Assembly (NCBI RefSeq): GCF_022808775.1
Contig: NZ_JAKZLA010000001.1
Span: 434,001-498,000, forward strand
DNA length: 64,000 nucleotides
Direction of reading: 5' to 3'
From: Geothrix terrae
Lineage (GTDB): Bacteria; Acidobacteriota; Holophagae; Holophagales; Holophagaceae
A program made the position numbers and the translations under genes. The notes beneath the pieces were generated by a model that saw only the letters and a program-made list of their open reading frames with translations, made no database searches and was not told the DNA's origin. Shown piece after piece: positions 1-64,000 of this stretch (positions are counted from its first letter, which is position 1; every line of letters begins with the position of its first letter).

Positions 1-769
1 TGTACTTGAAGTCTTCGCCGTAATGGATGCCATCGGAAGAGATGACGATGGCCAGATCCCGGCCGAGCGCCCAACCGCGTGCCCGCACGCTTTCCGCCAG
101 GGCCTTGCCGAGGTGGGATGCCAGCTCCTGGAACCGCTCGAAGGAGGCCGAAGGCAGGAGGATGGGCACGATCTCCACCGTCGGGTCCTGGTGCTTCAGC
201 CAGTAGGCGATGGCCTCGACCGAGTGTTCGCTGTCCTGCATGGCGGCGTCCTGGATGACGTCCGCGGCGGGGATCCGCTTCAACAGGTCCTCCCGCAGGC
301 CGGAGACGGGGATCTCGCCATCCGGGGAGCGCCAGGCCCGATAGGAATCGAACACCAGGGCGTTCTTGGCGCCGAAGCGGCGGTATTTGTGGAAGACCCC
401 TACCAGAACGATGGTCCTGGCCTTCACCAGCGGCATCAGCTGGCGGTACACGCGGCCTGCATAGAGGTAGTCATCGTGGGGGCAGATGAGACCGGCCACG
501 CCCGGGGGAGGCATGGGGTCGAGCGCCTCCGGCGCCGGCGGGAGGGCGGTCCGTTCCCACACCTTGGCCATCTGCTCCGGCGTCGAGGCGAACCCCACAG
601 CGTCCTGCTGACCTCGGAGATCTCCCTGGGAGGGAATGCCCATGGACTTCCTGACCTCTTTCACCGTAGGCCGCTGAGGGGGTACGGGGAGCGTGGAGAG
701 CGAAGCCTGGGCGAGGCCCGGGAGGCATGCGAGGAGACAGGCGCAGAAGAGGGCCGCGGCGCGTTTCAT
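1..769 (-). CDS. Exported Memo-like protein (AmmeMemoRadiSam system protein B family), C-terminus beyond window
   Basis: About 256 codons are visible; the stop lies beyond base 1. The protein starts with a cleavable signal peptide (MKRAAALF...LAQA, about 22 residues), so it is probably periplasmic. After a Pro-rich linker it reads GLICPHDDYLYAGRVYR, and near the edge SSDGIHYG, both typical of the Memo/AmmeMemoRadiSam B fold, related to non-haem iron dioxygenases. The ATG at 767-769 follows a GGAG at good spacing. Family members are often cytoplasmic and sit beside AMMECR1 and a radical SAM gene; those partners, if present, lie left of the window. The biochemical activity of the family is unsettled, so no reaction is assigned. 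Confidence 0.8.
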   Translation of the reverse strand, partial: MKRAAALFCACLLACLPGLAQASLSTLPVPPQRPTVKEVRKSMGIPSQGDLRGQQDAVGFASTPEQMAKVWERTALPPAPEALDPMPPPGVAGLICPHDDYLYAGRVYRQLMPLVKARTIVLVGVFHKYRRFGAKNALVFDSYRAWRSPDGEIPVSGLREDLLKRIPAADVIQDAAMQDSEHSVEAIAYWLKHQDPTVEIVPILLPSASFERFQELASHLGKALAESVRARGWALGRDLAIVISSDGIHYGEDFKY

Positions 770-814
770 GGGGGGATCTCCGGAACCACCGTAACAGCAC
801 GAACGGAGACTACC

Positions 815-1032
815 CGCGACTTCGATTCCGATCGGCCCACGAAAAAACCCCCCTTGCGGGGGCTGGTTGGAGGCGCCGATCGGAATCCGGTTCCCGCCGC
901 GCGGCTGGCTGCGCACGGCCCTGATCGCCGGAAACGCCACATCAAGTGGCGTCCCCGGCGGGGCCTACCTGCGCGCCATCCGCGACTTCGATTCCGATCG
1001 GCCCATGAAAAAGCCCCCTTGCGGGGGCTGGT
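815..1032 (-). repeat. tRNA-Cys-linked structured repeat element, copy 1
   Basis: Directly behind tRNA-Cys, on its transcribed strand. A 72-73 bp unit occurs twice in direct orientation (981-1052, overlapping the tRNA 3' end, and 815-887), a period of 166 bp. Each unit holds the last ~20 bases of tRNA-Cys, a C-rich hairpin with a T-run, and an inverted copy of the tRNA T-arm. The 93 bp core between units (888-980) carries the motifs GATGGCGCGCAGGTAGG (964-980, minus strand) and GTGCGCAGCCAGCC (903-916, minus strand), which can pair with each other (TGGC-GCGCA against TGCGC-A-GCCA). They enclose an 11 bp hairpin at 930-956. The same motifs and architecture recur after tRNA-Gln near 16.3-16.5 kb. 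E. coli tyrT has analogous repeats carrying a tRNA 3' end, but with a different core. Confidence 0.8.
1008..1030 (-). terminator. Intrinsic terminator of the tRNA-Gly/tRNA-Cys operon
   Basis: On the minus strand a 7 bp GC stem (AGCCCCC/GGGGGCT, loop GCAA) is followed by TTTTTC, starting 3 bases after the CCA of tRNA-Cys. A near copy with six T residues lies at 842-864 in the second repeat unit. Confidence 0.85.
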
Positions 1033-1107
1033 TGGAGGCGCCGATCGGAATCGAACCGATGAATACAGGATTTGCAGTCCCGGGCCTTACCACTTGGCTA
1101 CGGCGCC
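1033..1107 (-). tRNA. tRNA-Cys (GCA)
   Basis: The cloverleaf is complete: acceptor GGCGCCG/CGGCGCC, anticodon loop CTGCAAA giving GCA, T-arm ATCGG-TTCGATT-CCGAT, discriminator U73 as usual for Cys, and an encoded CCA at 1033-1035. It is transcribed after tRNA-Gly from the promoter at 1255-1283. The 16 bases 1040-1055 (T-arm and acceptor 3' strand) have a perfect inverted copy just downstream at 987-1002, so an alternative hairpin can compete with the tRNA fold. Confidence 0.97.
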
Positions 1108-1168
1108 TTGCGTTTGGTGCGATGGAGCTTCTGACATGATCCGGGCCGCTTGCGCGGCCCGGGTGGAG

Positions 1169-1243
<75 letters not shown>

Positions 1244-1254
1244 GTGAGACATCA

Positions 1255-1283
1255 AGACTAGCAATGGCGCGCGATACGGTCAA
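1255..1283 (-). promoter_or_regulatory. Sigma-70-type promoter of the tRNA-Gly/tRNA-Cys operon
   Basis: Read on the minus strand: -35 TTGACC (1278-1283), exactly 17 bp spacer, -10 TAGTCT (1255-1260), placing the start a few bases before tRNA-Gly. The -35 box overlaps the last codons of the upstream Fur-family gene. Confidence 0.75.
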
Positions 1284-1714
1284 CGGTCTTTTTCGGATCG
1301 GCAGGTGGGGCAGAGTCCGAACAGCATCAGTTGATGCCGGGTGATGCGGAATCCCGACAGGGTCTCGAGTTCGATCAGCGATTCGTCGAGACCGCACGCG
1401 TCCACTTCCACCGTGCGGCCGCACCGCTCGCATTGAAGGTGGTGGTGGTGCCGACGCGAGTCGCAGCGGACGAAGCGCATCACCTGGTCCGGGCCCATGA
1501 TGCTCTCGGCCCAGCCCTCTTGCACGAAGCGCTCGAGGTTGCGGTATACCGTGGGCAGGCCCGAGCGGCGCTCCGGCATGCGCTCCCAGATCTCTTCCAC
1601 CGTGAGCGGGCGATCCGAATTCCGGAGGACCTGGAGAATCCCCTCGCGCTGAGGCGTCTGCCGCATGCCGGCGGCGCGCAGGGAGGGCGAAGGAGCGGGG
1701 GCAGGGTCGGGCAT
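1280..1714 (-). CDS. Fur-family metal-dependent transcriptional regulator
   Basis: 144 residues, normal size for Fur/Zur/PerR. The winged-helix N-terminus reads MRQTPQREGILQVL...TVEEIW...LPTVYRNLERFVQEG. The C-terminal dimer and metal domain has the His-rich HHHHLQCERCG and a CPTC pair near the end, giving the four Cys of the structural zinc site. The sequence alone does not separate Fur from Zur or PerR. ATG 1712-1714 gives the usual length but has no clear ribosome site; the internal ATG at MRQTP is an alternative. It is divergent from the sensor kinase at 1739, with only about 25 bases between the starts. Confidence 0.88.
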   Translation of the reverse strand: MPDPAPAPSPSLRAAGMRQTPQREGILQVLRNSDRPLTVEEIWERMPERRSGLPTVYRNLERFVQEGWAESIMGPDQVMRFVRCDSRRHHHHLQCERCGRTVEVDACGLDESLIELETLSGFRITRHQLMLFGLCPTCRSEKDR

Positions 1715-1738
1715 GGTCCTAGGATGCCAGATTCGGGC

Positions 1739-3424
1739 ATGCTGGACCCTATGCTCCAGCGCACATTGGGCCGGTTGGGCGCCCCGGACGCCAGCCAGCC
1801 GTTCCTTCCCCTCGCCTTCCGGCTCTACGCCAGCTTCGGGCTGCTCGTGCTGCATCTCGCGCTGCCCGCCGAGGGGCGCGTCGCCGGCGCTGGCGAGGAT
1901 CTGTACCTGGCGTGCCTGGCGCTGCTGCTTCTCGAGTCGATCTGGGAGGTCAGCCTCGGCCTCCGCGCGCGGGACCAGATCTTCCCCACGCCCGCCCTGC
2001 CCTGGATCTGGTGGAACCTGGTGCTGGACTTGGCCCTGGTCACCCTGGTCATCGCGTATCAGGGGGTCACCCATGAGCGGTTCTCCACCCTCTACATCTT
2101 TCCCGTGCTGGCCTCCGCCTTCTATCTCGGGACCACGGAGATCGTCTGGGTGGGTGTGGTTTCCTCCATCACCCACATCCTCCTGGTGCTGGGCTTCACC
2201 TTCGGATTGCTCCCGGCTTTCGGGTTGTCAGGTGAAACCACGGACCCGGAAGGGACCCGCCTGCCCTTCCTGCTCGGCATCGCCTCCCTGCAGATCTTCG
2301 CCACCACCCTGGTGGTGGTGCTCATCCGCCGCAACCTCGACCGTCTGCGCACGGATCTCAGCGCCAGCGAAGCCACGGTGGACGAACTGTCGGCCCTGCA
2401 CCTCCGGGTCGTGGAGTCCATGTCCTCTGGCCTCATCACGCTGGATCTGGCAGGACGGATCACGTCCGGGAATCCGGCCGCGGCGGCCATCCTGGGCCAT
2501 CCGGTACCCCTGGGCCTCCCCATCCACGAGGTGCTCCCCCTCGCGCAACCCCTTCCGGCTCAGCACCGCTTCGAGGTGACCCTTCCGGTGGCAGGCCGTC
2601 CTCCGCAGATCCTGGGTGGGCATCTGACCTCCCTCCGGGCCCCCAGCGGTCAGGAAACCGGCCAATTGCTGCTGTTCCAGGATCTGACGGAGATCAAAGC
2701 CCTCGAGGAGCGCACGCGGATCAGCGAGCGGCTGGCTTCCATCGGGCAGCTGGCGGCTGGCCTCGCCCACGAGCTCAGGAACCCGCTGGCCTCCATCAGC
2801 GGATGCGTCCAGCTCCTGCAGCGCCCGGAGGCTCCGGAGGACGTCAGGTCTCGCGTGTTGGGCATCCTGGACCGGGAAACCCAGCGGGTGGGCGCCATCG
2901 TCTCGGACTTCCTCGATCTCGCCCGGCCAGAGGCCGGCCCAGGGCAAGTGCTCCCCCTCGGCCGGATCCTTGAAGAAGCCCGCGCGAGCTGGGAGATGGA
3001 CCCCCGGACCGAGGGGCTCCCCCTGGACATGCCGGAGCCGGTGTCAACGTTCATCCTTGCGGATCCGGTCGGGGTGCACCGGATGCTCATGAACCTTCTG
3101 AGCAACGCCCGCAAGGCGGTGAATGGCGTCCCACAGCCCCAGGTCCGGCTCACCTGCAGTGTTTCCGGAGGACAGGTCCGGCTGGAGGTCGAAGACAACG
3201 GCTGCGGCATGGCCCCTGAACAGCTGGATCACTTGTTTCTGCCCTTCTCCGGCAGCTTCGAGGAGGGGTCGGGACTGGGCATGAGCCTGGTCTACAAGTT
3301 TACTGAGGCCATGGGATGGCGCATCGAGGTCCAGAGCCGTCCTGGCGTGGGCACCCGGGTCCGGATTTTCCTACCCGAGTGTCACCAAGGAGAGCCATTG
3401 GCACAGCACGAGGATCCGGCGTAA
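1739..3424 (+). CDS. Membrane sensor histidine kinase, PilS/NtrB-like
   Basis: About 561 residues. The N-terminus holds roughly six hydrophobic segments (FRLYASFGLLVLHLAL through LLGIASLQIFATTLVVVLI), then a PAS-like region (VVESMSSGLITLDLAGRIT). The HisKA H-box GLAHELRNPLASI has the phosphorylated His near residue 344. The HATPase part has the N-box NLLSNARKAVN near 452, then DNGCGM and GSGLGMSLV. All catalytic boxes are intact. The membrane layout is that of PilS, which controls type IV pilin transcription, but no response regulator lies beside it. ATG at 1724, 1739 and 1751 are in frame without a decisive Shine-Dalgarno, so the start is uncertain by a few codons. Confidence 0.85.
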   Translation: MLDPMLQRTLGRLGAPDASQPFLPLAFRLYASFGLLVLHLALPAEGRVAGAGEDLYLACLALLLLESIWEVSLGLRARDQIFPTPALPWIWWNLVLDLALVTLVIAYQGVTHERFSTLYIFPVLASAFYLGTTEIVWVGVVSSITHILLVLGFTFGLLPAFGLSGETTDPEGTRLPFLLGIASLQIFATTLVVVLIRRNLDRLRTDLSASEATVDELSALHLRVVESMSSGLITLDLAGRITSGNPAAAAILGHPVPLGLPIHEVLPLAQPLPAQHRFEVTLPVAGRPPQILGGHLTSLRAPSGQETGQLLLFQDLTEIKALEERTRISERLASIGQLAAGLAHELRNPLASISGCVQLLQRPEAPEDVRSRVLGILDRETQRVGAIVSDFLDLARPEAGPGQVLPLGRILEEARASWEMDPRTEGLPLDMPEPVSTFILADPVGVHRMLMNLLSNARKAVNGVPQPQVRLTCSVSGGQVRLEVEDNGCGMAPEQLDHLFLPFSGSFEEGSGLGMSLVYKFTEAMGWRIEVQSRPGVGTRVRIFLPECHQGEPLAQHEDPA

Positions 3425-3619
3425 ACTTCCGGCAGCTTTCCGTCATCTAAATCAAGACACACCCTTGCAGGGTCCACTTGGCACCTGCCAAAGTGGTTCA
3501 TCCCCTCTACGGCTTTTGGATCCTGCCTTCAGGCAGGCACCGCCCAGGCTTGAGAGGGAATGGCCACACGCCAATGCCTTTGACATCCCCCCGTACCGCC
3601 CACCGGGCCAGGATCTGCC
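3425..3619 (+). other. Intergenic leader upstream of hfq with two hairpins
   Basis: No gene seen. Two inverted repeats could form in the hfq leader: 3474-3496 (CCACTT.../...AAGTGG with a one-base bulge) and 3522-3537 (CCTGCC/GGCAGG). Neither is followed by a T-run, so they do not look like intrinsic terminators. No known riboswitch class was recognised. Confidence 0.4.
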
Positions 3620-4102
3620 ATGAATCGGAAGCTCATCCGACCGAACCTCACCGAACTCAAGGATAAATTGGGCATCCCCGCCAAGGGGGGCGGCGGGGAG
3701 GTCATGACGCCGGTCCCGCCTCCCATCACTGCCGGCGGGGAACCGAATCCGGCCGTCAATCCGGCGGCGGCCACCGCGCCCCAGGGACTGGGGAGTCCCC
3801 GGCGCAAGATCGCGCCCCCCGAGCAGACCAACGCCGAGAGCTTCTACTACCTCAAGCAGATGCAGTCCAAGACGCCGATGGTGATCGTGCTCCAGGACGA
3901 CGAGAAGGTGCGTGGCGTCATCGAGTGGTACGACAAGCACTGCCTGAAGATCAACCGGGTGAAGGAACCCAATGTCCTGGTGCCCAAGCACAACATCAAG
4001 TACATCTACAAGCAGGAGGAGGAGCCCCGGATCCGCCGCAGCCGCCCGACCAAGAAGGAGGAGCCGCTGAACGCGGAGGTGGAGATCCCCGCTTACGACT
4101 GA
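3620..4102 (+). CDS. hfq: Hfq-like RNA chaperone with N-terminal extension
   Basis: 160 residues. The Sm-like domain occupies about residues 75-135: [19 protein letters not shown], then Sm1 ([16 protein letters not shown]) and Sm2 ending [10 protein letters not shown], which corresponds to the YKH block of E. coli Hfq. It should form a hexameric ring that binds small RNAs and mRNAs. It is preceded by about 75 residues rich in Pro, Gly and Ala, and followed by a short charged tail ([10 protein letters not shown]). Standard Hfq is about 80-100 residues and starts directly with the Sm fold. Next gene pdxA is 27 bases downstream and probably co-transcribed. Confidence 0.8.
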
Positions 4103-4129
4103 GGATGGGAGCGCCCGACGGGGACCACC

Positions 4130-5278
4130 ATGAGCCGCCCACCGCACATCGCCATCACCTTGGGGGATCCCTGCGGCATCGGGCCCGAGCTGCTGTTGAG
4201 GTCGCTGCCGACCCTGCGCTCCTGGGGTGACGTGACCGTGGTGGGCTCCCGTGCCGGTGTGGACCTGCTTCAGGGGACGGAGGGAAGGCGCGCCATCTGG
4301 CAGTGGACGGACGCCCCCGCCCCCGCTCCGGAAGGCTTCCTGGGAACGGCCTGCGGCCTCGAAGTGGGGGATCCAAGCGGGTCGGCCACCGCCCTCTGGC
4401 TGGACCCCACTCCGGAGATCCGTGCGGATCGTCTGGAACTGGGCCGCGGGTCCGCCGCCTCCGGTCGGGCCACCGTGGAAGCCATCCGCTGGGCCGCAGG
4501 CATGGCCCTGTCCGGCCGCGTGGATGCCCTGACGACCCTGCCCATGGCCAAGTCCGCCGCGCACCTCGCTGGATACCCCATCCCCGGCCACACCGAGTTC
4601 CTCCAGACTCTGGCCGGCGCGCCTATCGTCCGCATGGCCTTCGTCAGCCCCCGCTTGTCCGTCGTGCTGCATACGGTTCATCAAAGCCTGCGCTCCGTGG
4701 TGGAGGACCTGGACGCGGAAGCCGTGGCCGAGACCTTGGCCTTCTCGGCCGGGCAGTTCATCCGGCTCACCGGGAATCCGGATCTCCGCGTGGCCCTCTG
4801 CGCCCTCAACCCTCATGCGGGTGAGGCTGGCGCTTTCGGGGACGAGGAAGGCCTCCTGGCCGAAGCCCGCGACCGGGCCGAGACCGCGTTCCGCGAAGCG
4901 GGCCCTGCAGGGCCCTTCGCCGACCTCCCGTCCCCGTTCCCGAGGGATCCCAGAGCCGCCTCGGCGCCTCGGTTCTCCGGTCCCCTGCCCTCGGACAGCC
5001 TGTTCCACCGCGCCGTGTCGGGCGAGTTCGACCTCGTGGTGGCCCTGTACCACGACCAGGGGCTCATCCCCATCAAGCTGCTGGAGCCCGCCCGGGCCGT
5101 GAATCTCACCCTGGGATTGCCCTACATCCGGACGAGCCCCGACCACGGCACCGCCTTCGACAAGGCGGGAAAGTGGGTGGCGGATCCCAGGAATTTCCTC
5201 GAGGCCGCCGCGCTGGGCGTGCGGCTCGCCGGGCGGGCCCGCCAGGAACCCTGGGCCGCCCAGGTGGTCGGATCATGA
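4130..5278 (+). CDS. pdxA: 4-hydroxythreonine-4-phosphate dehydrogenase
   Basis: 382 residues. It oxidises 4-phosphohydroxy-L-threonine with NAD in pyridoxal-phosphate synthesis; metal-dependent, cytoplasmic. Diagnostic stretches are ITLGDPCGIGPEL at the N-terminus, GHTEFLQ, LNPHAGEAGAFGDEE, VALYHDQGLIPIKLL and TSPDHGTAFD, which together supply the metal His residues. It is about 50 residues longer than E. coli PdxA, mostly through loops. The stop overlaps the ATG of the next gene, a PLP-fold enzyme (ATGA at 5275-5278), so the two are translationally coupled. Confidence 0.95.
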   Translation: MSRPPHIAITLGDPCGIGPELLLRSLPTLRSWGDVTVVGSRAGVDLLQGTEGRRAIWQWTDAPAPAPEGFLGTACGLEVGDPSGSATALWLDPTPEIRADRLELGRGSAASGRATVEAIRWAAGMALSGRVDALTTLPMAKSAAHLAGYPIPGHTEFLQTLAGAPIVRMAFVSPRLSVVLHTVHQSLRSVVEDLDAEAVAETLAFSAGQFIRLTGNPDLRVALCALNPHAGEAGAFGDEEGLLAEARDRAETAFREAGPAGPFADLPSPFPRDPRAASAPRFSGPLPSDSLFHRAVSGEFDLVVALYHDQGLIPIKLLEPARAVNLTLGLPYIRTSPDHGTAFDKAGKWVADPRNFLEAAALGVRLAGRARQEPWAAQVVGS

Positions 5279-5979
5279 GTCCGGCCCTCCGGGCGGAATT
5301 CGGGCCGGGCGCCACGCTGTCCGGCGTGGATGTCCATGCCGGCGCGGTTCCCCGCACCGCGCTACCCGTGCGCCACGGATCGCCCCTGCACCTGGACGCC
5401 CATATGGATCGCCTGCAGGCTGGGGCTGGCGCCCTGGGCCGGTCTCCCGCGTGGCTGGATGATGCCGCCGGAGAACTCCGCCGCTGGCTGGAGCGCCATG
5501 CCGCTCCCGAGGCGGCGTTGCGGTTGGAACTCCACCTGGACCTCAACCTCCTGGATGCGCGGCTGGAGCCTCTGCCCCAGGCCACGGCGCCGTACCGGCT
5601 CGCGCCCATGCCGCATCCCATGGGGGATCTCCGACCCGATCCCCTGGCGCTCCACAAGGGGCTCTCCGGCCCGTGGCGGCCCCAGGTGCTTTCCGAAGCC
5701 TGGCGGCAGGGCGCCGAGGACGCACTGCTGCTGTGGCCCGACGGCACTCTGGCCGAAAGTGCCATCGCCACCGTCGCACTGGAGCACGGGGAATCCCTGA
5801 TCCTGCCGCCGATCGAAGGCCGCGTGGCCAGCGTGGCGGAACGCATGGATCTCCCGCGCTGGACGGTGGAGCGGGGCTGGCGTGTGCAGCGCGCCCCCAT
5901 CACCCTCGAGGACTGCGCTCGAGGGCAGCTCTGGTGCCTGAACGCCCTCCGCGGTCTCTGGCCCGCCACGCTGCTGTGA
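5275..5979 (+). CDS. PLP-dependent class IV aminotransferase or aminodeoxychorismate lyase
   Basis: 234 residues, fold-type IV. HKGLSGPW carries the expected PLP lysine (as in the HKT motif), GAEDALLLWPDGTLAESAIATV is the substrate and cofactor loop, and LPPIEGRVASV follows the family pattern. The Asn usual in the E-x-x-x-x-N motif is replaced (ESAIAT). Size and context fit a PabC-like 4-amino-4-deoxychorismate lyase or a small D-amino-acid/branched-chain transaminase; these cannot be separated here. ATGA overlap with pdxA and TGATG overlap with the next gene. Confidence 0.75.
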   Translation: MSPALRAEFGPGATLSGVDVHAGAVPRTALPVRHGSPLHLDAHMDRLQAGAGALGRSPAWLDDAAGELRRWLERHAAPEAALRLELHLDLNLLDARLEPLPQATAPYRLAPMPHPMGDLRPDPLALHKGLSGPWRPQVLSEAWRQGAEDALLLWPDGTLAESAIATVALEHGESLILPPIEGRVASVAERMDLPRWTVERGWRVQRAPITLEDCARGQLWCLNALRGLWPATLL

Positions 5980-7970
5980 TGCACGCCATGGATTTCGCGG
6001 ACCTGATCTCCGCCCTCCTGCTGCCCCTTCCGCCCTGGCTGGGTTTCTGGATCTTCCGCCGCAGGGGACGCGTGGGGCTCAGCTATGGCTACTTCCTGGG
6101 CGGGATCCTCGCGGTACTGGCCCAGCCTTGGGCGCACCTCACCGGCCTGCCCCTGCCAGCGGCTCAGCTCGGCGCCGCCCTGTTCGGATTCACTCTCTTC
6201 CTGCAGGCCCAGCGGGAGGGCGTCCAGGGGGTGAGGCGTCTGGCCGTGGGGGTCGGCGGAGCGAGCCTCTTCCTCGCCCTGTTCCTGGCCAGGCTCCACC
6301 TGCCCTGGCAGGAGGTCGTGCGCTTCTGGATCGGCGCGGCCTTCGAGGCTCTGCTCTGGCTGGTCCTTTCAGACCTGGCCTACCGGTGGACCCATGGGCG
6401 CCAACTGGAACTTCGGATGCCCCTGGTGGGGGCCGCCACCCTGGGCGCGGGGGCGCTGGCCCAGCTCCTGCTGCCGCCAGGCGCGCCGCGGCTCTCCTGG
6501 CCAGCGGCCATCCTCGCGGGACTGCTTCTCGGCCTGGTCGCCCTCCAGCAGCTGAGGTGGCTGCGGGAGCAGGGAGCCTGGGTGGAGGGACGCGGCCAGG
6601 GGCTCCGCATGGCGCTGGCCCTGATCGAGAAATCGGGTCCTGCGGAACTCCCGGGATTGGCCCTGGGGCTCGATCCCCGCCAGCCCATGTGGCTGGTGGA
6701 CGACCAGGGCCGCGTCCTCGAATCCAATGGCCCTTTCAGCCAACTGGTGGGGCTGCCCCGCGATCAGCTGCGCGGCTACGTCATGGACGCGCTCTTCCAG
6801 GGCGGCGACCAGCCCGTCTGGCAGGCCATCCGGGACCAGCTCCTCCAATTCGGGAGTGCCTCCGTCGTGGCCACCCAGGTCAGCGAAGACGGAACCTTCA
6901 GCGAAGCCCTGCTGGAAGCCACGGCCTTCGATCGCGGCATGGGCCTGGTGTGGATCGCCCATTCCGCCGCGGGGGCCTTGACCCTGCAGGCCGGCGGGGC
7001 CCTCCGCGCCAGCGGTGACGAGGATCGCCGCAGGCTCGGCGCGAACGCCCTGCTGGCCCTCTCTGCAGCTTCGGACCGCCTGTTGGCCGACGCCCCCGAC
7101 GGCGTTCTCCGCGAGGCAGCCGGGCGGGTGAAGGAGGCGGCCGGCCGGCTGTACCCACCCCCGTCCGCGCGCGGCCAGGTGGAGGGCCGGCCTGCGCTGG
7201 AAAACCTGCTTCCCGGCCTCCGGAAGGTCCTGCCGCCCGGCCGGAGCCTGGATCTCCGCGCCGCGCCCCTCTCCCTGGCGGTGGCGCCGGAATCCCTGAA
7301 GCGCATCGCGACCCAGCTGCTGCTCCATGCGCGCGACCGCACGGGCCGGGAGGATCTGGTCCTGATGCTGGATGCCGCAGACCTGGGAGGCCACGACTAC
7401 GGCCTGCTCCATGCGGAAACCGTGGGGGGAACCGGGGGCTGGTCCCGCGAGCTGTTCGGTCTGGGCTGGTTGCGGGAATCCGTGCTGGAGGCCGGAGGGA
7501 TGCTGGAGCTGGAGCGGGAGCAGGATAATCAGGCGGGAGTCCGTCCGAGGGTGTACCTTCCCGCCGTCACGGCGACTCGCCCGCTGAATGGACCCATGCT
7601 GGCCGGACGGATGCTCTGGATCGTGGACGGCGACCCCTTGGCCCGGAGCGCGCTGGCGGATCTCGTCCACCTTCTGGGAGGGCGATCGGAGAGTTTCGAG
7701 GATCTGCCGCACCTCCTGAGGGGAAGCCGGGGGCAGCCGCAGCCCGACGCGCTGATCCTGGAGCGCACCCCGAAGCTCGAACGCTTCCACCGGGCTCTCC
7801 GCGCCTTCCAGAAACAGCCCATCCCCAGCCTGGTGATCGGCATGGGCCAGCCGCTGCCCATGGATCCCGGCTCCCTGGGCCTGCGTCGGATCGCATTCCT
7901 GGATAAGCCATTCGAATCCGCGGCCTTCGCCAAGTCCGTGCTGGCGCTGCTGCGGGCCCCGACCGAGTGA
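5979..7970 (+). CDS. Degenerate membrane hybrid sensor protein (PAS, pseudo-kinase, pseudo-receiver)
   Basis: About 663 residues. Seven or so hydrophobic segments fill the first ~190 residues; a PAS domain follows (MWLVDDQGRVLESNGPFSQLVGLPRDQLRGYV). The region where HisKA and HATPase domains should lie has no H-box, and the N-box position reads LLLHARDRTG. The C-terminus is receiver-like (MLWIVDGDPLARSAL ... FLDKPFES), but the phospho-acceptor Asp position is Glu (LILERT). It therefore looks like a signalling scaffold that keeps the fold without phosphotransfer. It overlaps the preceding stop (TGATG) and is followed 37 bases later by glmU. Confidence 0.65.
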   Translation: MHAMDFADLISALLLPLPPWLGFWIFRRRGRVGLSYGYFLGGILAVLAQPWAHLTGLPLPAAQLGAALFGFTLFLQAQREGVQGVRRLAVGVGGASLFLALFLARLHLPWQEVVRFWIGAAFEALLWLVLSDLAYRWTHGRQLELRMPLVGAATLGAGALAQLLLPPGAPRLSWPAAILAGLLLGLVALQQLRWLREQGAWVEGRGQGLRMALALIEKSGPAELPGLALGLDPRQPMWLVDDQGRVLESNGPFSQLVGLPRDQLRGYVMDALFQGGDQPVWQAIRDQLLQFGSASVVATQVSEDGTFSEALLEATAFDRGMGLVWIAHSAAGALTLQAGGALRASGDEDRRRLGANALLALSAASDRLLADAPDGVLREAAGRVKEAAGRLYPPPSARGQVEGRPALENLLPGLRKVLPPGRSLDLRAAPLSLAVAPESLKRIATQLLLHARDRTGREDLVLMLDAADLGGHDYGLLHAETVGGTGGWSRELFGLGWLRESVLEAGGMLELEREQDNQAGVRPRVYLPAVTATRPLNGPMLAGRMLWIVDGDPLARSALADLVHLLGGRSESFEDLPHLLRGSRGQPQPDALILERTPKLERFHRALRAFQKQPIPSLVIGMGQPLPMDPGSLGLRRIAFLDKPFESAAFAKSVLALLRAPTE

Positions 7971-8007
7971 ACCTGGTGGCTGTTGTAGGCTGGAGACTGG
8001 AGGCAGC

Positions 8008-9393
8008 ATGTCGACAGTGGCGGTGATCCTGGCGGCGGGGCTTGGAACCCGCATGAAATCGCGGTTCCCCAAGGTCCTGCATCCGATCCTGGGTGATCCC
8101 TCCCTCCTCTGGGCCCTGCGAACGCTACCTCCCGACCTGGGCGGGGCGATCGTGGTGGTCCACCACGGCAAGGAGCTGGTCCTGGGCGCGCTCGAAGCCT
8201 GGCGGAAGGCCGACCTGCTGCCCTGCCCCGTCACGGCCGTGGACCAGGGCGAGCCCCTGGGCACCGGCCACGCCCTGCAGGTCTGCATCCCCGACCTCGA
8301 CCGGCTCGGCGCCTCCAAGGTGGTCATCCTGTGCGGCGATGTCCCCCTCACGTCTCCTGCCACGGTGACGCGGCTCTGCTCCGCGGAAGCCCTGCTGCTG
8401 GCCATGGACATGCAGACTCCGGGCTCGTACGGCCGGGTGATCCAGCATCCGGATGGCCGCCTGGCGGCCATGGTGGAGGCCAAGGACGCCACGCCGGAGC
8501 AGCTGGCGGTGCAGCGCGTGAACGGGGGCGCCTATGCCCTCCCCTGGCCCGCCCTGAGGAAGGCCCTCCAGGGCCTGACCAACCACAACGCCCAGAAGGA
8601 GTACTACCTCACGGATGCCGTGGCGGCCGTGGCCCGGGAGCTCCCCGTGGCCGTGGAGGTCTGCGATCCCGAGGAGCTGGCCGGCATGAACTCGCGGCAG
8701 GATCAGGCCACGCTTCAGGCCGCGGCCCAGCGGCGCATCCAGCGGCACTGGATGGCCGAGGGGGTGACCTTCCTCCATCCCGACAGCACGCTGGTGGGTC
8801 CGCGCGTGGTCCTTTCGCGCGACGTCCTGCTGGAACCCGGCGTCCGCATGGAGGGGACGGTGCGCGTCGGCGAGGGCTGCCGCATCGGCCAAGGGACCGT
8901 GATTCTGGACTCCGTGCTGGGCGAGGGCGTGGAGGTGCGGCCCTACTGCATCATCGAGCAGGCCCTGGTGGGCGCCGGAGCCAAGCTGGGACCCTTCGCC
9001 CGGCTGCGCGAGGGTACGGACCTGGCTGAGAACGTCCATGTCGGGAATTTCGTCGAAACCAAGAAGGCGAAGCTGCATCGCGGCGCCAAGGCCAACCACC
9101 TCGCCTACCTTGGCGATACGGAGATCGGCGAGGGCACCAACATCGGCGCCGGGGTGATCACCTGCAACTACGACGGGGTGAACAAGCACCGGACCGTCAT
9201 CGGCGATCGCGTGTTCGTGGGATCGGACACCCAGCTGGTGGCTCCTGTGACCATCGGCGATGGCGCCCTCATCGGCGCGGGCAGCACCATCACCCGCGAC
9301 GTGCCGGCGGATGCCCTGGCCCTGAGCCGGACCGCGCAGACGGAAAAAGAAGGCGGCGCGTCGAAACTCCGCGCCCGGCAGAAGAAGGGTTGA
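8008..9393 (+). CDS. glmU: Bifunctional UDP-N-acetylglucosamine pyrophosphorylase / glucosamine-1-phosphate acetyltransferase
   Basis: 461 residues, the usual length. The N-terminal nucleotidyltransferase has AVILAAGLGTRMKSRFPKVLH, the UTP-binding motif. The C-terminal left-handed beta-helix shows hexapeptide repeats (VRVGEGCRIGQGTVI ... NVHVGNFVETKKAK ... NIGAGVITCNYDG) with the acetyl-CoA site residues. The enzyme makes UDP-GlcNAc for peptidoglycan and lipid A in the cytoplasm. A GGAGG lies just upstream of the ATG. Confidence 0.97.
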   Translation: MSTVAVILAAGLGTRMKSRFPKVLHPILGDPSLLWALRTLPPDLGGAIVVVHHGKELVLGALEAWRKADLLPCPVTAVDQGEPLGTGHALQVCIPDLDRLGASKVVILCGDVPLTSPATVTRLCSAEALLLAMDMQTPGSYGRVIQHPDGRLAAMVEAKDATPEQLAVQRVNGGAYALPWPALRKALQGLTNHNAQKEYYLTDAVAAVARELPVAVEVCDPEELAGMNSRQDQATLQAAAQRRIQRHWMAEGVTFLHPDSTLVGPRVVLSRDVLLEPGVRMEGTVRVGEGCRIGQGTVILDSVLGEGVEVRPYCIIEQALVGAGAKLGPFARLREGTDLAENVHVGNFVETKKAKLHRGAKANHLAYLGDTEIGEGTNIGAGVITCNYDGVNKHRTVIGDRVFVGSDTQLVAPVTIGDGALIGAGSTITRDVPADALALSRTAQTEKEGGASKLRARQKKG

Positions 9394-9427
9394 CTCGGGT
9401 AAGCTGGTTCTTTGCCCCCGGAGCCCC

Positions 9428-10204
9428 ATGGTTCTGACCTTCATCGACAAGACCGGTGCCAGCGTCCTCAGCGCGCTCGATACCGCGGGGGACTTCGCCA
9501 CGCTGGCGGGGCGGACCTTCGTGGCCATCTTCAAGCGGCCGTTCGACGGCAAGAACCTGTTGAACCAGTTCCAGGCCGTGGGCGTCCATTCCCTGCCGGT
9601 CGTGATCCTCACGAGCGTCGCGGTGAGCATGGTGTTCGCGGTGCAGCTGGCCTTCGGCTTCCGCCAGTTCCAGGCCGAGGGCCTGGCCGCGCAGGTGGAG
9701 GGCCTGGCCATCGTCCGCGAGCTGGGTCCTGTCATCACGGGCCTCATGCTCTCGGGCCGCATCGGCTCGGCCATGGCCGCGGAGCTGGGCACGATGCAGG
9801 TGACAGAACAGATCGACGCGCTGGAGTGCCTGGCGACGGATCCCATCCACTACCTCTTCGTGCCGCGGTTCCTGGCCTCCATCGTGGTGGTCCCCCTCCT
9901 GACGGTGATCTCCATCTACGTCGGCTTCTGGGGCGGCTACATGATCCTGGTGGGCGTGGAAGGCCAGAGCGCTTTCGTCTACAGCCACGAGTTCTACAAG
10001 CTGCTGGCCTTCCGGGACCTCCGCATCGCGCTCTACAAGGCCTTGGTGTTCGGCATGATCATCGCCCTCGTGGGGTGCTGGAAGGGCTACCGCACCCAGG
10101 GCGGCGCCGAGGGCGTGGGCAACGCCCCCACCAGCAGCGTGGTGACCAGCTCGCTGTGGATCCTCATTTCAGATTTTTTCCTGACCAAGCTGCTGCTGGT
10201 GTGA
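9428..10204 (+). CDS. mlaE: MlaE-type ABC transporter permease
   Basis: 258 residues. Inner-membrane permease of an MCE/Mla phospholipid transporter. VAVSMVFAVQLAFGFRQF, VRELGPVITGLMLSGRIGSAMAAELGTMQVTEQIDAL and the C-terminal transmembrane helices match the family, including the conserved RxGSAxAAELGxM block. It is the first gene of an mlaE-mlaF-mlaD set; mlaF begins 5 bases after its stop. Confidence 0.94.
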   Translation: MVLTFIDKTGASVLSALDTAGDFATLAGRTFVAIFKRPFDGKNLLNQFQAVGVHSLPVVILTSVAVSMVFAVQLAFGFRQFQAEGLAAQVEGLAIVRELGPVITGLMLSGRIGSAMAAELGTMQVTEQIDALECLATDPIHYLFVPRFLASIVVVPLLTVISIYVGFWGGYMILVGVEGQSAFVYSHEFYKLLAFRDLRIALYKALVFGMIIALVGCWKGYRTQGGAEGVGNAPTSSVVTSSLWILISDFFLTKLLLV

Positions 10205-10208
10205 CGGC

Positions 10209-11000
10209 ATGGCCCTGATCGACGTCGTCAACCTGTCCAAGGCTTTCGGTCCGAAGGTCGTGCTGTCCAACGTGAACCTCCAGGTCCAGGAGGGCGAGAG
10301 CCTCGTGGTGCTGGGCGGTTCCGGCACGGGCAAGACCGTGCTCCTCCGCAACATCATGGGCCTGCTCACGCCGGATGCCGGGCACGTGGCCATCGAGGGC
10401 AAGATCATCGCCCAGCTCAAACGGGAAGAGCTCTTCAAGGTCCGCCAGAGCATCGGGATGTGCTTCCAGATGGCCGCCCTCTTCGATTCCATGACCGTCT
10501 TCGAGAATGTGGCCTTCGGGCTCCGGCGGCACCTCGAGATCTCCGAGGAGGAGGTCCGGTCCCGCGTGGATGAGTGCCTCTCCATGGTGGGCATGAAGGG
10601 CACCGACAAGCTGAAGCCCGCGGAGCTCTCCGGCGGCATGAAGCGGCGCGTGGGCTTCGCCCGGGCCATCGCCCTCAAGCCCAAGATCCTCCTCTTCGAC
10701 GAGCCGACCACGGGCCTGGATCCCGTGATGACCGACGTCATCGGCCGCGTGATTCTTGACCTCAAGCACGAGCTGGGCGTCACCACCATCACCATCACCC
10801 ACGACCTCAAGTCCGCCTTCGAGATCGCCGACCGCATCGCCCTGCTCTTCCGGGGCGAGTGCATCGCCTGCGAGCCGCCCGACGCATTCAAGGCGAACCC
10901 GCATCCCGTCATCCAGCAGTTCCTGCGGGGGGATGCGGACGGCCCGTTTCTTCAAGACCCGCCCCCGCCCAAGCGCAAATCCCAGGAGGCCCATCCATGA
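10209..11000 (+). CDS. mlaF: MlaF-type ABC transporter ATP-binding protein
   Basis: 263 residues. Walker A GGSGTGKTVLLRN, Q-loop CFQMAALFDSMTVFEN, signature LSGGMKRRVGFARAI, Walker B ILLFDEPTTGLDP and switch His (TITHD) are all present. It should power MlaE in lipid transport between the inner and outer membranes. Its stop overlaps the start of mlaD (ATGA at 10997-11000). Confidence 0.95.
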   Translation: MALIDVVNLSKAFGPKVVLSNVNLQVQEGESLVVLGGSGTGKTVLLRNIMGLLTPDAGHVAIEGKIIAQLKREELFKVRQSIGMCFQMAALFDSMTVFENVAFGLRRHLEISEEEVRSRVDECLSMVGMKGTDKLKPAELSGGMKRRVGFARAIALKPKILLFDEPTTGLDPVMTDVIGRVILDLKHELGVTTITITHDLKSAFEIADRIALLFRGECIACEPPDAFKANPHPVIQQFLRGDADGPFLQDPPPPKRKSQEAHP

Positions 11001-12463
11001 AGCCCGAAACCAAGGTCGGCCTCTTCTTCACGGGTGCCATCGTTCTTCTGGCCGTGCTGGTCTTCCGCTCCGAAAAGCTGGAGATCGGCGGCAAGAAGAA
11101 CCAGTCCGAGCGGTTCACCTATTTCGACTCAGTGGCGGGCCTGAACGTCCAGAGCGCCGTGCGCATTGCCGGCGTGAAGGTGGGCGATGTCCGCACCATC
11201 GCCCTCGAGAACGGCAAGGCCCGCGTGGTGGTGGGCCTGGACTCTTCCGTGCCGGTCTATGCGGACGCCTTTGTGTCACTGGGCTCCATCGGCATCCTGG
11301 GCGAGAAGTTCATCGATCTGGACGCCGGCCACAGCGCCAAGGGCCCCTTCCCCGAGGGCCAGCCCCTGCCCAGCAAGGCGGGCGTCAGCCTCGACAACCT
11401 CATGGAGACCCTCTCGGATATCGGCAAGAACGTGAAGGGCGTCACCCAGGCCCTGAACGAGTCCATCGGCGGCGAGCAGGGCCGGGAGAAGCTTGATGAG
11501 ATCGTGGACAACATCCGCGTGCTGACCGCCGAATTCCGGTCCATGGCCCAGGAGAACCACAGCGCCATCAACAACACCATGGGCAATGTCGAGGCCATCA
11601 CCGCCGACCTGCGGGACAAGCTACCCAAGCTGGCCCAACAGTTCGAGACCGTGGGCAAGAACCTCAACGCCATCCTCGAGGAGAACCGGCCCGAGCTGAA
11701 GGGCGTGATGACGGATGTCCGCAAGCTGGCCCAGAGCTTCCAGGGCACCGCGGACAACCTGAAGGTGCTCACCGACCGCATCAACAACGGCCAGGGCACC
11801 ATCGGCAAGCTGCTCAACGACGAGACCACCATCAAGAAGATCAACGAGGCGGTGGACAACGTGAACGGCCTGCTGGGCGGCTTCAACAAGATGGAGTTCC
11901 GCCTCGACATGGACGCGGCCCAGTGGGACAAGCGCAACGACAGCCGCGTGGCCCTCGGCCTCGAGATCGCGCCGAAGCCGGACTACTGGTACGCGCTGGG
12001 CTTCGCCTCCACGCCCGACGGGAAGCTGAGTGAAAGCACCCGCACGGTGACTCAGCTCGACCCCGTCACGGGTCTCCCCGTCACTGTCCTGGAGAAGACC
12101 AGGTCCGTCACGACGGACCAGAGCTTCACCGTATCCGCGCAGTTCGCCAAGCGCCTCGGCGCGGCCGTCTTCTCCGCCGGCATCGTGGAAGGCAAGGGCG
12201 GCGGCGGCATCGAGTTCCGCACCCTGGACAACGATCGCCTGCGGCTCGGCGTCCTGGCCTACGACTTCACCAAGCGTCCCGAAAAACCGAATCCGCGCTA
12301 CCGCTTCACCACCAGCTACCAGTTCTGGAAGGGCGCCTACGTCCAGGCCGGCGTCCAGGACATCGGCAACAAGGACCTCCGCACGGTCTTCTTCGGCGGC
12401 GGCCTCCGCTGGAAGGACGACGATCTCAAGAAGATCATCGGCCTGGCCGGAGCCTCCAAGTGA
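10997..12463 (+). CDS. mlaD: MlaD-type MCE-domain protein with long beta-rich C-terminal region
   Basis: 488 residues. One N-terminal anchor helix (VGLFFTGAIVLLAVLVF), then an MCE domain (residues ~40-115: DSVAGLNVQSAVRIAGVKVGDVRTI, GSIGILGEKFIDL), a long helical stretch (about 130-310, with Asn-, Leu- and Gln-rich heptads) and a C-terminal ~160 residues of alternating strands ending in an aromatic (FFGGGLRW). E. coli MlaD is about 180 residues. The C-terminal strands resemble an outer-membrane or amphipathic beta domain, which may let one chain span the periplasm; that is inference. No mlaB or mlaC is beside it. Confidence 0.87.
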   Translation: MKPETKVGLFFTGAIVLLAVLVFRSEKLEIGGKKNQSERFTYFDSVAGLNVQSAVRIAGVKVGDVRTIALENGKARVVVGLDSSVPVYADAFVSLGSIGILGEKFIDLDAGHSAKGPFPEGQPLPSKAGVSLDNLMETLSDIGKNVKGVTQALNESIGGEQGREKLDEIVDNIRVLTAEFRSMAQENHSAINNTMGNVEAITADLRDKLPKLAQQFETVGKNLNAILEENRPELKGVMTDVRKLAQSFQGTADNLKVLTDRINNGQGTIGKLLNDETTIKKINEAVDNVNGLLGGFNKMEFRLDMDAAQWDKRNDSRVALGLEIAPKPDYWYALGFASTPDGKLSESTRTVTQLDPVTGLPVTVLEKTRSVTTDQSFTVSAQFAKRLGAAVFSAGIVEGKGGGGIEFRTLDNDRLRLGVLAYDFTKRPEKPNPRYRFTTSYQFWKGAYVQAGVQDIGNKDLRTVFFGGGLRWKDDDLKKIIGLAGASK

Positions 12464-13248
12464 AGGAAACCCGCGCCCTGCCTCAGCCCGGCACCCTGCC
12501 GGACGAACGGGGCGCGCTCTTCCTCTGGATCCGCCGGGGTCTGCCCACGGCCGTCTCGGTCGTGGCATTCGCGGGAGCGGCGCTCCATTCCGCGGGCCGT
12601 GGATGGTGGCTGCTGGCGGGTGTGGCCGCCCTCGCCGCGGCCTGGCCCAGTTTCCTGCGGGGTGAAGCCCTCCTCCGGAATGGGGCGGCGATCCGCCGCC
12701 AGGACAGCATCTGGGCCCACGCCTTCAGACCCATCGCCCGCTGGTTCGGGCAGGAGGACGCCTGGATCCTCTCCTACTGCGGCTACAACAACCAGCAGGT
12801 TCGCGAGGCCTTCAGCGGACATCGGGCCAGGCGGGCCCTCATCCTCCTCCCCCACTGCATCCAGATGGCCCGCTGCAAGGCCGGCATCCTCGATGACCTC
12901 GAGGCCTGCTACGACTGCGGCCTGTGCCCCGTGGGCGACTACATGAACCTGGTGCTGACAAACCGTTGGGAGGGCCGCATCACCAACCGCAGCCACAAGG
13001 CCTACCGCGAAGCGCGGGAATACCGGCCCGACCTGGTGGTGGCCGTGAGCTGCACGGACCGGCTGCTCAAGGGCCTCACGAAAATGCCCGAGATCCCCTG
13101 CTATGTGGTCTCCCTGTCTCTGCCCCATGGCATGTGCGTGGACACGGATTTCAGCGTGCCCCACCTGCTGGCGGCCATGGAGGCCCTGGTGGAGCCCCGA
13201 CGCCCCTCCGGCGAAGTCCAGGCCCTGCGGCGCGAGGGCATCGCGTGA
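12460..13248 (+). CDS. DUF116 family cysteine-rich membrane-associated protein
   Basis: 262 residues, GTG start overlapping the mlaD stop (GTGA). Two hydrophobic segments lie in the first 65 residues. The DUF116 core follows: LLPHCIQMARCKAG, then CYDCGLCPVGDY and later VVAVSCTDRLLKG. Six or more conserved Cys suggest a metal or Fe-S site; the function of the family is not established. Its tight coupling to the lipid transporter upstream and the prenyltransferase downstream suggests a role in envelope lipid or quinone metabolism, which is inference only. Confidence 0.78.
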   Translation: MKETRALPQPGTLPDERGALFLWIRRGLPTAVSVVAFAGAALHSAGRGWWLLAGVAALAAAWPSFLRGEALLRNGAAIRRQDSIWAHAFRPIARWFGQEDAWILSYCGYNNQQVREAFSGHRARRALILLPHCIQMARCKAGILDDLEACYDCGLCPVGDYMNLVLTNRWEGRITNRSHKAYREAREYRPDLVVAVSCTDRLLKGLTKMPEIPCYVVSLSLPHGMCVDTDFSVPHLLAAMEALVEPRRPSGEVQALRREGIA

Positions 13249-14147
13249 CCGGAGGAGCCCACGGCTTCCCCATCCGGGCCTTCTTCCAGCGCCTCCTCGG
13301 GCCCAGGACCATGGCCTATCTGCTGCACCTGCGGCCCCTGGAGTGGCCCATCATGACGGCCCACTTCCTGTTGGGCACACTGCTGGCCGCCGGCTGGGCC
13401 CTGAAAGCCGCGCCCACGCTGCTGGGATGGCTCGTCTTCGTCGCACTGCTCAACGGCGGCACCCTGGCCATCAACAGCGCCTTCGACAAGGATGAAGGCG
13501 ACATCGGCTACCTGAAGGCGCCGCCGAAGCCCCCCGAACACCTCCTGGCCTTCTCGTCCGCCCTGCTGGCCGCCTCCGCCCTCCTGGGCTTCCTCCTGCC
13601 CCGGCCCTTCGCTCTGATCAACCTCGCCTGCGTAATCATGAGCGTGCTGTATTCGGTGCCCCCGATCCGCCTGAAGGCCCGGGCCGGCTGGGACCTGCTC
13701 ATCAACTGCGTCGGGTTCGGCCTGTTCACGCCCCTGGCGGGCTGGGCCATCACGGGGCGACCCTTCGATGCGGCCATCCTGCGGGCCTCCTGGGGCTTCG
13801 CCTTCCTCTTCGCCACCCTGTATCCCATGACCCAGATCTACCAGGTGGCGGAGGACACCCGCCGGGGCGACCGCACCCTGGTGATCCGGATGGGCGTGGG
13901 CCGGAGCCTCGCCTTGGCCCTGGTGGCCGCTCTGGTGGCCCACCTGCTCTTCGGCGCCGCGGTTATGGCCCTGGGACGTCACCTCTGGCCCCTCGGGATC
14001 TCTCTGGCCGCCTGGTTGGCCGTGCTCCTACCCTGGCTGGCCGGCTGGCGCGCCTGGAGCGACCACCGGCACGAAACTGGCATGTACTGGGGCCTGGGTG
14101 CCTGGGCGGTGACCGACCTGAGCCTTTTGATCCTGCTCTGGCCCTGA
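13245..14147 (+). CDS. UbiA-family membrane prenyltransferase
   Basis: About 300 residues with around eight transmembrane helices. Both Asp-rich motifs of UbiA enzymes are visible: NSAFDKDEGD near residue 85 and EDTRRGDRTL near 200, which bind Mg-diphosphate. The acceptor substrate (a quinone precursor, haem or a lipid) cannot be told from sequence. The GTG at 13245 overlaps the upstream TGA (GTGA), matching the coupling style of the operon; an ATG at MAYLLHL about 22 codons later is the alternative. Confidence 0.85.
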   Translation: MTGGAHGFPIRAFFQRLLGPRTMAYLLHLRPLEWPIMTAHFLLGTLLAAGWALKAAPTLLGWLVFVALLNGGTLAINSAFDKDEGDIGYLKAPPKPPEHLLAFSSALLAASALLGFLLPRPFALINLACVIMSVLYSVPPIRLKARAGWDLLINCVGFGLFTPLAGWAITGRPFDAAILRASWGFAFLFATLYPMTQIYQVAEDTRRGDRTLVIRMGVGRSLALALVAALVAHLLFGAAVMALGRHLWPLGISLAAWLAVLLPWLAGWRAWSDHRHETGMYWGLGAWAVTDLSLLILLWP

Positions 14148-14228
14148 CCATTTTCATTGAAGGAATCGATCATTCGATCCAGTAGACTAGGAACGAGTGA
14201 CGACAATCGTTATCTTCATGGAGCAGGC

Positions 14229-15065
14229 ATGGGATTCAAACGGGGAATCCAGAGGCTGGGAATCTTGTGCTTCGTGGGCCTCACCGCCCTGCAAGCGGCC
14301 TCCCGCCCCCAGTCGAAGCTCTCGCTCAAGTCGGCCTCGGCGCTGGTGCTGGACCAGACCACCGGCCAGGCACTGATCGAGAAGCAGGCCGGAGCCATCC
14401 AGCCCATCGCCTCGCTCACCAAGCTCATGACGGCCATGGTCCTGCTGGACGCCCGCCTGGATCCCCAGGAGATGCTCACCATCACCCGGGATGACATGGA
14501 CATGCTGCGCCACAGCAAGTCGCGCCTGCCCGTGGGCACCCACCTGCCCCGGGAGCAGGCCCTGCTCCTGGCCCTGCTGGCTTCCGAGAACCGGGCCGCC
14601 CACGCCCTCGGCCGCACCTTCCCCGGCGGCCTCTCCGCCTTTGTAGAGGCCATGAACGCCAAGGCCAAGACCCTTGGTCTGGAGGCCGCCCGCTTCGAGG
14701 ATCCGACCGGCCTCTCCGCCGGCAACGTGGCGACCGCCCACGACCTGGCCCGCATCATGGAAGCGGCCTACCGCTATCCCGAAATCCGCGACTTCACCAC
14801 CCGACCTGAGACCACCATCCAGTCGGGCCGCCGCAGCATCCAGTTCCCCAACACCAACGCCCTGGTGCGCAGTCCCCGCTGGAACATCGGCCTCTCCAAG
14901 ACCGGCTACATCGAGGAGGCCGGGCGCTGCCTGGTCATGCAGGCCATGCTGGCCAACCGCCCGGTGCTCATCGTCCTGCTGGATTCCTGGGGCAAGTACT
15001 CGCGGCTGGGAGACGCCAACCGCATCAAGTCGTGGCTGGAAGCCAAGCTCGGGTCCAAGGGCTGA
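14229..15065 (+). CDS. D-alanyl-D-alanine carboxypeptidase/endopeptidase, S11 family
   Basis: 278 residues. Signal peptide (MGFKRGIQRLGILCFVGLTALQAAS). The three penicillin-binding motifs are present: SLTK near residue 63, SEN (ASENRAA) and KTG (LSKTGYIEEAG). It should trim peptidoglycan stem peptides in the periplasm. It lacks the C-terminal domain of DacA/PBP5 and is closer in size to PbpG/PBP7. ATG 14229 has GGAG five bases upstream; the frame is also open upstream but without a better start. Confidence 0.92.
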   Translation: MGFKRGIQRLGILCFVGLTALQAASRPQSKLSLKSASALVLDQTTGQALIEKQAGAIQPIASLTKLMTAMVLLDARLDPQEMLTITRDDMDMLRHSKSRLPVGTHLPREQALLLALLASENRAAHALGRTFPGGLSAFVEAMNAKAKTLGLEAARFEDPTGLSAGNVATAHDLARIMEAAYRYPEIRDFTTRPETTIQSGRRSIQFPNTNALVRSPRWNIGLSKTGYIEEAGRCLVMQAMLANRPVLIVLLDSWGKYSRLGDANRIKSWLEAKLGSKG

Positions 15066-15069
15066 GGCC

Positions 15070-15735
15070 TTGCTCGTCCCATCCGTCCGGCCCCCCTTCC
15101 CGCTGAGCTGGGGATTCTCCACCCGCCTTGATCCTCCAGAGGCCCTGCCCTCCCGGCGCCTGAACCAGGTGCATCGCTGCGGCATCGTGGAAGCCACGGA
15201 TGCGGTCGTGGAGGGCGATGGCCTCTGGACCACCACGCCCGGCACCCGCATCGGCGTGCGCGTGGCCGACTGCGTGCCCGTGCTGCTGGCCGGGCCGTTG
15301 GCGGACGGGACGCCGTGGGTGGCCGCCCTGCACGCCGGCTGGCGGGGCGCCACGGGCTATGGGGATCCTGGGTCCGGCGGCGGCATCCTGCGACGCGGCG
15401 CGGCACGCTACCGCGCCCTGGGAGGTCGCCCGTCGGATCTCGTCTGGGCCTTCGGTCCCGCCATCCTGGCCTGCCACTTCGAAGTGGGCGACGAAGTCGT
15501 CGAGGCCGCACGGCAGGACGCCGCTTGGCACGAGGCCCTGCGCAGCGAAGGCCCTTCCGGCAAAGCCCACCTCGACCTGCACGGGTTCCTGCGCGCCCAG
15601 GCCCTGGACCTTGGGTTGGATTCCGGAAAGGAAGGCAGCGTGGCCCTCTGCACCGTGTGTCGCCCCGATCTGCTTTATTCCTACCGCCGTGGCGAGACCA
15701 CCGGCCGTCAGTGGGGCTGGGTCGAGATCGGCTAA
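15070..15735 (+). CDS. pgeF: YfiH/PgeF family protein (peptidoglycan editing factor, laccase-like fold)
   Basis: About 221 residues. The family metal motifs are all seen: LNQVH, RVADCVPVLLAG, ALHAGWRGAT and CTVCRPDLLYSYRRG. Members act on purine nucleosides and, in E. coli, correct mis-incorporated residues in peptidoglycan precursors, which suits the neighbouring carboxypeptidase. The most likely start is TTG at 15070, five bases after the upstream stop; no ATG occurs near the N-terminus in this frame, so the exact start is uncertain. Confidence 0.85.
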   Translation: MLVPSVRPPFPLSWGFSTRLDPPEALPSRRLNQVHRCGIVEATDAVVEGDGLWTTTPGTRIGVRVADCVPVLLAGPLADGTPWVAALHAGWRGATGYGDPGSGGGILRRGAARYRALGGRPSDLVWAFGPAILACHFEVGDEVVEAARQDAAWHEALRSEGPSGKAHLDLHGFLRAQALDLGLDSGKEGSVALCTVCRPDLLYSYRRGETTGRQWGWVEIG

Positions 15736-15787
15736 CCTGGAGATCGGCTCCGCCCCTGAAGACGGAGGCCGAGGACCGGGGACCGCC

Positions 15788-16147
15788 ATGCTCAACATCA
15801 CCGATATCCGCATCACCAAGGTGGAAGGCGACGACAAGCTGCGGGCCTTCGCGGCCCTGGTCATCGACGACTGTTTCCTGGTGGGCGACCTGCGGGTGGT
15901 GGAGGGCGAGGACGGCTACTTCGTGGCCATGCCCAGCCGCCGCAAGCGGGATGGCAGCTTCAAGGACATCGCCTATCCCCTGAACAACCCCCTCCGCGAG
16001 CAGATCGAGGAGAAGGTGCTCCTGGCCTATGAGACCGCCACCGGCCACCGCGCCCTCAGCCGCCTTGAGCGCGGCGAAGCCGCCCAGGTGCGCCCCGACC
16101 TGCTGAGCGTCGAGGAATTCGGTTTCACCCCCAAGACCAACTCCTGA
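15788..16147 (+). CDS. spoVG: SpoVG-family RNA/DNA-binding regulator
   Basis: 119 residues. MLNITDIRITKVEGDDKLRAFA, IDDCFLVGDLRVVEG and FVAMPSRRKRDGSFKDIAYPLN match SpoVG closely along the family's full length of about 90-100 residues, with a short tail. SpoVG proteins bind nucleic acids and modulate expression in diverse bacteria, including non-sporulators. It lies 52 bases after pgeF and is followed by the tRNA-Gln promoter. Confidence 0.93.
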   Translation: MLNITDIRITKVEGDDKLRAFAALVIDDCFLVGDLRVVEGEDGYFVAMPSRRKRDGSFKDIAYPLNNPLREQIEEKVLLAYETATGHRALSRLERGEAAQVRPDLLSVEEFGFTPKTNS

Positions 16148-16170
16148 GGCCGCGCTCCGGGCCTCAGGGC

Positions 16171-16199
16171 TTGGGCGGGACGCGAACCCGCGCTATGCT
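16171..16199 (+). promoter_or_regulatory. Promoter of tRNA-Gln
   Basis: -35 TTGGGC (16171-16176), 17 bp spacer, -10 TATGCT (16194-16199). The predicted start is only about six bases before the tRNA, which is typical of stand-alone tRNA genes. Confidence 0.65.
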
Positions 16200-16211
16200 T
16201 GCCTTTCCGCC

Positions 16212-16283
16212 TGGGGAGTAGCCAAGTGGTAAGGCAGCAGGTTTTGATCCTGCGTACCGAGGGTTCGAATCCTTCCTCCCCAA
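16212..16283 (+). tRNA. tRNA-Gln (UUG)
   Basis: Acceptor TGGGGAG/CTCCCCA, anticodon stem-loop GCAGG-TTTTGAT-CCTGC giving UUG, T-arm GAGGG-TTCGAAT-CCTTC, discriminator A. The bases after it are CG, so CCA is not encoded, unlike tRNA-Gly and tRNA-Cys in this window. The whole 3' acceptor strand is also one arm of the 22 bp hairpin at 16276-16323. Confidence 0.95.
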
Positions 16284-16323
16284 CGAAAACGGCCGCCGCC
16301 AGGCGGTCGTTTTCGTTGGGGAG
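16276..16323 (+). terminator. 22 bp hairpin that includes the tRNA-Gln acceptor 3' strand
   Basis: Bases 16276-16297 pair with 16302-16323 over 22 positions with a single G-U and a four-base loop (GCCA). A TTTT lies inside the descending arm, so it can serve as terminator. The arm begins at the first base of the tRNA's 3' acceptor strand, so this hairpin and the mature tRNA fold are mutually exclusive until processing. Confidence 0.8.
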
Positions 16324-16489
16324 CGCCTGAAGGATTCGAATCAGGGATGGCGCGCAGGTAGGGCCAGGTGGGGACAGCCCGGGGGGCTGTCCCCGGCGGT
16401 CCGGCGGCAGCCGGAGGCCCGTGCGCAGCCAGCCCTGCGGCCGGAGCGTCACCCGCAGGGTGACGTGAAGGGAATCCTTCCTCCCCAAC
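16284..16489 (+). repeat. tRNA-Gln-linked structured repeat element, copy 2
   Basis: Same plan as the element behind tRNA-Cys. An inverted T-arm copy (16329-16341) is followed by motif GATGGCGCGCAGGTAGG (16346-16362), an 11 bp perfect hairpin GGGGACAGCCC/GGGCTGTCCCC (16370-16394), motif GTGCGCAGCCAGCC (16421-16434) and finally an exact 18-base direct copy of the tRNA-Gln 3' end (16472-16489 equals 16267-16284; period 205). Relative to copy 1 the hairpin stem bases differ but pairing is kept, which argues for a selected RNA structure. An extra hairpin (TCCGGC/GCCGGA) lies between hairpin and second motif. Confidence 0.8.
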
Positions 16490-16602
16490 CAATGCGTCCG
16501 GGGGTTCCGCGCTTCGCGCATACCCCCGGGCCCCCGCGCGAAAGCCCGGCATGGCCGGGCTTTCGCTTGCACCTCTCCCCTGCGGTCAAGGCCCGGTCGA
16601 GG
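16490..16602. terminator. Convergent intergenic hairpins
   Basis: Between the tRNA-Gln element and the convergent minus-strand gene. A perfect 13 bp stem with a 3-base loop lies at 16538-16566 (GCGAAAGCCCGGC/GCCGGGCTTTCGC). A second CG-rich inverted repeat sits just before it. It probably acts as a two-way terminator. Confidence 0.55.
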
Positions 16603-17124
16603 CTAAGCCGCGTCGTGGGGTCCGACCGGAGGGTGGAAGGACCGCGCATCGGTCCAGGCTTTGATGAGGTGGGGCTTGGCGTGCTGGTACCAGTAGCGGA
16701 TCAGGTCGATCCGCCGGCGGTCCGATTCGCCGGCCAGGAAGGCTCCGTCGGCCATGGCGAAGGATGCGTCGACGCCCGGACCCAGGACATGGAAGCGGGA
16801 AGCCCCGCGTTCATCCAGCCCGATCACGATCCGCAGGCCACTCACGGCGCCCACGGTGCCCTGCCCCGCCAGCAGCAGGGGCTCCGCCCCATCGAAGAAC
16901 ACGCACACGCCACTGTTCAGCACGGTGGCGAGGTGCTCCTCGAACGCCTCGAAGCTGGAGAGCTCCTGCAGCCGATCCAACTGAAGAACCTGGCGGGCGT
17001 CGTCTGCCGCGGACCCTGCCAGGGGGACCTGCCACCCCGCCCGCTTCGGCCTGAGCCACGGGGCGTAGGCCGCCACGCGCGCTGGGGCCGAATGGGGCTG
17101 AAGATCGCTGGAAAGGAATGGCAT
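16603..17124 (-). CDS. Hypothetical protein, DUF4160-like C-terminal half
   Basis: 173 residues. The C-terminal ~70 residues (RFHVLGPGVDASFAMADGAFL...RRRIDLIRYWYQHAKPHLIKAW) follow the pattern of DUF4160: an HFH-like entry, a strand pair, then a basic helix ending in a conserved Trp. DUF4160 genes often accompany toxin-antitoxin modules, but no partner is seen here. The N-terminal half is not recognised. ATG 17124 has GAGGAG about ten bases upstream; the ATG at 17151 is an alternative. It is the last gene of the low-GC accessory block. Confidence 0.5.
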   Translation of the reverse strand: MPFLSSDLQPHSAPARVAAYAPWLRPKRAGWQVPLAGSAADDARQVLQLDRLQELSSFEAFEEHLATVLNSGVCVFFDGAEPLLLAGQGTVGAVSGLRIVIGLDERGASRFHVLGPGVDASFAMADGAFLAGESDRRRIDLIRYWYQHAKPHLIKAWTDARSFHPPVGPHDAA

Positions 17125-17422
17125 AGCGGGCGGGCTCCTCGCGGGACCCACCCATGAAACCGGACCTGAGGCCGCTCAGCAGCAGAAACGGCCGAACGGT
17201 CGTTTCTGGGGGCCGAATGGTTGGAACGGCTTGAACCGTGCTGAGCGGCCAGTTGATGCAGCGGCAGGGCATGGCGCCAGTGGCCCCGCTTGCGCGGAGG
17301 CGTTGAGCGAATCTGAGGGCCTGAGAAGCCAAGCGAGGACATGAAGACGACGCATGCCGGACGCGAGCTGAGCAGAAGGGTGGGCTCACGCGCTGCCAAC
17401 GGTTAAAAATGCACATTCCCAG
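17125..17422. other. Gene-poor spacer in the accessory block with a degenerate attC-like site
   Basis: No coding frame with support. It contains the half site described at 17359-17385, a similar motif at 17299-17320 (GGCGTTGAGC, spacer GAATC, then TGAGGGC), and a 12 bp inverted repeat (GGCCGCTCAGCA near 17171 and its complement near 17240). These look like decayed recombination sites. Confidence 0.4.
17359..17385 (-). repeat. attC-like half site C, degenerate, behind the RidA gene
   Basis: On the plus strand the arm 17359-17373 (ending GAGCTGAGC), a 5-base purine spacer and box GGTGGGC (17379-17385) match the equivalent halves of sites A and B. The box differs from GTTAGGC at two positions, and no clear partner arm was found, so the site is probably decayed. 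It lies about 40 bases after the RidA stop, where a cassette attC is expected. Confidence 0.35.
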
Positions 17423-17890
17423 TCATTTAGCGGGATCAATGACTGCTACAGCCTCGATCTCGATCAGCAAATCCGGGCGAGCGAGACGAGATACCTGGAC
17501 GAGACTGCTCGCTGGGTGGTGTTGGGTGAAATAGGTGTCTCGGACATCCCGGAAGGCTTGAATATCTGAAACGTCGGTCATGAAGACTGTGATTTTAACA
17601 ACATGATCAAGGGTCGCTCCAGACGCCCTGAGCGCTGATTGAAGGTTCTCGAACACCTGTCGAGTCTGGGTTTTTAGATCCCCCTTGCCAACGAGGGCCC
17701 CATCCTTGTCGAGCGCAATCTGACCGGAAACATATAAGGTTCTACCGCCTTCAACCTCCACGACATGAGAGTAGCCATTGGGTTTGGGTAAGGTGGCGGG
17801 ATTCAGGTATCTCACGACTGGCTCCTTGTGAGCGCATCCGGCAAGGATGATGAGAAAACATGGAAATAGAAGGAGGATTCGTCGCTTCAT
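17423..17890 (-). CDS. RidA/YjgF family protein with lipoprotein signal
   Basis: 155 residues. Residues ~28-155 are a RidA domain (GGRTLYVSGQIALDKDGALVGKGDLKTQ...VFENL, DHVVKITVFMTDVSD, FPxxHHPASSLVQVSRLARPDLLIEIEAVAV) with the conserved Arg of the imine-hydrolysis site. Unusually, it starts with a type II signal peptide (LLLFPCFLIILAGC, lipobox LAGC), so it should be a membrane-anchored lipoprotein, while most RidA proteins are cytosolic deaminases for reactive enamines. GGGAG lies five bases before the ATG. It sits between attC-like sites. Confidence 0.88.
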   Translation of the reverse strand: MKRRILLLFPCFLIILAGCAHKEPVVRYLNPATLPKPNGYSHVVEVEGGRTLYVSGQIALDKDGALVGKGDLKTQTRQVFENLQSALRASGATLDHVVKITVFMTDVSDIQAFRDVRDTYFTQHHPASSLVQVSRLARPDLLIEIEAVAVIDPAK

Positions 17891-17933
17891 GTCCACTCCC
17901 TTCAGCTGAGTGATTGTCTTGAATGCGGGCTTA

Positions 17934-18053
17934 GGCTGACGAAAGAAGCCAATCGACCCAACCGCGGCCGGGCGATGGGAGGAGGGCGGAAATCTCAGCC
18001 ACCACGGAGCGCACGACAGGGGCGGCGGGGTCGCATTGAGCGAAAGGTTAGGC
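17934..18053 (-). repeat. attC-like recombination site B, behind the ankyrin gene
   Basis: About 120 bp. Outer boxes: 17934-17940 (GGCTGAC) and 18047-18053 (GTTAGGC, matching the GTTRRRY core), pairing at six of seven positions with one wobble. Inner arms: 17948-17959 and 18028-18041 form 12 base pairs with two unpaired bases (18034 and 18039) in one arm only. Purine spacers of 7 and 5 bases separate box and arm. One-sided extrahelical bases and an unpaired spacer are hallmarks of integron attC sites. The side carrying the extra bases implies cassette orientation on the minus strand, the strand of the genes. Confidence 0.6.
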
Positions 18054-18068
18054 CCACAGGCCGAAGGT

Positions 18069-18569
18069 TCAAGCGCGCACCCCATGTCGAAGGAGGGCAT
18101 CGACGCCAACGGAATGCCCAAACCGCTGCCCTTCCTCGAGCGGCGTGGCGTAATGATCGATGCGGGTCCGGGCGGAAGCATCCGCACCTCGGGAAAGCAG
18201 AAGCTTCACAGCGTCCCCATCCTCGTTCGAGACTGCAAAGTGCAAGGGAGTGTAATCGTTCACCCCCCGCTGCTGGATATCTGCGCCGAAATCGAGAAGC
18301 AGCTGGATTCGGCTGCATCGGTCCTGGTGATTGGACGTGAGCGCGGCAAACAAGGATGGAAAACCCGAGTCTGGGTAATTGGGATCAGCCCCTAATTGCA
18401 AAAGTTCCCTCACCAGAGAGATCGGCGAATGATAGAGCGCATAATCAAGGCAGTAATCGCCGCATTCCCCCCGTGGTGAATTGGGGAAGTCGATAGGGTC
18501 CCCGAGCTCGCTGCGAATCGCCCGCAGGTCACCTTCTAGGAATGCAGAATGGATCCGACCGTAGTTCAT
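18069..18569 (-). CDS. Ankyrin-repeat protein
   Basis: 166 residues. Ankyrin repeats are visible at about 50-70 (VRELLQLGADPNYPDSGFPSLFAAL), 85-105 (RIQLLLDFGADIQQRG) and 108-130 (DYTPLHFAVSNEDGDAVKLLLSRGADASAR). No signal peptide or catalytic domain is seen, so a protein-binding role is likely; the partner is unknown. No Shine-Dalgarno precedes the ATG. It is flanked by attC-like sites on both sides, as expected for a gene cassette. Confidence 0.85.
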   Translation of the reverse strand: MNYGRIHSAFLEGDLRAIRSELGDPIDFPNSPRGECGDYCLDYALYHSPISLVRELLQLGADPNYPDSGFPSLFAALTSNHQDRCSRIQLLLDFGADIQQRGVNDYTPLHFAVSNEDGDAVKLLLSRGADASARTRIDHYATPLEEGQRFGHSVGVDALLRHGVRA

Positions 18570-18587
18570 GTCTGGATGATGGTGGAT

Positions 18588-18708
18588 GTCGGGCGAAGGA
18601 GGCTCACGGAACCGCTCGCATCAAGATGCTGTACGGTGACTAGGAAACGGGGGTCTGAGAGAACGAAAAACAATTCAGGGAGGGTCCGAGCTGAGCGGAG
18701 AGTTAGGC
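18588..18708 (-). repeat. attC-like recombination site A, overlapping the HNH gene stop
   Basis: About 121 bp. Boxes 18588-18594 (GTCGGGC) and 18702-18708 (GTTAGGC), with the HNH stop codon TAA lying inside the latter, as is common in cassettes. Arms 18602-18613 and 18683-18696 form 11 base pairs with three extra bases (18689-18691) on the same side as in site B. Spacers are again 7 and 5 purines. Length and layout match site B although the sequences differ. Confidence 0.55.
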
Positions 18709-19683
18709 ATCAATGCTATCGGGAGTGCCAAAATAGCGATCACGCGAGAATCGAACCTGAATAAATTTATCTAGGCCAGGATAGGGACGAGCTATTCGCT
18801 CTGCCCCTCGGTACTCAACACGATATGTCTTATAGGTCATATCCATGTAAGGGCCTCCCATTGTTAGAGCGACGCCTTCTTTGATCCGATAGCTGGGCAT
18901 TAAATATTCGCGAACCATGTCGCAAACATAATTTACAGCTCTTGTCAGTTCAAGGGTCAGGTCTTGGACTAGGTCTACATGGAAATCGAATTCTTTGCTT
19001 AATTCATCATAGAGTTCTCGATCGTCGCGAACCTCACGATAAAATTTTGAAGTTTGCCAAAGGTGACCACCACGCAATTCTGCATGCTCATTAAATACAA
19101 GCATAAGATCTTGCAGAACTAACCTGAAATTTGAAAAAGATTCTTCGAGTCTTATATTTCTCTGCGGCCAAACTCTGGATAACAACCACCCGGTTAATTC
19201 CTCAAGGTCCATTTTGACTTCAGAATTTAAAGATGGTTGTCCGGAACCTAACAACCATGATGTCCATTCCTTCCATATTTTTAAATTTGCTTTTTCCGAC
19301 CAAAGTTCGACATAATCGGCATATATTTCATCGTCTCGTTGCTTCTTGGGATCATAATCGAGTTGAGTGCGGACCCAGACCTCATGGTCCGATTTAATTG
19401 TTGTCAATCGATCAATAGTGAACAAATTGATTTGATCATCAATCTGCTTATGATGAACATTACACAGGAGAATCAAGTTGGAATATTTATCTCGTTGATC
19501 TAAGGGAAGATCACTGTCTCCTCTTGGACCATCAGCGTTTTGAGCAACGACGTGGCAGGCCTCGCCAACTATCGATTCATCATCCGTCTCGCTAGCATCC
19601 ATAACCAATTCGCGGCGGCAGATCGCGCATCGGTTTGCGGATCTTCCCCAGAGCATTTTATGGGTTTTTAATGTAATTGTCAT
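18703..19683 (-). CDS. HNH endonuclease-domain protein with uncharacterised C-terminal region
   Basis: 326 residues. The N-terminal HNH fold shows CAICRRELV, GEACHVVAQNADGPRGD and NLILLCNVHHKQID (two CxxC-like zinc positions and the catalytic His). The following ~230 residues (WVRTQLDYDPKKQRDDEIY onward) match nothing I recognise; they are mostly helical and end in beta-like segments. The gene is clearly AT-richer than its neighbours and uses many A/T-ending codons, a sign of transfer. Such HNH plus sensor arrangements occur in anti-phage nucleases, but no SAVED or other known sensor was recognised, so a defence role is only a possibility. Confidence 0.75.
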   Translation of the reverse strand: MTITLKTHKMLWGRSANRCAICRRELVMDASETDDESIVGEACHVVAQNADGPRGDSDLPLDQRDKYSNLILLCNVHHKQIDDQINLFTIDRLTTIKSDHEVWVRTQLDYDPKKQRDDEIYADYVELWSEKANLKIWKEWTSWLLGSGQPSLNSEVKMDLEELTGWLLSRVWPQRNIRLEESFSNFRLVLQDLMLVFNEHAELRGGHLWQTSKFYREVRDDRELYDELSKEFDFHVDLVQDLTLELTRAVNYVCDMVREYLMPSYRIKEGVALTMGGPYMDMTYKTYRVEYRGAERIARPYPGLDKFIQVRFSRDRYFGTPDSIDA

Positions 19684-19920
19684 AAGAAAGCATCCTTGAT
19701 GCCTAGTTATATCTGGAGGGCGATTTCAGTCGATTTCGAAACTGCCAAATCTGGCTCATGGTGAAATATAAATGCTGAAATAATCGTGAGATCAGAAAAC
19801 AAGTATGACCGAATGGATGGACTAAATAACCTAAGTGGATGTGAATGGCTACAGGCAGGAAATAGCAATAGCGGTTAAAAGAATCTGAGAAGGTCCGAGG
19901 CCCTCCTTCCTTCTCTCAGC
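19684..19920. other. AT-rich intergenic boundary of the accessory block
   Basis: No gene seen. It holds the upstream region of the HNH gene and, at about 19886-19918 on the minus strand, an imperfect hairpin (CTGAG...AAGG / CCTTCTCAG) followed by a T-rich run that could terminate the kinase gene. Composition changes back to high GC at 19921. Confidence 0.45.
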
Positions 19921-21822
19921 TCACAGCGGGAACCTCAACCCCTTGTCCCCTCGCACCTCCACGGTCTCGCTCTTGCTGCCTTTGGGGCCTCGGACGGTGA
20001 TGGTGTGGCGGCCTTCGGCGAGCTTGACGCCGCTGCCGTCGCTTTCGATGCCGGTGTCCTGGCCGTCCACGAGGACCTTGCCGGTGCCGGGGAAGGTCTC
20101 GACGGTGAGGGTGGCGAGGGCGGGCAGGTTCAGGGGCAGGGTCTGGCCGGCGGTGACGCTGAGGCTCCGGCTGTCCTTGAAGTAGTGCCTGGCGCTGGCC
20201 AGCTCCACCTTGTGGGTGCCGGGAGGCAGGGGTAGCTTGGCGCCGGGGGCGAGATCGCCCATGTCCTTGCCATCCACCTTCACGCGCACGCCGAAGGCGC
20301 CGGCCAGCTTGAGGGTTCCGGGGGAGTTGGGGTCCAGGGCCGGTTCCTGGCGCGTGTCGGCGGTGGAGGCCTCCTTCAATTCGAAGGCACGGCCGGCCGG
20401 GACCTCGCCGGGGGCGAAATCCGAGGCGAAGCCCAGCTGCTCTTTGGTGAGGGTCAAGCGGTGGGGCTGGCCCTGGTTCCAGCGCACCTTGAGGGGCGTC
20501 ACGCCCTCCTGGGCCTTCTCATCCAGCACCACCGTGGCTCCGGGCGGCACGGAATCGATGACCTCCTCGCTGATGATGGGCTCCAGTGGGAAGACGGGCG
20601 GGGCCTCACCGGGCTTGAAGGCATAGGTCAGGGGCCGGAAGCCCTTGAGCTCGAGCCGCAGGGTGTCGCCCGCCTGGAGGGGCTGGTTCATGGGCGTGGC
20701 GCCCACGGCCAGGTCGTTCACGAAGACCTTGGCGCCCGTGGGCTGCGAATTGATCTGGAGGCGGGCGGCCTTCGGGCCCCGGAACATGAACCAGCCACCC
20801 ACGGCCAGGATGGCCACGGCGGCCGCCGCGATCCAGATCCGGCCGGCGCCGCGGGGCTCGGGACGGGCCACCACCATGGTCTCGTCGTAGGCGGTGGAGC
20901 GGATGGCCGGGATGGGAGCCTCGCCGTTCATCTTGAGGATGCCCAGAAGCTCGCGGCGGTCCTCCTTGGCGATGTCGGTCACGGCATCCAGCAGGTCGCG
21001 CACGAAGGCCGTGCAGGTGGGGTGGCGGTCCTCGGGATGCTTGGAGAGCACCTTGTCGAAGACCCGGTGCCAGCCGTCGGGAAGGACACCCAGCACCGGT
21101 GGCTGCACCTCCACGGGCGGCTCGTTGACGATGCGGTAGAGGATGGTGTTGATGGAGGTGCCGGGGAACGGGGACTGGCCGCTCATCAGCTCGAAGACCA
21201 GCACGCCGAAGCTGAAGATGTCCGAGCGGCTGTCCACCTTGCCTTCGCGGATCTGCTCAGGGCTGGCGTAGCTGGGCGTGCCGAGGAAGGTGCCCGTCTG
21301 GGTGAGGCTGGCGTCCTCGCGCTTGGCGATGCCGAAGTCCATGAGCTTGGTGCGCCCGTCTTCGCCCACCATGACGTTCCCGGGCTTCACGTCCCGGTGG
21401 ACGATGCCCTTGGCATGGGCGTGGTCCAGCGCTTCGGCGATGCCCGCGGCGATGCGGAGCTTCTCCTTGTTCGGCAGCGGGCCGCCTTCCTTCATCAGCC
21501 CGTCCAGAGGCTTGCCGGGCACGTACTCCATGGCCAGGAAGGGGCCGTGGCCCTCCTCCTCGCCCACATCGTAGATGGCCACGATGCCGGGGTGGTTCAG
21601 CAGGCCGGACACCTCGGCCTCGCGCTGGAAGCGCATCAGGTGCTCGTGCTGGTCGGCTTCGGTCCGCACCGCATCCAGCTTCATGAGCTTGATGGCCACC
21701 TTCCGCTTGATGCGGGGATCCTCGGCGAGCACCACGCTGCCCATGGCCCCCGAGCCCAGGAGGCGAAGGACCTGGTAGCGACCGATGGTCCTGGGGAGGT
21801 TCAAGTTGTCGAGGTCGGCCAT
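19921..21822 (-). CDS. Transmembrane Ser/Thr protein kinase with PEGA repeats
   Basis: 633 residues. The Hanks-type kinase domain (1-285) is intact: LGSGAMGSVVLAED, VAIKLMK, HRDVKPGNVMV, DFGIAKR, the activation loop GTFLGTPSYASPEQ and DIFSFGVLVFELMSG. One transmembrane helix (IWIAAAAVAILAVGGWFMF, about 330-350) leads to an extracytoplasmic region with three or more PEGA-like units (INSQPTGAKVFVNDLAVGATP, VPPGATVVLDEKAQEGVTP, FPGTGKVLVDGQDTG). PEGA domains are thought to bind envelope or surface-layer ligands. Transcribed singly, divergent from the glycosyltransferase. Confidence 0.93.
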   Translation of the reverse strand: MADLDNLNLPRTIGRYQVLRLLGSGAMGSVVLAEDPRIKRKVAIKLMKLDAVRTEADQHEHLMRFQREAEVSGLLNHPGIVAIYDVGEEEGHGPFLAMEYVPGKPLDGLMKEGGPLPNKEKLRIAAGIAEALDHAHAKGIVHRDVKPGNVMVGEDGRTKLMDFGIAKREDASLTQTGTFLGTPSYASPEQIREGKVDSRSDIFSFGVLVFELMSGQSPFPGTSINTILYRIVNEPPVEVQPPVLGVLPDGWHRVFDKVLSKHPEDRHPTCTAFVRDLLDAVTDIAKEDRRELLGILKMNGEAPIPAIRSTAYDETMVVARPEPRGAGRIWIAAAAVAILAVGGWFMFRGPKAARLQINSQPTGAKVFVNDLAVGATPMNQPLQAGDTLRLELKGFRPLTYAFKPGEAPPVFPLEPIISEEVIDSVPPGATVVLDEKAQEGVTPLKVRWNQGQPHRLTLTKEQLGFASDFAPGEVPAGRAFELKEASTADTRQEPALDPNSPGTLKLAGAFGVRVKVDGKDMGDLAPGAKLPLPPGTHKVELASARHYFKDSRSLSVTAGQTLPLNLPALATLTVETFPGTGKVLVDGQDTGIESDGSGVKLAEGRHTITVRGPKGSKSETVEVRGDKGLRFPL

Positions 21823-21945
21823 GCCAGCATCCTACCGGACGCATCGGGATGAAGTGGTAGATTGTCATGTTTTTCGTGGTTTTTCCGACTCCCCATGGCA
21901 CAATAACGGCAGGTCCGCTGGCCCGGGCCGTGGGAGGTTTATTCC

Positions 21946-23472
21946 GTGATGGAAGTCGTCAAGACCATCGTGCTCGGCACCTACTTCACGCTGCTCACCA
22001 TCCTGAGTATCTACGGGGCGCACCGCCTCTGGATGCTGCTGCTCTACTACCGCCACAAGAAGGACGTGCCGCAGCCCGTGGGCGACGCGACCTACCTGCC
22101 GGTGGTCACCGTGCAGCTGGCGGTGTTCAACGAGATGAACGTCATCGAGCGCCTCATGGACCACGTCGTGAAGATGGACTGGCCCAAGGAGAAGCTCGAG
22201 ATCCAGGTGCTGGACGACTCCACGGACGAGACCGTCAAGGTGGCCAGCGCCGTGGTGGACCGCTACAAGGCCCTGGGCTTCGACATCCACTATCTGCACC
22301 GCACGGATCGCACGGGCTTCAAAGCCGGCGCCCTCTCCGAAGGCCTGAAGGTCGCCAAGGGCGAGCTGGTGGCCATGTTCGACGCGGACTTCTTGCCCAC
22401 CGAGGACTTCCTCCGCAAGGCCGTGCCTCACTTCGCCGACGGGAAGGTGGCCTTCGTCCAGGGCTGCTGGGCCCACCTGAACCGCGAGTTCTCCCTGCTG
22501 ACCCAGGTGCAGGCCATCCTGCTCGACGGCCACTTCGTCTTCGAGCACACGGCCCGCCACCGGTCCCATGCCTTCTTCAACTTCAGCGGCACCGCCGGCA
22601 TGTGGCGCGTCTCCGCCATCGCGGACGCGGGCGGCTGGGAGCACGACACCATCACCGAGGACGCGGACCTGTCCTACCGCGCCCAGCTCAAGGGCTGGAA
22701 GGGCGTCTACCTCAAGGACCTCGTCGTTCCCGCCGAGCTGCCCGTGGAGGTCAACGCCTTCAAGAGCCAGCAGCACCGCTGGGCCAAGGGCAATGCCCAG
22801 GTCATCCGCAAGCTCATGAAGACCATCTGGAAGTCCGACGAGAGCCTGCACACCAAGCTGGAGTGCTGGTTCCACCTGACCGCCAACTGCAACTACATCC
22901 TGATGGTGATCCTCAGCGTCATCATGGTGCCGAGCATGATCTTCCGGGCCGGGACGCCTATGCACGTCCTGCTGCTCACGGACGGCCCCTTCTTCCTGCT
23001 GAACGCGGTGAGCGTCGGCCTCTACTTCGGCCTCTCCCAGAAGGAGCTGACCGACAACACCGGCTGGAAGACCCGCCTGAAGTACATCCCCGGCCTCATG
23101 GGCCTGGGCATCGGCCTCGCCCTGAACCAGGCCAAGGCCGTGATGGAAGGCTTCTTCACGGACGACAAGGAGTTCAAGCGCACTCCCAAGTACGGCGTGG
23201 ATGCCAACGGCAAGTCCGTCACCAAGCGGGCCTACAAGGTGCCCAAGAGCCTGCTGACCTTCCTGGAGCTGGGCTTCGCGATCTACTACTTCGTCGCCCT
23301 CTTCGTGGCCATCTACATCCGCAAGTGGGCCTCCGTGCCCTTCCTCTGGCTCTTCTTCAGCGGCTTCTCCTACATGAGCATCCTGTCCCTGGCCGACGTG
23401 AAGCTGTTCCGCCGCCTGGCCATGGATGAGCCTGTGGACGACGCCCAGAGCGCCTCGAACTTCGTCCAGTAG
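21946..23472 (+). CDS. Membrane GT2 glycosyltransferase, cellulose/glucomannan-synthase-like
   Basis: 508 residues. N-terminal transmembrane helix, then a processive GT2 domain with LDDST, the DAD motif (MFDADFLPTEDF), TED (ITEDADLSYRAQL) and QQHRW (Q-x-x-R-W). Several helices follow after residue 300. It should polymerise or transfer sugars from UDP/GDP donors at the inner membrane; the polymer is not identifiable, and no BcsB or PilZ domain is attached. GTG 21946 and ATG 21949 are adjacent, with GGGAGG 8-11 bases upstream. Confidence 0.88.
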   Translation: MMEVVKTIVLGTYFTLLTILSIYGAHRLWMLLLYYRHKKDVPQPVGDATYLPVVTVQLAVFNEMNVIERLMDHVVKMDWPKEKLEIQVLDDSTDETVKVASAVVDRYKALGFDIHYLHRTDRTGFKAGALSEGLKVAKGELVAMFDADFLPTEDFLRKAVPHFADGKVAFVQGCWAHLNREFSLLTQVQAILLDGHFVFEHTARHRSHAFFNFSGTAGMWRVSAIADAGGWEHDTITEDADLSYRAQLKGWKGVYLKDLVVPAELPVEVNAFKSQQHRWAKGNAQVIRKLMKTIWKSDESLHTKLECWFHLTANCNYILMVILSVIMVPSMIFRAGTPMHVLLLTDGPFFLLNAVSVGLYFGLSQKELTDNTGWKTRLKYIPGLMGLGIGLALNQAKAVMEGFFTDDKEFKRTPKYGVDANGKSVTKRAYKVPKSLLTFLELGFAIYYFVALFVAIYIRKWASVPFLWLFFSGFSYMSILSLADVKLFRRLAMDEPVDDAQSASNFVQ

Positions 23473-23550
23473 CGCGAGCTTTCGAGCTGGGGCCCTGCCC
23501 CGCCCCGGGTCCTCGTTCCGGTCCGTGCCGGAGGCGTCCCCGGTGCGAGC

Positions 23551-23585
23551 CCATCCACCTGGTACCCCCCATCCACCTGGTACCC
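23551..23585. repeat. Tandem 18 bp repeat before the PHP gene
   Basis: CCATCCACCTGGTACCC occurs twice (23551-23567 and 23569-23585) with an 18 bp period, ending directly before the TTG start at 23587. Part of a 114 bp spacer with no other feature. Confidence 0.8.
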
Positions 23586-23586
23586 A

Positions 23587-24438
23587 TTGATCGACCTCCA
23601 CTGCCATACCCTCCATTCAGACGGCACTGATACGCCAGAGCGCTTGGCGCTGCTTGGCGAGGAAGCCGGGCTGACGGCCCTCTGCCTCACGGACCACGAC
23701 ACCCTGGGCGGCATCCCGGAGTTCCTGGCCATGCAGCCGAAGGTGAAGGTGCGCCTCCTGGTGGGCACCGAGCTGAGCTGTCGCTTCCTGGGCCGTTCCC
23801 TGCACGTGCTCGGTCTCCTGGTGGATCCCGCCGACGCCCGATTCCAGGACCGCCTGGACGAGCTAAGGCTGCGCCGGGATGATCGCAATCGCCGCATGCT
23901 CACCCGCCTGGCCGAGCTGGGCTGCCACATCACCTACGAAGATGTCCAGGCCCAGGCCGAGACCCCCCTCATCTCCCGGGTCCATTTCGCCAAGGCCCTC
24001 GCGGCCCGGGGCTTCGTCAAGCGGGCGCCCGAGGCCTTCGAGCGTCTCATCGGAGACGACTGCCCCGGCTTTGTGCCGCGGGAGGAACTGAGCCCCGCGG
24101 AGGCGGCGCGCTGGATCCGCGAAGCCGGCGGCGTGCCCGTCGTGGCCCATCCGGGACGCTTCGCGGGCGGCTCCTTCCGCTGGGACGAGGCCATGAAGGA
24201 TCTCCAGCACGAAGGGATGGAGGGCCTGGAGGGCTACTACGGCGAATACCGGGCGGCGGAGCAGAAGCACTTCGTGGCCTTGGCGGCGCGCCTGGGCATG
24301 GTGGTCACCGGTGGCAGCGACTACCACGGCGCCAACAAGCCGGGCCTGCGCCTGGGCGCGGGCCGGGGCGGCCTCAAAGTGCCGGACAGCCTTCTGGACG
24401 ACCTGGAAAGACAGCAAAAAGACGGAACTTACCACTGA
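23587..24438 (+). CDS. PHP-domain phosphoesterase (RNase AM / nucleoside bisphosphatase-like)
   Basis: 283 residues. Metal-binding motifs of the PHP fold are intact: HCHTLHSDGTDTPERL, LTDHDTLGG, GTELSC, the Arg/His-rich middle, VVAHPGRF and GGSDYHG. The single-domain layout matches YciV/RNase AM and related 3',5'-nucleoside bisphosphate phosphatases rather than histidinol phosphatase. TTG appears to be the start because the first motif HCHTLHS begins only five residues later; no ATG is available. Followed 31 bases later by a response regulator. Confidence 0.88.
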   Translation: MIDLHCHTLHSDGTDTPERLALLGEEAGLTALCLTDHDTLGGIPEFLAMQPKVKVRLLVGTELSCRFLGRSLHVLGLLVDPADARFQDRLDELRLRRDDRNRRMLTRLAELGCHITYEDVQAQAETPLISRVHFAKALAARGFVKRAPEAFERLIGDDCPGFVPREELSPAEAARWIREAGGVPVVAHPGRFAGGSFRWDEAMKDLQHEGMEGLEGYYGEYRAAEQKHFVALAARLGMVVTGGSDYHGANKPGLRLGAGRGGLKVPDSLLDDLERQQKDGTYH

Positions 24439-24469
24439 TTGCCGATAGGCTGGTGCAAACGAGGCAGCC

Positions 24470-24868
24470 ATGGCAGAGCGAATCCTCCTGGTGGAGGACG
24501 ACCCGATCAACATCAAGTTCATCCAGACCGTGCTGATCAAGAAGGGCGGTTACGAGGTGCTGGTGTCGGAGGAAGTTGATGAGATCCTCCGGCTCGCCCG
24601 GGAGGCCGACCTGAAGGCCATCATCATGGACGTGAGCCTTTCCCGCTCGAGCTACCAGGGCCAGAAGGTGGACGGGATCTTCATCACCAAGCTGCTCAAG
24701 GGGGACGAGGCCACCCGCCGGATTCCCGTGCTGCTGGCTACCGCCCACGCCATGTTCGGTGACCGGGAGAAGTACCTGGAGCTGACTGGCGCAGAAGGCT
24801 ACATCTCGAAGCCGATCCACGATCCCGCGGCCCTCATCGAGGCGGTGAAATCCGTCGCCGGAGCCTGA
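24470..24868 (+). CDS. Stand-alone receiver-domain response regulator
   Basis: 132 residues, receiver only (CheY/DivK type). Acidic pair EDD at residues 9-11, phospho-acceptor Asp in IIMDVSLS near residue 52, Thr/Ala switch LLATAH and Lys in ISKPI near 110. No output domain, so it acts by protein interaction. No kinase is adjacent; truA begins two bases after its stop. Confidence 0.92.
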   Translation: MAERILLVEDDPINIKFIQTVLIKKGGYEVLVSEEVDEILRLAREADLKAIIMDVSLSRSSYQGQKVDGIFITKLLKGDEATRRIPVLLATAHAMFGDREKYLELTGAEGYISKPIHDPAALIEAVKSVAGA

Positions 24869-24870
24869 AG

Positions 24871-25701
24871 GTGGCTGCGAAACCCGTGCCCTACACCGCC
24901 TTCCGCCTGCTGGTGGAATATGACGGCAGCCGCTTCCACGGCTGGCAGAAGCAAGGCCCCAAGCAGACCCGCGAAGGCGTCCGCACCGTGGCGGGCAGCC
25001 TGGAGCATGCGATCCACGAAGCGGGCCTGCGCCTCGTCTACCTGGGCGGCGCTGGGCGCACGGACGCCGGCGTGCACGCCCTGGGCCAGGTCGCTCACCT
25101 GCACCTGGAGACCAAGGGCGCGCCGAGGCCCGGCGAGCTGCGCCGGATCTTCGACGCCACCCTCCCCCAGGACATCGCCATCCGCGACGTCCGGTCCTGC
25201 GCACCGCGCTTCCACGCCAGGTTCGACGCCGTCGACCGCACCTACCTCTACCAGATCAGCCGACGGCGCAGCGCCTTCGGCAAGCCCTGGATCTGGTGGG
25301 TGAAGCGCAGCCTGGACCTGGACCGGCTGCGGAAGACCTGGACCGCCTTCGAGGGCGACCAGGATCTGGGCTCCTTCGCGGACCTGGACGCCGAGGAGGA
25401 TGGGCTGAGCCGGATCCTCCGCTGCGAGGTCGCCGAATCCGGATCCCTCATACTGCTGCGGGTCCGAGCCACCCACTTCTTCCGCCGCCAGGTGCGGCGC
25501 ATGGTCGGCGCCGCGGTGGCCTGCGCCCTGGGCGAGGAAGAGCCCCGCCGTGTGCTGGAGGACCTTCATGCGCCCACCGAGGCGGCGAACCTGTACTGGG
25601 CGGCCAAGGCGGCTCCGGCCTCCGGCCTGTTCCTGGAGTCCGTGCGCTATCCCGGGGATCCCGAACCCGCGCTGCCCAGCCCGGCCATCCCCATCTCCTG
25701 A
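24871..25701 (+). CDS. truA: tRNA pseudouridine(38-40) synthase TruA
   Basis: 276 residues. LLVEYDGSRFHGWQKQ, the catalytic Asp in GGAGRTDAGVHALGQ, FHARFDAVDRTYLYQI and THFFRRQVRRMVGAAV are diagnostic. Modifies the anticodon stem-loop of several tRNAs. GTG start two bases after the receiver gene, so probably co-transcribed. Confidence 0.96.
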   Translation: MAAKPVPYTAFRLLVEYDGSRFHGWQKQGPKQTREGVRTVAGSLEHAIHEAGLRLVYLGGAGRTDAGVHALGQVAHLHLETKGAPRPGELRRIFDATLPQDIAIRDVRSCAPRFHARFDAVDRTYLYQISRRRSAFGKPWIWWVKRSLDLDRLRKTWTAFEGDQDLGSFADLDAEEDGLSRILRCEVAESGSLILLRVRATHFFRRQVRRMVGAAVACALGEEEPRRVLEDLHAPTEAANLYWAAKAAPASGLFLESVRYPGDPEPALPSPAIPIS

Positions 25702-25709
25702 GGCCCGTG

Positions 25710-26267
25710 ATGCTCACCCGCGATGAAGCCTGGACCCTGCTCTGCCAGTGGACGCCCTCCGAGAAGCTGCGGACCCATGCCCGGGCCGTGGAGCTGGTGA
25801 TGCGCGACCTCGCCGAGAAGCTGGGAGAGGACGCCGGGCGCTTCGGCCTGGCGGGCCTGCTGCACGACGCGGACTACGACAGTTGGCCGGAGGAGCACCC
25901 CAAGCGCATCGTCGCCTGGCTCCGAGAGCGGGGCGAGACGGAGCTGGCCCACGCCATCAGCGCCCACTACACCCGCTGGAACGTCCCCTACGACCACCTG
26001 CTGGATAAAGCCCTGCTGGCCTCGGACGAGATCACGGGCTTCGTCATGGCCTGCGCCCTGGTGCGCCCCACCCGCACCGAGGGCCTGGAGCCGAAGAGCG
26101 TGAAGAAGAAGCTCAAGGACAAGGCCTTCGCCGCGGGCGTGGACCGCTTCGAGGTCGCTGAGGGCTTCCGCATGCTCCTGGAGGCCGTGGGAGGCACCGA
26201 AGATGAGCACCTGGCCCGCATCATCGCCGTGCTGCACGAGAACCGAGCGGAATTGGGCCTGGCCTAG
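25710..26267 (+). CDS. HD-domain hydrolase
   Basis: 185 residues. HD motif LLHDADYD near residue 51, with upstream His in RTHARAVELV and downstream ISAHYTRW supplying further metal ligands. Similar small HD proteins are predicted phosphohydrolases; the substrate is unknown. GTG and ATG are adjacent at 25707-25712. The 3' end overlaps the convergent CapA-like gene by four bases. Confidence 0.8.
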   Translation: MLTRDEAWTLLCQWTPSEKLRTHARAVELVMRDLAEKLGEDAGRFGLAGLLHDADYDSWPEEHPKRIVAWLRERGETELAHAISAHYTRWNVPYDHLLDKALLASDEITGFVMACALVRPTRTEGLEPKSVKKKLKDKAFAAGVDRFEVAEGFRMLLEAVGGTEDEHLARIIAVLHENRAELGLA

Positions 26268-27484
26268 CGGACAAATGCCTCGCCCAGGGTCTCGGCGATC
26301 CGCCGCCGCCGGAGGATGAGCGTCCGGAGGTATTCTTGCCTCTCCAGAAGGGCCGCCCGGCGGGCCTGGGCTTCCGGGCCCTCCTGAGGCGTCGAGAGGG
26401 CCTCCACCTCCGCCCGTGCCCGGGCCTCGGCGGCAGCCACGCGGATGACGCGGATCTCGCGTTTCGCGGCGGGAGCCCCCCAGTTGTTCTCGGTCCACAG
26501 GGGCTCGAAGGAGGCTTCGGCCAGGGCCACGTGCGGCCGCCCATCCAGGTCCCGGCGCTGCTCGAAGATGGCCTGGAGCGCCGCGCCATCGCGACTATCG
26601 CCCCCCGCCACCGGGAACAGGTCGGCCCGGTACATGCGGTCCTGGTTGCTGATGAAGTTGCCCAGGGAATAGGCCACCAGGGCCTTGCGGCCACCTGCCT
26701 CCAGAATTTCCGCGGGCTGCAGGACGTGGGGATGGTGGCCCAGCACCAGGTCGCAGCCGGCTTCCACCAGCCGCCGGGCGATGTCCCGCTGGCGCTTCGT
26801 AGGCTGGCGCTGGTACTCGTTGCCCCAGTGGACGCTCACCACCACCAGGTCCGCCCGGGAGCGCGCGTCCCGCACGGCGGCCACCGCGGGTTCCAGGTCC
26901 AGGGGGCGCACCCAAGGCTCGGTGGCCTTGCGGTCGAGGTTCACATTGAAGATGTCCGTGAAGCCGAGGAAGGCCACCTTGAGGCCCTGCCGCTCCAGGA
27001 TCTGGAGCGCCTCCGCCTTGGGCCGGTCCTCCCCGCTGCCCACCGCGAGCAATTGCTCGGCCCTCAGGCGGTCCAGGGTCTCGCGAACGCCCTTCGCCCC
27101 CTGATCGAAGGCATGGTTGTTGGCCGTGGAGAGCACGGTGAATCCGCTTGCCCGAAGGGCGCCCGGCAGGACCGCCGGGGCATTGAACTGGAAGGGCACG
27201 CCGGGACGGCCGGTGGTGGGCGCCACGGGCGTCTCCAGATTGCCGAAGGCCAGGTCCGCGCCACGGAAGAGGGGCACGAGATCCGCCCAGAGCGCCGGAA
27301 AACCCTGGGGGGCATGCTCGGCGGAGGCCTTGACGTCCTGGTGCATGAGGATGTCGCCCACGGCCACCAGGCGGAGGCGCGGCGGCGGAGATGGCGGCGG
27401 GGGCGTGCGGCGGGAACGGCAGCCCACCAGGGTGCCCAGCCCCGCCGCCAGGATCGCGGCGGCGAATGGCCATCGGGAGCGCAT
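26264..27484 (-). CDS. CapA-family (poly-gamma-glutamate synthesis-like) lipoprotein
   Basis: 406 residues. Lipobox LVGC near residue 22 marks an exported lipoprotein; a Pro-rich linker follows. The calcineurin-like CapA domain shows VAVGDILMHQD, FGNLETPVAP, STANNHAFDQG, VVSVHWGNEYQ and VLGHHPHVLQ, so the metallophosphoesterase ligands are present. The C-terminal ~70 residues are Arg/Glu-rich and helical. No capBC genes are nearby, so a general envelope phosphoesterase role is possible. Its ATG overlaps the radical SAM stop by one base. Confidence 0.88.
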   Translation of the reverse strand: MRSRWPFAAAILAAGLGTLVGCRSRRTPPPPSPPPRLRLVAVGDILMHQDVKASAEHAPQGFPALWADLVPLFRGADLAFGNLETPVAPTTGRPGVPFQFNAPAVLPGALRASGFTVLSTANNHAFDQGAKGVRETLDRLRAEQLLAVGSGEDRPKAEALQILERQGLKVAFLGFTDIFNVNLDRKATEPWVRPLDLEPAVAAVRDARSRADLVVVSVHWGNEYQRQPTKRQRDIARRLVEAGCDLVLGHHPHVLQPAEILEAGGRKALVAYSLGNFISNQDRMYRADLFPVAGGDSRDGAALQAIFEQRRDLDGRPHVALAEASFEPLWTENNWGAPAAKREIRVIRVAAAEARARAEVEALSTPQEGPEAQARRAALLERQEYLRTLILRRRRIAETLGEAFVR

Positions 27485-28362
27485 CAGCCCCAGGCCTCCG
27501 GCCCGTAGTAGACCTCGATCGGCAGGCTGGGCAGCCGGGTGCCCACCTGCGCCGCGAGGTCGTCCATCTCCTGCCGGGACAGCGGGCGGGCCTCGGCTTC
27601 CGGCGTGGGCCGGGCCACCGTGTAGAGCTGGATGGCCCGGAGCCGGCCGCCCTGGGCCAGGATGGCCTCGAGCCGGTCGCAGTAGGCCGCCACCTCGGCG
27701 GCGGAGGGCCCCTGCCCCTTCCAGCTGAGGAAGAGGGTCTGGATGAGGATGGGCCAGCGCCGCGCCGTGGCCAGGAGGTTGTCGAGGATCTTCTGGAAGG
27801 GCACCTGGCTGCGGCAGATCTCGCGGTAGAAGGCCTCGGTGCCTGCGTCGAGCTTGGCCCAGATCTCACCCTGGTTCGCCATGAGCGTCTCCAGACCCTT
27901 CACCACCTCGGGGGCCTGCAGACGGCTGGAATCCGTGATGAGCACGAGCTTCACCAGGTCGAGGCCGCGATGCTTCTTGAGGCTGGCGACCCTCGCCACC
28001 ACATCGGCGAACTCGCGGGCCGTGGTGGGTTCGCCGTCGCCGCTGAAGGCGATGTCGTTGAGCCGCCGCTGTTCGGGGCGGGCCGAATCGAAGGGCGGGA
28101 TTCCGTAGATCTCGCCGCTGGTGGCCAGATCCAGCAGCAGGCCCAGCTCCTTGTCCAGCAGGTCCAGATCCAGATCCTTCCGCTTGGCGGGCGTGAGGCG
28201 GTCCACCTCGCAGTAGACGCAATTGAAGTTGCAGACCTTGTCCGGGTTCAGGTTCACGCCCAGGCTCACCCCGCGGCTCCGGCGTGAAATCACAGGGTAG
28301 CAATAGTCGAAATCCCGCCAGACGCGGCGGTGATCCAGATGGGCCTTGATGAGATCCGTCAT
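27484..28362 (-). CDS. Radical SAM protein
   Basis: 292 residues. Fe-S motif CNFNCVYC (CX3CX2C) near residue 45, followed by FSGDGEPT, which serves the GGE-like SAM contact, and LVLITDSS. The layout resembles the COG0731-type wyosine-synthesis-like radical SAM group. The substrate is unknown. It is coupled to the CapA-like gene (TGATG). Confidence 0.87.
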   Translation of the reverse strand: MTDLIKAHLDHRRVWRDFDYCYPVISRRSRGVSLGVNLNPDKVCNFNCVYCEVDRLTPAKRKDLDLDLLDKELGLLLDLATSGEIYGIPPFDSARPEQRRLNDIAFSGDGEPTTAREFADVVARVASLKKHRGLDLVKLVLITDSSRLQAPEVVKGLETLMANQGEIWAKLDAGTEAFYREICRSQVPFQKILDNLLATARRWPILIQTLFLSWKGQGPSAAEVAAYCDRLEAILAQGGRLRAIQLYTVARPTPEAEARPLSRQEMDDLAAQVGTRLPSLPIEVYYGPEAWG

Positions 28363-28380
28363 GCCACCAGGATACGCCCT

Positions 28381-28797
28381 TCAGGCCTGGCCGCTCCGCG
28401 CCCGGTGGGCCTCCGCCGCGGCCTGGACCGCCTCGGGTTTCCATAGGATGGGCTCGGGATGCTGCCCTTCGTCCACGGCCACCATGACGAATTCGCCGCT
28501 GGTGACGGCCCGCCGGGCATCAGACACCGGCTGGTAGACCTGCACTTCGATCTGGAGCGTCATGCTGGTGCGCCCCTGACGGGCGACCGCCACGTAGAAC
28601 TCGATGATCTCCCCGGCCCGCACGGGGCTGTGGAAGACCAGCTCGGAGACCTTGAGGGTGAGGAACCGTCGGTTCCGGGACATGAGCGAGGCGGTGATCC
28701 CCGCCACCTTGTCCATGCGGGACATCATGTCCCCGCCGAAGAGGGTGGCGTTGAGTCCGATGTCCTGGTCCAGGACCATCTCTCTGGATATCAGCAC
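28381..28797 (-). CDS. Acyl-CoA thioesterase, hotdog fold (YciA-like)
   Basis: 138 residues. LNATLFGGDMMSRMDKVAGITA carries the hotdog helix with the catalytic Asp; LKVSELVFHSPVRAGEIIEF and TSGEFVMVAVDEG complete the domain. Hydrolyses acyl-CoA esters. It lies 18 bases upstream of the radical SAM gene on the same strand. Confidence 0.88.
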   Translation of the reverse strand: MLISREMVLDQDIGLNATLFGGDMMSRMDKVAGITASLMSRNRRFLTLKVSELVFHSPVRAGEIIEFYVAVARQGRTSMTLQIEVQVYQPVSDARRAVTSGEFVMVAVDEGQHPEPILWKPEAVQAAAEAHRARSGQA

Positions 28798-28824
28798 GAG
28801 CCCTCCGTCCCCAGCATAGCGGCG

Positions 28825-29481
28825 CTACCAGGCTCTGGAGGCGACGAGGATGGCCGTGACCAGCCCACCCAGGGCCAGGATGGCGGACAGGAGGCGCGGG
28901 CCCGCCAGCCGGGTCCAGAGCAGCGTCCCGCTCAAGGCAAGGAAGACCAGGGCTCCCGCGAAGCAGTCCGTGAGCAGGATCCAGCCGGCCTGCCCGGCCT
29001 CGGCCTTGTGCAGCCGCTGGAGGGTCTCGACGACGTTCGCATCGCTCCGCTCCACCTCCACGGTCCGGTTGCCCGGCAGGTAGATGGCGCGGGAAAAGTG
29101 GGCGTGGCCTCCCACTTGGATCAGCCACTGGGCGGAGGCTTTCACGTCCTGGCCGCCGAATCGCGCGGATTTGGGAGGCAGCACCCGCGACCGGATGCGG
29201 CTCATGGGCACCCCGAACCGGGTGGCGAGGATGCCCGCCAGATCCTCGATGGTCGCCGGCGGCTGATCCAACTCAAGCTGCACCTTGTGAGCCTCCACCT
29301 GCCCCGCCTCGATCTTCATGACGGCGCGGTGGTTCTGGAGGAACCCAGTCAATCCGAACAGCAGGCCGAAGGCCGCTCCGCTCAGGCCCACCCAGGCATG
29401 GAAGCGCCGGAGATGGCGCAGGAATGCGCTCCGGCGGGGTTCGGATCGGGAACCAGAATTGGGCGTCATGACAGTCATCAT
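28825..29481 (-). CDS. PepSY-associated membrane protein
   Basis: 218 residues. N-terminal RFHAWVGLSGAAFGLLFGLTGFLQNHRAVM is the classic PepSY-TM first helix. A periplasmic PepSY-like segment (~60-150) follows and two helices end the protein (ILLTDCFAGALVFLALSGTLLW, LLSAILALGGLVTAILVASRAW). Relatives occur in iron or haem reductase systems; no such partner is adjacent. Confidence 0.82.
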   Translation of the reverse strand: MMTVMTPNSGSRSEPRRSAFLRHLRRFHAWVGLSGAAFGLLFGLTGFLQNHRAVMKIEAGQVEAHKVQLELDQPPATIEDLAGILATRFGVPMSRIRSRVLPPKSARFGGQDVKASAQWLIQVGGHAHFSRAIYLPGNRTVEVERSDANVVETLQRLHKAEAGQAGWILLTDCFAGALVFLALSGTLLWTRLAGPRLLSAILALGGLVTAILVASRAW

Positions 29482-29510
29482 GAAGCCTCCGGCCCCGCCC
29501 CGTGAAGGCG

Positions 29511-29545
29511 CAAAAACAGGGCGGCCCCGGTGGGGCCGCCCTGTT
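29511..29545 (-). terminator. Intrinsic terminator of sucCD
   Basis: Perfect 13 bp GC-rich stem (29516-29528 with 29532-29544) followed on the minus strand by TTTTTG, 19 bases after the sucD stop. Confidence 0.9.
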
Positions 29546-29563
29546 CCGGTCGTGGGCGAGCGG

Positions 29564-30436
29564 CTACTTCAGCCGCTCGGCCAGGGCCTTGCCCATGTCG
29601 GCGGGGCTCTGCACGACGGTGATGCCGGCGGCGGTGAGGGCCTTCATCTTCTCGGCGGCGGTGCCCTTGCCTCCGGAGATGATGGCGCCCGCATGGCCCA
29701 TGCGGCGGCCCGGAGGGGCCGTCTGGCCGGCGATGAAGGCCACCACGGGCTTCTTCATGTTCGCCTTGACCCAGGCAGCGGCGTCTTCCTCGGCGCTGCC
29801 GCCGATCTCGCCGATCATGATGACGGCGTGGGTGTCGGGGTCGTTGTTGAACATCTCCAGCGCGTCGATGTGGCTGGTGCCGCTGACCGGATCGCCGCCG
29901 ATGCCGATGCACGTGCTCTGGCCGATGCCGAGGGCGGTGAGCTGACCCACGGCCTCATAGGTGAGGGTGCCGGAGCGGCTGACCACGCCCACGTTCCCCT
30001 GCTTGTGGATGCGGCCGGGCATGATGCCGATCTTGGCCAGGCCGGGGCTGATGATGCCCGGGCAGTTGGGGCCGATGAGCCGGCTCTTGGGATAGTTGGG
30101 AAGCACCCGCTTGACCTTGACCATGTCGAGGACGGGGATGCCCTCGGTGATGCAGACGACCAGCTCGATGCCCGCGTCGAGGGCTTCGAGGATGGCATCC
30201 GCCGCGGCCACGGGGGGGACGAAGATCATGGTGGCGTTGGCGCCGGTCTTGGCCACGGCATCCTTGACGGTGTTGAAGACGGGGAAGCCTTCGATCTCGG
30301 TGCCGCCTTTGCCGGGAGTCACGCCGCCGACCACGTTCGTGCCGTAGTCACGGCAGCCCTTGGCGTGGAAGAGGCCTTCGCGGCCCGTGATGCCCTGGAC
30401 GATGAGCTTGGTGTGGTTGCCCACGAGAACAGCCAT
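29564..30436 (-). CDS. sucD: Succinate-CoA ligase, alpha subunit
   Basis: 290 residues. [35 protein letters not shown] is the CoA-binding N-terminus; the phosphohistidine lies in [18 protein letters not shown] near the C-terminus, and [11 protein letters not shown] is the family signature. TCA-cycle substrate-level phosphorylation with SucC. It starts 42 bases after sucC on the same transcript. Confidence 0.97.
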
Positions 30437-30478
30437 GTCATACCTCTCGAAAATGTGATTCCGGGTTCCGTGGATGGA

Positions 30479-31636
30479 CTACTTGATCGAAGCCACGACC
30501 TTTTCGGCGGCGTCCTTCAGGTCGGCTCCGACGATGAGGTTCAGGCCGCTTTCCGCCAGGATCCTCTTGCCCTCCTCGACATTGGTGCCCTCCAGGCGGA
30601 CGACCACCGGCACCTTGATGCCGATCTCCTTGGCCGCATTCACGATGCCCGAGGCCACGATGTCGCAGCGCATGATGCCGCCGAAGATGTTCACCAGCAC
30701 GGCCTTCACGGCCTTGTCCTGGAGGATGATGCGGAAGGCGTTCTTCACCGCGTCCTCGGTGGCGCTGCCGCCCACATCGAGGAAGTTGGCCGGGGAGCTG
30801 CCGCAGTACTTGATGATGTCCATGGTGGCCATGGCCAGGCCCGCGCCGTTCACCATGCAGCCGATGCTGCCGTCGAGCTTGATGAAGTTCAGGTTGTACT
30901 TGCTGGCTTCCACTTCCTCTTCCGCCTCTTCGTTGAGGTCGCGGTAGGCCAGGACATCCGGGTGGCGGACGAGGCCGTTGTCATCGAAGCCGATCTTGGC
31001 GTCCAGGGCGGTCACGTCGCCCTGCTTGGTGACGACCAGCGGATTGATCTCCACCATGGAGCAGTCCTTCTCCACGAAGAGCCGGTACAGGTTCTGCAGG
31101 AAGACCACGCCCTTCTTGAAGGCATCGCCCTCGAGGCCGAGGGCGAAGGCCACCTGGCGGGCCTGGAAGCCGCTGAGGCCCAGGGCCGGGTCGATGGCGA
31201 CTTTGACGATCTTCTCGGGGGTCTTCTCGGCCACTTCTTCGATTTCCACGCCGCCTTCGGTGGAGGCGAGGATGGTGACCCGGCTGGTGACGCGGTCCAC
31301 CAGGAAGCTCAGGTAGAGCTCGCGCTCGATGTCGATGGGCTTGGAGATGAACACCGTGCGGACCTTGCGGCCCTCGGCGCCAGTCTGCTTGGTGACGAGC
31401 TGCATGCCGATCATGGCCTTGAACAGCTCGGCGGCCTTGTCGGGATCCGTCGCGAACTTCACACCGCCGCCCTTGCCACGGCCGCCCGCGTGGATCTGCG
31501 CCTTGACGACACTGGCCCCGCCGAACTCCTTCGTGATCATGCGGGCTTCTTCAGCGTCCTGGGCGACCTTCCCGTCGGGCGTGGCCACCTTGTACTGCCG
31601 CAGCAGCTCTTTGGCTTGGTATTCGTGGATATTCAT
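30479..31636 (-). CDS. sucC: Succinate-CoA ligase, beta subunit
   Basis: 385 residues. [15 protein letters not shown], the ATP-grasp [26 protein letters not shown] and the C-terminal [17 protein letters not shown] match the family. The ATG at 31636 is chosen over the in-frame GTG at 31642 because GGAG lies seven bases upstream of the ATG but only one base from the GTG. Confidence 0.97.
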
Positions 31637-31737
31637 GCTCACTCCCGAAAAGGTCGCCTTCCAGTCTACCGCCCGGGCCGGCGCGGCCGAACCCTGAAGG
31701 CTGTGACTCGTGGCATCCTTTTAAGCAGGAGCTGTAC

Positions 31738-33219
31738 ATGCCCCAGATCGACCGGCTGTTGTCCCACGTCATCGCTCGCGGAGGCGGCCGCCTCCACCTG
31801 GTGGCCGACCAGAAACCCCGCCTCGAGCTCAAGAGCGGCGAGGCCATGGATCTCCTGCCCAACCCCCTCCCCGCGCTGATGGTGGAGGTGCTGGCCGGCG
31901 AGGTGGTTCCCGGTGACCTCAAAGCCTCCTGGCAGATGGAAGGAAAGGCCCAGTTCCAGCACGAGCTGGACGGTCAGATCTTCGGAATCCGGCTGGATCG
32001 GGAAGGTGGGATCCCGGTCCTCATCGCGGAGTGGCAGGGGCCGGTGCCTCCCCGTCCGGCCGCCCCCCCGCCTGCTCCGACGGCCTCACCCTTGCGGTCC
32101 GAGCGGAGTCAGGGCCATCCCCTGGCGGAACGTTTGTTCTCGGCGCTTCTCTCGAAGCAGGGCTCCGACCTCCACTGCACGTCCATGGAACCCCCCCTGG
32201 TCCGCGTCCACGGGGACATGAGGGAAATCGAGGGTTTCGATCGCCTGGAACCCGCCACCCTGCTGGAGATGATGGAGGCCCTGGCCACTCCAGCGGCCTG
32301 GCATCACTTCCAGGAACACCACGACGCGGATTTCGCGTACGCCTACGAGGCGGGCGGCTGCCGCCTGCGCGTGAACTACTTCATGGATCGCGTCGGCCCC
32401 GGCCTGGTCTGCCGGGTCATCCCGAACCAGCTCCCCGACCCCGACAAGCTGGGCCTGCCCGATCCCGTGCGGCGCCTCTGCGACCTCTCCAAGGGCCTGG
32501 TGCTGGTGACCGGCCCCACGGGCAGCGGCAAGTCCACCACCCTGGCGGCCATCATCGACCTGGCCAACCAGAAGCGCCATGACCACATCCTCACCATCGA
32601 GGACCCCATCGAGTTCGTGCATCCCCGCAAGGGCTGCCTCGTGAACCAGCGCGAGGTGGGCACCCACACGGACAGCTTCAAGAACGGCCTCCGCGCCGCC
32701 CTCCGCGAAGATCCCGACATCATCCTCGTGGGCGAGATGCGCGATCTCGAGACCATCGCCATCGCCCTGGAGACCGCCATCACGGGCCACCTGGTCTTCG
32801 GCACCCTGCATACCAGCAGCGCCATCGGCACCATCGACCGCATTGTGGACCAGTTCCCCGCGGACCGGCAGCAGCAGATCCGCGTGATGCTGGCAGACGC
32901 CCTCAAATGCGTGATCAGCCAGAACCTGCTCAAGAAGATCGGTGGCGGCCGCCTGGCGGCCCTGGAAACCCTCTTCATCACCCCCGCCATCGCCAACCTC
33001 ATGCGGGAAGGCAAGAATTTCCAGATCCCCAGCGCCATGCAGACGGGCCGCAGCTACGGTCAGAAGCTCATGAACGATTCTCTGGTGGAACTCATCAAGG
33101 ATAAGAAGGTGGAGCCCATGGAGGCCTACCTCAAATGCCCCGACAAGGAGAGCTTCATCGCGGCCTGCAAACGGGCCGGGATCCCGTTCGATCTGCGGCT
33201 GGGGGAAGTTGATGGCTAG
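31738..33219 (+). CDS. PilT-like type IV pilus retraction ATPase with N-terminal extension
   Basis: 493 residues; E. coli or Pseudomonas PilT is about 345. The C-terminal part is complete: DLHCTSMEPPLVRVHGDM (N-domain), Walker A GPTGSGKSTTLAAI, Asp box TIEDPIEFVH, Walker B EDPDIILVGEMRD, His box TGHLVFGTLHTSSA. The first ~130 residues look like a second, incomplete PilT N-domain (LLSHVIARGGGRLHLVADQKPRL) plus a Pro-rich linker. Likely drives twitching motility or pilus dynamics; no other pilus genes are adjacent. Confidence 0.88.
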   Translation: MPQIDRLLSHVIARGGGRLHLVADQKPRLELKSGEAMDLLPNPLPALMVEVLAGEVVPGDLKASWQMEGKAQFQHELDGQIFGIRLDREGGIPVLIAEWQGPVPPRPAAPPPAPTASPLRSERSQGHPLAERLFSALLSKQGSDLHCTSMEPPLVRVHGDMREIEGFDRLEPATLLEMMEALATPAAWHHFQEHHDADFAYAYEAGGCRLRVNYFMDRVGPGLVCRVIPNQLPDPDKLGLPDPVRRLCDLSKGLVLVTGPTGSGKSTTLAAIIDLANQKRHDHILTIEDPIEFVHPRKGCLVNQREVGTHTDSFKNGLRAALREDPDIILVGEMRDLETIAIALETAITGHLVFGTLHTSSAIGTIDRIVDQFPADRQQQIRVMLADALKCVISQNLLKKIGGGRLAALETLFITPAIANLMREGKNFQIPSAMQTGRSYGQKLMNDSLVELIKDKKVEPMEAYLKCPDKESFIAACKRAGIPFDLRLGEVDG

Positions 33220-33414
33220 AACCCTCCCCTTGCGCGGCTGAACCCGCATCCCATGCTGGATACCACCTGCGGGTGGGGGTGCGTGTGTCCATCCACCCCG
33301 GCCTCCGGTTTCCGATCCCGCCGATGGAGACACGCCAAAAGTCTCCTCTATTCATAATGATGCATCCAGCAAGCCTGGACCCGCACGGCATGACATCTGT
33401 CCTGGAGGTGGAAC
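33220..33414. other. Intergenic region before the TPR gene
   Basis: No gene or known RNA recognised. A GGAGAC/GTCTCC hairpin lies near 33325-33345, and CATAAT shortly after it is a possible -10 box without a clear -35. A GGAGG lies six bases before the start at 33415. Confidence 0.35.
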
Positions 33415-34770
33415 ATGACCCTGCACCTGGGCAAGTCCCCCCGGTCATATGGATCGGCCGCCATAAAGGGATCCCTGCTCCATCCGAAAGCGCGAAGGGG
33501 GTTGGCGGTGGTCGCGGTCCTGCCCTTCCTGAACCCGCGACCGGATGGCGTCGACGACCATCTCGGCGAAGGCACCGCCGATGAGGTGCTTCAGGGCCTC
33601 AACCGGATCGAAGGTCTCCAGGTCCTGTCCAGGACCACCTCCTTCCGGTATGGAGACTCACCCTTCTCGCCCGCGGAGGTGGGTCGGCGGCTGCACGCCA
33701 CCGCCATCCTGGCGGGCACGCTCATGCAAGAAGGGGCCCTCCTGACCCTGAACACGACCTTGGTGGATGTGAAATCGGGCAAGGTGGCCTGGGCCAAGCC
33801 CTATGTCTTCAGCCGCCCGGAACTCTTCGCCACCCTCGACGATGTCATCCGGTGCGTGGCCTCGGCCCTGCATGTTCCCGCCCCTGGGCATACCAGGCAC
33901 ACGGTGGGACTGGACGCCTATGACTACTACCTGAGGGGCCGCCAGTACTATTTCCGCTTCAGCCGGCAGGGCATGGGCTTCGCGGCCCAGATGTTCAGGC
34001 ATTCCCTGGACCTGGACCCGGCCTTCCCTTCCGCCTGGGCAGGCCTGGCCAACTGCGCGGCCTACAGTTACATCTACCTCGATCGCGCCGAGACGCAGAG
34101 GGAACTGGCAGAGTCATGCAGCCGGAAGGCCCTGGAACTGGATCCCGGCCTGGCTGAGGCCCACGCCTCCCGGGGAGTGGCTCTCTCCGCGGCGGGCCTA
34201 GCCGATGAAGCGGAGGAAGCCTTCGAGACCGCCCTCCGGCTGGATCCCAACCTCTACGAGGCCGCCTATTTCTACGCGCGCCACTGTTTCGCCACCGGCA
34301 AGCCGGAGCGGGCCATCGAGTTCTTCGAATGGGCGGCGGCTCTCCGCCCGGAGGATTTCCAGGCGATCCTGCTCGTGGCGCAGGTCTACCACAGCCTGGG
34401 CCTGGAGGATGAGGCGGAACGCGCCCGCAGGGCCGGCCTCGCCTTAGTGGATGAGCGCCTGGAGCGGGTGCCCGACGATGTGCGGGCCCGCTACCTGGGG
34501 GCCAACGCCCTGGTGGCGCTGGGCGATCGGGAGAAAGGCCTGGCCTGGGCCCGGATGGCCCGGAGCCTGGACCCCGACGATCCCATGCTCCTCTACAACC
34601 TGGGCTGCATCCACGCCCTGGCTGGCGCCCCGGAGGAGAGCCTGGACTGCCTTGAACGCGCGGTGGCCGGCGGCCTGACCCAGAAGGGCTGGTTCCTCCA
34701 CGACGGCGACCTGGATTCCGTCCGGTCGCACCCGCGGTTCCAGGATCTGATGGTCCGCCTCGGAGACTGA
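33415..34770 (+). CDS. TolB-like domain plus TPR-repeat protein
   Basis: 451 residues. Residues ~30-150 form the FlgO/TolB-like amino-terminal domain seen in bacterial adenylate-cyclase and kinase fusions (VVAVLPFLNPRPD, GTADEVLQGLNRIEGLQVLSRTTSF, ATAILAGTLMQEGALLTLNTTLVDVKSGKVAW). TPR repeats follow to the end (AFPSAWAGLANCAAYSYIY, AEAHASRGVALSAAGLADEAEEAF, PMLLYNLGCIHALAG). No kinase or cyclase domain is attached. No signal peptide. Probably a scaffold protein. Confidence 0.8.
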   Translation: MTLHLGKSPRSYGSAAIKGSLLHPKARRGLAVVAVLPFLNPRPDGVDDHLGEGTADEVLQGLNRIEGLQVLSRTTSFRYGDSPFSPAEVGRRLHATAILAGTLMQEGALLTLNTTLVDVKSGKVAWAKPYVFSRPELFATLDDVIRCVASALHVPAPGHTRHTVGLDAYDYYLRGRQYYFRFSRQGMGFAAQMFRHSLDLDPAFPSAWAGLANCAAYSYIYLDRAETQRELAESCSRKALELDPGLAEAHASRGVALSAAGLADEAEEAFETALRLDPNLYEAAYFYARHCFATGKPERAIEFFEWAAALRPEDFQAILLVAQVYHSLGLEDEAERARRAGLALVDERLERVPDDVRARYLGANALVALGDREKGLAWARMARSLDPDDPMLLYNLGCIHALAGAPEESLDCLERAVAGGLTQKGWFLHDGDLDSVRSHPRFQDLMVRLGD

Positions 34771-34780
34771 GGGCGGAACC

Positions 34781-35776
34781 TCACATGCTCCGCGACAGAA
34801 GGGCCTCGGGAATCTCCCGCAGCAGGCCTCCTGTGGCGTCATCCCCCTTCACGGCCGACACCTGGACGACGGCGTTCCGGGAGGCCTTGAGCGCCAGCTC
34901 CCTCGTTTCGGAGAGTGCGTCATGCCGCGCGATGAGATCCCTGAGCCGGGCCTCCTCGTCAGGCGGGATGGGCACTTCCTCGCCCCGGTCCCAGATGGTC
35001 CGGACCAGGGACCGGGCCTCGTCCGGGGCCTTCTCCAGCAGGGTGAGCATGGGCAGCGTGAGCTTGCCCTCGCGCAGGTCGCTGAAGGCCGGCTTGCCCA
35101 GCTGCTCGCTGGTGGCGGTGTAGTCCAGGAGGTCATCCACCAGCTGGAAGGCCCGGCCCACTTCCAGCCCGTACTGGCGCATGGCGACGCATTCCTCCTG
35201 GCTCCGGCCCGTGAGGACGGCACCCGTCTCCGTGCAACCGCTGAACAGCAAGGCGGTCTTCCGCTCCTGGATGTCGAAGTAGTCCTTCCGGCTGGTGTCC
35301 AGCTTGAAGAGGACGTCGTTCTGGATGAGCTCGCCCTCGATCATGCGGGTGGTGACCTCCGCGAAGATCTCCATCATCCGCCAGCTGCGGCCCGCGATGG
35401 CCTCGTTCATGGCCACCAGGTAGAGCAGATCGCCGAACAATACCGTCAGCGTGTTGCCCCAGAGGCGGTTGAGGGTGGGCATGCCCCGCCGGAGCTGGGC
35501 GTGGTCGATGACGTCGTCATGCACCAGGGTGGCCGTGTGGATCAGCTCGAAGACCGCGCCGAAGCGCACGTCCTCGTCGTTGGGCACCCCGCAGAACCGG
35601 GACGACAGCATCACGAGAGCCGGTCGCAGGCGCTTCCCCTGCCCGCCACGCACATGGTCGGCCAGCTTCTGGACCACCTCCACGTCGCTCTGGAGGATGC
35701 GCTGGAGCTCCGCCTCCACGCCCGCCAGCTTGGGGGCGATGGGGAGGAAGTAGCGGGAGAGGTCGAGTCGGCTCAA
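34781..35776 (-). CDS. Polyprenyl diphosphate synthase
   Basis: 331 residues. Both Asp-rich motifs are present: LVHDDVIDHAQLRRG near residue 85 and QLVDDLLDYTA near 210, plus GGQGKRLRP at the isopentenyl diphosphate site. Makes the long-chain prenyl tail for quinones or carrier lipids; chain length is unknown. TTG at 35776 is chosen because AGGAG lies seven bases upstream and it begins just after the yajQ stop, implying coupled expression. Confidence 0.93.
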   Translation of the reverse strand: MSRLDLSRYFLPIAPKLAGVEAELQRILQSDVEVVQKLADHVRGGQGKRLRPALVMLSSRFCGVPNDEDVRFGAVFELIHTATLVHDDVIDHAQLRRGMPTLNRLWGNTLTVLFGDLLYLVAMNEAIAGRSWRMMEIFAEVTTRMIEGELIQNDVLFKLDTSRKDYFDIQERKTALLFSGCTETGAVLTGRSQEECVAMRQYGLEVGRAFQLVDDLLDYTATSEQLGKPAFSDLREGKLTLPMLTLLEKAPDEARSLVRTIWDRGEEVPIPPDEEARLRDLIARHDALSETRELALKASRNAVVQVSAVKGDDATGGLLREIPEALLSRSM

Positions 35777-35786
35777 CGAAGAACTC

Positions 35787-36284
35787 CTAGCCCCGGTAGT
35801 TGGTGAACTGCAGGTCCAATCCCTGATCATCCTTCTTGAAGAGGGCGATGACTTCCTGCAGGTCGTCCCGGCTCTTCCCGCTCACCCGGAGCTGGTCACC
35901 CTGGATGCTGGCCTGGACCTTGATCTTCGAATCCTTCAGCGCCTTGATGAGCCCCTTGGCCTTCTCCACGGGTATGCCCTGCTGGATGGTGACCTCCTGG
36001 CGGACGCTGCCTTTGGCGGCGGGCTCGATCTTGCCGTAGACCATGCTGCGGATGCTCACGCCCCGCTTGTGGAGCTTGGTCTGGAGCACGTCGATGACGG
36101 CCTTGAGCTTCACCTCGTCATCGCTGGTGAGCACCAGCACCTTGTCATCCTTCAGCTCGATCTTCGACACCGAGCCCTTGAAGTCGTAGCGCTGGCCGAT
36201 CTCCTTCATGGCCTGGGACACGGCGTTCTTCACCTCGTCCAGGTCCACCTTGCACACCACGTCGAAAGAGCATTCGCTGGCCAT
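35787..36284 (-). CDS. yajQ: YajQ-family nucleotide-binding protein
   Basis: 165 residues, normal length. SFDVVCKVDLDEVKNAVSQAMKEI, RYDFKG, GKIEPAAKGSVRQEV and the C-terminal VIALFKKDDQGLDLQFTNYRG are characteristic. Members bind nucleotides or cyclic di-GMP and act with transcription factors in some bacteria. ATG 36284 follows GAGGAG; the in-frame GTG six bases upstream is less well placed. Confidence 0.95.
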   Translation of the reverse strand: MASECSFDVVCKVDLDEVKNAVSQAMKEIGQRYDFKGSVSKIELKDDKVLVLTSDDEVKLKAVIDVLQTKLHKRGVSIRSMVYGKIEPAAKGSVRQEVTIQQGIPVEKAKGLIKALKDSKIKVQASIQGDQLRVSGKSRDDLQEVIALFKKDDQGLDLQFTNYRG

Positions 36285-36346
36285 GGGCACTCCTCATCTG
36301 GATACACCTTTCAGACTAGCGCTTCGCCTTGACTTAGGAAAAGGCC

Positions 36347-36437
36347 GAGACAGGATTAACAGGATGAAAAGCCGGATTAACAGGGTGGGTGCGGTGTTGT
36401 ACCCCGCTTGAACCCTGTTAATCCTTAATCCTGTCTC
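36347..36437. repeat. Long nested intergenic palindrome
   Basis: Two nested perfect 13 bp inverted pairs: GAGACAGGATTAA (36347-36359) with 36425-36437, and GGATTAACAGGGT (36374-36386) with 36412-36424. The GGATTAACAGG unit recurs within each arm. It lies between the Nudix stop, which is inside the repeat, and yajQ. It resembles short dispersed repeats of the CAGGATTAACAGGAT type found in many bacterial genomes. Confidence 0.85.
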
Positions 36438-37054
36438 CGCGGTTGGCTTGGGTTCTCCAGCCGCTCCTGCAGCTCGGACCAGCCGTCCCACAGGCTCAGG
36501 AGCTGGAAAGCGGCCAGGACCAGGGCGTGGTGGACCTCGCCGCGGGCCATGCGGGCGCGCCACTCAGGCCAGGCGCAGGCCCAGACCTGCAGTTCCTCGG
36601 CGGGATCCAGCGCCAGGGCTCCCTCCGGGTCGCAGTCCACGGCCAGGAAGGTGTGGCAGCGATTGTTCTGGGTGGCCGGATTCGGAGTGCACGAGCCCAG
36701 GGATACCCAGTGGTCGGATCGGAATCCCGTCTCTTCCCGCAGCTCCCGCCGGGCCGCCGACTCCGGGGCTTCGCCCGCGTCACAGCCCCCGCCCGGGATC
36801 TCCAACGTCGAGGCATCGATGCCGTGCCGGAACTGCTCCACCACCAGCAGGTCGCCCTCCCGTGTGAAGGCCACCACGTTCACCCAGTCCGGGCCCTGCA
36901 GGCGGTAGAACGCGTGCTGCCGCCCCGTGTGGGGGCTGCGCCGCTGGGCCACGATCTGCTTGAAGAGCCGCGAATCCTGACGCACGCTCTCGGACTCCTG
37001 AGTCCAGGCCGTGTTCGGATCGAATCCCTCCGGATGGCGGTGCAGCAGCCGCAT
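36425..37054 (-). CDS. Nudix hydrolase, ADP-ribose pyrophosphatase-like
   Basis: 209 residues. Nudix box GGGCDAGEAPESAARRELREETGF matches GX5EX7REUXEEXGU. FYRLQGPDWVNVVAF and VVEQFRHGIDASTLEIPGG fit the ADP-sugar pyrophosphatase group. The last codons and stop are provided by the palindromic repeat, so the C-terminus (SQPRRQD) may be repeat-derived. It overlaps the rhodanese stop by one base. Confidence 0.9.
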   Translation of the reverse strand: MRLLHRHPEGFDPNTAWTQESESVRQDSRLFKQIVAQRRSPHTGRQHAFYRLQGPDWVNVVAFTREGDLLVVEQFRHGIDASTLEIPGGGCDAGEAPESAARRELREETGFRSDHWVSLGSCTPNPATQNNRCHTFLAVDCDPEGALALDPAEELQVWACAWPEWRARMARGEVHHALVLAAFQLLSLWDGWSELQERLENPSQPRRQD

Positions 37055-37386
37055 CAGTACCTCGGCACGGAAGGATCCATGCGGCTGTAGGCGTCGATGC
37101 CTCCGGCCAGGTGCGCGATGTCCGTGAAGCCTGCTCCATGCAGGAACCGGAGCGCGTGGAGGCTGCGGGAGCCGTGGTGGCAGTAGGCGGCCACGGGGCG
37201 GGACGGATCCAGCTCACCTACGCGACTCGCCAGCTCGCCAAGCGGGATGAGGATGGCGCCCGGAAGGTGGGCCAGGTCGTATTCCCACCGCTCGCGCACA
37301 TCGAGGCGCTGCACCGCCTCAGAAAGGTCCCGGTAGGTCTCGGGGGAAAGGTGGATGCCCTGCTCAAACACGAGGATGATCTCCAT
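37054..37386 (-). CDS. Rhodanese-domain protein
   Basis: 110 residues, one rhodanese domain: DVRERWEYDLAHLPGAILIPLGEL and the active-site loop AAYCHHGSRS with the catalytic Cys near residue 73. Single-domain sulfurtransferase; donor and acceptor unknown. Its start overlaps the uridine-kinase gene by 23 bases. Confidence 0.92.
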   Translation of the reverse strand: MEIILVFEQGIHLSPETYRDLSEAVQRLDVRERWEYDLAHLPGAILIPLGELASRVGELDPSRPVAAYCHHGSRSLHALRFLHGAGFTDIAHLAGGIDAYSRMDPSVPRY

Positions 37387-38017
37387 GGTCCAGCACACGG
37401 CTGAAGATGTGGTGGGTGATGACGTCCAGCGCCGTGCGGTTCTCCACCCCCGTCGGGACGATGAGGTCCGCCCAGCGCTTGCTCGGTTCCACGAACTCCA
37501 GGTGCATGGGGCGCACGCTCTGTTCGTACTGATCCATGACGCTCTCTAGGCTGCGACCCCGCTCCTTCGTGTCCCGCCGGATGCGGCGGAGGATGCGGAT
37601 GTCGGCGTCCGTGTCCACGAACACCTTCATGTCCAGCTGGTCGCGCAATTCCGGCAGGGCGAAGAGCAGCAGGCCTTCCAGGATGACCACCTGCCCCGGC
37701 GGAAGCGGGTCGCCCCAGCCGGTCCGGTCGGAGATGGTGAAATCATAGGTCGGCTTGCGGATGCTCTCCCCGCGGCGCAGGGCGGCCAGGTGCGCGGCCA
37801 TGAGCTCCAGGTCGAAGGCGTGGGGGTGGTCCCAGTTCACGGGCAGGCCGTCGAAGCGGGATTTCACCAGTTCCAGCGGGGCGTAGTAGGCATCCATGTC
37901 CAGCAGGAGGGTGACCACCGACCGGCGCTTCAGTCGCTTCACCAGTTCCACCGCCACGGACGTCTTCCCGCTGCCCGAGCCTCCCACGATGCCCACCAGC
38001 ATCGGCCTGTCGATCAT
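37364..38017 (-). CDS. udk: Uridine kinase
   Basis: 217 residues. P-loop GIVGGSGSGKTSV, LDMDAYYAPL, NWDHPHAFD, YDFTISDRT and LEGLLLFALPELR match uridine/cytidine kinase. Salvages uridine to UMP. First gene of a minus-strand run udk, rhodanese, Nudix with overlapping ends. Confidence 0.93.
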   Translation of the reverse strand: MIDRPMLVGIVGGSGSGKTSVAVELVKRLKRRSVVTLLLDMDAYYAPLELVKSRFDGLPVNWDHPHAFDLELMAAHLAALRRGESIRKPTYDFTISDRTGWGDPLPPGQVVILEGLLLFALPELRDQLDMKVFVDTDADIRILRRIRRDTKERGRSLESVMDQYEQSVRPMHLEFVEPSKRWADLIVPTGVENRTALDVITHHIFSRVLDHGDHPRV

Positions 38018-38071
38018 GTGTCCCCCAATCCCTCCATCCTACAATCGAGTAGCTCTGCTAAGGTTCATGCC

Positions 38072-38695
38072 ATGAATCGCGCGCGCTTCGTCCCTGCCCT
38101 GGCCCTTCTCGCCCTGCTTGCCGGATGCAGTTCCGAGGACCCCAGACTCCCTGGGAACCTCTACGAAGAAGCCCGGAAACTGAACCTGGAGGGCCGGAGC
38201 CTCGAGGCCCGGGCCATGATGAAACAGCTGGTGGACCGCTACCCGGACTCGGAGGCCGCCCACCAGGCCACCAAGGATCTCTTCCTCATCGAGGCTTTCG
38301 TGAGCCGCGACTTGGCCGATCGCCAGAAGCAGGTCCGCGCCGCCCTCAAACGCATCACGGACGCCCTGATCCGCTACAAGGCCAAGACCGGCGAGTACCC
38401 CGAGACCCTGCAGGGCCTCGTGCCCGAATACCTCGACCAGGTTCCCGAAGCCCCCTGGGGTCATCCGTTCCTTTACCGGCCCTATGTCGCCCGGCCCATC
38501 GAGGACGTCCAGGTGAAGCGGGGTCCTGCGCGGCAGAAGTTCAACACCAAGCTGGACGGCTACTACCTTGCCTGCCTCGGCACCGACGGCCTCCCCGGTG
38601 GCGAGGGGCTTGCGGGTGACATCCTCATCAAGGACGGCGCCCCCTGGACCGACGGCCCCTACCCTCCGGTTCCCCAGCCCCAGCCGGTGCGCTGA
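38072..38695 (+). CDS. Lipoprotein with TPR-like and GspG-like regions
   Basis: 207 residues. Lipobox LLAGCSS near residue 17. The middle (EEARKLNLEGRSLEARAMMKQLVDRYPDSEAA) is a TPR-like repeat. The C-terminal part resembles the mature domain of type II pseudopilin GspG (ALIRYKAKTGEYPETLQGLVPEYL, PWGHPFLYRP, YYLACLGTDGLPGGEG) but without its N-terminal methylated helix. An outer-membrane or periplasmic accessory role is likely; the function is unknown. Confidence 0.78.
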   Translation: MNRARFVPALALLALLAGCSSEDPRLPGNLYEEARKLNLEGRSLEARAMMKQLVDRYPDSEAAHQATKDLFLIEAFVSRDLADRQKQVRAALKRITDALIRYKAKTGEYPETLQGLVPEYLDQVPEAPWGHPFLYRPYVARPIEDVQVKRGPARQKFNTKLDGYYLACLGTDGLPGGEGLAGDILIKDGAPWTDGPYPPVPQPQPVR

Positions 38696-38718
38696 GGTTC
38701 CAACCAACGTCTTGGCCA

Positions 38719-38772
38719 GCTGCGCACTGCGTGCGCAGCAAACAAAATGCGGCCATCGGCCGCATTTTGTTT
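38719..38772. terminator. Paired hairpins between convergent genes
   Basis: A 9 bp hairpin (38719-38727 with 38731-38739) abuts a perfect 15 bp hairpin (38740-38754 with 38758-38772) with A-rich and T-rich flanks on both sides. The second works as a bidirectional terminator for the lipoprotein gene and tdh. Confidence 0.88.
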
Positions 38773-38789
38773 GTGCCTCATGCAAGGAT

Positions 38790-39821
38790 CTACTTCACGC
38801 CCCAGTCCAGGATGACCTTCCCGCTCTGTCCGCTCCGCATGGCATCGAAGCCCTTCTGGAAGTCGTCGATGCTGTAGCGGTGGGTGATGACGGGGGTGAT
38901 GTCCAGGCCGCTCTGCACCATGGCGGCCATCTTGTACCAGGTCTCGAACATCTCGCGGCCGTAGATCCCCTTCAGAATCAGCCCCTTGAAGATCACCTGG
39001 CTCCAGTCGATGGCGCAGTCGCCGGGGAGGATGCCCAGGAGGGCCACCCGGCCGCCGTGGTGCATGGATTCCAGCAGGGACTCGAAGGCGTTGCGATTGC
39101 CGCTCATCTCCAGGCCCACGTCGAAGCCCTCGGTCATGCCCAGATCCTTCATGACCTCAGGCAGGCCCTTCTTCATGGGATTCACGGCCACGGTCGCGCC
39201 CATCTTCCGGGCCAGGTCGAGGCGGTACTCGTTCACGTCGGTGATGACCACATGCCGGGCGCCCACGTGCCGGGCGATGGCCACGGCCATGATGCCGATG
39301 GGGCCCGCGCCGGTGATCAGCACATCCTCGCCCACCATGTCGAAGCTGAGGGCCGTGTGCGTGGCGTTGCCATAGGGATCGAAGATGGAGGCCACCTCGT
39401 CCGGGACGTTGTCCGGCACCTTGAACACGTTGAAGGCCGGGATGGAGAGGTACTCGGCGAAGGAGCCCGTGCGGTTCACGCCCACCCCCACTGTGTTCCG
39501 GCACAGGTGGCGCTTGCCGGCCCGGCAGTTCCGGCAGTGTCCGCAGGTGATGTGCCCCTCGCCGCTCACACGGTCGCCAGGCTTGTAGCCTTCGACCTCG
39601 GCACCGACCTTCTCGATGACGCCGTAGTACTCGTGGCCCACCACCATGGGCACGGGAATGGTCTTCTGGGCCCACTCGTCCCAGTTGTAGATGTGCACGT
39701 CGGTGCCGCAGATGGCGCTCTTGTGGACCCTGATGAGCACATCGTTGGGGCCCATCTCCGGCATGGGCACCTCGCCCATCCAGATGCCTTCCTCCCGCTT
39801 GGTCTTCAACAGGGCTTTCAT
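38790..39821 (-). CDS. tdh: L-threonine 3-dehydrogenase
   Basis: 343 residues. Catalytic zinc site [13 protein letters not shown] and GHEYYG; structural zinc [15 protein letters not shown]; Rossmann motif [13 protein letters not shown]. Oxidises threonine to 2-amino-3-ketobutyrate, the substrate of Kbl, which is encoded 2.7 kb away rather than adjacent. GGAGG precedes the ATG. Confidence 0.96.
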
Positions 39822-39883
39822 GGCGCCTCCAACCGCACCATTATCATCATCAACGGCAAGGCCGGCCACCTCCGCATCCATGC

Positions 39884-39911
39884 TTGACGGTTCGTGAAGC
39901 CTCCCGATATG
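39884..39911 (+). promoter_or_regulatory. Likely promoter of the asnB leader
   Basis: -35 TTGACG (39884-39889), 16 bp spacer, -10-like GATATG (39906-39911). The predicted start lies about ten bases before the leader-peptide ATG. Confidence 0.5.
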
Positions 39912-39928
39912 GTTCTTTCAGGCGGCCC

Positions 39929-40018
39929 ATGACCTTCTCCTCTCTGCGGACCAACCGCAACTTCAATAATCCGCTCCCTCGCGCGAATCGCGCGTGGGCC
40001 GGAGAGGGTCTCACCTAG
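39929..40018 (+). CDS. asnB leader peptide, asparagine-rich
   Basis: 29 codons plus TAG. Asn codons occur at positions 9, 11, 13, 14 and 20 (39953-39955, 39959-39961, 39965-39970, 39986-39988), five of 29, clustered just before the regulatory hairpins. An AGG lies six bases before the ATG. The peptide has no other recognisable feature. Its position between a promoter and a strong terminator directly upstream of asparagine synthetase fits a ribosome-stalling leader. Too short for ordinary gene callers. Confidence 0.72.
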   Translation: MTFSSLRTNRNFNNPLPRANRAWAGEGLT

Positions 40019-40077
40019 ACACCTGAATTCCCGGACCACCCCCGATTCGCGAGAGCGGATCGGGGGTTTTTCTTTTT
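39980..40077 (+). promoter_or_regulatory. Transcription attenuator of asnB
   Basis: Three mutually exclusive elements. (1) A protector hairpin CGCGCG-AAT-CGCGCG at 39980-39994 inside the leader ORF. (2) An antiterminator: 39982-39990 (CGCGAATCG) pairs perfectly with 40043-40051. (3) A terminator: 40038-40050 pairs with 40055-40067, a 13-position stem with one G-U and a GAGA loop, followed by TTTTTCTTTTT. A ribosome stalled at Asn codons 9-14 would block hairpin 1 and favour the antiterminator; a ribosome reaching the stop would let 1 and 3 form. The T-run ends ten bases before the asnB ATG. Confidence 0.78.
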
Positions 40078-40086
40078 GGAGCTCCC

Positions 40087-41826
40087 ATGTGCGGCATCCT
40101 CACCATCCTCGACATCGATCCCTCGCGCTCGAACGCGGCGGAGCTCCGGCGCCAGGCCCTGGCCATGGCCCGGAAGATCCGCCACCGCGGGCCGGACTGG
40201 AGCGGCATCTACAGCGATGACCGGGCCATCCTCGTCCATGAGCGCCTCTCCATCGTGGATGTGGAGCACGGCGCCCAGCCCCTCGTCGACACCCTCCAGG
40301 GCACCGTCCTGGCCGTGAACGGGGAGATCTACAACCACCGCGAGCTGCGCCATGGGCTGCGGGAGGCCCACGACTTCCAGACTCTCTCGGACTGCGAGGT
40401 GATCCTCTACCTCTACGACGAGCTGTCGCCCAGGGACTTCCTCAACCGCATGAACGGGATCTTCGCGTTCGTGCTCTACGACCCCAAGCGGGAGACCTAC
40501 CTCATCGCCCGGGATCCCATCGGCGTCATCCCCCTCTACCTGGGCTGGGACCGGGAGGAGCGGCTCTACGTGGCTTCGGAGATGAAGGCCCTCGTGGGCC
40601 ACTGCGAGCGCATCCGCGAGTTCCCCCCGGGGCACTTCTACCTTGGCCACGAAGCGGACAAGGGCTTCCAGCGCTACTACGAGCCGGACTGGGCCCAGCC
40701 CGGCTACGTCCCCCAGGAGCCCTACGAACCGGTGAAACTCCGCGAAGCCCTGGAAGCCGCGGTGCGTCGACAGCTCATGTGCGACGTACCCTACGGCGTA
40801 TTGATTTCCGGGGGCGTGGATTCCTCCTTGGTGGCGGCCATCGCCGCCCAGTACCGGGATGGACGGGTGGAGGAAGGGGGCACCACGCCCGCCTGGTGGC
40901 CCCGGATCCACAGCTTCGCCGTGGGCCTGAAGGGCGCGCCGGACCTTGCCCCCGCCCGGCTGGTGGCGGACCACATCGGCGCCATCCACCATGAAATCCA
41001 CTTTACGGTGCAGGAAGGATTGGACGCCCTCTCGGACGTGATCCACCACCTGGAGACTTTCGACATCACCACGATCCGGGCCTCGACGCCCATGTACCTC
41101 ATGATGCGGAAGATCCGGGCCATGGGCATCAAGATGGTGCTCTCCGGCGAGGGCGCCGACGAGATCTTCGGCGGCTACCTCTACTTCCACAAGGCGCCGG
41201 ACGGTCCGGAACTGCATGCGGAGACAGTCCGCAAGCTCCAGAAGCTGCATCTCTACGACTGCGCCCGGGCGAACAAGTCCAGCGCGGCCTGGGGCGTCGA
41301 AGCCCGCGTGCCCTTCCTCGACCGGGAGTTCCTGGACGTGGCCATGCGCCTGGATCCCGCGGTGAAGCTGCCCCGGAACGCTCCGCGGCCCAGGCCCATC
41401 GAGAAGTACCCGCTGCGCCAGGCCTTCGACGGCCTCATCCCGGACGAGGTGCTCTGGCGGCAGAAGGAGCAGTTCTCGGATGGCGTGGGCTACGGATGGA
41501 TCGACAGCCTCAAGGCCACCGCCGAGCGCGAGATCAGCGACGCCATGATGCGCGGCGCCGCGGAGCGCTTCCCGGTCAAGACCCCGGAGACCAAGGAGGC
41601 CTACTTCTACCGCCAGATCTTCGAGCACCACTTCCCCAGCGCCACGGCCGTCAACTGCGTCCCCTTCGAGCGCAGCGTGGCCTGCAGCACGGAAACCGCC
41701 CTGCGGTGGGACGCTTCCTTCGCGAACCAGGCTGACCCCTCCGGGCGGGCCGTGACCGATGTCCACCTTCAGGGCCATGGCTCCGCGCTATCATCACCGG
41801 GCCAGCCGAACCCGGAAGCCCATTGA
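40087..41826 (+). CDS. asnB: Asparagine synthetase, glutamine-hydrolysing
   Basis: 579 residues. N-terminal nucleophile Cys2 (MCGILTI), RHRGPD, NGEIYNH and SDCEVIL form the glutaminase site; the synthetase domain has the PP-loop SGGVDSSLVAA near residue 240 and SGEGADEIFGGYLYFHKAP. Converts aspartate to asparagine with ATP and glutamine. GGAG sits directly after the attenuator's T-run, seven bases from the ATG. Its stop overlaps the ATG of the PilZ gene. Confidence 0.97.
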   Translation: MCGILTILDIDPSRSNAAELRRQALAMARKIRHRGPDWSGIYSDDRAILVHERLSIVDVEHGAQPLVDTLQGTVLAVNGEIYNHRELRHGLREAHDFQTLSDCEVILYLYDELSPRDFLNRMNGIFAFVLYDPKRETYLIARDPIGVIPLYLGWDREERLYVASEMKALVGHCERIREFPPGHFYLGHEADKGFQRYYEPDWAQPGYVPQEPYEPVKLREALEAAVRRQLMCDVPYGVLISGGVDSSLVAAIAAQYRDGRVEEGGTTPAWWPRIHSFAVGLKGAPDLAPARLVADHIGAIHHEIHFTVQEGLDALSDVIHHLETFDITTIRASTPMYLMMRKIRAMGIKMVLSGEGADEIFGGYLYFHKAPDGPELHAETVRKLQKLHLYDCARANKSSAAWGVEARVPFLDREFLDVAMRLDPAVKLPRNAPRPRPIEKYPLRQAFDGLIPDEVLWRQKEQFSDGVGYGWIDSLKATAEREISDAMMRGAAERFPVKTPETKEAYFYRQIFEHHFPSATAVNCVPFERSVACSTETALRWDASFANQADPSGRAVTDVHLQGHGSALSSPGQPNPEAH

Positions 41827-42197
41827 TGAGCGCGACTCCCGACCAGCGACAATACCCCCGCGTTCCCATCGCCTATCGCGTGAAGGTGGTGACCCCCGAA
41901 CGTATCATCGCGTTCCCGTCGGCCATCAACATCAGCATGGGCGGCATCCTGATCGGCGGGCCGGATCGGCTGCCCGTGGGCACCACCTGCGGCGTGGCCA
42001 TCCTGCTCGAAGAGGCGGAGGCCGGCAGGCGGGTGGTGACCCGGGGAACCGTGGTCCGCTCCGATCCCAACGGGATGGCCATCCAGTTCTCGCGGGAGCT
42101 CGAGCCGAATGGGGTCGAAGCGCTGAGGGCCTTGATCCGGTCCGTCTCCCCCGAGGCGGATCAGGCCTTCGAGGCCCGGAACCATCTCGGCGGATAG
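41826..42197 (+). CDS. PilZ-domain protein
   Basis: 124 residues, a single PilZ domain. RQYPRVPIAYRVKV has the R-x-x-x-R-like element and NISMGGILI the (D/N)xSxxG element that bind cyclic di-GMP. Overlaps the asnB stop by one base (TGATG), so at least co-translated with it; the biological link is unclear. Confidence 0.85.
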   Translation: MSATPDQRQYPRVPIAYRVKVVTPERIIAFPSAINISMGGILIGGPDRLPVGTTCGVAILLEEAEAGRRVVTRGTVVRSDPNGMAIQFSRELEPNGVEALRALIRSVSPEADQAFEARNHLGG

Positions 42198-42248
42198 CCG
42201 TTCCTCCTCGAACCGTCCGCCTGTCCGAACCGATCGCCCGGAGCCTGC

Positions 42249-42494
42249 ATGTCGAAACCTGAAGCCGCGCTGGCGCGCCTGCTGGATTACATCAAGCCAG
42301 GATCCGCGGCCAGGGGGGCCGGAGGCGAGGCCTGGGAGCCACCCGCCTTCGAGCGCTACGAGGACATCCGGGAGTGGCTGAAAGAGTCCGTCCTGAGCGC
42401 CACGATGTACGAGCGCTACCCGGACGGCCGCTGGACCATCCAGCTCCTGCTGAAGGAGCAGGAGCCGGGAATCTACCGCTACATCGTGCTGTAG
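42249..42494 (+). CDS. Small hypothetical protein
   Basis: 81 residues, not recognised. No signal peptide or membrane helix. The C-terminal half (FERYEDIREWLKESV...RYPDGRWTIQLLLKEQEPGIYRY) looks like one alpha/beta unit. It follows the PilZ gene by 51 bases on the same strand and ends two bases before the convergent kbl stop. Confidence 0.6.
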   Translation: MSKPEAALARLLDYIKPGSAARGAGGEAWEPPAFERYEDIREWLKESVLSATMYERYPDGRWTIQLLLKEQEPGIYRYIVL

Positions 42495-42495
42495 G

Positions 42496-43689
42496 TCAGG
42501 CGATCACCTTCAGCTCGCGCCCCACCTTGGTGAAGGCGGCGATGGCGTGGTCCAGATCGGCCTTCGTGTGGGCGGCGCTCATCTGAGTGCGGATGCGTGC
42601 CTGGCCCTTGGGCACCACGGGGAAGAAGAAGCCGATAACGTAGACGCCTTCGTCCAGCAGGCGCTTGGCGAACTCCTGGGCCAGGGGGGCGTCGTAGAGC
42701 ATGACGGGCACGATGGGATGCTCGCCGGGCAGCAGCTTGAAGCCGGCCTTCTCCATGCCGGCGCGGAAGTACCTGGCGTTCTCGTGGACCTGCTTGATGA
42801 GCCCCTGGCTGTTCTTCAGGAGGTCGAGCACCTTCAGGGTGGCGGCCACGATGGCGGGGGCCACGGAGTTCGAGAACAGGTAAGGACGGGCCTTCTGCCG
42901 CAGCCAGTCGATGGCGATCTGCTTCCCGGCGATGTAGCCGCCGGAGGCTCCGCCCAGAGCCTTGCCGAAGGTGCCGGTCATGAAGTCCACGCGGCCCATG
43001 ACGCCGCAGTGCTCGTGGGTGCCGCGGCCGTTGGCGCCCATGAAGCCCACGGCGTGGCTGTCGTCCACCATGACCATGGCACCGTGCTTCTCGGCCAGAT
43101 CGCAGATCTCGGCCAGCTTGGCGATGTAGCCGTCCATGCTGAAGACGCCGTCCGTCACCACCAGCTTGAACCGCGCCCCGGCGGCGTCCGCGGCCTTGAG
43201 CTGGGCCTCCAGGTCGGCCATGTCGGAGTTGGCGTAGCGGAAGCGCTGGGCCTTGCAGAGGCGGATGCCGTCGATGATGGAGGCGTGGTTCAGGGCGTCG
43301 CTGATGATCGCGTCCTCCTCACCCAGGAGCCCTTCGAAGATGGCGCCGTTGGCATCGAAGCAGCTGGAGTAGAGCTGGGTGTCTTCGAAGCCCAGGAAGG
43401 CCGCCAGCTTCTGCTCCAGCTCCCGGTGGATGTCCTGGGTGCCGCAGATGAAGCGCACGGAGGCCATGCCGAAGCCGTGGCCGTCCATCACGGCCTTGCC
43501 GGCGGCGATCACCTCGGGATGGTTCGCCAGCCCCAGGTAGTTGTTCGCGCAGAGGCAGACCACATCCCGCCCGTTGGCCTTCATCTGCGGCTGCTGGGGC
43601 GAAGTGATGACGCGCTCGGTCTTGTAGAGCCCGGCCTCCTTCAGCTGCTCGATCTCGCGGGTCAGGTGGGCCAGGTAGGCAGGGTTCAC
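42496..43689 (-). CDS. kbl: Glycine C-acetyltransferase (2-amino-3-ketobutyrate CoA ligase)
   Basis: 397 residues. [16 protein letters not shown] (PLP Asp/His), the PLP lysine in [15 protein letters not shown] near residue 245, and [14 protein letters not shown] are diagnostic of the alpha-oxoamine synthase family. Full-length identity to Kbl rather than BioF is suggested by [28 protein letters not shown]-type N-terminus and by the presence of tdh in the same region. Cleaves 2-amino-3-ketobutyrate to glycine and acetyl-CoA. Confidence 0.95.
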
Positions 43690-43788
43690 GGCGGTCTCCT
43701 AAGCGTCGAAGCTCCATAGGATACTGCGAGGTTGCGTGACGGGCGCCCGGTTGTGTCACCATCCTTGCGAACTGGAAAGGATCCATCC

Positions 43789-44334
43789 ATGCGCCCTGCC
43801 CTGCTCCTGCCCGTCCTCCTCCTGACGCTGGCCTGCAGCTCCAAGCTGGAGCGGGCGAAGGCCGAGGACCTGATCCGCAAGGACTACCCCGTGGTGGTGC
43901 CCGTCACCGTGCCCGAGAAGGCCTCCGCCAAGAAGGGCAGCCCCGAGCACCTGCGCCTGGTGACGTTGAAGGAAAATCTGGACAAGAGCGGCTGGTTCGA
44001 CAGTTCCGTCCAGGCTGACGGCGGGCGGGAGGCCTTCACCTTCCACTTGAAGCCGTCCGCTCCGAAGGACATCAAGGCCGCTCCCAAGGGCTTTTCCATG
44101 CCCGCGGCCGAGGCGGTCTTCGTGCGCGCGGTCCGCATGGAGCCCACCCGCGAAGGCGCCCGCGTGACCTACGAGGTCCGCCTGGACAAGCCCACCGCCC
44201 AGTTCCCGATCTTCCAGTCCCTGCACCCGGACGCCCGGATCGGCCAGACCAAGCAGCGCCACGCCACCTTCGAGCGGCGTCGGGGAGGCTGGGAGCTGAC
44301 GGGCACGGACGAGGCCTTCCGCAAGGCGGAGTGA
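43789..44334 (+). CDS. Hypothetical lipoprotein
   Basis: 181 residues. Signal peptide MRPALLLPVLLLTLACSS with lipobox LTLAC. The remainder has no recognised domain: a Lys/Glu-rich N-terminal part, then strands (AVFVRAVRMEPTREGARVTYEVRL, HATFERRRGGWELTG) suggesting a small beta-domain. AAAGGA lies about eight bases before the ATG. Transcribed away from kbl. Confidence 0.72.
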   Translation: MRPALLLPVLLLTLACSSKLERAKAEDLIRKDYPVVVPVTVPEKASAKKGSPEHLRLVTLKENLDKSGWFDSSVQADGGREAFTFHLKPSAPKDIKAAPKGFSMPAAEAVFVRAVRMEPTREGARVTYEVRLDKPTAQFPIFQSLHPDARIGQTKQRHATFERRRGGWELTGTDEAFRKAE

Positions 44335-44403
44335 TCCGCGTTACATCCTCGTTGCTTGGGTCCCGGGGAGCCCTCCACTACCCTTGAAGGCATCGAGGTT
44401 CCC

Positions 44404-45747
44404 TTGGATCACAGTCCCGCCTTCCGCTTCCGCCGGTTCCTGAACTGGTTCCCCCTGGGACTGACCTACGCGGCCATGTACATGGGCCGCTACAACTTCA
44501 ACATCGTGAAGAACGACATCGGCGCCTGGTACCACCTGGACAAGGCGCAGATGGGCCTCATCGCCTCCGCCGGCTTCTGGACCTACGGCTTGGCCGTGGC
44601 GTTCAACGGCCCCCTGGCGGACCGCATCGGCGGACGCAAGGCCATCCTGGTCGGCGCCATCGGCGCGGCCCTCCTGAACCTGATGATCGGATTCATGTTC
44701 CTGAACAACCATGTGACGCAGATCCTGCTGAGCATGAGCCTGCTCTGGAGCCTGAACATGTACTTCCAGAGCTTCGGCGCCCTCTCCGTGGTCAAGGTGA
44801 ACAGCACCTGGTTCCACGTCAGCGAGCGTGGGGTCTTCGGTGGCATCTTCGGCATCATGATCAGCTCGGGCTACTTCCTGGCGACGACCATCGGCGCCTG
44901 GCTGCTGGCCAGCTTCCGCAGCTGGACGGTCATCTGGTTCGTGCCCGCCGCCGCAATGGCCTTCATGTTCTGCGCGGACTGGTTCCTCGTCAGGAACCGC
45001 CCCAGCCATGCCGGCCACGCGGATTTCGATACCGGCGACGGCTCCAATGCCGCCTCCGCCGACGAGACGCCCCTGCCCCTCGGAGACCTCATGCGGAAGG
45101 TCTTCCACAACCCCATCGTCGTCTCCCTCATCTTCGCGGAGTTCTGCACGGGCTTCGTGCGCCAGGGCGTGATGCTCTACTTCACGGAGTACCTGCAGGA
45201 GGTCTACCACCTCGGGAAAAAGGACCATCTCTTCTGGTGGACGGGCATCGCCTTCATGGGCGGCGGCATTCTGGGCGGCCTGCTCTGCGGCTGGATGAGC
45301 GACAAGCTGTTCCAGTCGCGTCGCCCGCCGGTGGCCTTCCTCTTCTACCTGGTGCAGGTGGTGATGCTGGGGCTGCTGGGCATGGCGCTGGGCCAGGGGA
45401 CCTGGGGCGGCCAGGTCTGGGCGGTGGTGCTGCTGGGCCTCACGGCCATGTTCATCTTCGGTGTCCACGGCATGCTCAGCGGCACCGCCAGCATGGACTT
45501 CGGTGGGCGCAAGGCCGCGGCCTCCGTGGCTGGCGCCCTGGATGGCATCCAGTATATCGGCTCGGGCCTCACGGGCTTCGGCCTGGGCTGGATCCTCAAG
45601 ACCTACGGCTGGGACGGCATCGCCGCCGCCGGCCACCAGCCCGCCCACGCCTGGGTGTGGGTCGGCTCCATCATCCCCTTCAGCCTCATTGGCGCCTTCA
45701 TCATGACCCGCATCTGGCACGCCAAGGCTGGCGCCGGGGCGCACTGA
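44404..45747 (+). CDS. MFS transporter, organophosphate:phosphate antiporter type (GlpT/UhpT-like)
   Basis: About 447 residues, 12 predicted helices. GRYNFNIVKNDIGAWYHLDKAQMGLIASAGFWTYG and LADRIGGRKAILVG match the OPA group; the loop between TM6 and TM7 is long and acidic. Exchanges glycerol-3-phosphate or hexose-phosphate for phosphate in known members. TTG 44404 has GAGG five bases upstream; an in-frame TTG at 44356 is possible but has no ribosome site. Confidence 0.85.
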   Translation: MDHSPAFRFRRFLNWFPLGLTYAAMYMGRYNFNIVKNDIGAWYHLDKAQMGLIASAGFWTYGLAVAFNGPLADRIGGRKAILVGAIGAALLNLMIGFMFLNNHVTQILLSMSLLWSLNMYFQSFGALSVVKVNSTWFHVSERGVFGGIFGIMISSGYFLATTIGAWLLASFRSWTVIWFVPAAAMAFMFCADWFLVRNRPSHAGHADFDTGDGSNAASADETPLPLGDLMRKVFHNPIVVSLIFAEFCTGFVRQGVMLYFTEYLQEVYHLGKKDHLFWWTGIAFMGGGILGGLLCGWMSDKLFQSRRPPVAFLFYLVQVVMLGLLGMALGQGTWGGQVWAVVLLGLTAMFIFGVHGMLSGTASMDFGGRKAAASVAGALDGIQYIGSGLTGFGLGWILKTYGWDGIAAAGHQPAHAWVWVGSIIPFSLIGAFIMTRIWHAKAGAGAH

Positions 45748-45755
45748 ATTCAGGA

Positions 45756-45790
45756 GCTGTCAGCCATCGGCTATCGGCTGTCAGTTATCG
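45756..45790. repeat. Five-copy degenerate heptamer repeat
   Basis: GCTGTCA, GCCATCG, GCTATCG, GCTGTCA and GTTATCG in exact 7 bp phase. Lies between convergent genes; the stop codon of the minus-strand gene (45785-45787) falls in the last unit. Confidence 0.85.
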
Positions 45791-46780
45791 TCCGGCGGAC
45801 GCCAGCTGATCGAACGCTGCCTTGAGGCCGGTGTGGATGGCCTGCACGTCGGCGGGTTTCCAGAGCTTCTGGTCGTCGCGGACGAAGGTGGTCAGGTCGC
45901 TCCGGTTGTCGAAGCGGGCCACGGGCAGGTGGTAGACCTTGGTCTCGTGGCGGTCCCCGGCGGGAACGACGCGCTCCACGCGGATGGTGCCGGACCGGTC
46001 GCTCTGCTCCATGAGCCAGGCCATGTCATCCGTGCCGTACTGGCCCAGCATCACCTCCATGGGGACGCTGTGGTGGAGGATGCTGCCCTGGCCGTCCGGT
46101 CGGCCGCGCTCGATGTTCTTGCGGCGGCTCTCGGCAGGATCCACCCAGACGTAGAGCACAGCCGCCTTCTCGAGGATGGCGGGATCCAGGGTCTGGAAGG
46201 CAGTCTCGTAGCCGTGGGGGGGGCACAGGGGGAAGGCGGAACCATGGGCCCCGCCCCGGGCGGCCTCGATCACCAGGGTGCGGCCAGCCTTGTCCTGGGC
46301 GTTCTGGCGGTTGAGGGCATCCAGCTCGGCGCGGCACTCGGCCTCCAGGACCTCGGCCATGCGCACGCGGATGCGATGGGGGAGGTCGCCCAGGTATTCG
46401 TGCAGGCCCACCTTGGCGTGGGCGGTGTCCAGGCGGTCGAAGAGGTGCTGGGCGGCGCCGGCCACTTCGATCTGGCGGCTGGCCATGAGATTGGCATGGT
46501 CCTCGTTCAGCAGCTCGATGAGGACCGCCCAGGTCCAGTTATCGCGGAAGGGACGGTCCGGGCCGTGGTAGTAGGCGTAGCCCAGTCCGTTCTCCTTCAG
46601 CTCGTCGTCGATGCGATGCATCAGGTGCACGTACGGATAGTCGTCCAGCTGCAGCGTGGCGCCCATGTGGAAGTCGTTCCGGCACTGGTCCGGCGTCAGG
46701 CTGGCCAGGTAGCGGCGCACCTCCGACTTGCCCGAGGCAGGCAGGCTGAAGAGGAGGATCGTGTCGAGGAGCTGGCTCAT
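45785..46780 (-). CDS. Uncharacterised P-loop-like protein
   Basis: 331 residues. The N-terminus LDTILLFSLPASGKSEVRRYL resembles a Walker A (P-A-S-G-K-S) lacking the first Gly of GxxxxGK[ST], as in some nucleotide and polynucleotide kinases. Later VLYVWVDPAESRRKNIERGRPDGQGS is like a kinase LID region rich in Arg. No other family markers were recognised. ATG 46780 is preceded by weak Shine-Dalgarno bases. Single gene, divergent from dnaG. Confidence 0.65.
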   Translation of the reverse strand: MSQLLDTILLFSLPASGKSEVRRYLASLTPDQCRNDFHMGATLQLDDYPYVHLMHRIDDELKENGLGYAYYHGPDRPFRDNWTWAVLIELLNEDHANLMASRQIEVAGAAQHLFDRLDTAHAKVGLHEYLGDLPHRIRVRMAEVLEAECRAELDALNRQNAQDKAGRTLVIEAARGGAHGSAFPLCPPHGYETAFQTLDPAILEKAAVLYVWVDPAESRRKNIERGRPDGQGSILHHSVPMEVMLGQYGTDDMAWLMEQSDRSGTIRVERVVPAGDRHETKVYHLPVARFDNRSDLTTFVRDDQKLWKPADVQAIHTGLKAAFDQLASAGR

Positions 46781-46842
46781 GGGATTCACCGTACGAATCC
46801 TCAAGCATGCCATGAGCCATCATCCTGAGAATCCCGAAGGGT

Positions 46843-46953
46843 AAAACACACGCAGAGGATGCTGAGAAGGCGGAGGGTGCGGAGGTATGCTGGAGAAGGA
46901 TTCTCCTCTGCGCCCTCCGCCACCTCTGCGACCCTCTGCGAGTGTGGTTTCAT
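46843..46953. repeat. Long imperfect intergenic palindrome of CGCAGAGG type
   Basis: The left arm begins AAACACACGCAGAGG and the right arm ends in its near complement (CCTCTGCGAGTGTGGTTT); arms of about 55 bp are built from degenerate CGCAGAGG / GGCGGAGGG units. Located directly upstream of dnaG. Confidence 0.8.
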
Positions 46954-46975
46954 TTTTCAGGAAGCCTCCGAAACC

Positions 46976-48715
46976 ATGCGTGATCGCGAGATCGTCGAGC
47001 GCGTCCGGGACGCGACGGACCTGCTGGCCCTGGTGGGCCAGGCGGTGAGGCTGCGCAAGCAAGGGTCGGCCTTCGTGGGCCTCTGCCCCTTCCACGCCGA
47101 GCGCAGCCCCAGCTTCCAGGTGGTACCCAACCGCGGCTTCTACCACTGCTTCGGCTGTGGCAAGCACGGGGACGCCTTCGCCTGGCTCATGGAGCGCGAG
47201 GGCATGACCTTCCCCGAGGCCCTGGAGCAGTTGGCCCGGGCCGCGGGCATTGACCTGCCCCAGCGCCGGGAGCGGCCGGCGGCCGAGGTGGACCTCGAAA
47301 CCCGGCTTCGCGCCGCTCTGGAAGCCGCCCAGGCCTTCTACGAGCGGCAGCTGGAGCGCCACGAGGCGGCCAGGGCCTACTTGCGTCAGCGAGGCTACGA
47401 AGGCCCCTTCGTGGCCGAGGCAGGCTTCGGGATGGCGCCGGACGGCTGGGATCCCCTGGTGACCCACCTGCGCGGCCTGAACTTCTCCGGCGAGCTGCTG
47501 GAGCAGGCGGGCCTGGCCAGCCGCAGCGAGCGCGGCACCCAGATCGACTTCCTCCGCAACCGCCTGACCATCCCCATCCACGATGCCCGCGGCCGCCTGG
47601 TGGCCTTCGGCGGGCGGGTCATGGGAGAGGGCCAGCCCAAGTACCTCAACACCCGGGACACGGTCCTGTTCCACAAGGGCGAGACCCTCTTCGGCTTCCA
47701 CCGTGCCAAAGGCGCCATGAAGGAAGGGGCCCTGGTGGTCGAGGGCTACTTCGACGTGCTGCAGCTCCACCAGCACGGCATCCACCAGGCCGTGGCGCCC
47801 CTGGGCACGGCCCTCACCGAGGAGCACCTCAAGGCTCTGGGCCGCTTCTCCCGGCGGGTCATCCTCTGCTTCGACGGCGACGCCGCCGGCCGCCGGGCCA
47901 TGGAGAAGAGCCTCCGCCTGGCCCTCCCCCTCGGCTTCGAGGTGCGCCTGCTGGAACTGCCCCAGGGCGAGGACCCTGACACCTGGTGCCTCAAGCTGGG
48001 CGGCGAGGCCTTCCAGGACCTGCTGCGGACCGCGCCGGACTGGACGGCCTTCATGATCGACCGGGCCATGGAGGGCAAGGACCTGCGCCGCATCTCTGAT
48101 CGCATGGGGGCCTTCAAGGACCTGCTGGACTTCCTGCCCTACCTGCCCCGCACCACCGAAAGCCGCGACCTCTTCGCCAGCCTGGCCCACCAGCTCCAGG
48201 TGCCCCTCCAGGAGCTGGATCGGGCGGTGCGCGGCCGGCAGGCTCCGGCGGGGGAAGCGGAGCAGGCCTCTCCTGGCGCCAGTCCCGTGCCCGTGATGGA
48301 CGACCTGATCCGCAGCCTGCTGCTCCTCAGCACCGCTGGCCACTGCCACCGGGTGCAGGAGCTTCCACCCGCCTGGTGGGAAGGGTTGGACGGGGCCCCC
48401 CTGCTCCAGGCTCTGCTGGATGTCGATGGGGACCCGGCCCGCCTTCCCGAGGGGGCGTTGGCGGCGATCCGGAGGCTGGAGGCCCTGGCCAGCCGCCAGG
48501 ATGAAGCTGGCCGGGACGCCGAGGCGCTCGTCGTGAAGCTGGAGGCGCGCTACGTCGACCGGGAGCTCCAGGCCAACAACCGGCTGCTGCAGGACCCGCG
48601 CACCCTCGTGGATGCCGCCCTCACGGATCGGATCATGACCCGCCAGAACGAGCTGCTGGCCCGCCAGAAGGATCTCTCACGCCGCCGGCGGGGGGCGGTG
48701 GGGGGACAGACCTGA
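46976..48715 (+). CDS. dnaG: DNA primase
   Basis: 579 residues. CHC2 zinc finger (CPFHAERSPSF ... YHCFGCG), the RNAP-like basic patch (LRNRLTIPIHDARGRLVAFGGR), TOPRIM motifs VVEGYFDVLQL and LCFDGDAAGRRA. The C-terminal helicase-binding part is divergent, as usual. ATG 46976 is supported by an AGGA upstream. Followed by rpoD, the classical macromolecular-synthesis gene order. Confidence 0.96.
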   Translation: MRDREIVERVRDATDLLALVGQAVRLRKQGSAFVGLCPFHAERSPSFQVVPNRGFYHCFGCGKHGDAFAWLMEREGMTFPEALEQLARAAGIDLPQRRERPAAEVDLETRLRAALEAAQAFYERQLERHEAARAYLRQRGYEGPFVAEAGFGMAPDGWDPLVTHLRGLNFSGELLEQAGLASRSERGTQIDFLRNRLTIPIHDARGRLVAFGGRVMGEGQPKYLNTRDTVLFHKGETLFGFHRAKGAMKEGALVVEGYFDVLQLHQHGIHQAVAPLGTALTEEHLKALGRFSRRVILCFDGDAAGRRAMEKSLRLALPLGFEVRLLELPQGEDPDTWCLKLGGEAFQDLLRTAPDWTAFMIDRAMEGKDLRRISDRMGAFKDLLDFLPYLPRTTESRDLFASLAHQLQVPLQELDRAVRGRQAPAGEAEQASPGASPVPVMDDLIRSLLLLSTAGHCHRVQELPPAWWEGLDGAPLLQALLDVDGDPARLPEGALAAIRRLEALASRQDEAGRDAEALVVKLEARYVDRELQANNRLLQDPRTLVDAALTDRIMTRQNELLARQKDLSRRRRGAVGGQT

Positions 48716-48726
48716 AGATCCGGGCC

Positions 48727-48754
48727 TTGCCTGAACGTACAGATCTCCTATACT
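48727..48754 (+). promoter_or_regulatory. Likely promoter of rpoD
   Basis: -35 TTGCCT (48727-48732), 16 bp spacer, -10 TATACT (48749-48754), in the gap after dnaG. Confidence 0.6.
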
Positions 48755-48862
48755 GAAAAGTTCCGGACTCGGCCCGGTACATTGGCCGTGTTCTGTTTTC
48801 CCCTCGGCCCCGGGTTCCCCCACCCCACCGGCCCGATGCATGCAGTGCTCTTTGAGGTCCGA

Positions 48863-50584
48863 ATGGTTCCGACGCCGCCACGCGATGCCTACTACGCCCT
48901 GACCAAAGCCCTGATCTCCATCGGAAGGAAAAACGGATTCCTGCTGGTCGACCAGCTCAATGACTTCCTCCCCGATACCGCTTCCAGCCCCACGGACCTG
49001 GAACAGGTCATGGGTCTGTTCGCCCGTCTGGGCGTGGGCATCGGCGCCACGGAGGAGGAGGCCCAGGCCGCCCGCGAGGCCATCGAGCCCGAATTCGTCA
49101 TGGTCGAGAGCGGCAAGGGCGACAAGGATCTCGAGATCGAGATCGACAGCCCCGACAGCGACAAGTTCAACGACCCGGTCCGCATGTACCTCAAGGAGAT
49201 GGGCACGGTGCCCCTCCTCAAGCGCGAGGACGAGGTCGAGATCGCCAAGCGCATCGAAGTGGGCGTCCGCAGCGTCATGCGCGCCCTCTCCCGCAGCCGC
49301 CTGGCCGCCAGCCTGCTGATCGACATCGGCAAGATGCTGAAGGAGAACCCCGGCAAGATCCGCGAGGTCGTGGGCCTCTCCGACGAGGTGGACGACGACG
49401 AGGATGCCGAGAGCACCTCCGCCACCCAGCACGTGCACCACCAGTTCGAGAAGCTGCTGGTCTACGACCAGGCCCTCCAGGACCTGCTGGAGGTGAAGCT
49501 CCAGGTGGACGCCGGGACCAAGACCCTGCCCAAGAAGCGCAAGCTGGACCGCGAGATCCTCCAGGCCCGGGGCCGCCTGTCCCGCCAGATCCGCAAGCTG
49601 GGGCTCAACAGCCTCGCCGTCACGCGGCTCATCGACAAGATCACCCACCAGCACAGCCAGGTGATGGCCGGCGAGCGGAAATGCCGCGAGCTGCGGGACC
49701 GCCTCAAGAACCCCGCCTTCGCCAAGCTCAAGGACCGCTACAAGGACGAGCTGGCCCACATCGAGAAGACCCTGGCCGACTTCTTCGAGAAGTACGAGAC
49801 CACCAGCGACAACTTCCACAAGGACTTCAACGGCCTCAAGGCCGCGGAGAGCATCAGCCGCGCCGCCAAGGCCGAGCTCATCGAAGCCAACCTCCGCCTC
49901 GTGGTCAGCATCGCCAAGCGCTACACCAACCGCGGCCTGCAGTTCCTGGACCTGATCCAGGAAGGCAATATCGGCCTCATGAAGGCCGTGGACAAGTTCG
50001 AGTACAGCCGCGGCTTCAAGTTCTCGACCTATGCCACCTGGTGGATCCGGCAGGCCATCACCCGCGCCATCGCGGACCAGGCCCGCACCATCCGCATCCC
50101 GGTCCACATGATCGAGACCATCAACAAGCTCATCCGCACCCAGCGCGAGCTGGTGCAGAAGCTGGGCCGAGAACCCTCCAGCGAGGAGATCGCCCACGCC
50201 ATGGACATGCCCGTGGGCAAGGTCCGCAAGGTCATGAAGATCGCGCAGGAGCCCATCTCGCTGGAGACCCCCATCGGCGAGGAGGAGGACTCCCACCTGG
50301 GCGACTTCATCGAGGACAAGACCGTCGTCTCCCCCGTGGAGCAGGTCGTGCAGCAGCGCCTCAAGGAGACCGTCCGCAACGTGCTGAACACCCTCAGCGA
50401 GCGCGAGGAGCGCGTGCTGCGCATGCGCTTCGGCGTGGGCGACGACGGCTCGGAACACACGCTGGAGGAAGTCGGCAGCGAGTTCGCCGTCACCCGCGAG
50501 CGCATCCGCCAGATCGAATCCAAGGCCCTGCGGAAAATCCGGCACCCGCGTTACTCCAAGACGCTCAAGGCGTTCCTGGGGTAA
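48863..50584 (+). CDS. rpoD: RNA polymerase primary sigma factor (sigma-70)
   Basis: 573 residues. Region 1.2 [16 protein letters not shown], region 2 ([43 protein letters not shown] ... [12 protein letters not shown]), region 3, and region 4 ([41 protein letters not shown]) are intact; the non-conserved stretch between 1.2 and 2.1 is large. Start 48863 is chosen for GAGG five bases upstream; in-frame ATG at 48836 and 48782 would add residues without similarity. Confidence 0.96.
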
Positions 50585-50598
50585 GCCAATCCCACACG

Positions 50599-50629
50599 AA
50601 GAAGGGCCCCTCCCGGGGCCCTCTTCTTT
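50599..50629 (+). terminator. Intrinsic terminator of rpoD
   Basis: GC-rich stem AAGAAGGGCCCC/GGGGCCCTCTTCTT with a TCCC loop and a following T-rich end, 15 bases after the rpoD stop. Confidence 0.8.
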
Positions 50630-50660
50630 CATGCCTATCCTTGGTCCACTTGACCGACTC

Positions 50661-51170
50661 TCATCGCGAGCCCCATGCGTGGACGTCTCCCCTCCACTTT
50701 CGGACGAGGCGGATCAAGGCCGCCCCTGTCAGAAGCGCGGGAATCACCTGCAGCACCCCTGTGGCTTCGAAAAAGACATCGTTCGGAAGCTCATAGGCCG
50801 GTGGCGGGAATAACCTCCGCATTAGGCCGGCCGGGGCGCCTGACATGTAAAGTGCGTCCTTCACGAAGTGGTTGTAGCCGCCCTCGAATAACCCGATGAC
50901 GAAGACCGGAACGATCAGGGCCGTGCCTACGAAGATCCAGAAAGCGAGGCTGGAAGTGGCCCATCCCCTCTGTTGCCAAGCTACATGCCGGGCCCCGAAT
51001 AGGATGCCGATGGTGACAACGCTGACCAGCGTCACATGCATGCGCCAGGGCGTGGCGTAGCGGATGGCGCCATAGGCGTGGTGGATGCTGGTCAACATCA
51101 GGACGGAGAAGGCCCACCATGCGGCTCGGGTCATCAGAACGGGAAGGGTTGGCGTGGTAGTACGGGACAT
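50661..51170 (-). CDS. Hypothetical four-helix membrane protein
   Basis: 169 residues. Four hydrophobic segments (AAWWAFSVLMLTSIHHAYG, VTLVSVVTIGILFGARHVAW, LAFWIFVGTALIVPVFVIGLF, VLQVIPALLTGAALIRLV). Not recognised. It starts 31 bases after the peroxiredoxin-like gene and is probably in the same TetR-controlled transcript. Confidence 0.7.
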   Translation of the reverse strand: MSRTTTPTLPVLMTRAAWWAFSVLMLTSIHHAYGAIRYATPWRMHVTLVSVVTIGILFGARHVAWQQRGWATSSLAFWIFVGTALIVPVFVIGLFEGGYNHFVKDALYMSGAPAGLMRRLFPPPAYELPNDVFFEATGVLQVIPALLTGAALIRLVRKWRGDVHAWGSR

Positions 51171-51201
51171 CGGCAGGGCTCCAAGCGACAAGGCCAGGGT
51201 T

Positions 51202-51795
51202 TCAAGAGGGGGAGAAAGAACGGGAAGCCTCGGAGGAGGCGAGCCAGAGGAGTTCATCGACTGACCAGTGATCGTCCGCATGAGCGCCGTACTTGCAAGC
51301 GATGACCCGTCCGCCGGGCGCGATGAGGAAATCGGCGGGTAGTCCCAATCCGCTCTCACCGCGGTCCGGCGGCCCTGGACCAAAGACCGAAAGCCCATGG
51401 ACGATGGCGCCCCAGGCCCGCGGATCCAGGATGGAACGCGCGGATCGCTCTATGCCGAAGGCCATGTACAGCCGCTTCTCGGGGTCCCCGATGACTGCAA
51501 ATGGCAGGGCGCCGTCGTGCCTGCGCAGGGCCTCGGGCGCGGAATGGAAGACGGCGATTTCGCGGATGCCCGCTGCCACCAATTCATCATGGCGGACGGC
51601 GATGGATCGAAGGTGCAGCTTGCAGATGGGGCAACCGGCGAATCGCCGGAACTGAAGGTGCACCATCCGATCCGGGTCTGGAATCTGGATGGGCTCGGAG
51701 TGGATGCCGAGGAGTTCCAGAGGCTCCACCACTGTTCCCACCTTCAATCGCCGAGCCTTCCGGCCTCCGTGATGCTGTGCGTCCATCGTTTGCAT
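51202..51795 (-). CDS. Peroxiredoxin-like (AhpC/TSA, thioredoxin-fold) protein
   Basis: 197 residues. Thioredoxin-type CPIC (FRRFAGCPICKLHLRS) near residue 65, then VFHSAPEALRRH, FAVIGDPEKRLYMAFG and LPADFLIAPGGRVIACKYG, typical of AhpC/TSA-like reductases. Likely reduces peroxides or protein disulfides; substrate unknown. ATG 51795 has GGAG six bases upstream. Divergent from the tetR gene, with an operator-like palindrome 19 bases upstream of its start. Confidence 0.83.
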   Translation of the reverse strand: MQTMDAQHHGGRKARRLKVGTVVEPLELLGIHSEPIQIPDPDRMVHLQFRRFAGCPICKLHLRSIAVRHDELVAAGIREIAVFHSAPEALRRHDGALPFAVIGDPEKRLYMAFGIERSARSILDPRAWGAIVHGLSVFGPGPPDRGESGLGLPADFLIAPGGRVIACKYGAHADDHWSVDELLWLASSEASRSFSPS

Positions 51796-51813
51796 GGGTG
51801 TCTCCGGAGCCAA

Positions 51814-51830
51814 TCGAACACCTTGTTCGA
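51814..51830. promoter_or_regulatory. Operator-like palindrome in the tetR/peroxiredoxin-like intergenic region
   Basis: Perfect 7 bp arms TCGAACA and TGTTCGA around CCT (51814-51830), 19 bases upstream of the peroxiredoxin-like ATG and overlapping the -35 box of the tetR promoter. A second half site TGTTCGA lies at 51923-51929 just before tetR. Size and symmetry are right for a TetR dimer. Confidence 0.62.
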
Positions 51831-51851
51831 AATTAAACACAGCGTCATAAT
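51823..51851 (+). promoter_or_regulatory. Likely tetR promoter
   Basis: -35 TTGTTC (51823-51828), 17 bp spacer, -10 CATAAT (51846-51851). The -35 box is inside the operator-like palindrome, which would allow autorepression. Confidence 0.55.
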
Positions 51852-51944
51852 CCACAACTCCGGTGGCCACGGCCAGTACGACGCCCCCCGGCGAGTTCAA
51901 TTCCGATCAACTGACCCCGACTTGTTCGAAAGCGGAGCGGCCTC

Positions 51945-52550
51945 ATGGCTAAAAAACCCGATCGGCGGGTGGAACGGACGCGGCAGTTGCTTCGCAGCGC
52001 GCTCTTCTCCCTGGTCAAGGAGAAAGGGTTCGAAGGGTTGTCGGTGCAGGAAATCATCGACCGCGCGAATGTGGGCCGCGCCACCTTCTACGCCCACTTC
52101 GACAACAAAGAAGATCTGCTTGTGAGCGGTTTCGACGACCTGCAAGCCGCCCTGAAAGCGAGGCAGCAGGAGGCCTTGGCGCAAGGGAAGAACCTGGAAG
52201 AGCAAGTGTTCGCCTTCAGCCGTGATCTGTTCGTGCACGCGGGCGAACATCGGGATATCTACAGGGCGATGGCCGGTCGGCAGAGCGGTGGCGTGATCAG
52301 GTACCACCTGCACAAACTCCTGACACATCTGATCCGAGAGGATCTGAAGATCATGCTCCCGCACCCGAATGCCGACAGCGTCCCGCGAGAAGCCCTCGTG
52401 CAGCACCTGGCCGGCGGTTCCTTTGGCCTGCTCATGTGGTGGCTGGACAGCAGGAAGCATCTACCCGTCGAGGAGGTCGAAGCCCTGTTCCGGAACCTGG
52501 CGATGCCCGCGGTGAAAGCCGCGACAGATCACGCGATCCTTCGGGAATAG
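51945..52550 (+). CDS. TetR/AcrR-family transcriptional regulator
   Basis: 201 residues. N-terminal helix-turn-helix RTRQLLRSALFSLVKEKGFEGLSVQEIIDRANVGRATFYAHFDNKEDLL matches TetR_N fully; the C-terminal ligand domain is helical and resembles the TetR_C group seen in Bacillota-like regulators (AGEHRDIYRAMAG). Expected to repress the divergent redox operon and itself. Confidence 0.93.
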   Translation: MAKKPDRRVERTRQLLRSALFSLVKEKGFEGLSVQEIIDRANVGRATFYAHFDNKEDLLVSGFDDLQAALKARQQEALAQGKNLEEQVFAFSRDLFVHAGEHRDIYRAMAGRQSGGVIRYHLHKLLTHLIREDLKIMLPHPNADSVPREALVQHLAGGSFGLLMWWLDSRKHLPVEEVEALFRNLAMPAVKAATDHAILRE

Positions 52551-52606
52551 GCACAGTGGCCGAACGCCCCATGACAGCCATCCCCCCGTTCCGTTAGCCT
52601 GAACTC

Positions 52607-54226
52607 GTGACCGACGCCAAGAGCCCCTTCGCCCCGCTTCGAAGCCGCATCTTCTTCGCGATCTGGATCGCGGCCATGGCCTCGAACGTGGGCACCTGGG
52701 TGCAGAGCGTCGGCGAGAAATGGCTCATGGGCGAGATCACGCGGTCCCCTCTGCTCATGAGCCTCATCGAGACGGGCGCCACCCTGCCCATGCTGGTGCT
52801 CTCCATGCCGGGCGGCGCCATCGCCGACATCGTGGACCGGCGCCGGATGCTGCTGGCCACCCAGGCCTGGATGCTGCTGGCCGCTGCCGCCATGGCGGTC
52901 CTCTCGGCCCTCCACCTGGTCACGCCCGGCGTGCTCATCGGCATGTCACTGCTGCTGGGGGTGGGAGCGGCCCTCAATTCGCCTGCCTGGCAGGCTTCGG
53001 TGCCCGACCTGGTGCCGAAGGAGCAGATCGCGGCCGGCGTCGCGCTCAACAGCGCCGGGTTCAACGTGAGCCGGGCCGTGGGTCCGGCCCTCGGCGGCCT
53101 GGTGGTGGGATGGCTGGGGGCCACGTGGGCCTTCGCCCTCAATGCCGTCTCCTTCGTCGGGGTGCTCCTGGTCCTCAAGGGGTGGAAGCGCCAGCCCACC
53201 ACCACGGATCTGCCCGCGGAGCGGTTCAGCGCGGCCATGAAGGTGGGCCTGCGCTATGCCTGGCACAGCAAGCCGCTCCAGGTGATCCTCCTGCGGGGCG
53301 GCGGGTTCGTGTTCTTCGGCGGGCCGATCTTCTCGCTGCTGCCGACGCTGGCCATCCACCGGCTCAACCTCGGCTCCACGGCGTTCGGCCTCCTGCTGGG
53401 CTGCACCGGGGCCGGGGCCGTGGGCATCACCCTGGCCCTCCCCGCGCTCCGGCGGCGCTTCACCCCCAACACACTGATGGCTCTTGCCACGGCGACCTTC
53501 GCGGCGGGGCTCCTCGCGCTGGCCTTCCTCAACCACGCCCCCGCCGTCGGGCTGGTGCTCCTGGTGGGCGGGGCCGGCTGGCTGACCGTGCTGAGCACCT
53601 GCAACACCGGCGTCCAGCTGTCGGTGCCGTCCTGGGTGCGGGCCCGGGCGCTCGGGGTCTACATCACCGTCTGGGGCGGGGCCATGGCCGGAGGGGCGGC
53701 CTTCTGGGGGGCCGTGGGCGAGCGCTGGGGTGTCCACACCGCCTTCGCCTGCTCGGGCCTCGGCATGATCCTGTTCCTGCTGCTCACCGCCCGCCTGAGG
53801 ATCCAGGCCCTCCACCAGCCCCTGGACTTGAGCCCCCACCGCCTCCAACCCCATTCCCCCGGCCCCATCGACCCCCACGAGGGCCCCATCCTCACGGTGC
53901 TCGAGTACCGCGTCCCCGAACCGAACAAGACCGCCTTCCGGGAGGCCATGCGCGAGGTCCGCCGCATCCGCAACCGGGACGGCGCCGTGCGCTGGTCGCT
54001 CTTCCAGGATCTCGTGCCGCCCGATCCGGGCCAGGTGCGGTTTGTGGAGAGCTTCCTCAGTTCCAACTGGGGCGAACACCTGCGCCAGCACCACCGCGCC
54101 ACGGTGGAGGACCGCGCGTTCCTGCGCAGGGCCTACAGTCTGTGCGTGGAACCGAAGCCGCGAGTCCGCCACCTCACCGCCGCCTGGGAAGGACGGGACT
54201 CCATCCTGGACCGCATCCTGGAATAG
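52607..54226 (+). CDS. MFS exporter (MFS_3/EntS-like) with C-terminal Dabb/monooxygenase-like domain
   Basis: 539 residues, GTG start. The first ~405 residues are a 12-helix MFS of the transmembrane-secretion-effector type (FAPLRSRIFFAIWIAAMASNVGTWVQSVGEKWLM, ADIVDRRRMLL). The last ~110 residues (ILTVLEYRVPEPNKTAFREAM...RNRDGAVRWSLFQDL) form a ferredoxin-like alpha/beta domain found at the end of this subfamily. Probably exports a small metabolite or siderophore-like compound. Stands alone after tetR, separated by 56 bases. Confidence 0.85.
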   Translation: MTDAKSPFAPLRSRIFFAIWIAAMASNVGTWVQSVGEKWLMGEITRSPLLMSLIETGATLPMLVLSMPGGAIADIVDRRRMLLATQAWMLLAAAAMAVLSALHLVTPGVLIGMSLLLGVGAALNSPAWQASVPDLVPKEQIAAGVALNSAGFNVSRAVGPALGGLVVGWLGATWAFALNAVSFVGVLLVLKGWKRQPTTTDLPAERFSAAMKVGLRYAWHSKPLQVILLRGGGFVFFGGPIFSLLPTLAIHRLNLGSTAFGLLLGCTGAGAVGITLALPALRRRFTPNTLMALATATFAAGLLALAFLNHAPAVGLVLLVGGAGWLTVLSTCNTGVQLSVPSWVRARALGVYITVWGGAMAGGAAFWGAVGERWGVHTAFACSGLGMILFLLLTARLRIQALHQPLDLSPHRLQPHSPGPIDPHEGPILTVLEYRVPEPNKTAFREAMREVRRIRNRDGAVRWSLFQDLVPPDPGQVRFVESFLSSNWGEHLRQHHRATVEDRAFLRRAYSLCVEPKPRVRHLTAAWEGRDSILDRILE

Positions 54227-54279
54227 GATTCGCAGTCCATTTCGGTCATGCTGGTTCCATCGCTTCGGAGCCCGCGCCC

Positions 54280-55254
54280 GTGCTTTCCAAGGACCAGACC
54301 CTGGGGAAATACCAGATCCTGGACCGCCTCGGCTCTGGCGGTTTCGGAGCCGTCTATCTGGCCATGGACACCTGGGTGAACCGCAAGGTGGCCCTGAAGG
54401 TGCCCCACCAGCAGCAGGACGAGATCGTGGACCTGCTGAAGGAGCCCCGCATCATGGCGGGCCTGAAGCATCCGAACATCGTCGAGCTCATCACCGTGGA
54501 GCGGAAGAACGGGATCTTCTTCATGGTGCTGGAATACATCGAAGGCGAGAGCCTCGATCGCATGATCCGGCGGGAACGCACCCTCCCTCCCACGCGGGCC
54601 CTGGAGATCGGCCTGGATGTCTGCAGCGCCATCGCCTTCGCCCACGGCCACCAGATCCTGCACCGGGACCTCCGCCCCGCCAACATCCTGGTGAACCGCG
54701 AAGGCGTGGCCAAGGTCACCGACTTCGGCACCTCCCGCGTGCTGGAGCTGCAGCACGTGCCCTACGCGCCCACACGCATCGGCTCGCCCCCCTACATGGC
54801 GCCCGAGCACTTCCGTGGCCGGGCCGTGTTCCAATCGGATCTCTGGTCCCTGGGCATCACCCTCTACGAGATGCTCACGGGCACCGTCCCCTTCTACGAC
54901 GCGGATCCCCTCAAGATCGCCCAGGCCTTCACCAGCCAGCAGATCGTGGCGCCCCACCTGCGCAACCCCGTCGTCCCCAAGGCCTTCTCAGAAGTCGTCA
55001 TGAAGGCCCTGGCCGTGAACCTCGGCGAGCGCTACCTGTCGGCCCAGGCCTTCCTGGAGGCGCTGCGCCGCCTCCGGGACAGCGTGGCCAGAGAGACCCG
55101 GCCCCTGGGCACGGCCGTGCTCTCCACGAACAGCTCCGGCCCCCACCCGACCCTTCGCGCCACCACCCAGGCCCAGCTCTGTCCCTACTGTTTCCGCCAG
55201 CTGCCACGCATGGCCAAGAGCTGCCCCAGCTGTCGCGAAAAGATTGAACGCTGA
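54280..55254 (+). CDS. Cytoplasmic Ser/Thr protein kinase with C-terminal zinc ribbon
   Basis: 324 residues. LGSGGFGAVYLAMD, VALKVPH, HRDLRPANILV (catalytic loop with Arg in place of the usual Lys), VTDFGTSRV, and SPPYMAPEHFRGR. The end CPYCFRQLPRMAKSCPSC is a two-CxxC zinc ribbon. No transmembrane helix. GTG 54280 has GGAG nine bases upstream. Its stop overlaps the tamB ATG (TGATG), so kinase and TamB are made together. Confidence 0.88.
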   Translation: MLSKDQTLGKYQILDRLGSGGFGAVYLAMDTWVNRKVALKVPHQQQDEIVDLLKEPRIMAGLKHPNIVELITVERKNGIFFMVLEYIEGESLDRMIRRERTLPPTRALEIGLDVCSAIAFAHGHQILHRDLRPANILVNREGVAKVTDFGTSRVLELQHVPYAPTRIGSPPYMAPEHFRGRAVFQSDLWSLGITLYEMLTGTVPFYDADPLKIAQAFTSQQIVAPHLRNPVVPKAFSEVVMKALAVNLGERYLSAQAFLEALRRLRDSVARETRPLGTAVLSTNSSGPHPTLRATTQAQLCPYCFRQLPRMAKSCPSCREKIER

Positions 55255-58200
55255 TGGTCTGGCATCCCACCAAGGAAGCCGTGCAGCGACTCTGGGGTCG
55301 CCGCTGGGTACGGAGGATCTCCTACGTCCTGGTGGCCGGCGCCGCCACCGTGACCATCGTCCCCTGGGTGGCCACCCGGCCCGTGGTGCTGCGCTGGGCC
55401 ATCTCGAAGCTGGATGGGCTGGTGCGGGAGGAGACAGGGCTCTCCCTGGAGGTCGGCCAGCTGGAGCTGCATCCGCTCTTCGGATCGGCCTCCATGCGGG
55501 ACGTGCGGCTGGGTGGGGACCTCCTGACGGTCCAGCGGGTGGAGGTCCAGACAAACCTCACCTCCCTCCTCGCCCCCACACACCGCATCTTCTCGATCCG
55601 GGTGGAACATCCCCACCTTCGCCTGACGGAAGCCGGGCTGGCCGCCATCCACCTCAAGGAGCACCCCCCCCGTAAAGGTCCCCTGCCCCAGGTGCGCCTG
55701 GACCTGCTCAGCATCACCGGGGGCGAGATCGATATCCCTGAGCCGCTCCGGGGCCTGCCCCCCATGCAGTACCGGTTCGAGGTGAAGGCCACCGGCACGG
55801 CCCCCAACCAGCTCCGCGTGGACGTGGCGGGCCCGCACTGGATGGTCAAGGGTCCGAACGGATGGGAGAAGGGGCGCCTGGACCTGAACGGGGAGGTCAC
55901 CGAACAGTTCGTGGTCCTCAAGGAGGGCTACTTCCGACTCGGGGAGAGCCAGATCCGGCTGCATGGCCGCTTCGACGCAAAGAAACCCGGCTCCTCCGAG
56001 CGCCTGGACGCCCGTGTGACCGGCGTACTGGCCCTGGCTCAGGCCGCCCACTGGGGCGGCATGAAGCGCCCCCCGCTCACGGGCGACCTCGACCTGAACG
56101 TCTCTGCCCGCGGGACATTCTCGGACCTCCGATGGACCGTGAGCGCTGAGGGCGCGGGGTTGCGGCCCGCGGAAGGCGCCCTGGCTCCGGGGAGCCTCGA
56201 CCTTCGCGGCAGTGGAAACCTTGAGGGATTCCAGCTGAGCCACCTCCGCTGGCAGTCTTCCCAGGGCGACCTCTCCCTGGAGGGCGGCTGGTCCCGGAAA
56301 AAGCCAGCCAAGGGCACCCTCTTGGGACAGGACCTGGACCTGGAGGTCCTGGGCCGGCTCCTCCGGCTGCCGGAACTCCAGGGACTCCGCGGCAACCTCA
56401 AGGCTCAGGCGGAGGGGCCCGCGGATCCCGAGGCGCTCCGCCGGCCGGATCGCTGGCAGGGAACAGTCCAGCTCGGCCTGACCCAGCACGGCCTTGAGGC
56501 CGGGAACCTGCACGCCGCCCTCCGGAATGGCCAGGCCACCTTGGACCAGCTCCACCTGGACCTGGAGGCCCTCAAGGCCGATGGCACCGGATGGGCCCAG
56601 CTCGGGCCCCGGGGCCTGGTCCGACTGGAGGCCGATGGCACGGTGGATGTCGGCGCCGGTCAGGTGGCCCAGGCCCTCCGCGCCTGGAAAGTGGTGGACC
56701 TCGACATGGAAGGGCAGACCCGGGCCCGGGCCAAGGTGCGCTGGAGCCGCGGCACCGGCCTGGAGCTGGACGGCTCCGGGGAGGTCGCCCATCCCCGCTG
56801 GCATGGGGCCCGGGCTGAAAGCGTCGAGGCGAAGGTCCAGATCCGGGATACGGAGTTGCGGGTCACGGATATCGACCTGAAGAAGGATGAAGGCCGCGGA
56901 GGCGGCGAGCTCTGGCTCACTTGGGGCCGGACCGCCCCAGGCCAGAAGCAGATGGACATGTGCTACACGGCCTTCCGCCTCCCCGTGGCCGAAGGGCTCC
57001 GGGCGGCGGATGTGAAGGACGCCGACGGCCGGGAGCTGCCCATCACGGGGCTCGGCGGGGGGTGGGTCCGTCTCCAGGGCCCGTTCGATCACATTCTCAT
57101 GAACGGGTCCGCCCAAGTCGAGTCGGGTGAAGTTTATGGAATCAAAGTTCCAGCGGCTTCTTCGGACTTCTCCATGGACATCGACCGTCTCCGGCTGCGG
57201 CTCGACGATGTGCGCATCGGCGAACGGCTGGACCTGCTGGGCGGGCCCAGCGCTGAGCCCGAGGGAGCCCTGGCCCTGGCGGGCAGGGCGGACATGGACT
57301 TCAAGCGCTGGACCTGGTGGGTGGACCTCGCCGGGCGCCTGGACTCCCAGCTCCTGAATCTGCCCGGACCCCGGGTGCAGGCACAGGTGGAATCCCGCCT
57401 GCTGGGGCCCATCACCAGCCCCTTCGGGTCCCTGGACCTGCCGGAAGGCCGGACCACCTTGACCCGGGGCCGCATATTCTTCGGCGGCCGCAGCTTGGAG
57501 GGACTCGAGGCCTCCGTGAAGCTGGAGCGGGGCCACCTGGAGGGCCGGCTCGCCATCGAGGGCATGGCCCGCCCCGTGGCGGAGGCCCAGGTCCGGCAGG
57601 ACGGCCCGGACCTGGTGGGCCACCTGGCCCTGACCATCGCTCCGGACAGCGCCCGCACGGACACCCTGGCGCGGAGCCTCACGGAGGATCTGCTGGAGGA
57701 CCTGAACCTCGAAGCCACCGCCGATGGACGCTGGGATGGGCGCGCCCTGGCGTGGACGGGCACCCTGAGCCGCCTGGCGGCCCAGTTCAACGTCTTCGAG
57801 CTGCACCAGGCGCAGCCCTCAGCCCTTCACGGCGATGCGGCCGGGGCCGCGGTGGACATCAGCCTGGAGGGTGGCGCGCGGAAGCCCGCGGACGCCTCCC
57901 AGGCCCAGGCCGCGGGACTGCGCCTGTCGGGCACCCTGCCCTTCTCCACGGCCGCGCCTCTCGGCCTCCGGGTCCAGGGCGGGGCGAACCTGGCCCATCT
58001 CAAGACCATCTTCGATCGCGTCATGGAGGTCGACGAGTACAGCCTGCTTTCCGAAGTCCGGATCCAGGGAACGAGCCGCTTCGACCTCCTGGTCCACGGG
58101 ACCTATGGCGATCCCCTGCTGGATGGCCACCTCGCCCTGGAGAAGGGCCGGCTCAACCTGCGCGGCTACCAGGGGGTGGAGGATCTCCAGGCCGAGGTGA

Positions 58201-59351
58201 TGTTCAAGGACCACACCATCTCCATCCCGGCCGAGAAGCCCCTGCAGGGCACCCTCGCCCATGGCGACCTGAAGGTTTCAGGCGGGGTCACCTGGAAGCT
58301 GGGCGGCCTGGACACCTATGCCCTGAAGGCCTCCCTGGCCAATTTCCAGCTCCGCGATGTGCCCGAGGGCCTGGAGATCCAAGGCACCCTGCGCGCCACC
58401 CTGGATGGCAACGAAGACGGGGGCGTGCTCAAGGGCCGGCTGCGCGCCGACCGCCTGAACTACCAGACCGAAGTGAAGCTGGCCGACCTCATCCTCCGCA
58501 GCGCCCTTAGCGATAGCGGCGGGCTGACGGGCCTGGACCTGGACGACCCCCTGGACCGCATCCGCCTGGACCTGGACCTGGACCTCAGGAATCCCTGGAG
58601 CTTCAACACCAATCTCTTGAAGCTCGATGGCCGGACCGAGGGCCCCTTCCAGGTGGTGGGCACCCTGGCACACCCCATCCCCAAGGGCATCCTGGTCTTC
58701 CAGCCGGGCGGCCGGGTCACCAACATCTTCCCCGCCGGCGACATGGTCGTGGACCGGGGCTCGCTGACCTTCTCCGAACTGCGCCCGCTGGATCCCGTCA
58801 TCAGCCTCCAGGGCAGCGTGACCTCCATTCCCGGCTATACGGTGAACCTGGACATCCACGGCACCCTCAGCAACCTGGCCATCGTGCCCAGCTCCACGCC
58901 GAGCCTGCGCCAGGACGAGATCGTGGCCATCCTCATCAACCCCGGCAACGCCGCGAATGTGGGCACCGCCAGCGCCTCGTCCGGCGCCACCCAGGGCGCC
59001 ATCACCTCGGGCCTGGCCAGCGCAGGCTCGGGCCTCATCTCCACCCTGGCCTTCGCGCCCTTCCAGGAGCAGCTGCGCCGCACCCTGGGCCTGGATCGCG
59101 TCAACGTGGCCGTGCGCACCACTAGCCTCGGCACCACGGAGACCGAGGTCACCATGGGCAAGAGCATCAACCTGTTCGGCCAGCGCAGCGCGTTCGTGGT
59201 CTCCCACAAGAAGAGCGGGAACTTGAGCATCACCTCGGGCCAGGTGGAGTGGCGCTTCGGCAACTTCATCCTCCAGCTGGGCGCCAGCAAAGGCGGCGGC
59301 GCCGGCCTGACCCCCTCGGGCGAGATCCGGCATTCCTGGAGCCCGAACTAG
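55254..59351 (+). CDS. tamB: TamB-family (AsmA-like) outer-membrane biogenesis/lipid-transport protein
   Basis: 1365 residues. One N-terminal membrane anchor (ISYVLVAGAATVTIVPWVA), then a very long run of amphipathic beta strands typical of bridge-like lipid-transfer proteins. The C-terminal DUF490 region shows DRIRLDLDLDLRNPWSFNTNLL, FQPGGRVTNIFPAGDMVVDRGSLTF and EVTMGKSINLFGQRSAFVVSHKKSGNLSITSG. E. coli TamB is about 1260 residues. Works with BamA/TamA-type proteins or as a phospholipid conduit. Coupled to the upstream kinase. Confidence 0.9.
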   Translation: MVWHPTKEAVQRLWGRRWVRRISYVLVAGAATVTIVPWVATRPVVLRWAISKLDGLVREETGLSLEVGQLELHPLFGSASMRDVRLGGDLLTVQRVEVQTNLTSLLAPTHRIFSIRVEHPHLRLTEAGLAAIHLKEHPPRKGPLPQVRLDLLSITGGEIDIPEPLRGLPPMQYRFEVKATGTAPNQLRVDVAGPHWMVKGPNGWEKGRLDLNGEVTEQFVVLKEGYFRLGESQIRLHGRFDAKKPGSSERLDARVTGVLALAQAAHWGGMKRPPLTGDLDLNVSARGTFSDLRWTVSAEGAGLRPAEGALAPGSLDLRGSGNLEGFQLSHLRWQSSQGDLSLEGGWSRKKPAKGTLLGQDLDLEVLGRLLRLPELQGLRGNLKAQAEGPADPEALRRPDRWQGTVQLGLTQHGLEAGNLHAALRNGQATLDQLHLDLEALKADGTGWAQLGPRGLVRLEADGTVDVGAGQVAQALRAWKVVDLDMEGQTRARAKVRWSRGTGLELDGSGEVAHPRWHGARAESVEAKVQIRDTELRVTDIDLKKDEGRGGGELWLTWGRTAPGQKQMDMCYTAFRLPVAEGLRAADVKDADGRELPITGLGGGWVRLQGPFDHILMNGSAQVESGEVYGIKVPAASSDFSMDIDRLRLRLDDVRIGERLDLLGGPSAEPEGALALAGRADMDFKRWTWWVDLAGRLDSQLLNLPGPRVQAQVESRLLGPITSPFGSLDLPEGRTTLTRGRIFFGGRSLEGLEASVKLERGHLEGRLAIEGMARPVAEAQVRQDGPDLVGHLALTIAPDSARTDTLARSLTEDLLEDLNLEATADGRWDGRALAWTGTLSRLAAQFNVFELHQAQPSALHGDAAGAAVDISLEGGARKPADASQAQAAGLRLSGTLPFSTAAPLGLRVQGGANLAHLKTIFDRVMEVDEYSLLSEVRIQGTSRFDLLVHGTYGDPLLDGHLALEKGRLNLRGYQGVEDLQAEVMFKDHTISIPAEKPLQGTLAHGDLKVSGGVTWKLGGLDTYALKASLANFQLRDVPEGLEIQGTLRATLDGNEDGGVLKGRLRADRLNYQTEVKLADLILRSALSDSGGLTGLDLDDPLDRIRLDLDLDLRNPWSFNTNLLKLDGRTEGPFQVVGTLAHPIPKGILVFQPGGRVTNIFPAGDMVVDRGSLTFSELRPLDPVISLQGSVTSIPGYTVNLDIHGTLSNLAIVPSSTPSLRQDEIVAILINPGNAANVGTASASSGATQGAITSGLASAGSGLISTLAFAPFQEQLRRTLGLDRVNVAVRTTSLGTTETEVTMGKSINLFGQRSAFVVSHKKSGNLSITSGQVEWRFGNFILQLGASKGGGAGLTPSGEIRHSWSPN

Positions 59352-59396
59352 CTGGAGGCGGATGGCTGGAGGCGCTAGCGTGGAGGTGGAGGCTCC

Positions 59397-59618
59397 ATGA
59401 TCACGGTGAAGTGCTTCGCCCGGTACCGCGCCCTGCTGGGCTTCAGCGACCTCGGCCTGCCCGCCGCGCCCACCCTGGGCGACCTGCTGGCGGACCCGCG
59501 CTTCGCGGCCCTGCCCAAGGATGCCCTCCTGGCGGTGAACCAGAGCTTCGCGGACCGGAACACCGTCCTGGCGGACGGCGACGAGGTGGCCCTCATGCCT
59601 CCCGTGTCAGGCGGCTGA
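59397..59618 (+). CDS. moaD: MoaD/ThiS-family sulfur-carrier protein
   Basis: 73 residues, ending in Gly-Gly (MPPVSGG), the site of thiocarboxylation. MITVKCFARYRALLGFSDLGL and ADGDEVALMPP match MoaD, the small subunit of molybdopterin synthase; other moa genes are not seen here. Its stop directly abuts the convergent dnaX stop. Confidence 0.85.
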   Translation: MITVKCFARYRALLGFSDLGLPAAPTLGDLLADPRFAALPKDALLAVNQSFADRNTVLADGDEVALMPPVSGG

Positions 59619-61253
59619 TCACCCCTCGCGTCGGATCTCCAGCACTTCGCCGCCACTGAGGCGCAGCAGATCCTGGAAGCCGGGCTCGCGCCGCAGGCGG
59701 TCCTCAGGCCGCTCGGGCTGGGCTTCCGCCGGTTCCTCGTCGAAGCGGATCTCCAGCTCCCGCAGCCCCGGAAGCACGGCCGCCAGCGCGGCGAGCACAT
59801 GGGGATTCGCCCGTTCGCGCTCCAGGTCCTGAAGGGTCTGCCGCACGTTGCCGGGAAAGCGGAAGCGCAGCACCGGCGGCTCCCAGCGCAGGTCCGTGGC
59901 CATCTGGGGGGCGGTGCCGAGGGAGCGCAGCCCGGGCAATCCCCGCAGCGCCTCGCTGCAGGCCATGCGCAGCTGGGGCGGGGCGGACGGACCCGGAGCC
60001 GAGATTGGGGCCGGGGCCGAGGCTGGGACCGGGGGCGCGGCGTGGACGCGCGCGGAGGCAGGGACCTGCGGGGAGGCCGGCGTGGGCCTGCGGGGCCCCT
60101 CAGGCGCCGGCGCGGCCTGGGGACCCTTGGAAGGGACCGGCGGCGGCCCGGCCGCTGGGGTCGACGGGCGGGCCTGAGCACCCGACACGAGGGCATCGAG
60201 GGGCGCCAGGTGGGGCAGCTGGGCCGCGGTCACCAGGGCCAGCTCCACCACTACACGCGGCAGGCTGCTGTCCCGCAGATCCCGTTCCCGGCTCAGCAGC
60301 AGCTGGAGCATGCGGGCCCAGCGCAGCAGGTCCTGGGGGCCCCGGGCGGCCCGGGCCTCCTGCTCCAGGCGATCCCGGAAAGCCAGCACCAGCTCGCGCC
60401 AGAACGTGGCCCAGTCCGCGCCCTGCTCGTTCAGCTCGCGGCAGGCTTCCACCAGGGCCGCCGTGTCGCCGATGGCCAGGGCCGACATCACGCCCTGCAC
60501 CAGGTGGGCGCTGACGATGCCCAACTGCTCGCGGACGGACTCCTCCAGCACCTTCCCGTCCCCGGCGGCGATGACCCGGTCGAGGATGGTGAGCGCGTCG
60601 CGCATGGAGCCCTGCCCCGCCTCGGCCACCAGGCGCAAGCTGTTCCCCTCGGCCTCGACGCCCTCCTGCTCGCAGACGAGGCGCAGGCGGCCCTCGATGA
60701 GACCCACGGGAATGAGCCGGAAGGGGAAGATCTGGACCCGGCTCTTGATGGTGTCCGGCACGTCCTGCAGCTCGGTGGTGGCCAGCACGAAGATGGCGTG
60801 GGGCGGCGGCTCCTCGATGACCTTCAGCAGGGCATTGAAGGCCTCGGTGCTGAGCATGTGGACTTCGTCGATGATGTAGACCCGGTAGCGGCAGAAGGCG
60901 GGGCGGGTCTGCACCTGCTCCCGGAGGGCCCGCGCGTCGGCTACGGAGGCCCGGCTGGCAGCGTCGATCTCGACGATGTCCAGGTTCTGGTCCGGCTGCT
61001 CCGCGGCCCGGCAGGGGTCGCAGACGCCGCAGGGGGTGGCGGTGGGGCCTTCCACGCAGTTCAGGGCCCTGGCGAGGATCCGGGCCGTGCTCGTCTTGCC
61101 CGTGCCCCGGACCCCTGCGAAGAGGTAGGCCTGATGGATGCGCCCGCTCTCCTTCGCCCGCTTGAGGGCGTTGGCGAGCGCCTTCACGCTCCCCTCCTGC
61201 CCCACCAGGTCGGAGAGCAGGCGCGGGCGGTACTTGAGGGCGAGGGTGGTCAT
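59619..61253 (-). CDS. dnaX: DNA polymerase III subunits gamma/tau
   Basis: 544 residues. Clamp-loader AAA+: Walker A GVRGTGKTSTARILARAL, zinc module CVEGPTATPCGVCDPCR, Walker B with DEVHMLS, and sensor 1 ATTELQDVP. A long Pro/Ala-rich linker (~380-440) leads to a tau-like C-terminal domain. No obvious frameshift site was found that would make a gamma form. ATG 61253 is preferred to the in-frame ATG seven codons earlier. Confidence 0.96.
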   Translation of the reverse strand: MTTLALKYRPRLLSDLVGQEGSVKALANALKRAKESGRIHQAYLFAGVRGTGKTSTARILARALNCVEGPTATPCGVCDPCRAAEQPDQNLDIVEIDAASRASVADARALREQVQTRPAFCRYRVYIIDEVHMLSTEAFNALLKVIEEPPPHAIFVLATTELQDVPDTIKSRVQIFPFRLIPVGLIEGRLRLVCEQEGVEAEGNSLRLVAEAGQGSMRDALTILDRVIAAGDGKVLEESVREQLGIVSAHLVQGVMSALAIGDTAALVEACRELNEQGADWATFWRELVLAFRDRLEQEARAARGPQDLLRWARMLQLLLSRERDLRDSSLPRVVVELALVTAAQLPHLAPLDALVSGAQARPSTPAAGPPPVPSKGPQAAPAPEGPRRPTPASPQVPASARVHAAPPVPASAPAPISAPGPSAPPQLRMACSEALRGLPGLRSLGTAPQMATDLRWEPPVLRFRFPGNVRQTLQDLERERANPHVLAALAAVLPGLRELEIRFDEEPAEAQPERPEDRLRREPGFQDLLRLSGGEVLEIRREG

Positions 61254-61387
61254 GGGACGTCCAGTCTCCCACAAGGTCCAGGGGACCGTCAGGGGCTATA
61301 AGCGCGCCTGATAACTCCATACGGCGTTTCAAAGGCACAGGGGCTCTGATTCTCGTTAGGATGGCTTGATCCCGAAAGGAAAAGACG

Positions 61388-64000
61388 ATGCTTGAGGGAT
61401 CGCGATCCGAGCACAGCGCATGCGGGGTTGGCTTCATCGCCAGCCGGACCGGCACGGCCAGCCGCGACATCCTGGAGGACGCCCTCCACGCGCTGAAGTG
61501 CGTGGAGCATCGCGGCGGCTGCGCGGCGGACCAGGTCAGCAGCGACGGGGCCGGCGTCATGGCCGACATCCCCTTCGAGATGCTGGGCCACCAGCCCGGC
61601 GACATCGCCGTGGCCAGCCTCTTCATGCCCCAGGATCCGGATCGCCTGCGCCGGTCCATGGAGATCTTCGAATCCACCCTCGCCTTCTTCGACCTGGATG
61701 TCCTGGCCTATCGCGAACTCCCCGTGGATCCCTCCGTCCTCGGCGAGGAGGCCCGGCGCTCCATGCCCTCCATGCGCCAGGCCGTCCTCCGCCGTCCGGT
61801 GCAGTGCCGGACGGACGCCTCCTTCGACAAGCTGCTCTATTCGGCCAAGCAGGTGCTCCGGACCAAGCTCGTCGAGCAGGGCATCCAGAACGAGTTCTTC
61901 TTCGCCTCCCTGTCGGCACGCACCATCGTCTACAAGGCCCTGACCCGGGCCGCGGACCTGGACCGCTTCTACCTCGACCTGCGCGACCCGCGATTCACCA
62001 CGCGCTTCGCCATGATCCACCGGCGGTTCAGCACCAACACCCGGACGTCCTGGGACAAGGCCCAGCCCTTCCGCCTCATCGCCCACAACGGCGAGATCAA
62101 CACCATCGCGGGCAACCGGTCCCGGGCCATCTCGCGCGAGATGTCCATCGGCCTCAAGGCCGACCAGCTCGTGACCCACGGCTCCATCAGCGATTCCGGC
62201 AGCCTCAACGAGATCGCCGAGGCCCTGCACTACCGCAGCAGCATCCCGCACATGGAGGACATCCTCGCGATCATGATGCCTCCCGCCGAGGGGCAGAGCG
62301 CCTTCTACACCTTCTGGAGCCGCGCCATGGAGCCCTGGGACGGCCCGGCCTTCCTGGTCTTCTCCGACGGGAGCAGCGTGGGGGCGCGGTTGGACCGCAA
62401 CGGCTTCCGCCCGGCCCGGTGGGCCATGACCGATGACCGCTTCTACCTGGCCTCCGAGGCCGGCTCCTTCCCCGTGGACGAGGCCGCCATCCGCCGCAAG
62501 GGCATCCTCTACGCGGGCACCGGCGTGTCTCTCGACCTGGCCAGCGGCAGAGTCCACTTCCGCGACCCGGGCCGCTCCCGCGAGCACCGGGACGCCACCT
62601 TCGACGCCCGCACCCGGCCCATCGGATCGCTCCCGGGGACCGATGCGGCCGGCCCTGTCAGCGCCTTCAAGAAGACCCTCTTCACCTGTTCCCGCGAGGA
62701 ACTGGAGAAGATCCTGTACCCCATGGCCGTCACCGGCAAGGAGGCCATCGGCTCCATGGGTGACACCGCCCGGCCCAACGTCTTCTCCTCCGAGCCCCGT
62801 CCCTTCTTCGACTACTTCTATCAGCACTTCGCGCAGGTCACGAACCCGCCCTTGGACTACATCCGGGAGGGCAATATCACCGACCTCCGGGTGTTCCTCG
62901 GCCGGGCGCCGAACATCTTCTTCCCCAAGGACCTGGTGCCCCTGAACGAGGCGCTGGAGCTGCCACGGCCCATCCTCGACCTGGGGCAGATGCGCTTCCT
63001 GGAGCGGATGCAGAGCCTGCGACCCTCGGAATCCCACATCATCCCCCGCACCTTCCCCATGGTCTTCCGGAGGGAGGACGGCGTGGCCGGCTTCCATGCG
63101 GCCGTCGAGCAGCTGGCCGCGGACGTGCGGAAGGCCGTCGAGCAGGGCACCAGCGTCATCATCCTCAGCGACCGGGAAGCCAGCGTCGAGCGGCCGCCCA
63201 TCCCGGGCCTCATCGCCCTGCGGGCCGTCGTGCACACCCTCAACGAATCGGGACTGCGCCTCAACGCCTCCATCGTCATGCACACCGGCGAGGCCCGCAC
63301 CTCCCACCATCTGGCGGCCCTCATCAGTTTCGGCGCCTCGGCGGTCTGCCCGTACCTGGCCCTGGAGATCGCCCGCCAGGACCAGCACCCCAGCTTCGGG
63401 AGCCTGACGCCGGACCAGCGCGAGAAGCATTTCGTCGGAGCCCTGGAATCGGGCCTCCTGAAGATCATGGCCAAGAGCGGGATCTCGGTGGTGCAGAGCT
63501 ACATGAGCGCCAAGCTCTTCACCGCCATCGGTCTGGGGCCCGAGCTGATGGAGACCTTCTTCCCGGGCCACGCGAGCCCGCTGGGCGGCATCGGCTATGA
63601 AGAGCTGGCCGGCGACGTGCTTCGGAAGACCAGCCTGGCGGCCCAGGCCGGCTTCATGGACCGCCTGCTCCACACCCACCAGTTCCGTGAATCGCCCCGG
63701 CCCAGTGAAGGCGAGCACCACGGCATGACCTCTGCGCGGGCCCGGCTACTCCACCGCCTGGTGAAACTGGAACCGGGCTCGGAGGAAGCGAGGGCCTTGT
63801 ACCAGGAATACCTGGCCTCGCTGAAGGACGACGAGCCCATCAACCCGCGCCACCTGCTGGCCTTCCGGACCGCCGCGACGCCCCTGCCCATGGAGGCCGT
63901 GGAGGACGTGTCGGCCATCCTGCACCGCTTCGGCGCCGGCGCCATGTCCTTCGGGGCCGTCAGCGCGGAGAGCCAGCGCGACCTGATCCTGGCCATGGAG
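61388..64000 (+). CDS. gltB: Glutamate synthase large subunit (3' end beyond window)
   Basis: 871 codons are visible. After an 11-residue propeptide the nucleophile Cys of the glutaminase domain follows (SACGVGFIASRTGT); RRFSTNTRTSW, HNGEINTI and GARLDRNGFRP complete that domain, and the central domain begins (EVEQLAADVR... ASIVMHTGEARTSHHLAALISFGA). The FMN and Fe-S parts lie beyond the edge. Makes glutamate from 2-oxoglutarate and glutamine. GAAAGGAAAAGACG before the ATG gives the ribosome site. Divergent from dnaX. Confidence 0.96.
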   Translation, partial: MLEGSRSEHSACGVGFIASRTGTASRDILEDALHALKCVEHRGGCAADQVSSDGAGVMADIPFEMLGHQPGDIAVASLFMPQDPDRLRRSMEIFESTLAFFDLDVLAYRELPVDPSVLGEEARRSMPSMRQAVLRRPVQCRTDASFDKLLYSAKQVLRTKLVEQGIQNEFFFASLSARTIVYKALTRAADLDRFYLDLRDPRFTTRFAMIHRRFSTNTRTSWDKAQPFRLIAHNGEINTIAGNRSRAISREMSIGLKADQLVTHGSISDSGSLNEIAEALHYRSSIPHMEDILAIMMPPAEGQSAFYTFWSRAMEPWDGPAFLVFSDGSSVGARLDRNGFRPARWAMTDDRFYLASEAGSFPVDEAAIRRKGILYAGTGVSLDLASGRVHFRDPGRSREHRDATFDARTRPIGSLPGTDAAGPVSAFKKTLFTCSREELEKILYPMAVTGKEAIGSMGDTARPNVFSSEPRPFFDYFYQHFAQVTNPPLDYIREGNITDLRVFLGRAPNIFFPKDLVPLNEALELPRPILDLGQMRFLERMQSLRPSESHIIPRTFPMVFRREDGVAGFHAAVEQLAADVRKAVEQGTSVIILSDREASVERPPIPGLIALRAVVHTLNESGLRLNASIVMHTGEARTSHHLAALISFGASAVCPYLALEIARQDQHPSFGSLTPDQREKHFVGALESGLLKIMAKSGISVVQSYMSAKLFTAIGLGPELMETFFPGHASPLGGIGYEELAGDVLRKTSLAAQAGFMDRLLHTHQFRESPRPSEGEHHGMTSARARLLHRLVKLEPGSEEARALYQEYLASLKDDEPINPRHLLAFRTAATPLPMEAVEDVSAILHRFGAGAMSFGAVSAESQRDLILAME

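Follow-up and report, generated by a model that had tools for sequence, protein, structure and literature searches.

Leader-peptide attenuators are known for Trp, His, Leu, Ile/Val, Thr, Phe and a few other amino acids. In a few Firmicutes, asnS is under the control of T-boxes (PMC2494555). Of the attenuators predicted in Acidobacteria, hardly any came with an associated function (PMC2965389), and the attenuator coverage of Actinobacteria includes no Asn case (PMC1262725). Our full-text literature search, with most subscription papers lying outside its coverage, found no asparagine leader-peptide attenuator.

We propose, with a probability of roughly 0.89, that the asnB leader of Geothrix terrae, located in a 64,000-nt stretch of DNA (the window), is a ribosome-mediated transcription attenuator sensing charged Asn-tRNA. 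The model rests on the leader ORF, the conservation of its Asn codons, the competing helices, the reappearance of the layout in remote lineages and, in folding, the agreement of footprint position with the Asn codons. Like E. coli trpL and the his, leu, thr, phe and ilv attenuators, the leader has a short ORF in which codons for the end product are abundant; terminator and antiterminator share a strand, and the stall window in folding coincides with the regulatory codons, as the same simulation shows for E. coli trp. It differs from these attenuators in its Asn codons, asnB target, acidobacterial host and lack of sequence similarity, and also in its long antiterminator, in the position of the stop codon, which follows the core switch segment by about 25 nt, and in a weak 1:2-type helix P1. 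A response to Asn-tRNA charging and the control of transcription termination, both proposed here for asnB, are likewise features of the Firmicutes asnS-type T-boxes; the asnB leader, however, would sense a stalled ribosome and not uncharged tRNA, and the T-box covariance model has no match at the leader.

The + strand between the upstream dehydrogenase gene and asnB carries a promoter-like site, the 29-codon ORF, the terminator and a GGAG site (Table 1). Since this upstream neighbour, a divergent zinc-dehydrogenase gene (tdh-like, 38790-39881, - strand), is transcribed away from asnB, the terminator can stop only asnB leader RNA. Transcription would probably start at about 39919-39921, from the promoter-like site, whose TTGACG box keeps a fixed spacing of 44-47 nt to the leader ATG at most Geothrix loci; AGG or GGA precedes the leader ATG in 35/37 Geothrix leaders. 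The tdh-like gene and a kbl-like aminotransferase-fold (class I/II) gene (42496-43689), both on the - strand, flank asnB as a threonine catabolism pair split around it, the names being inferred and the domains found by search. A PilZ-domain ORF (41823-42197), with a possible start overlapping the asnB 3' end, is perhaps co-transcribed.

Table 1. Features of the asnB leader region, in window coordinates
Feature	Position	Strand	Evidence or measure
Promoter-like site, TTGACG - 18 nt - TATGGT	39884..39913	+	9/12 matches
Leader ORF, 29 codons, five Asn codons, MTFSSLRTNRNFNNPLPRANRAWAGEGLT then stop	39929..40018	+	start, stop, codons 9 and 14 conserved in Geothrix
Helix P1, 5' strand, pairs with 40001-40010	39931..39940	+	minimum-energy fold
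Core regulatory Asn codons 9, 11, 13, 14	39953..39970	+	conservation in 37 Geothrix leaders
Protector hairpin sequestering the switch segment	39976..39998, core 39980-39994	+	-15.7 kcal/mol; near-invariant sequence in family
Antiterminator 5' strand, switch segment (region 2)	39982..40002	+	18 pairs with 40031-40051
Helix P1, 3' strand	40001..40010	+	minimum-energy fold, alignment
Antiterminator 3' strand (region 3), overlaps terminator 5' arm	40031..40051	+	folding and alignment
Intrinsic terminator, 13 pairs then TTTTCTTTTT	stem 40038-40067, T-rich tail to 40077	+	about -26 kcal/mol
GGAG ribosome site of asnB	40078-40081	+	
asnB, asparagine synthase B (glutamine-hydrolysing), 579 aa, proposed regulated gene	40087..41826	+	NCBIfam NF006949, 824.6 bits, cut-off 499

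The ORF is exactly as the preliminary description had it, with 29 codons and Asn at positions 9, 11, 13, 14 and 20, and is enriched in codons for the end product of asnB. Asn accounts for 1.26% of all codons in the window's genes, against 5/29 in the leader and 4/6 in codons 9-14; at the window frequency, the chance of at least five Asn in 29 codons is P = 3e-5 and that of at least four within codons 9-14 is P = 4e-7. Among the 37 Geothrix leaders, codons 9 and 14 are Asn in every case and vary solely between AAC and AAT, codon 11 is Asn in 32 and His in the other 5, codon 12, between Asn codons, is Phe, Thr, Ile, Ser, Pro or Asn, codons 3-6 and 8 are highly variable, and the stop codon is retained in all 37. 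The alignment indicates that selection acts on the Asn codons, not on the peptide. The fifth Asn codon, codon 20, is present as described but is not a core regulatory codon, because it lies inside the switch segment, in the protector-hairpin loop, and is Asp in 23/37 Geothrix leaders.

The strong intrinsic terminator reported before asnB is found between the leader ORF and the gene, the T-run ending (40077) nine bases before the ATG (40087) and not ten. The 9-base switch described earlier, 39982-39990 (CGCGAATCG), is the exact complement of 40043-40051 (CGATTCGCG), but the antiterminator extends to about 18 bp, and it shares a strand with the terminator. Its duplex scores -29.8 against -18.4 for shuffled sequences (z -3.7), and 39979-40053 folds at -35.3 kcal/mol. 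The local protector hairpin (39980-39994) likewise exists, and CCC/GGG flanks extend it to the limits given in Table 1. In the alignment, 99.0% of cells are paired in the terminator stem and 97.6% in the antiterminator, each with 42 distinct sequences and no double changes. The preliminary description had suggested looking for covarying stems in relatives; in the Geothrix-type alignment no double-sided covariation is seen in the core helices, because they are near-invariant within the clade. Helix P1, although present in the leader of the window, is weak across relatives, where it is barely above shuffles (71.7% of cells paired vs 70.1%).

The 201-nt leader folds more stably than all 200 of its dinucleotide shuffles (z = -3.75). 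Such strong structure would also suit a premature terminator controlled by a protein, a small molecule or uncharged tRNA (riboswitch, T-box), with the Asn ORF incidental, but we regard this as quite improbable: Rfam 15 at gathering score detected only three tRNAs in the whole window and no His, Leu, Thr, Trp, Phe or other leader family, the Asn codons are kept while adjacent bases change, and an Asn ORF persists in leaders of unrelated sequence (see below). Rfam run at an E-value threshold likewise gave no leader family, and a sub-threshold match of NsiR1 to the terminator hairpin (24.2 bits vs gathering score 39) was rejected. It is hardly credible that the short ORF boosts asnB translation by re-initiation or coupling while the terminator is unregulated; such leader genes have been postulated throughout bacteria, Acidobacteria included, for distances near 10-11 nt (PMC4833913), but here 68 nt and the terminator separate the leader stop from the asnB ATG, and the Asn codons and the antiterminator would be left unexplained.

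We folded the nascent RNA with a 30-nt ribosome footprint at successive codons. With the RNA 3' end at 40053, where the 5' arm of the terminator is newly exposed, and no ribosome, P1 (39931-39940 with 40001-40010) and the protector hairpin are kept and the antiterminator is absent. With the A site on codons 5-15 and the 3' end at about 40053, a full antiterminator of 22-24 pairs forms between 39982-40002 and 40031-40051 (CGCGAAUCG/CGAUUCGCG, GUGG/CCAC, CCGG/CCGG), and this antiterminator is partial or lost with the ribosome on any of codons 16-30. The earlier claim that a stall at Asn codons 9-14 favours antitermination is thus reproduced by the modelling, in which a ribosome that finishes the ORF shifts the balance towards the terminator. 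As positive control, the same script was applied to the E. coli trp leader (sequence confirmed against E. coli genomes), which gave its peak at Trp11-Arg12. Once the 3' arm has emerged, the terminator is always the thermodynamically favoured structure of the full-length RNA, therefore the choice between the two must be kinetic, as in trp. The antiterminating plateau ends at most one codon from the last core Asn in 44/49 leaders. Many homologues lean to the antiterminator even with no ribosome on the RNA (mean 0.69).

According to the proposed mechanism, transcription would begin just upstream of the leader ORF, with a ribosome trailing RNA polymerase. Scarce Asn-tRNA would stall the ribosome at Asn codons 9-14, where it would block P1 together with the protector-hairpin base and leave the switch segment (39982-40002) free to capture the emerging terminator 5' arm (40031-40051), so that asnB would be transcribed. 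When Asn is plentiful, the ribosome would reach codon 30, the switch segment would be covered or back in its own hairpin and hence unavailable, and the terminator (40038-40067) would form and stop transcription; P1 might keep a ribosome-free leader in its terminating state. We infer in this model the transcription start, the translation of the ORF, the coupling of transcription and translation and the response to Asn. AsnRS (TIGR00457) is above cut-off in 72/80 genomes and matched in 57/57 good genomes; with asnS present, Asn-tRNA is charged from free Asn and its charging should report free asparagine.

The asnB upstream regions of 38 Geothrix, 13 other Holophagaceae, 29 other Acidobacteriota and 76 other-phyla loci were compared. 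The conserved short ORF with Asn codons, which the preliminary description had suggested seeking in relatives, is present at 37/38 Geothrix and 10/13 other Holophagaceae asnB loci. For terminator-bearing loci, we searched for an ORF before the terminator with at least three codons of one amino acid within ten codons, for all 20 amino acids and against 60 dinucleotide shuffles per locus. Asn clusters were found at 34/38 Geothrix loci (0.1 expected), 8/9 in other Holophagaceae (0.2 expected), 3/11 in other Acidobacteriota (0.1 expected) and 1/11 in other phyla (0.5 expected). This single other-phyla match (L077), from an AT-rich MAG and with a GTG start, was excluded from the positives, and AsnB homologues of Gammaproteobacteria and Bacteroidota had no Asn clusters beyond chance. 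A chance ORF over a conserved non-coding element would explain the conserved C-terminal half of the peptide as a consequence of RNA conservation, but the cluster counts in Geothrix and the purely synonymous alternation of codons 9 and 14 make it very improbable.

The same layout occurs with unrelated sequences in genus g5 (Holophagaceae) and in three or more further families of Acidobacteriota; beyond the Geothrix-like type, the leaders have the architecture in common but not the sequence. Genus g5 has the leader MTFASVNFANINPPPGWSW, an unrelated antiterminator (GGGGUGGA/UCCGCCCC) and a CCCCACG...CGUGGGG terminator. The leaders of G147, G302 and G486 read MMHTRSNSVNPNRGNSCAAGVCL, MKRRNSNNATSNSLNTNFSATGGLLP and MSLIVRVLVNSLPNSNSNSNCQEPVRTG, respectively, and G106, a congener of G486, has two Asn alone with the helices kept. 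In all of these (g5, G147, G302, G486/G106) the antiterminator, pairing with the terminator 5' arm, starts 7-15 nt past the last core Asn codon; its shuffle p is <0.001 for G147 and G106, 0.025 for G302, 0.07 for G486 and 0.025-0.17 within g5. Support for the core helices comes from what appear to be re-evolved pairings in distant lineages, not from covariation inside Geothrix. G309 and G455 have a hairpin and two or three Asn codons but failed the terminator rule and were not counted as positive.

These leaders also bear on what is sensed. Arg codons (7, 10, 15, 18, 21) interleave with the Asn codons of the window's leader, codons 10 and 7 are near-invariant in Geothrix, and Arg clusters exceed shuffles in Geothrix (32 vs 10.4) and other Holophagaceae (7 vs 2.4), as would suit a leader sensing arginine or general slow translation. 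Ala (34 vs 5.8) and Pro clusters are likewise above shuffles in Geothrix; such an excess of Arg, Ala and Pro is expected where a GC-rich RNA motif is conserved, and it does not extend to every group. Sensing of arginine or of general slow translation is nevertheless quite unlikely: the g5 leaders carry Asn and almost no Arg, the distant G302 and G486 leaders are Asn-rich with few Arg, Arg clusters are at shuffle level in other Acidobacteriota (4 vs 3.4), and the product of the downstream gene is asparagine.

On the AsnB tree, leader presence requires nine label changes, of which well-supported branches force at least three, a count that may be inflated by the labelling of G309 and G455 as leader-bearing; therefore one origin with losses is not separable from several gains on this tree. 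We lean towards Asn-sensing leader attenuation as a recurrent control of asnB across Acidobacteriota, present beyond the Geothrix-like type in several unrelated ones (g5; G147; G302; G486/G106), acquired or rebuilt repeatedly and lost elsewhere, with Asn as a new ribosome-sensed specificity.

The region-2 motif occurs in one copy per Geothrix genome, at the asnB leader in asnB-bearing genomes, and was not found in Geothrix genomes without asnB. Three near-complete Geothrix genomes (G009, G018, G043) are without this asnB and yet have asnS. The leader is absent from the asnB upstream regions of G040, G054, G062, G076 and most other Acidobacteriota. In G040 (L035/L182/L160) the leader is lost and the asnB promoter is fused almost directly to the gene; its relatives G032, G002 and G046 (L026, L027, L029) have a leader with two core Asn codons (NRHSN), which looks as if control had decayed before the loss. 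G054 and G062 (genus g9; L069, L070) have another conserved stretch directly upstream of asnB, AGTGTCACGGAC.GGTATCCTG..TGTTTATACC, which has no Asn ORF and may be a regulatory device of a different sort. The asnB of a MAG labelled Gemmatimonadetes (L076, JACPFW010000012.1) branches inside Holophagaceae and has a leader of the same type (MTSATLRQSRNNNGNPRANRAWDGAGV then stop), which would reflect transfer or mis-binning.

A Trp leader of classical appearance (MTLSFPTLRQGFLQGAWWWRAGSDGSLCEA then stop) lies upstream of trpE in Geothrix (L244:1231-1323, terminator 1349-1373; G000:C1, trpE at 400943), and its congeners (L245-L255) have WWW, YWW or WYW followed by a terminator before trpE. It resembles the asnB leader of the same genomes in combining a leader peptide with a terminator and differs in having Trp and not Asn codons, an unrelated sequence and another gene; ribosome-mediated attenuation in the genus is thus probably not unique to asnB. 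In footprint folding the Geothrix trp leaders drop at or just past the Trp run, less sharply. The ilvB, leuA and hisG upstream regions in Geothrix have no cognate leader with a terminator.

Taken together, the independent comparative evidence supports the attenuation interpretation of the preliminary description; the mechanism is classical, and the Asn specificity, the asnB target and the phylum appear to be new. The G040 genome, which keeps promoter and asnB, and the two-Asn clade around G002 provide natural comparisons. A working Asn attenuator, if true, implies close transcription-translation coupling in Acidobacteriota, which to our knowledge is otherwise untested, and would be an in vivo reporter of Asn-tRNA charging.
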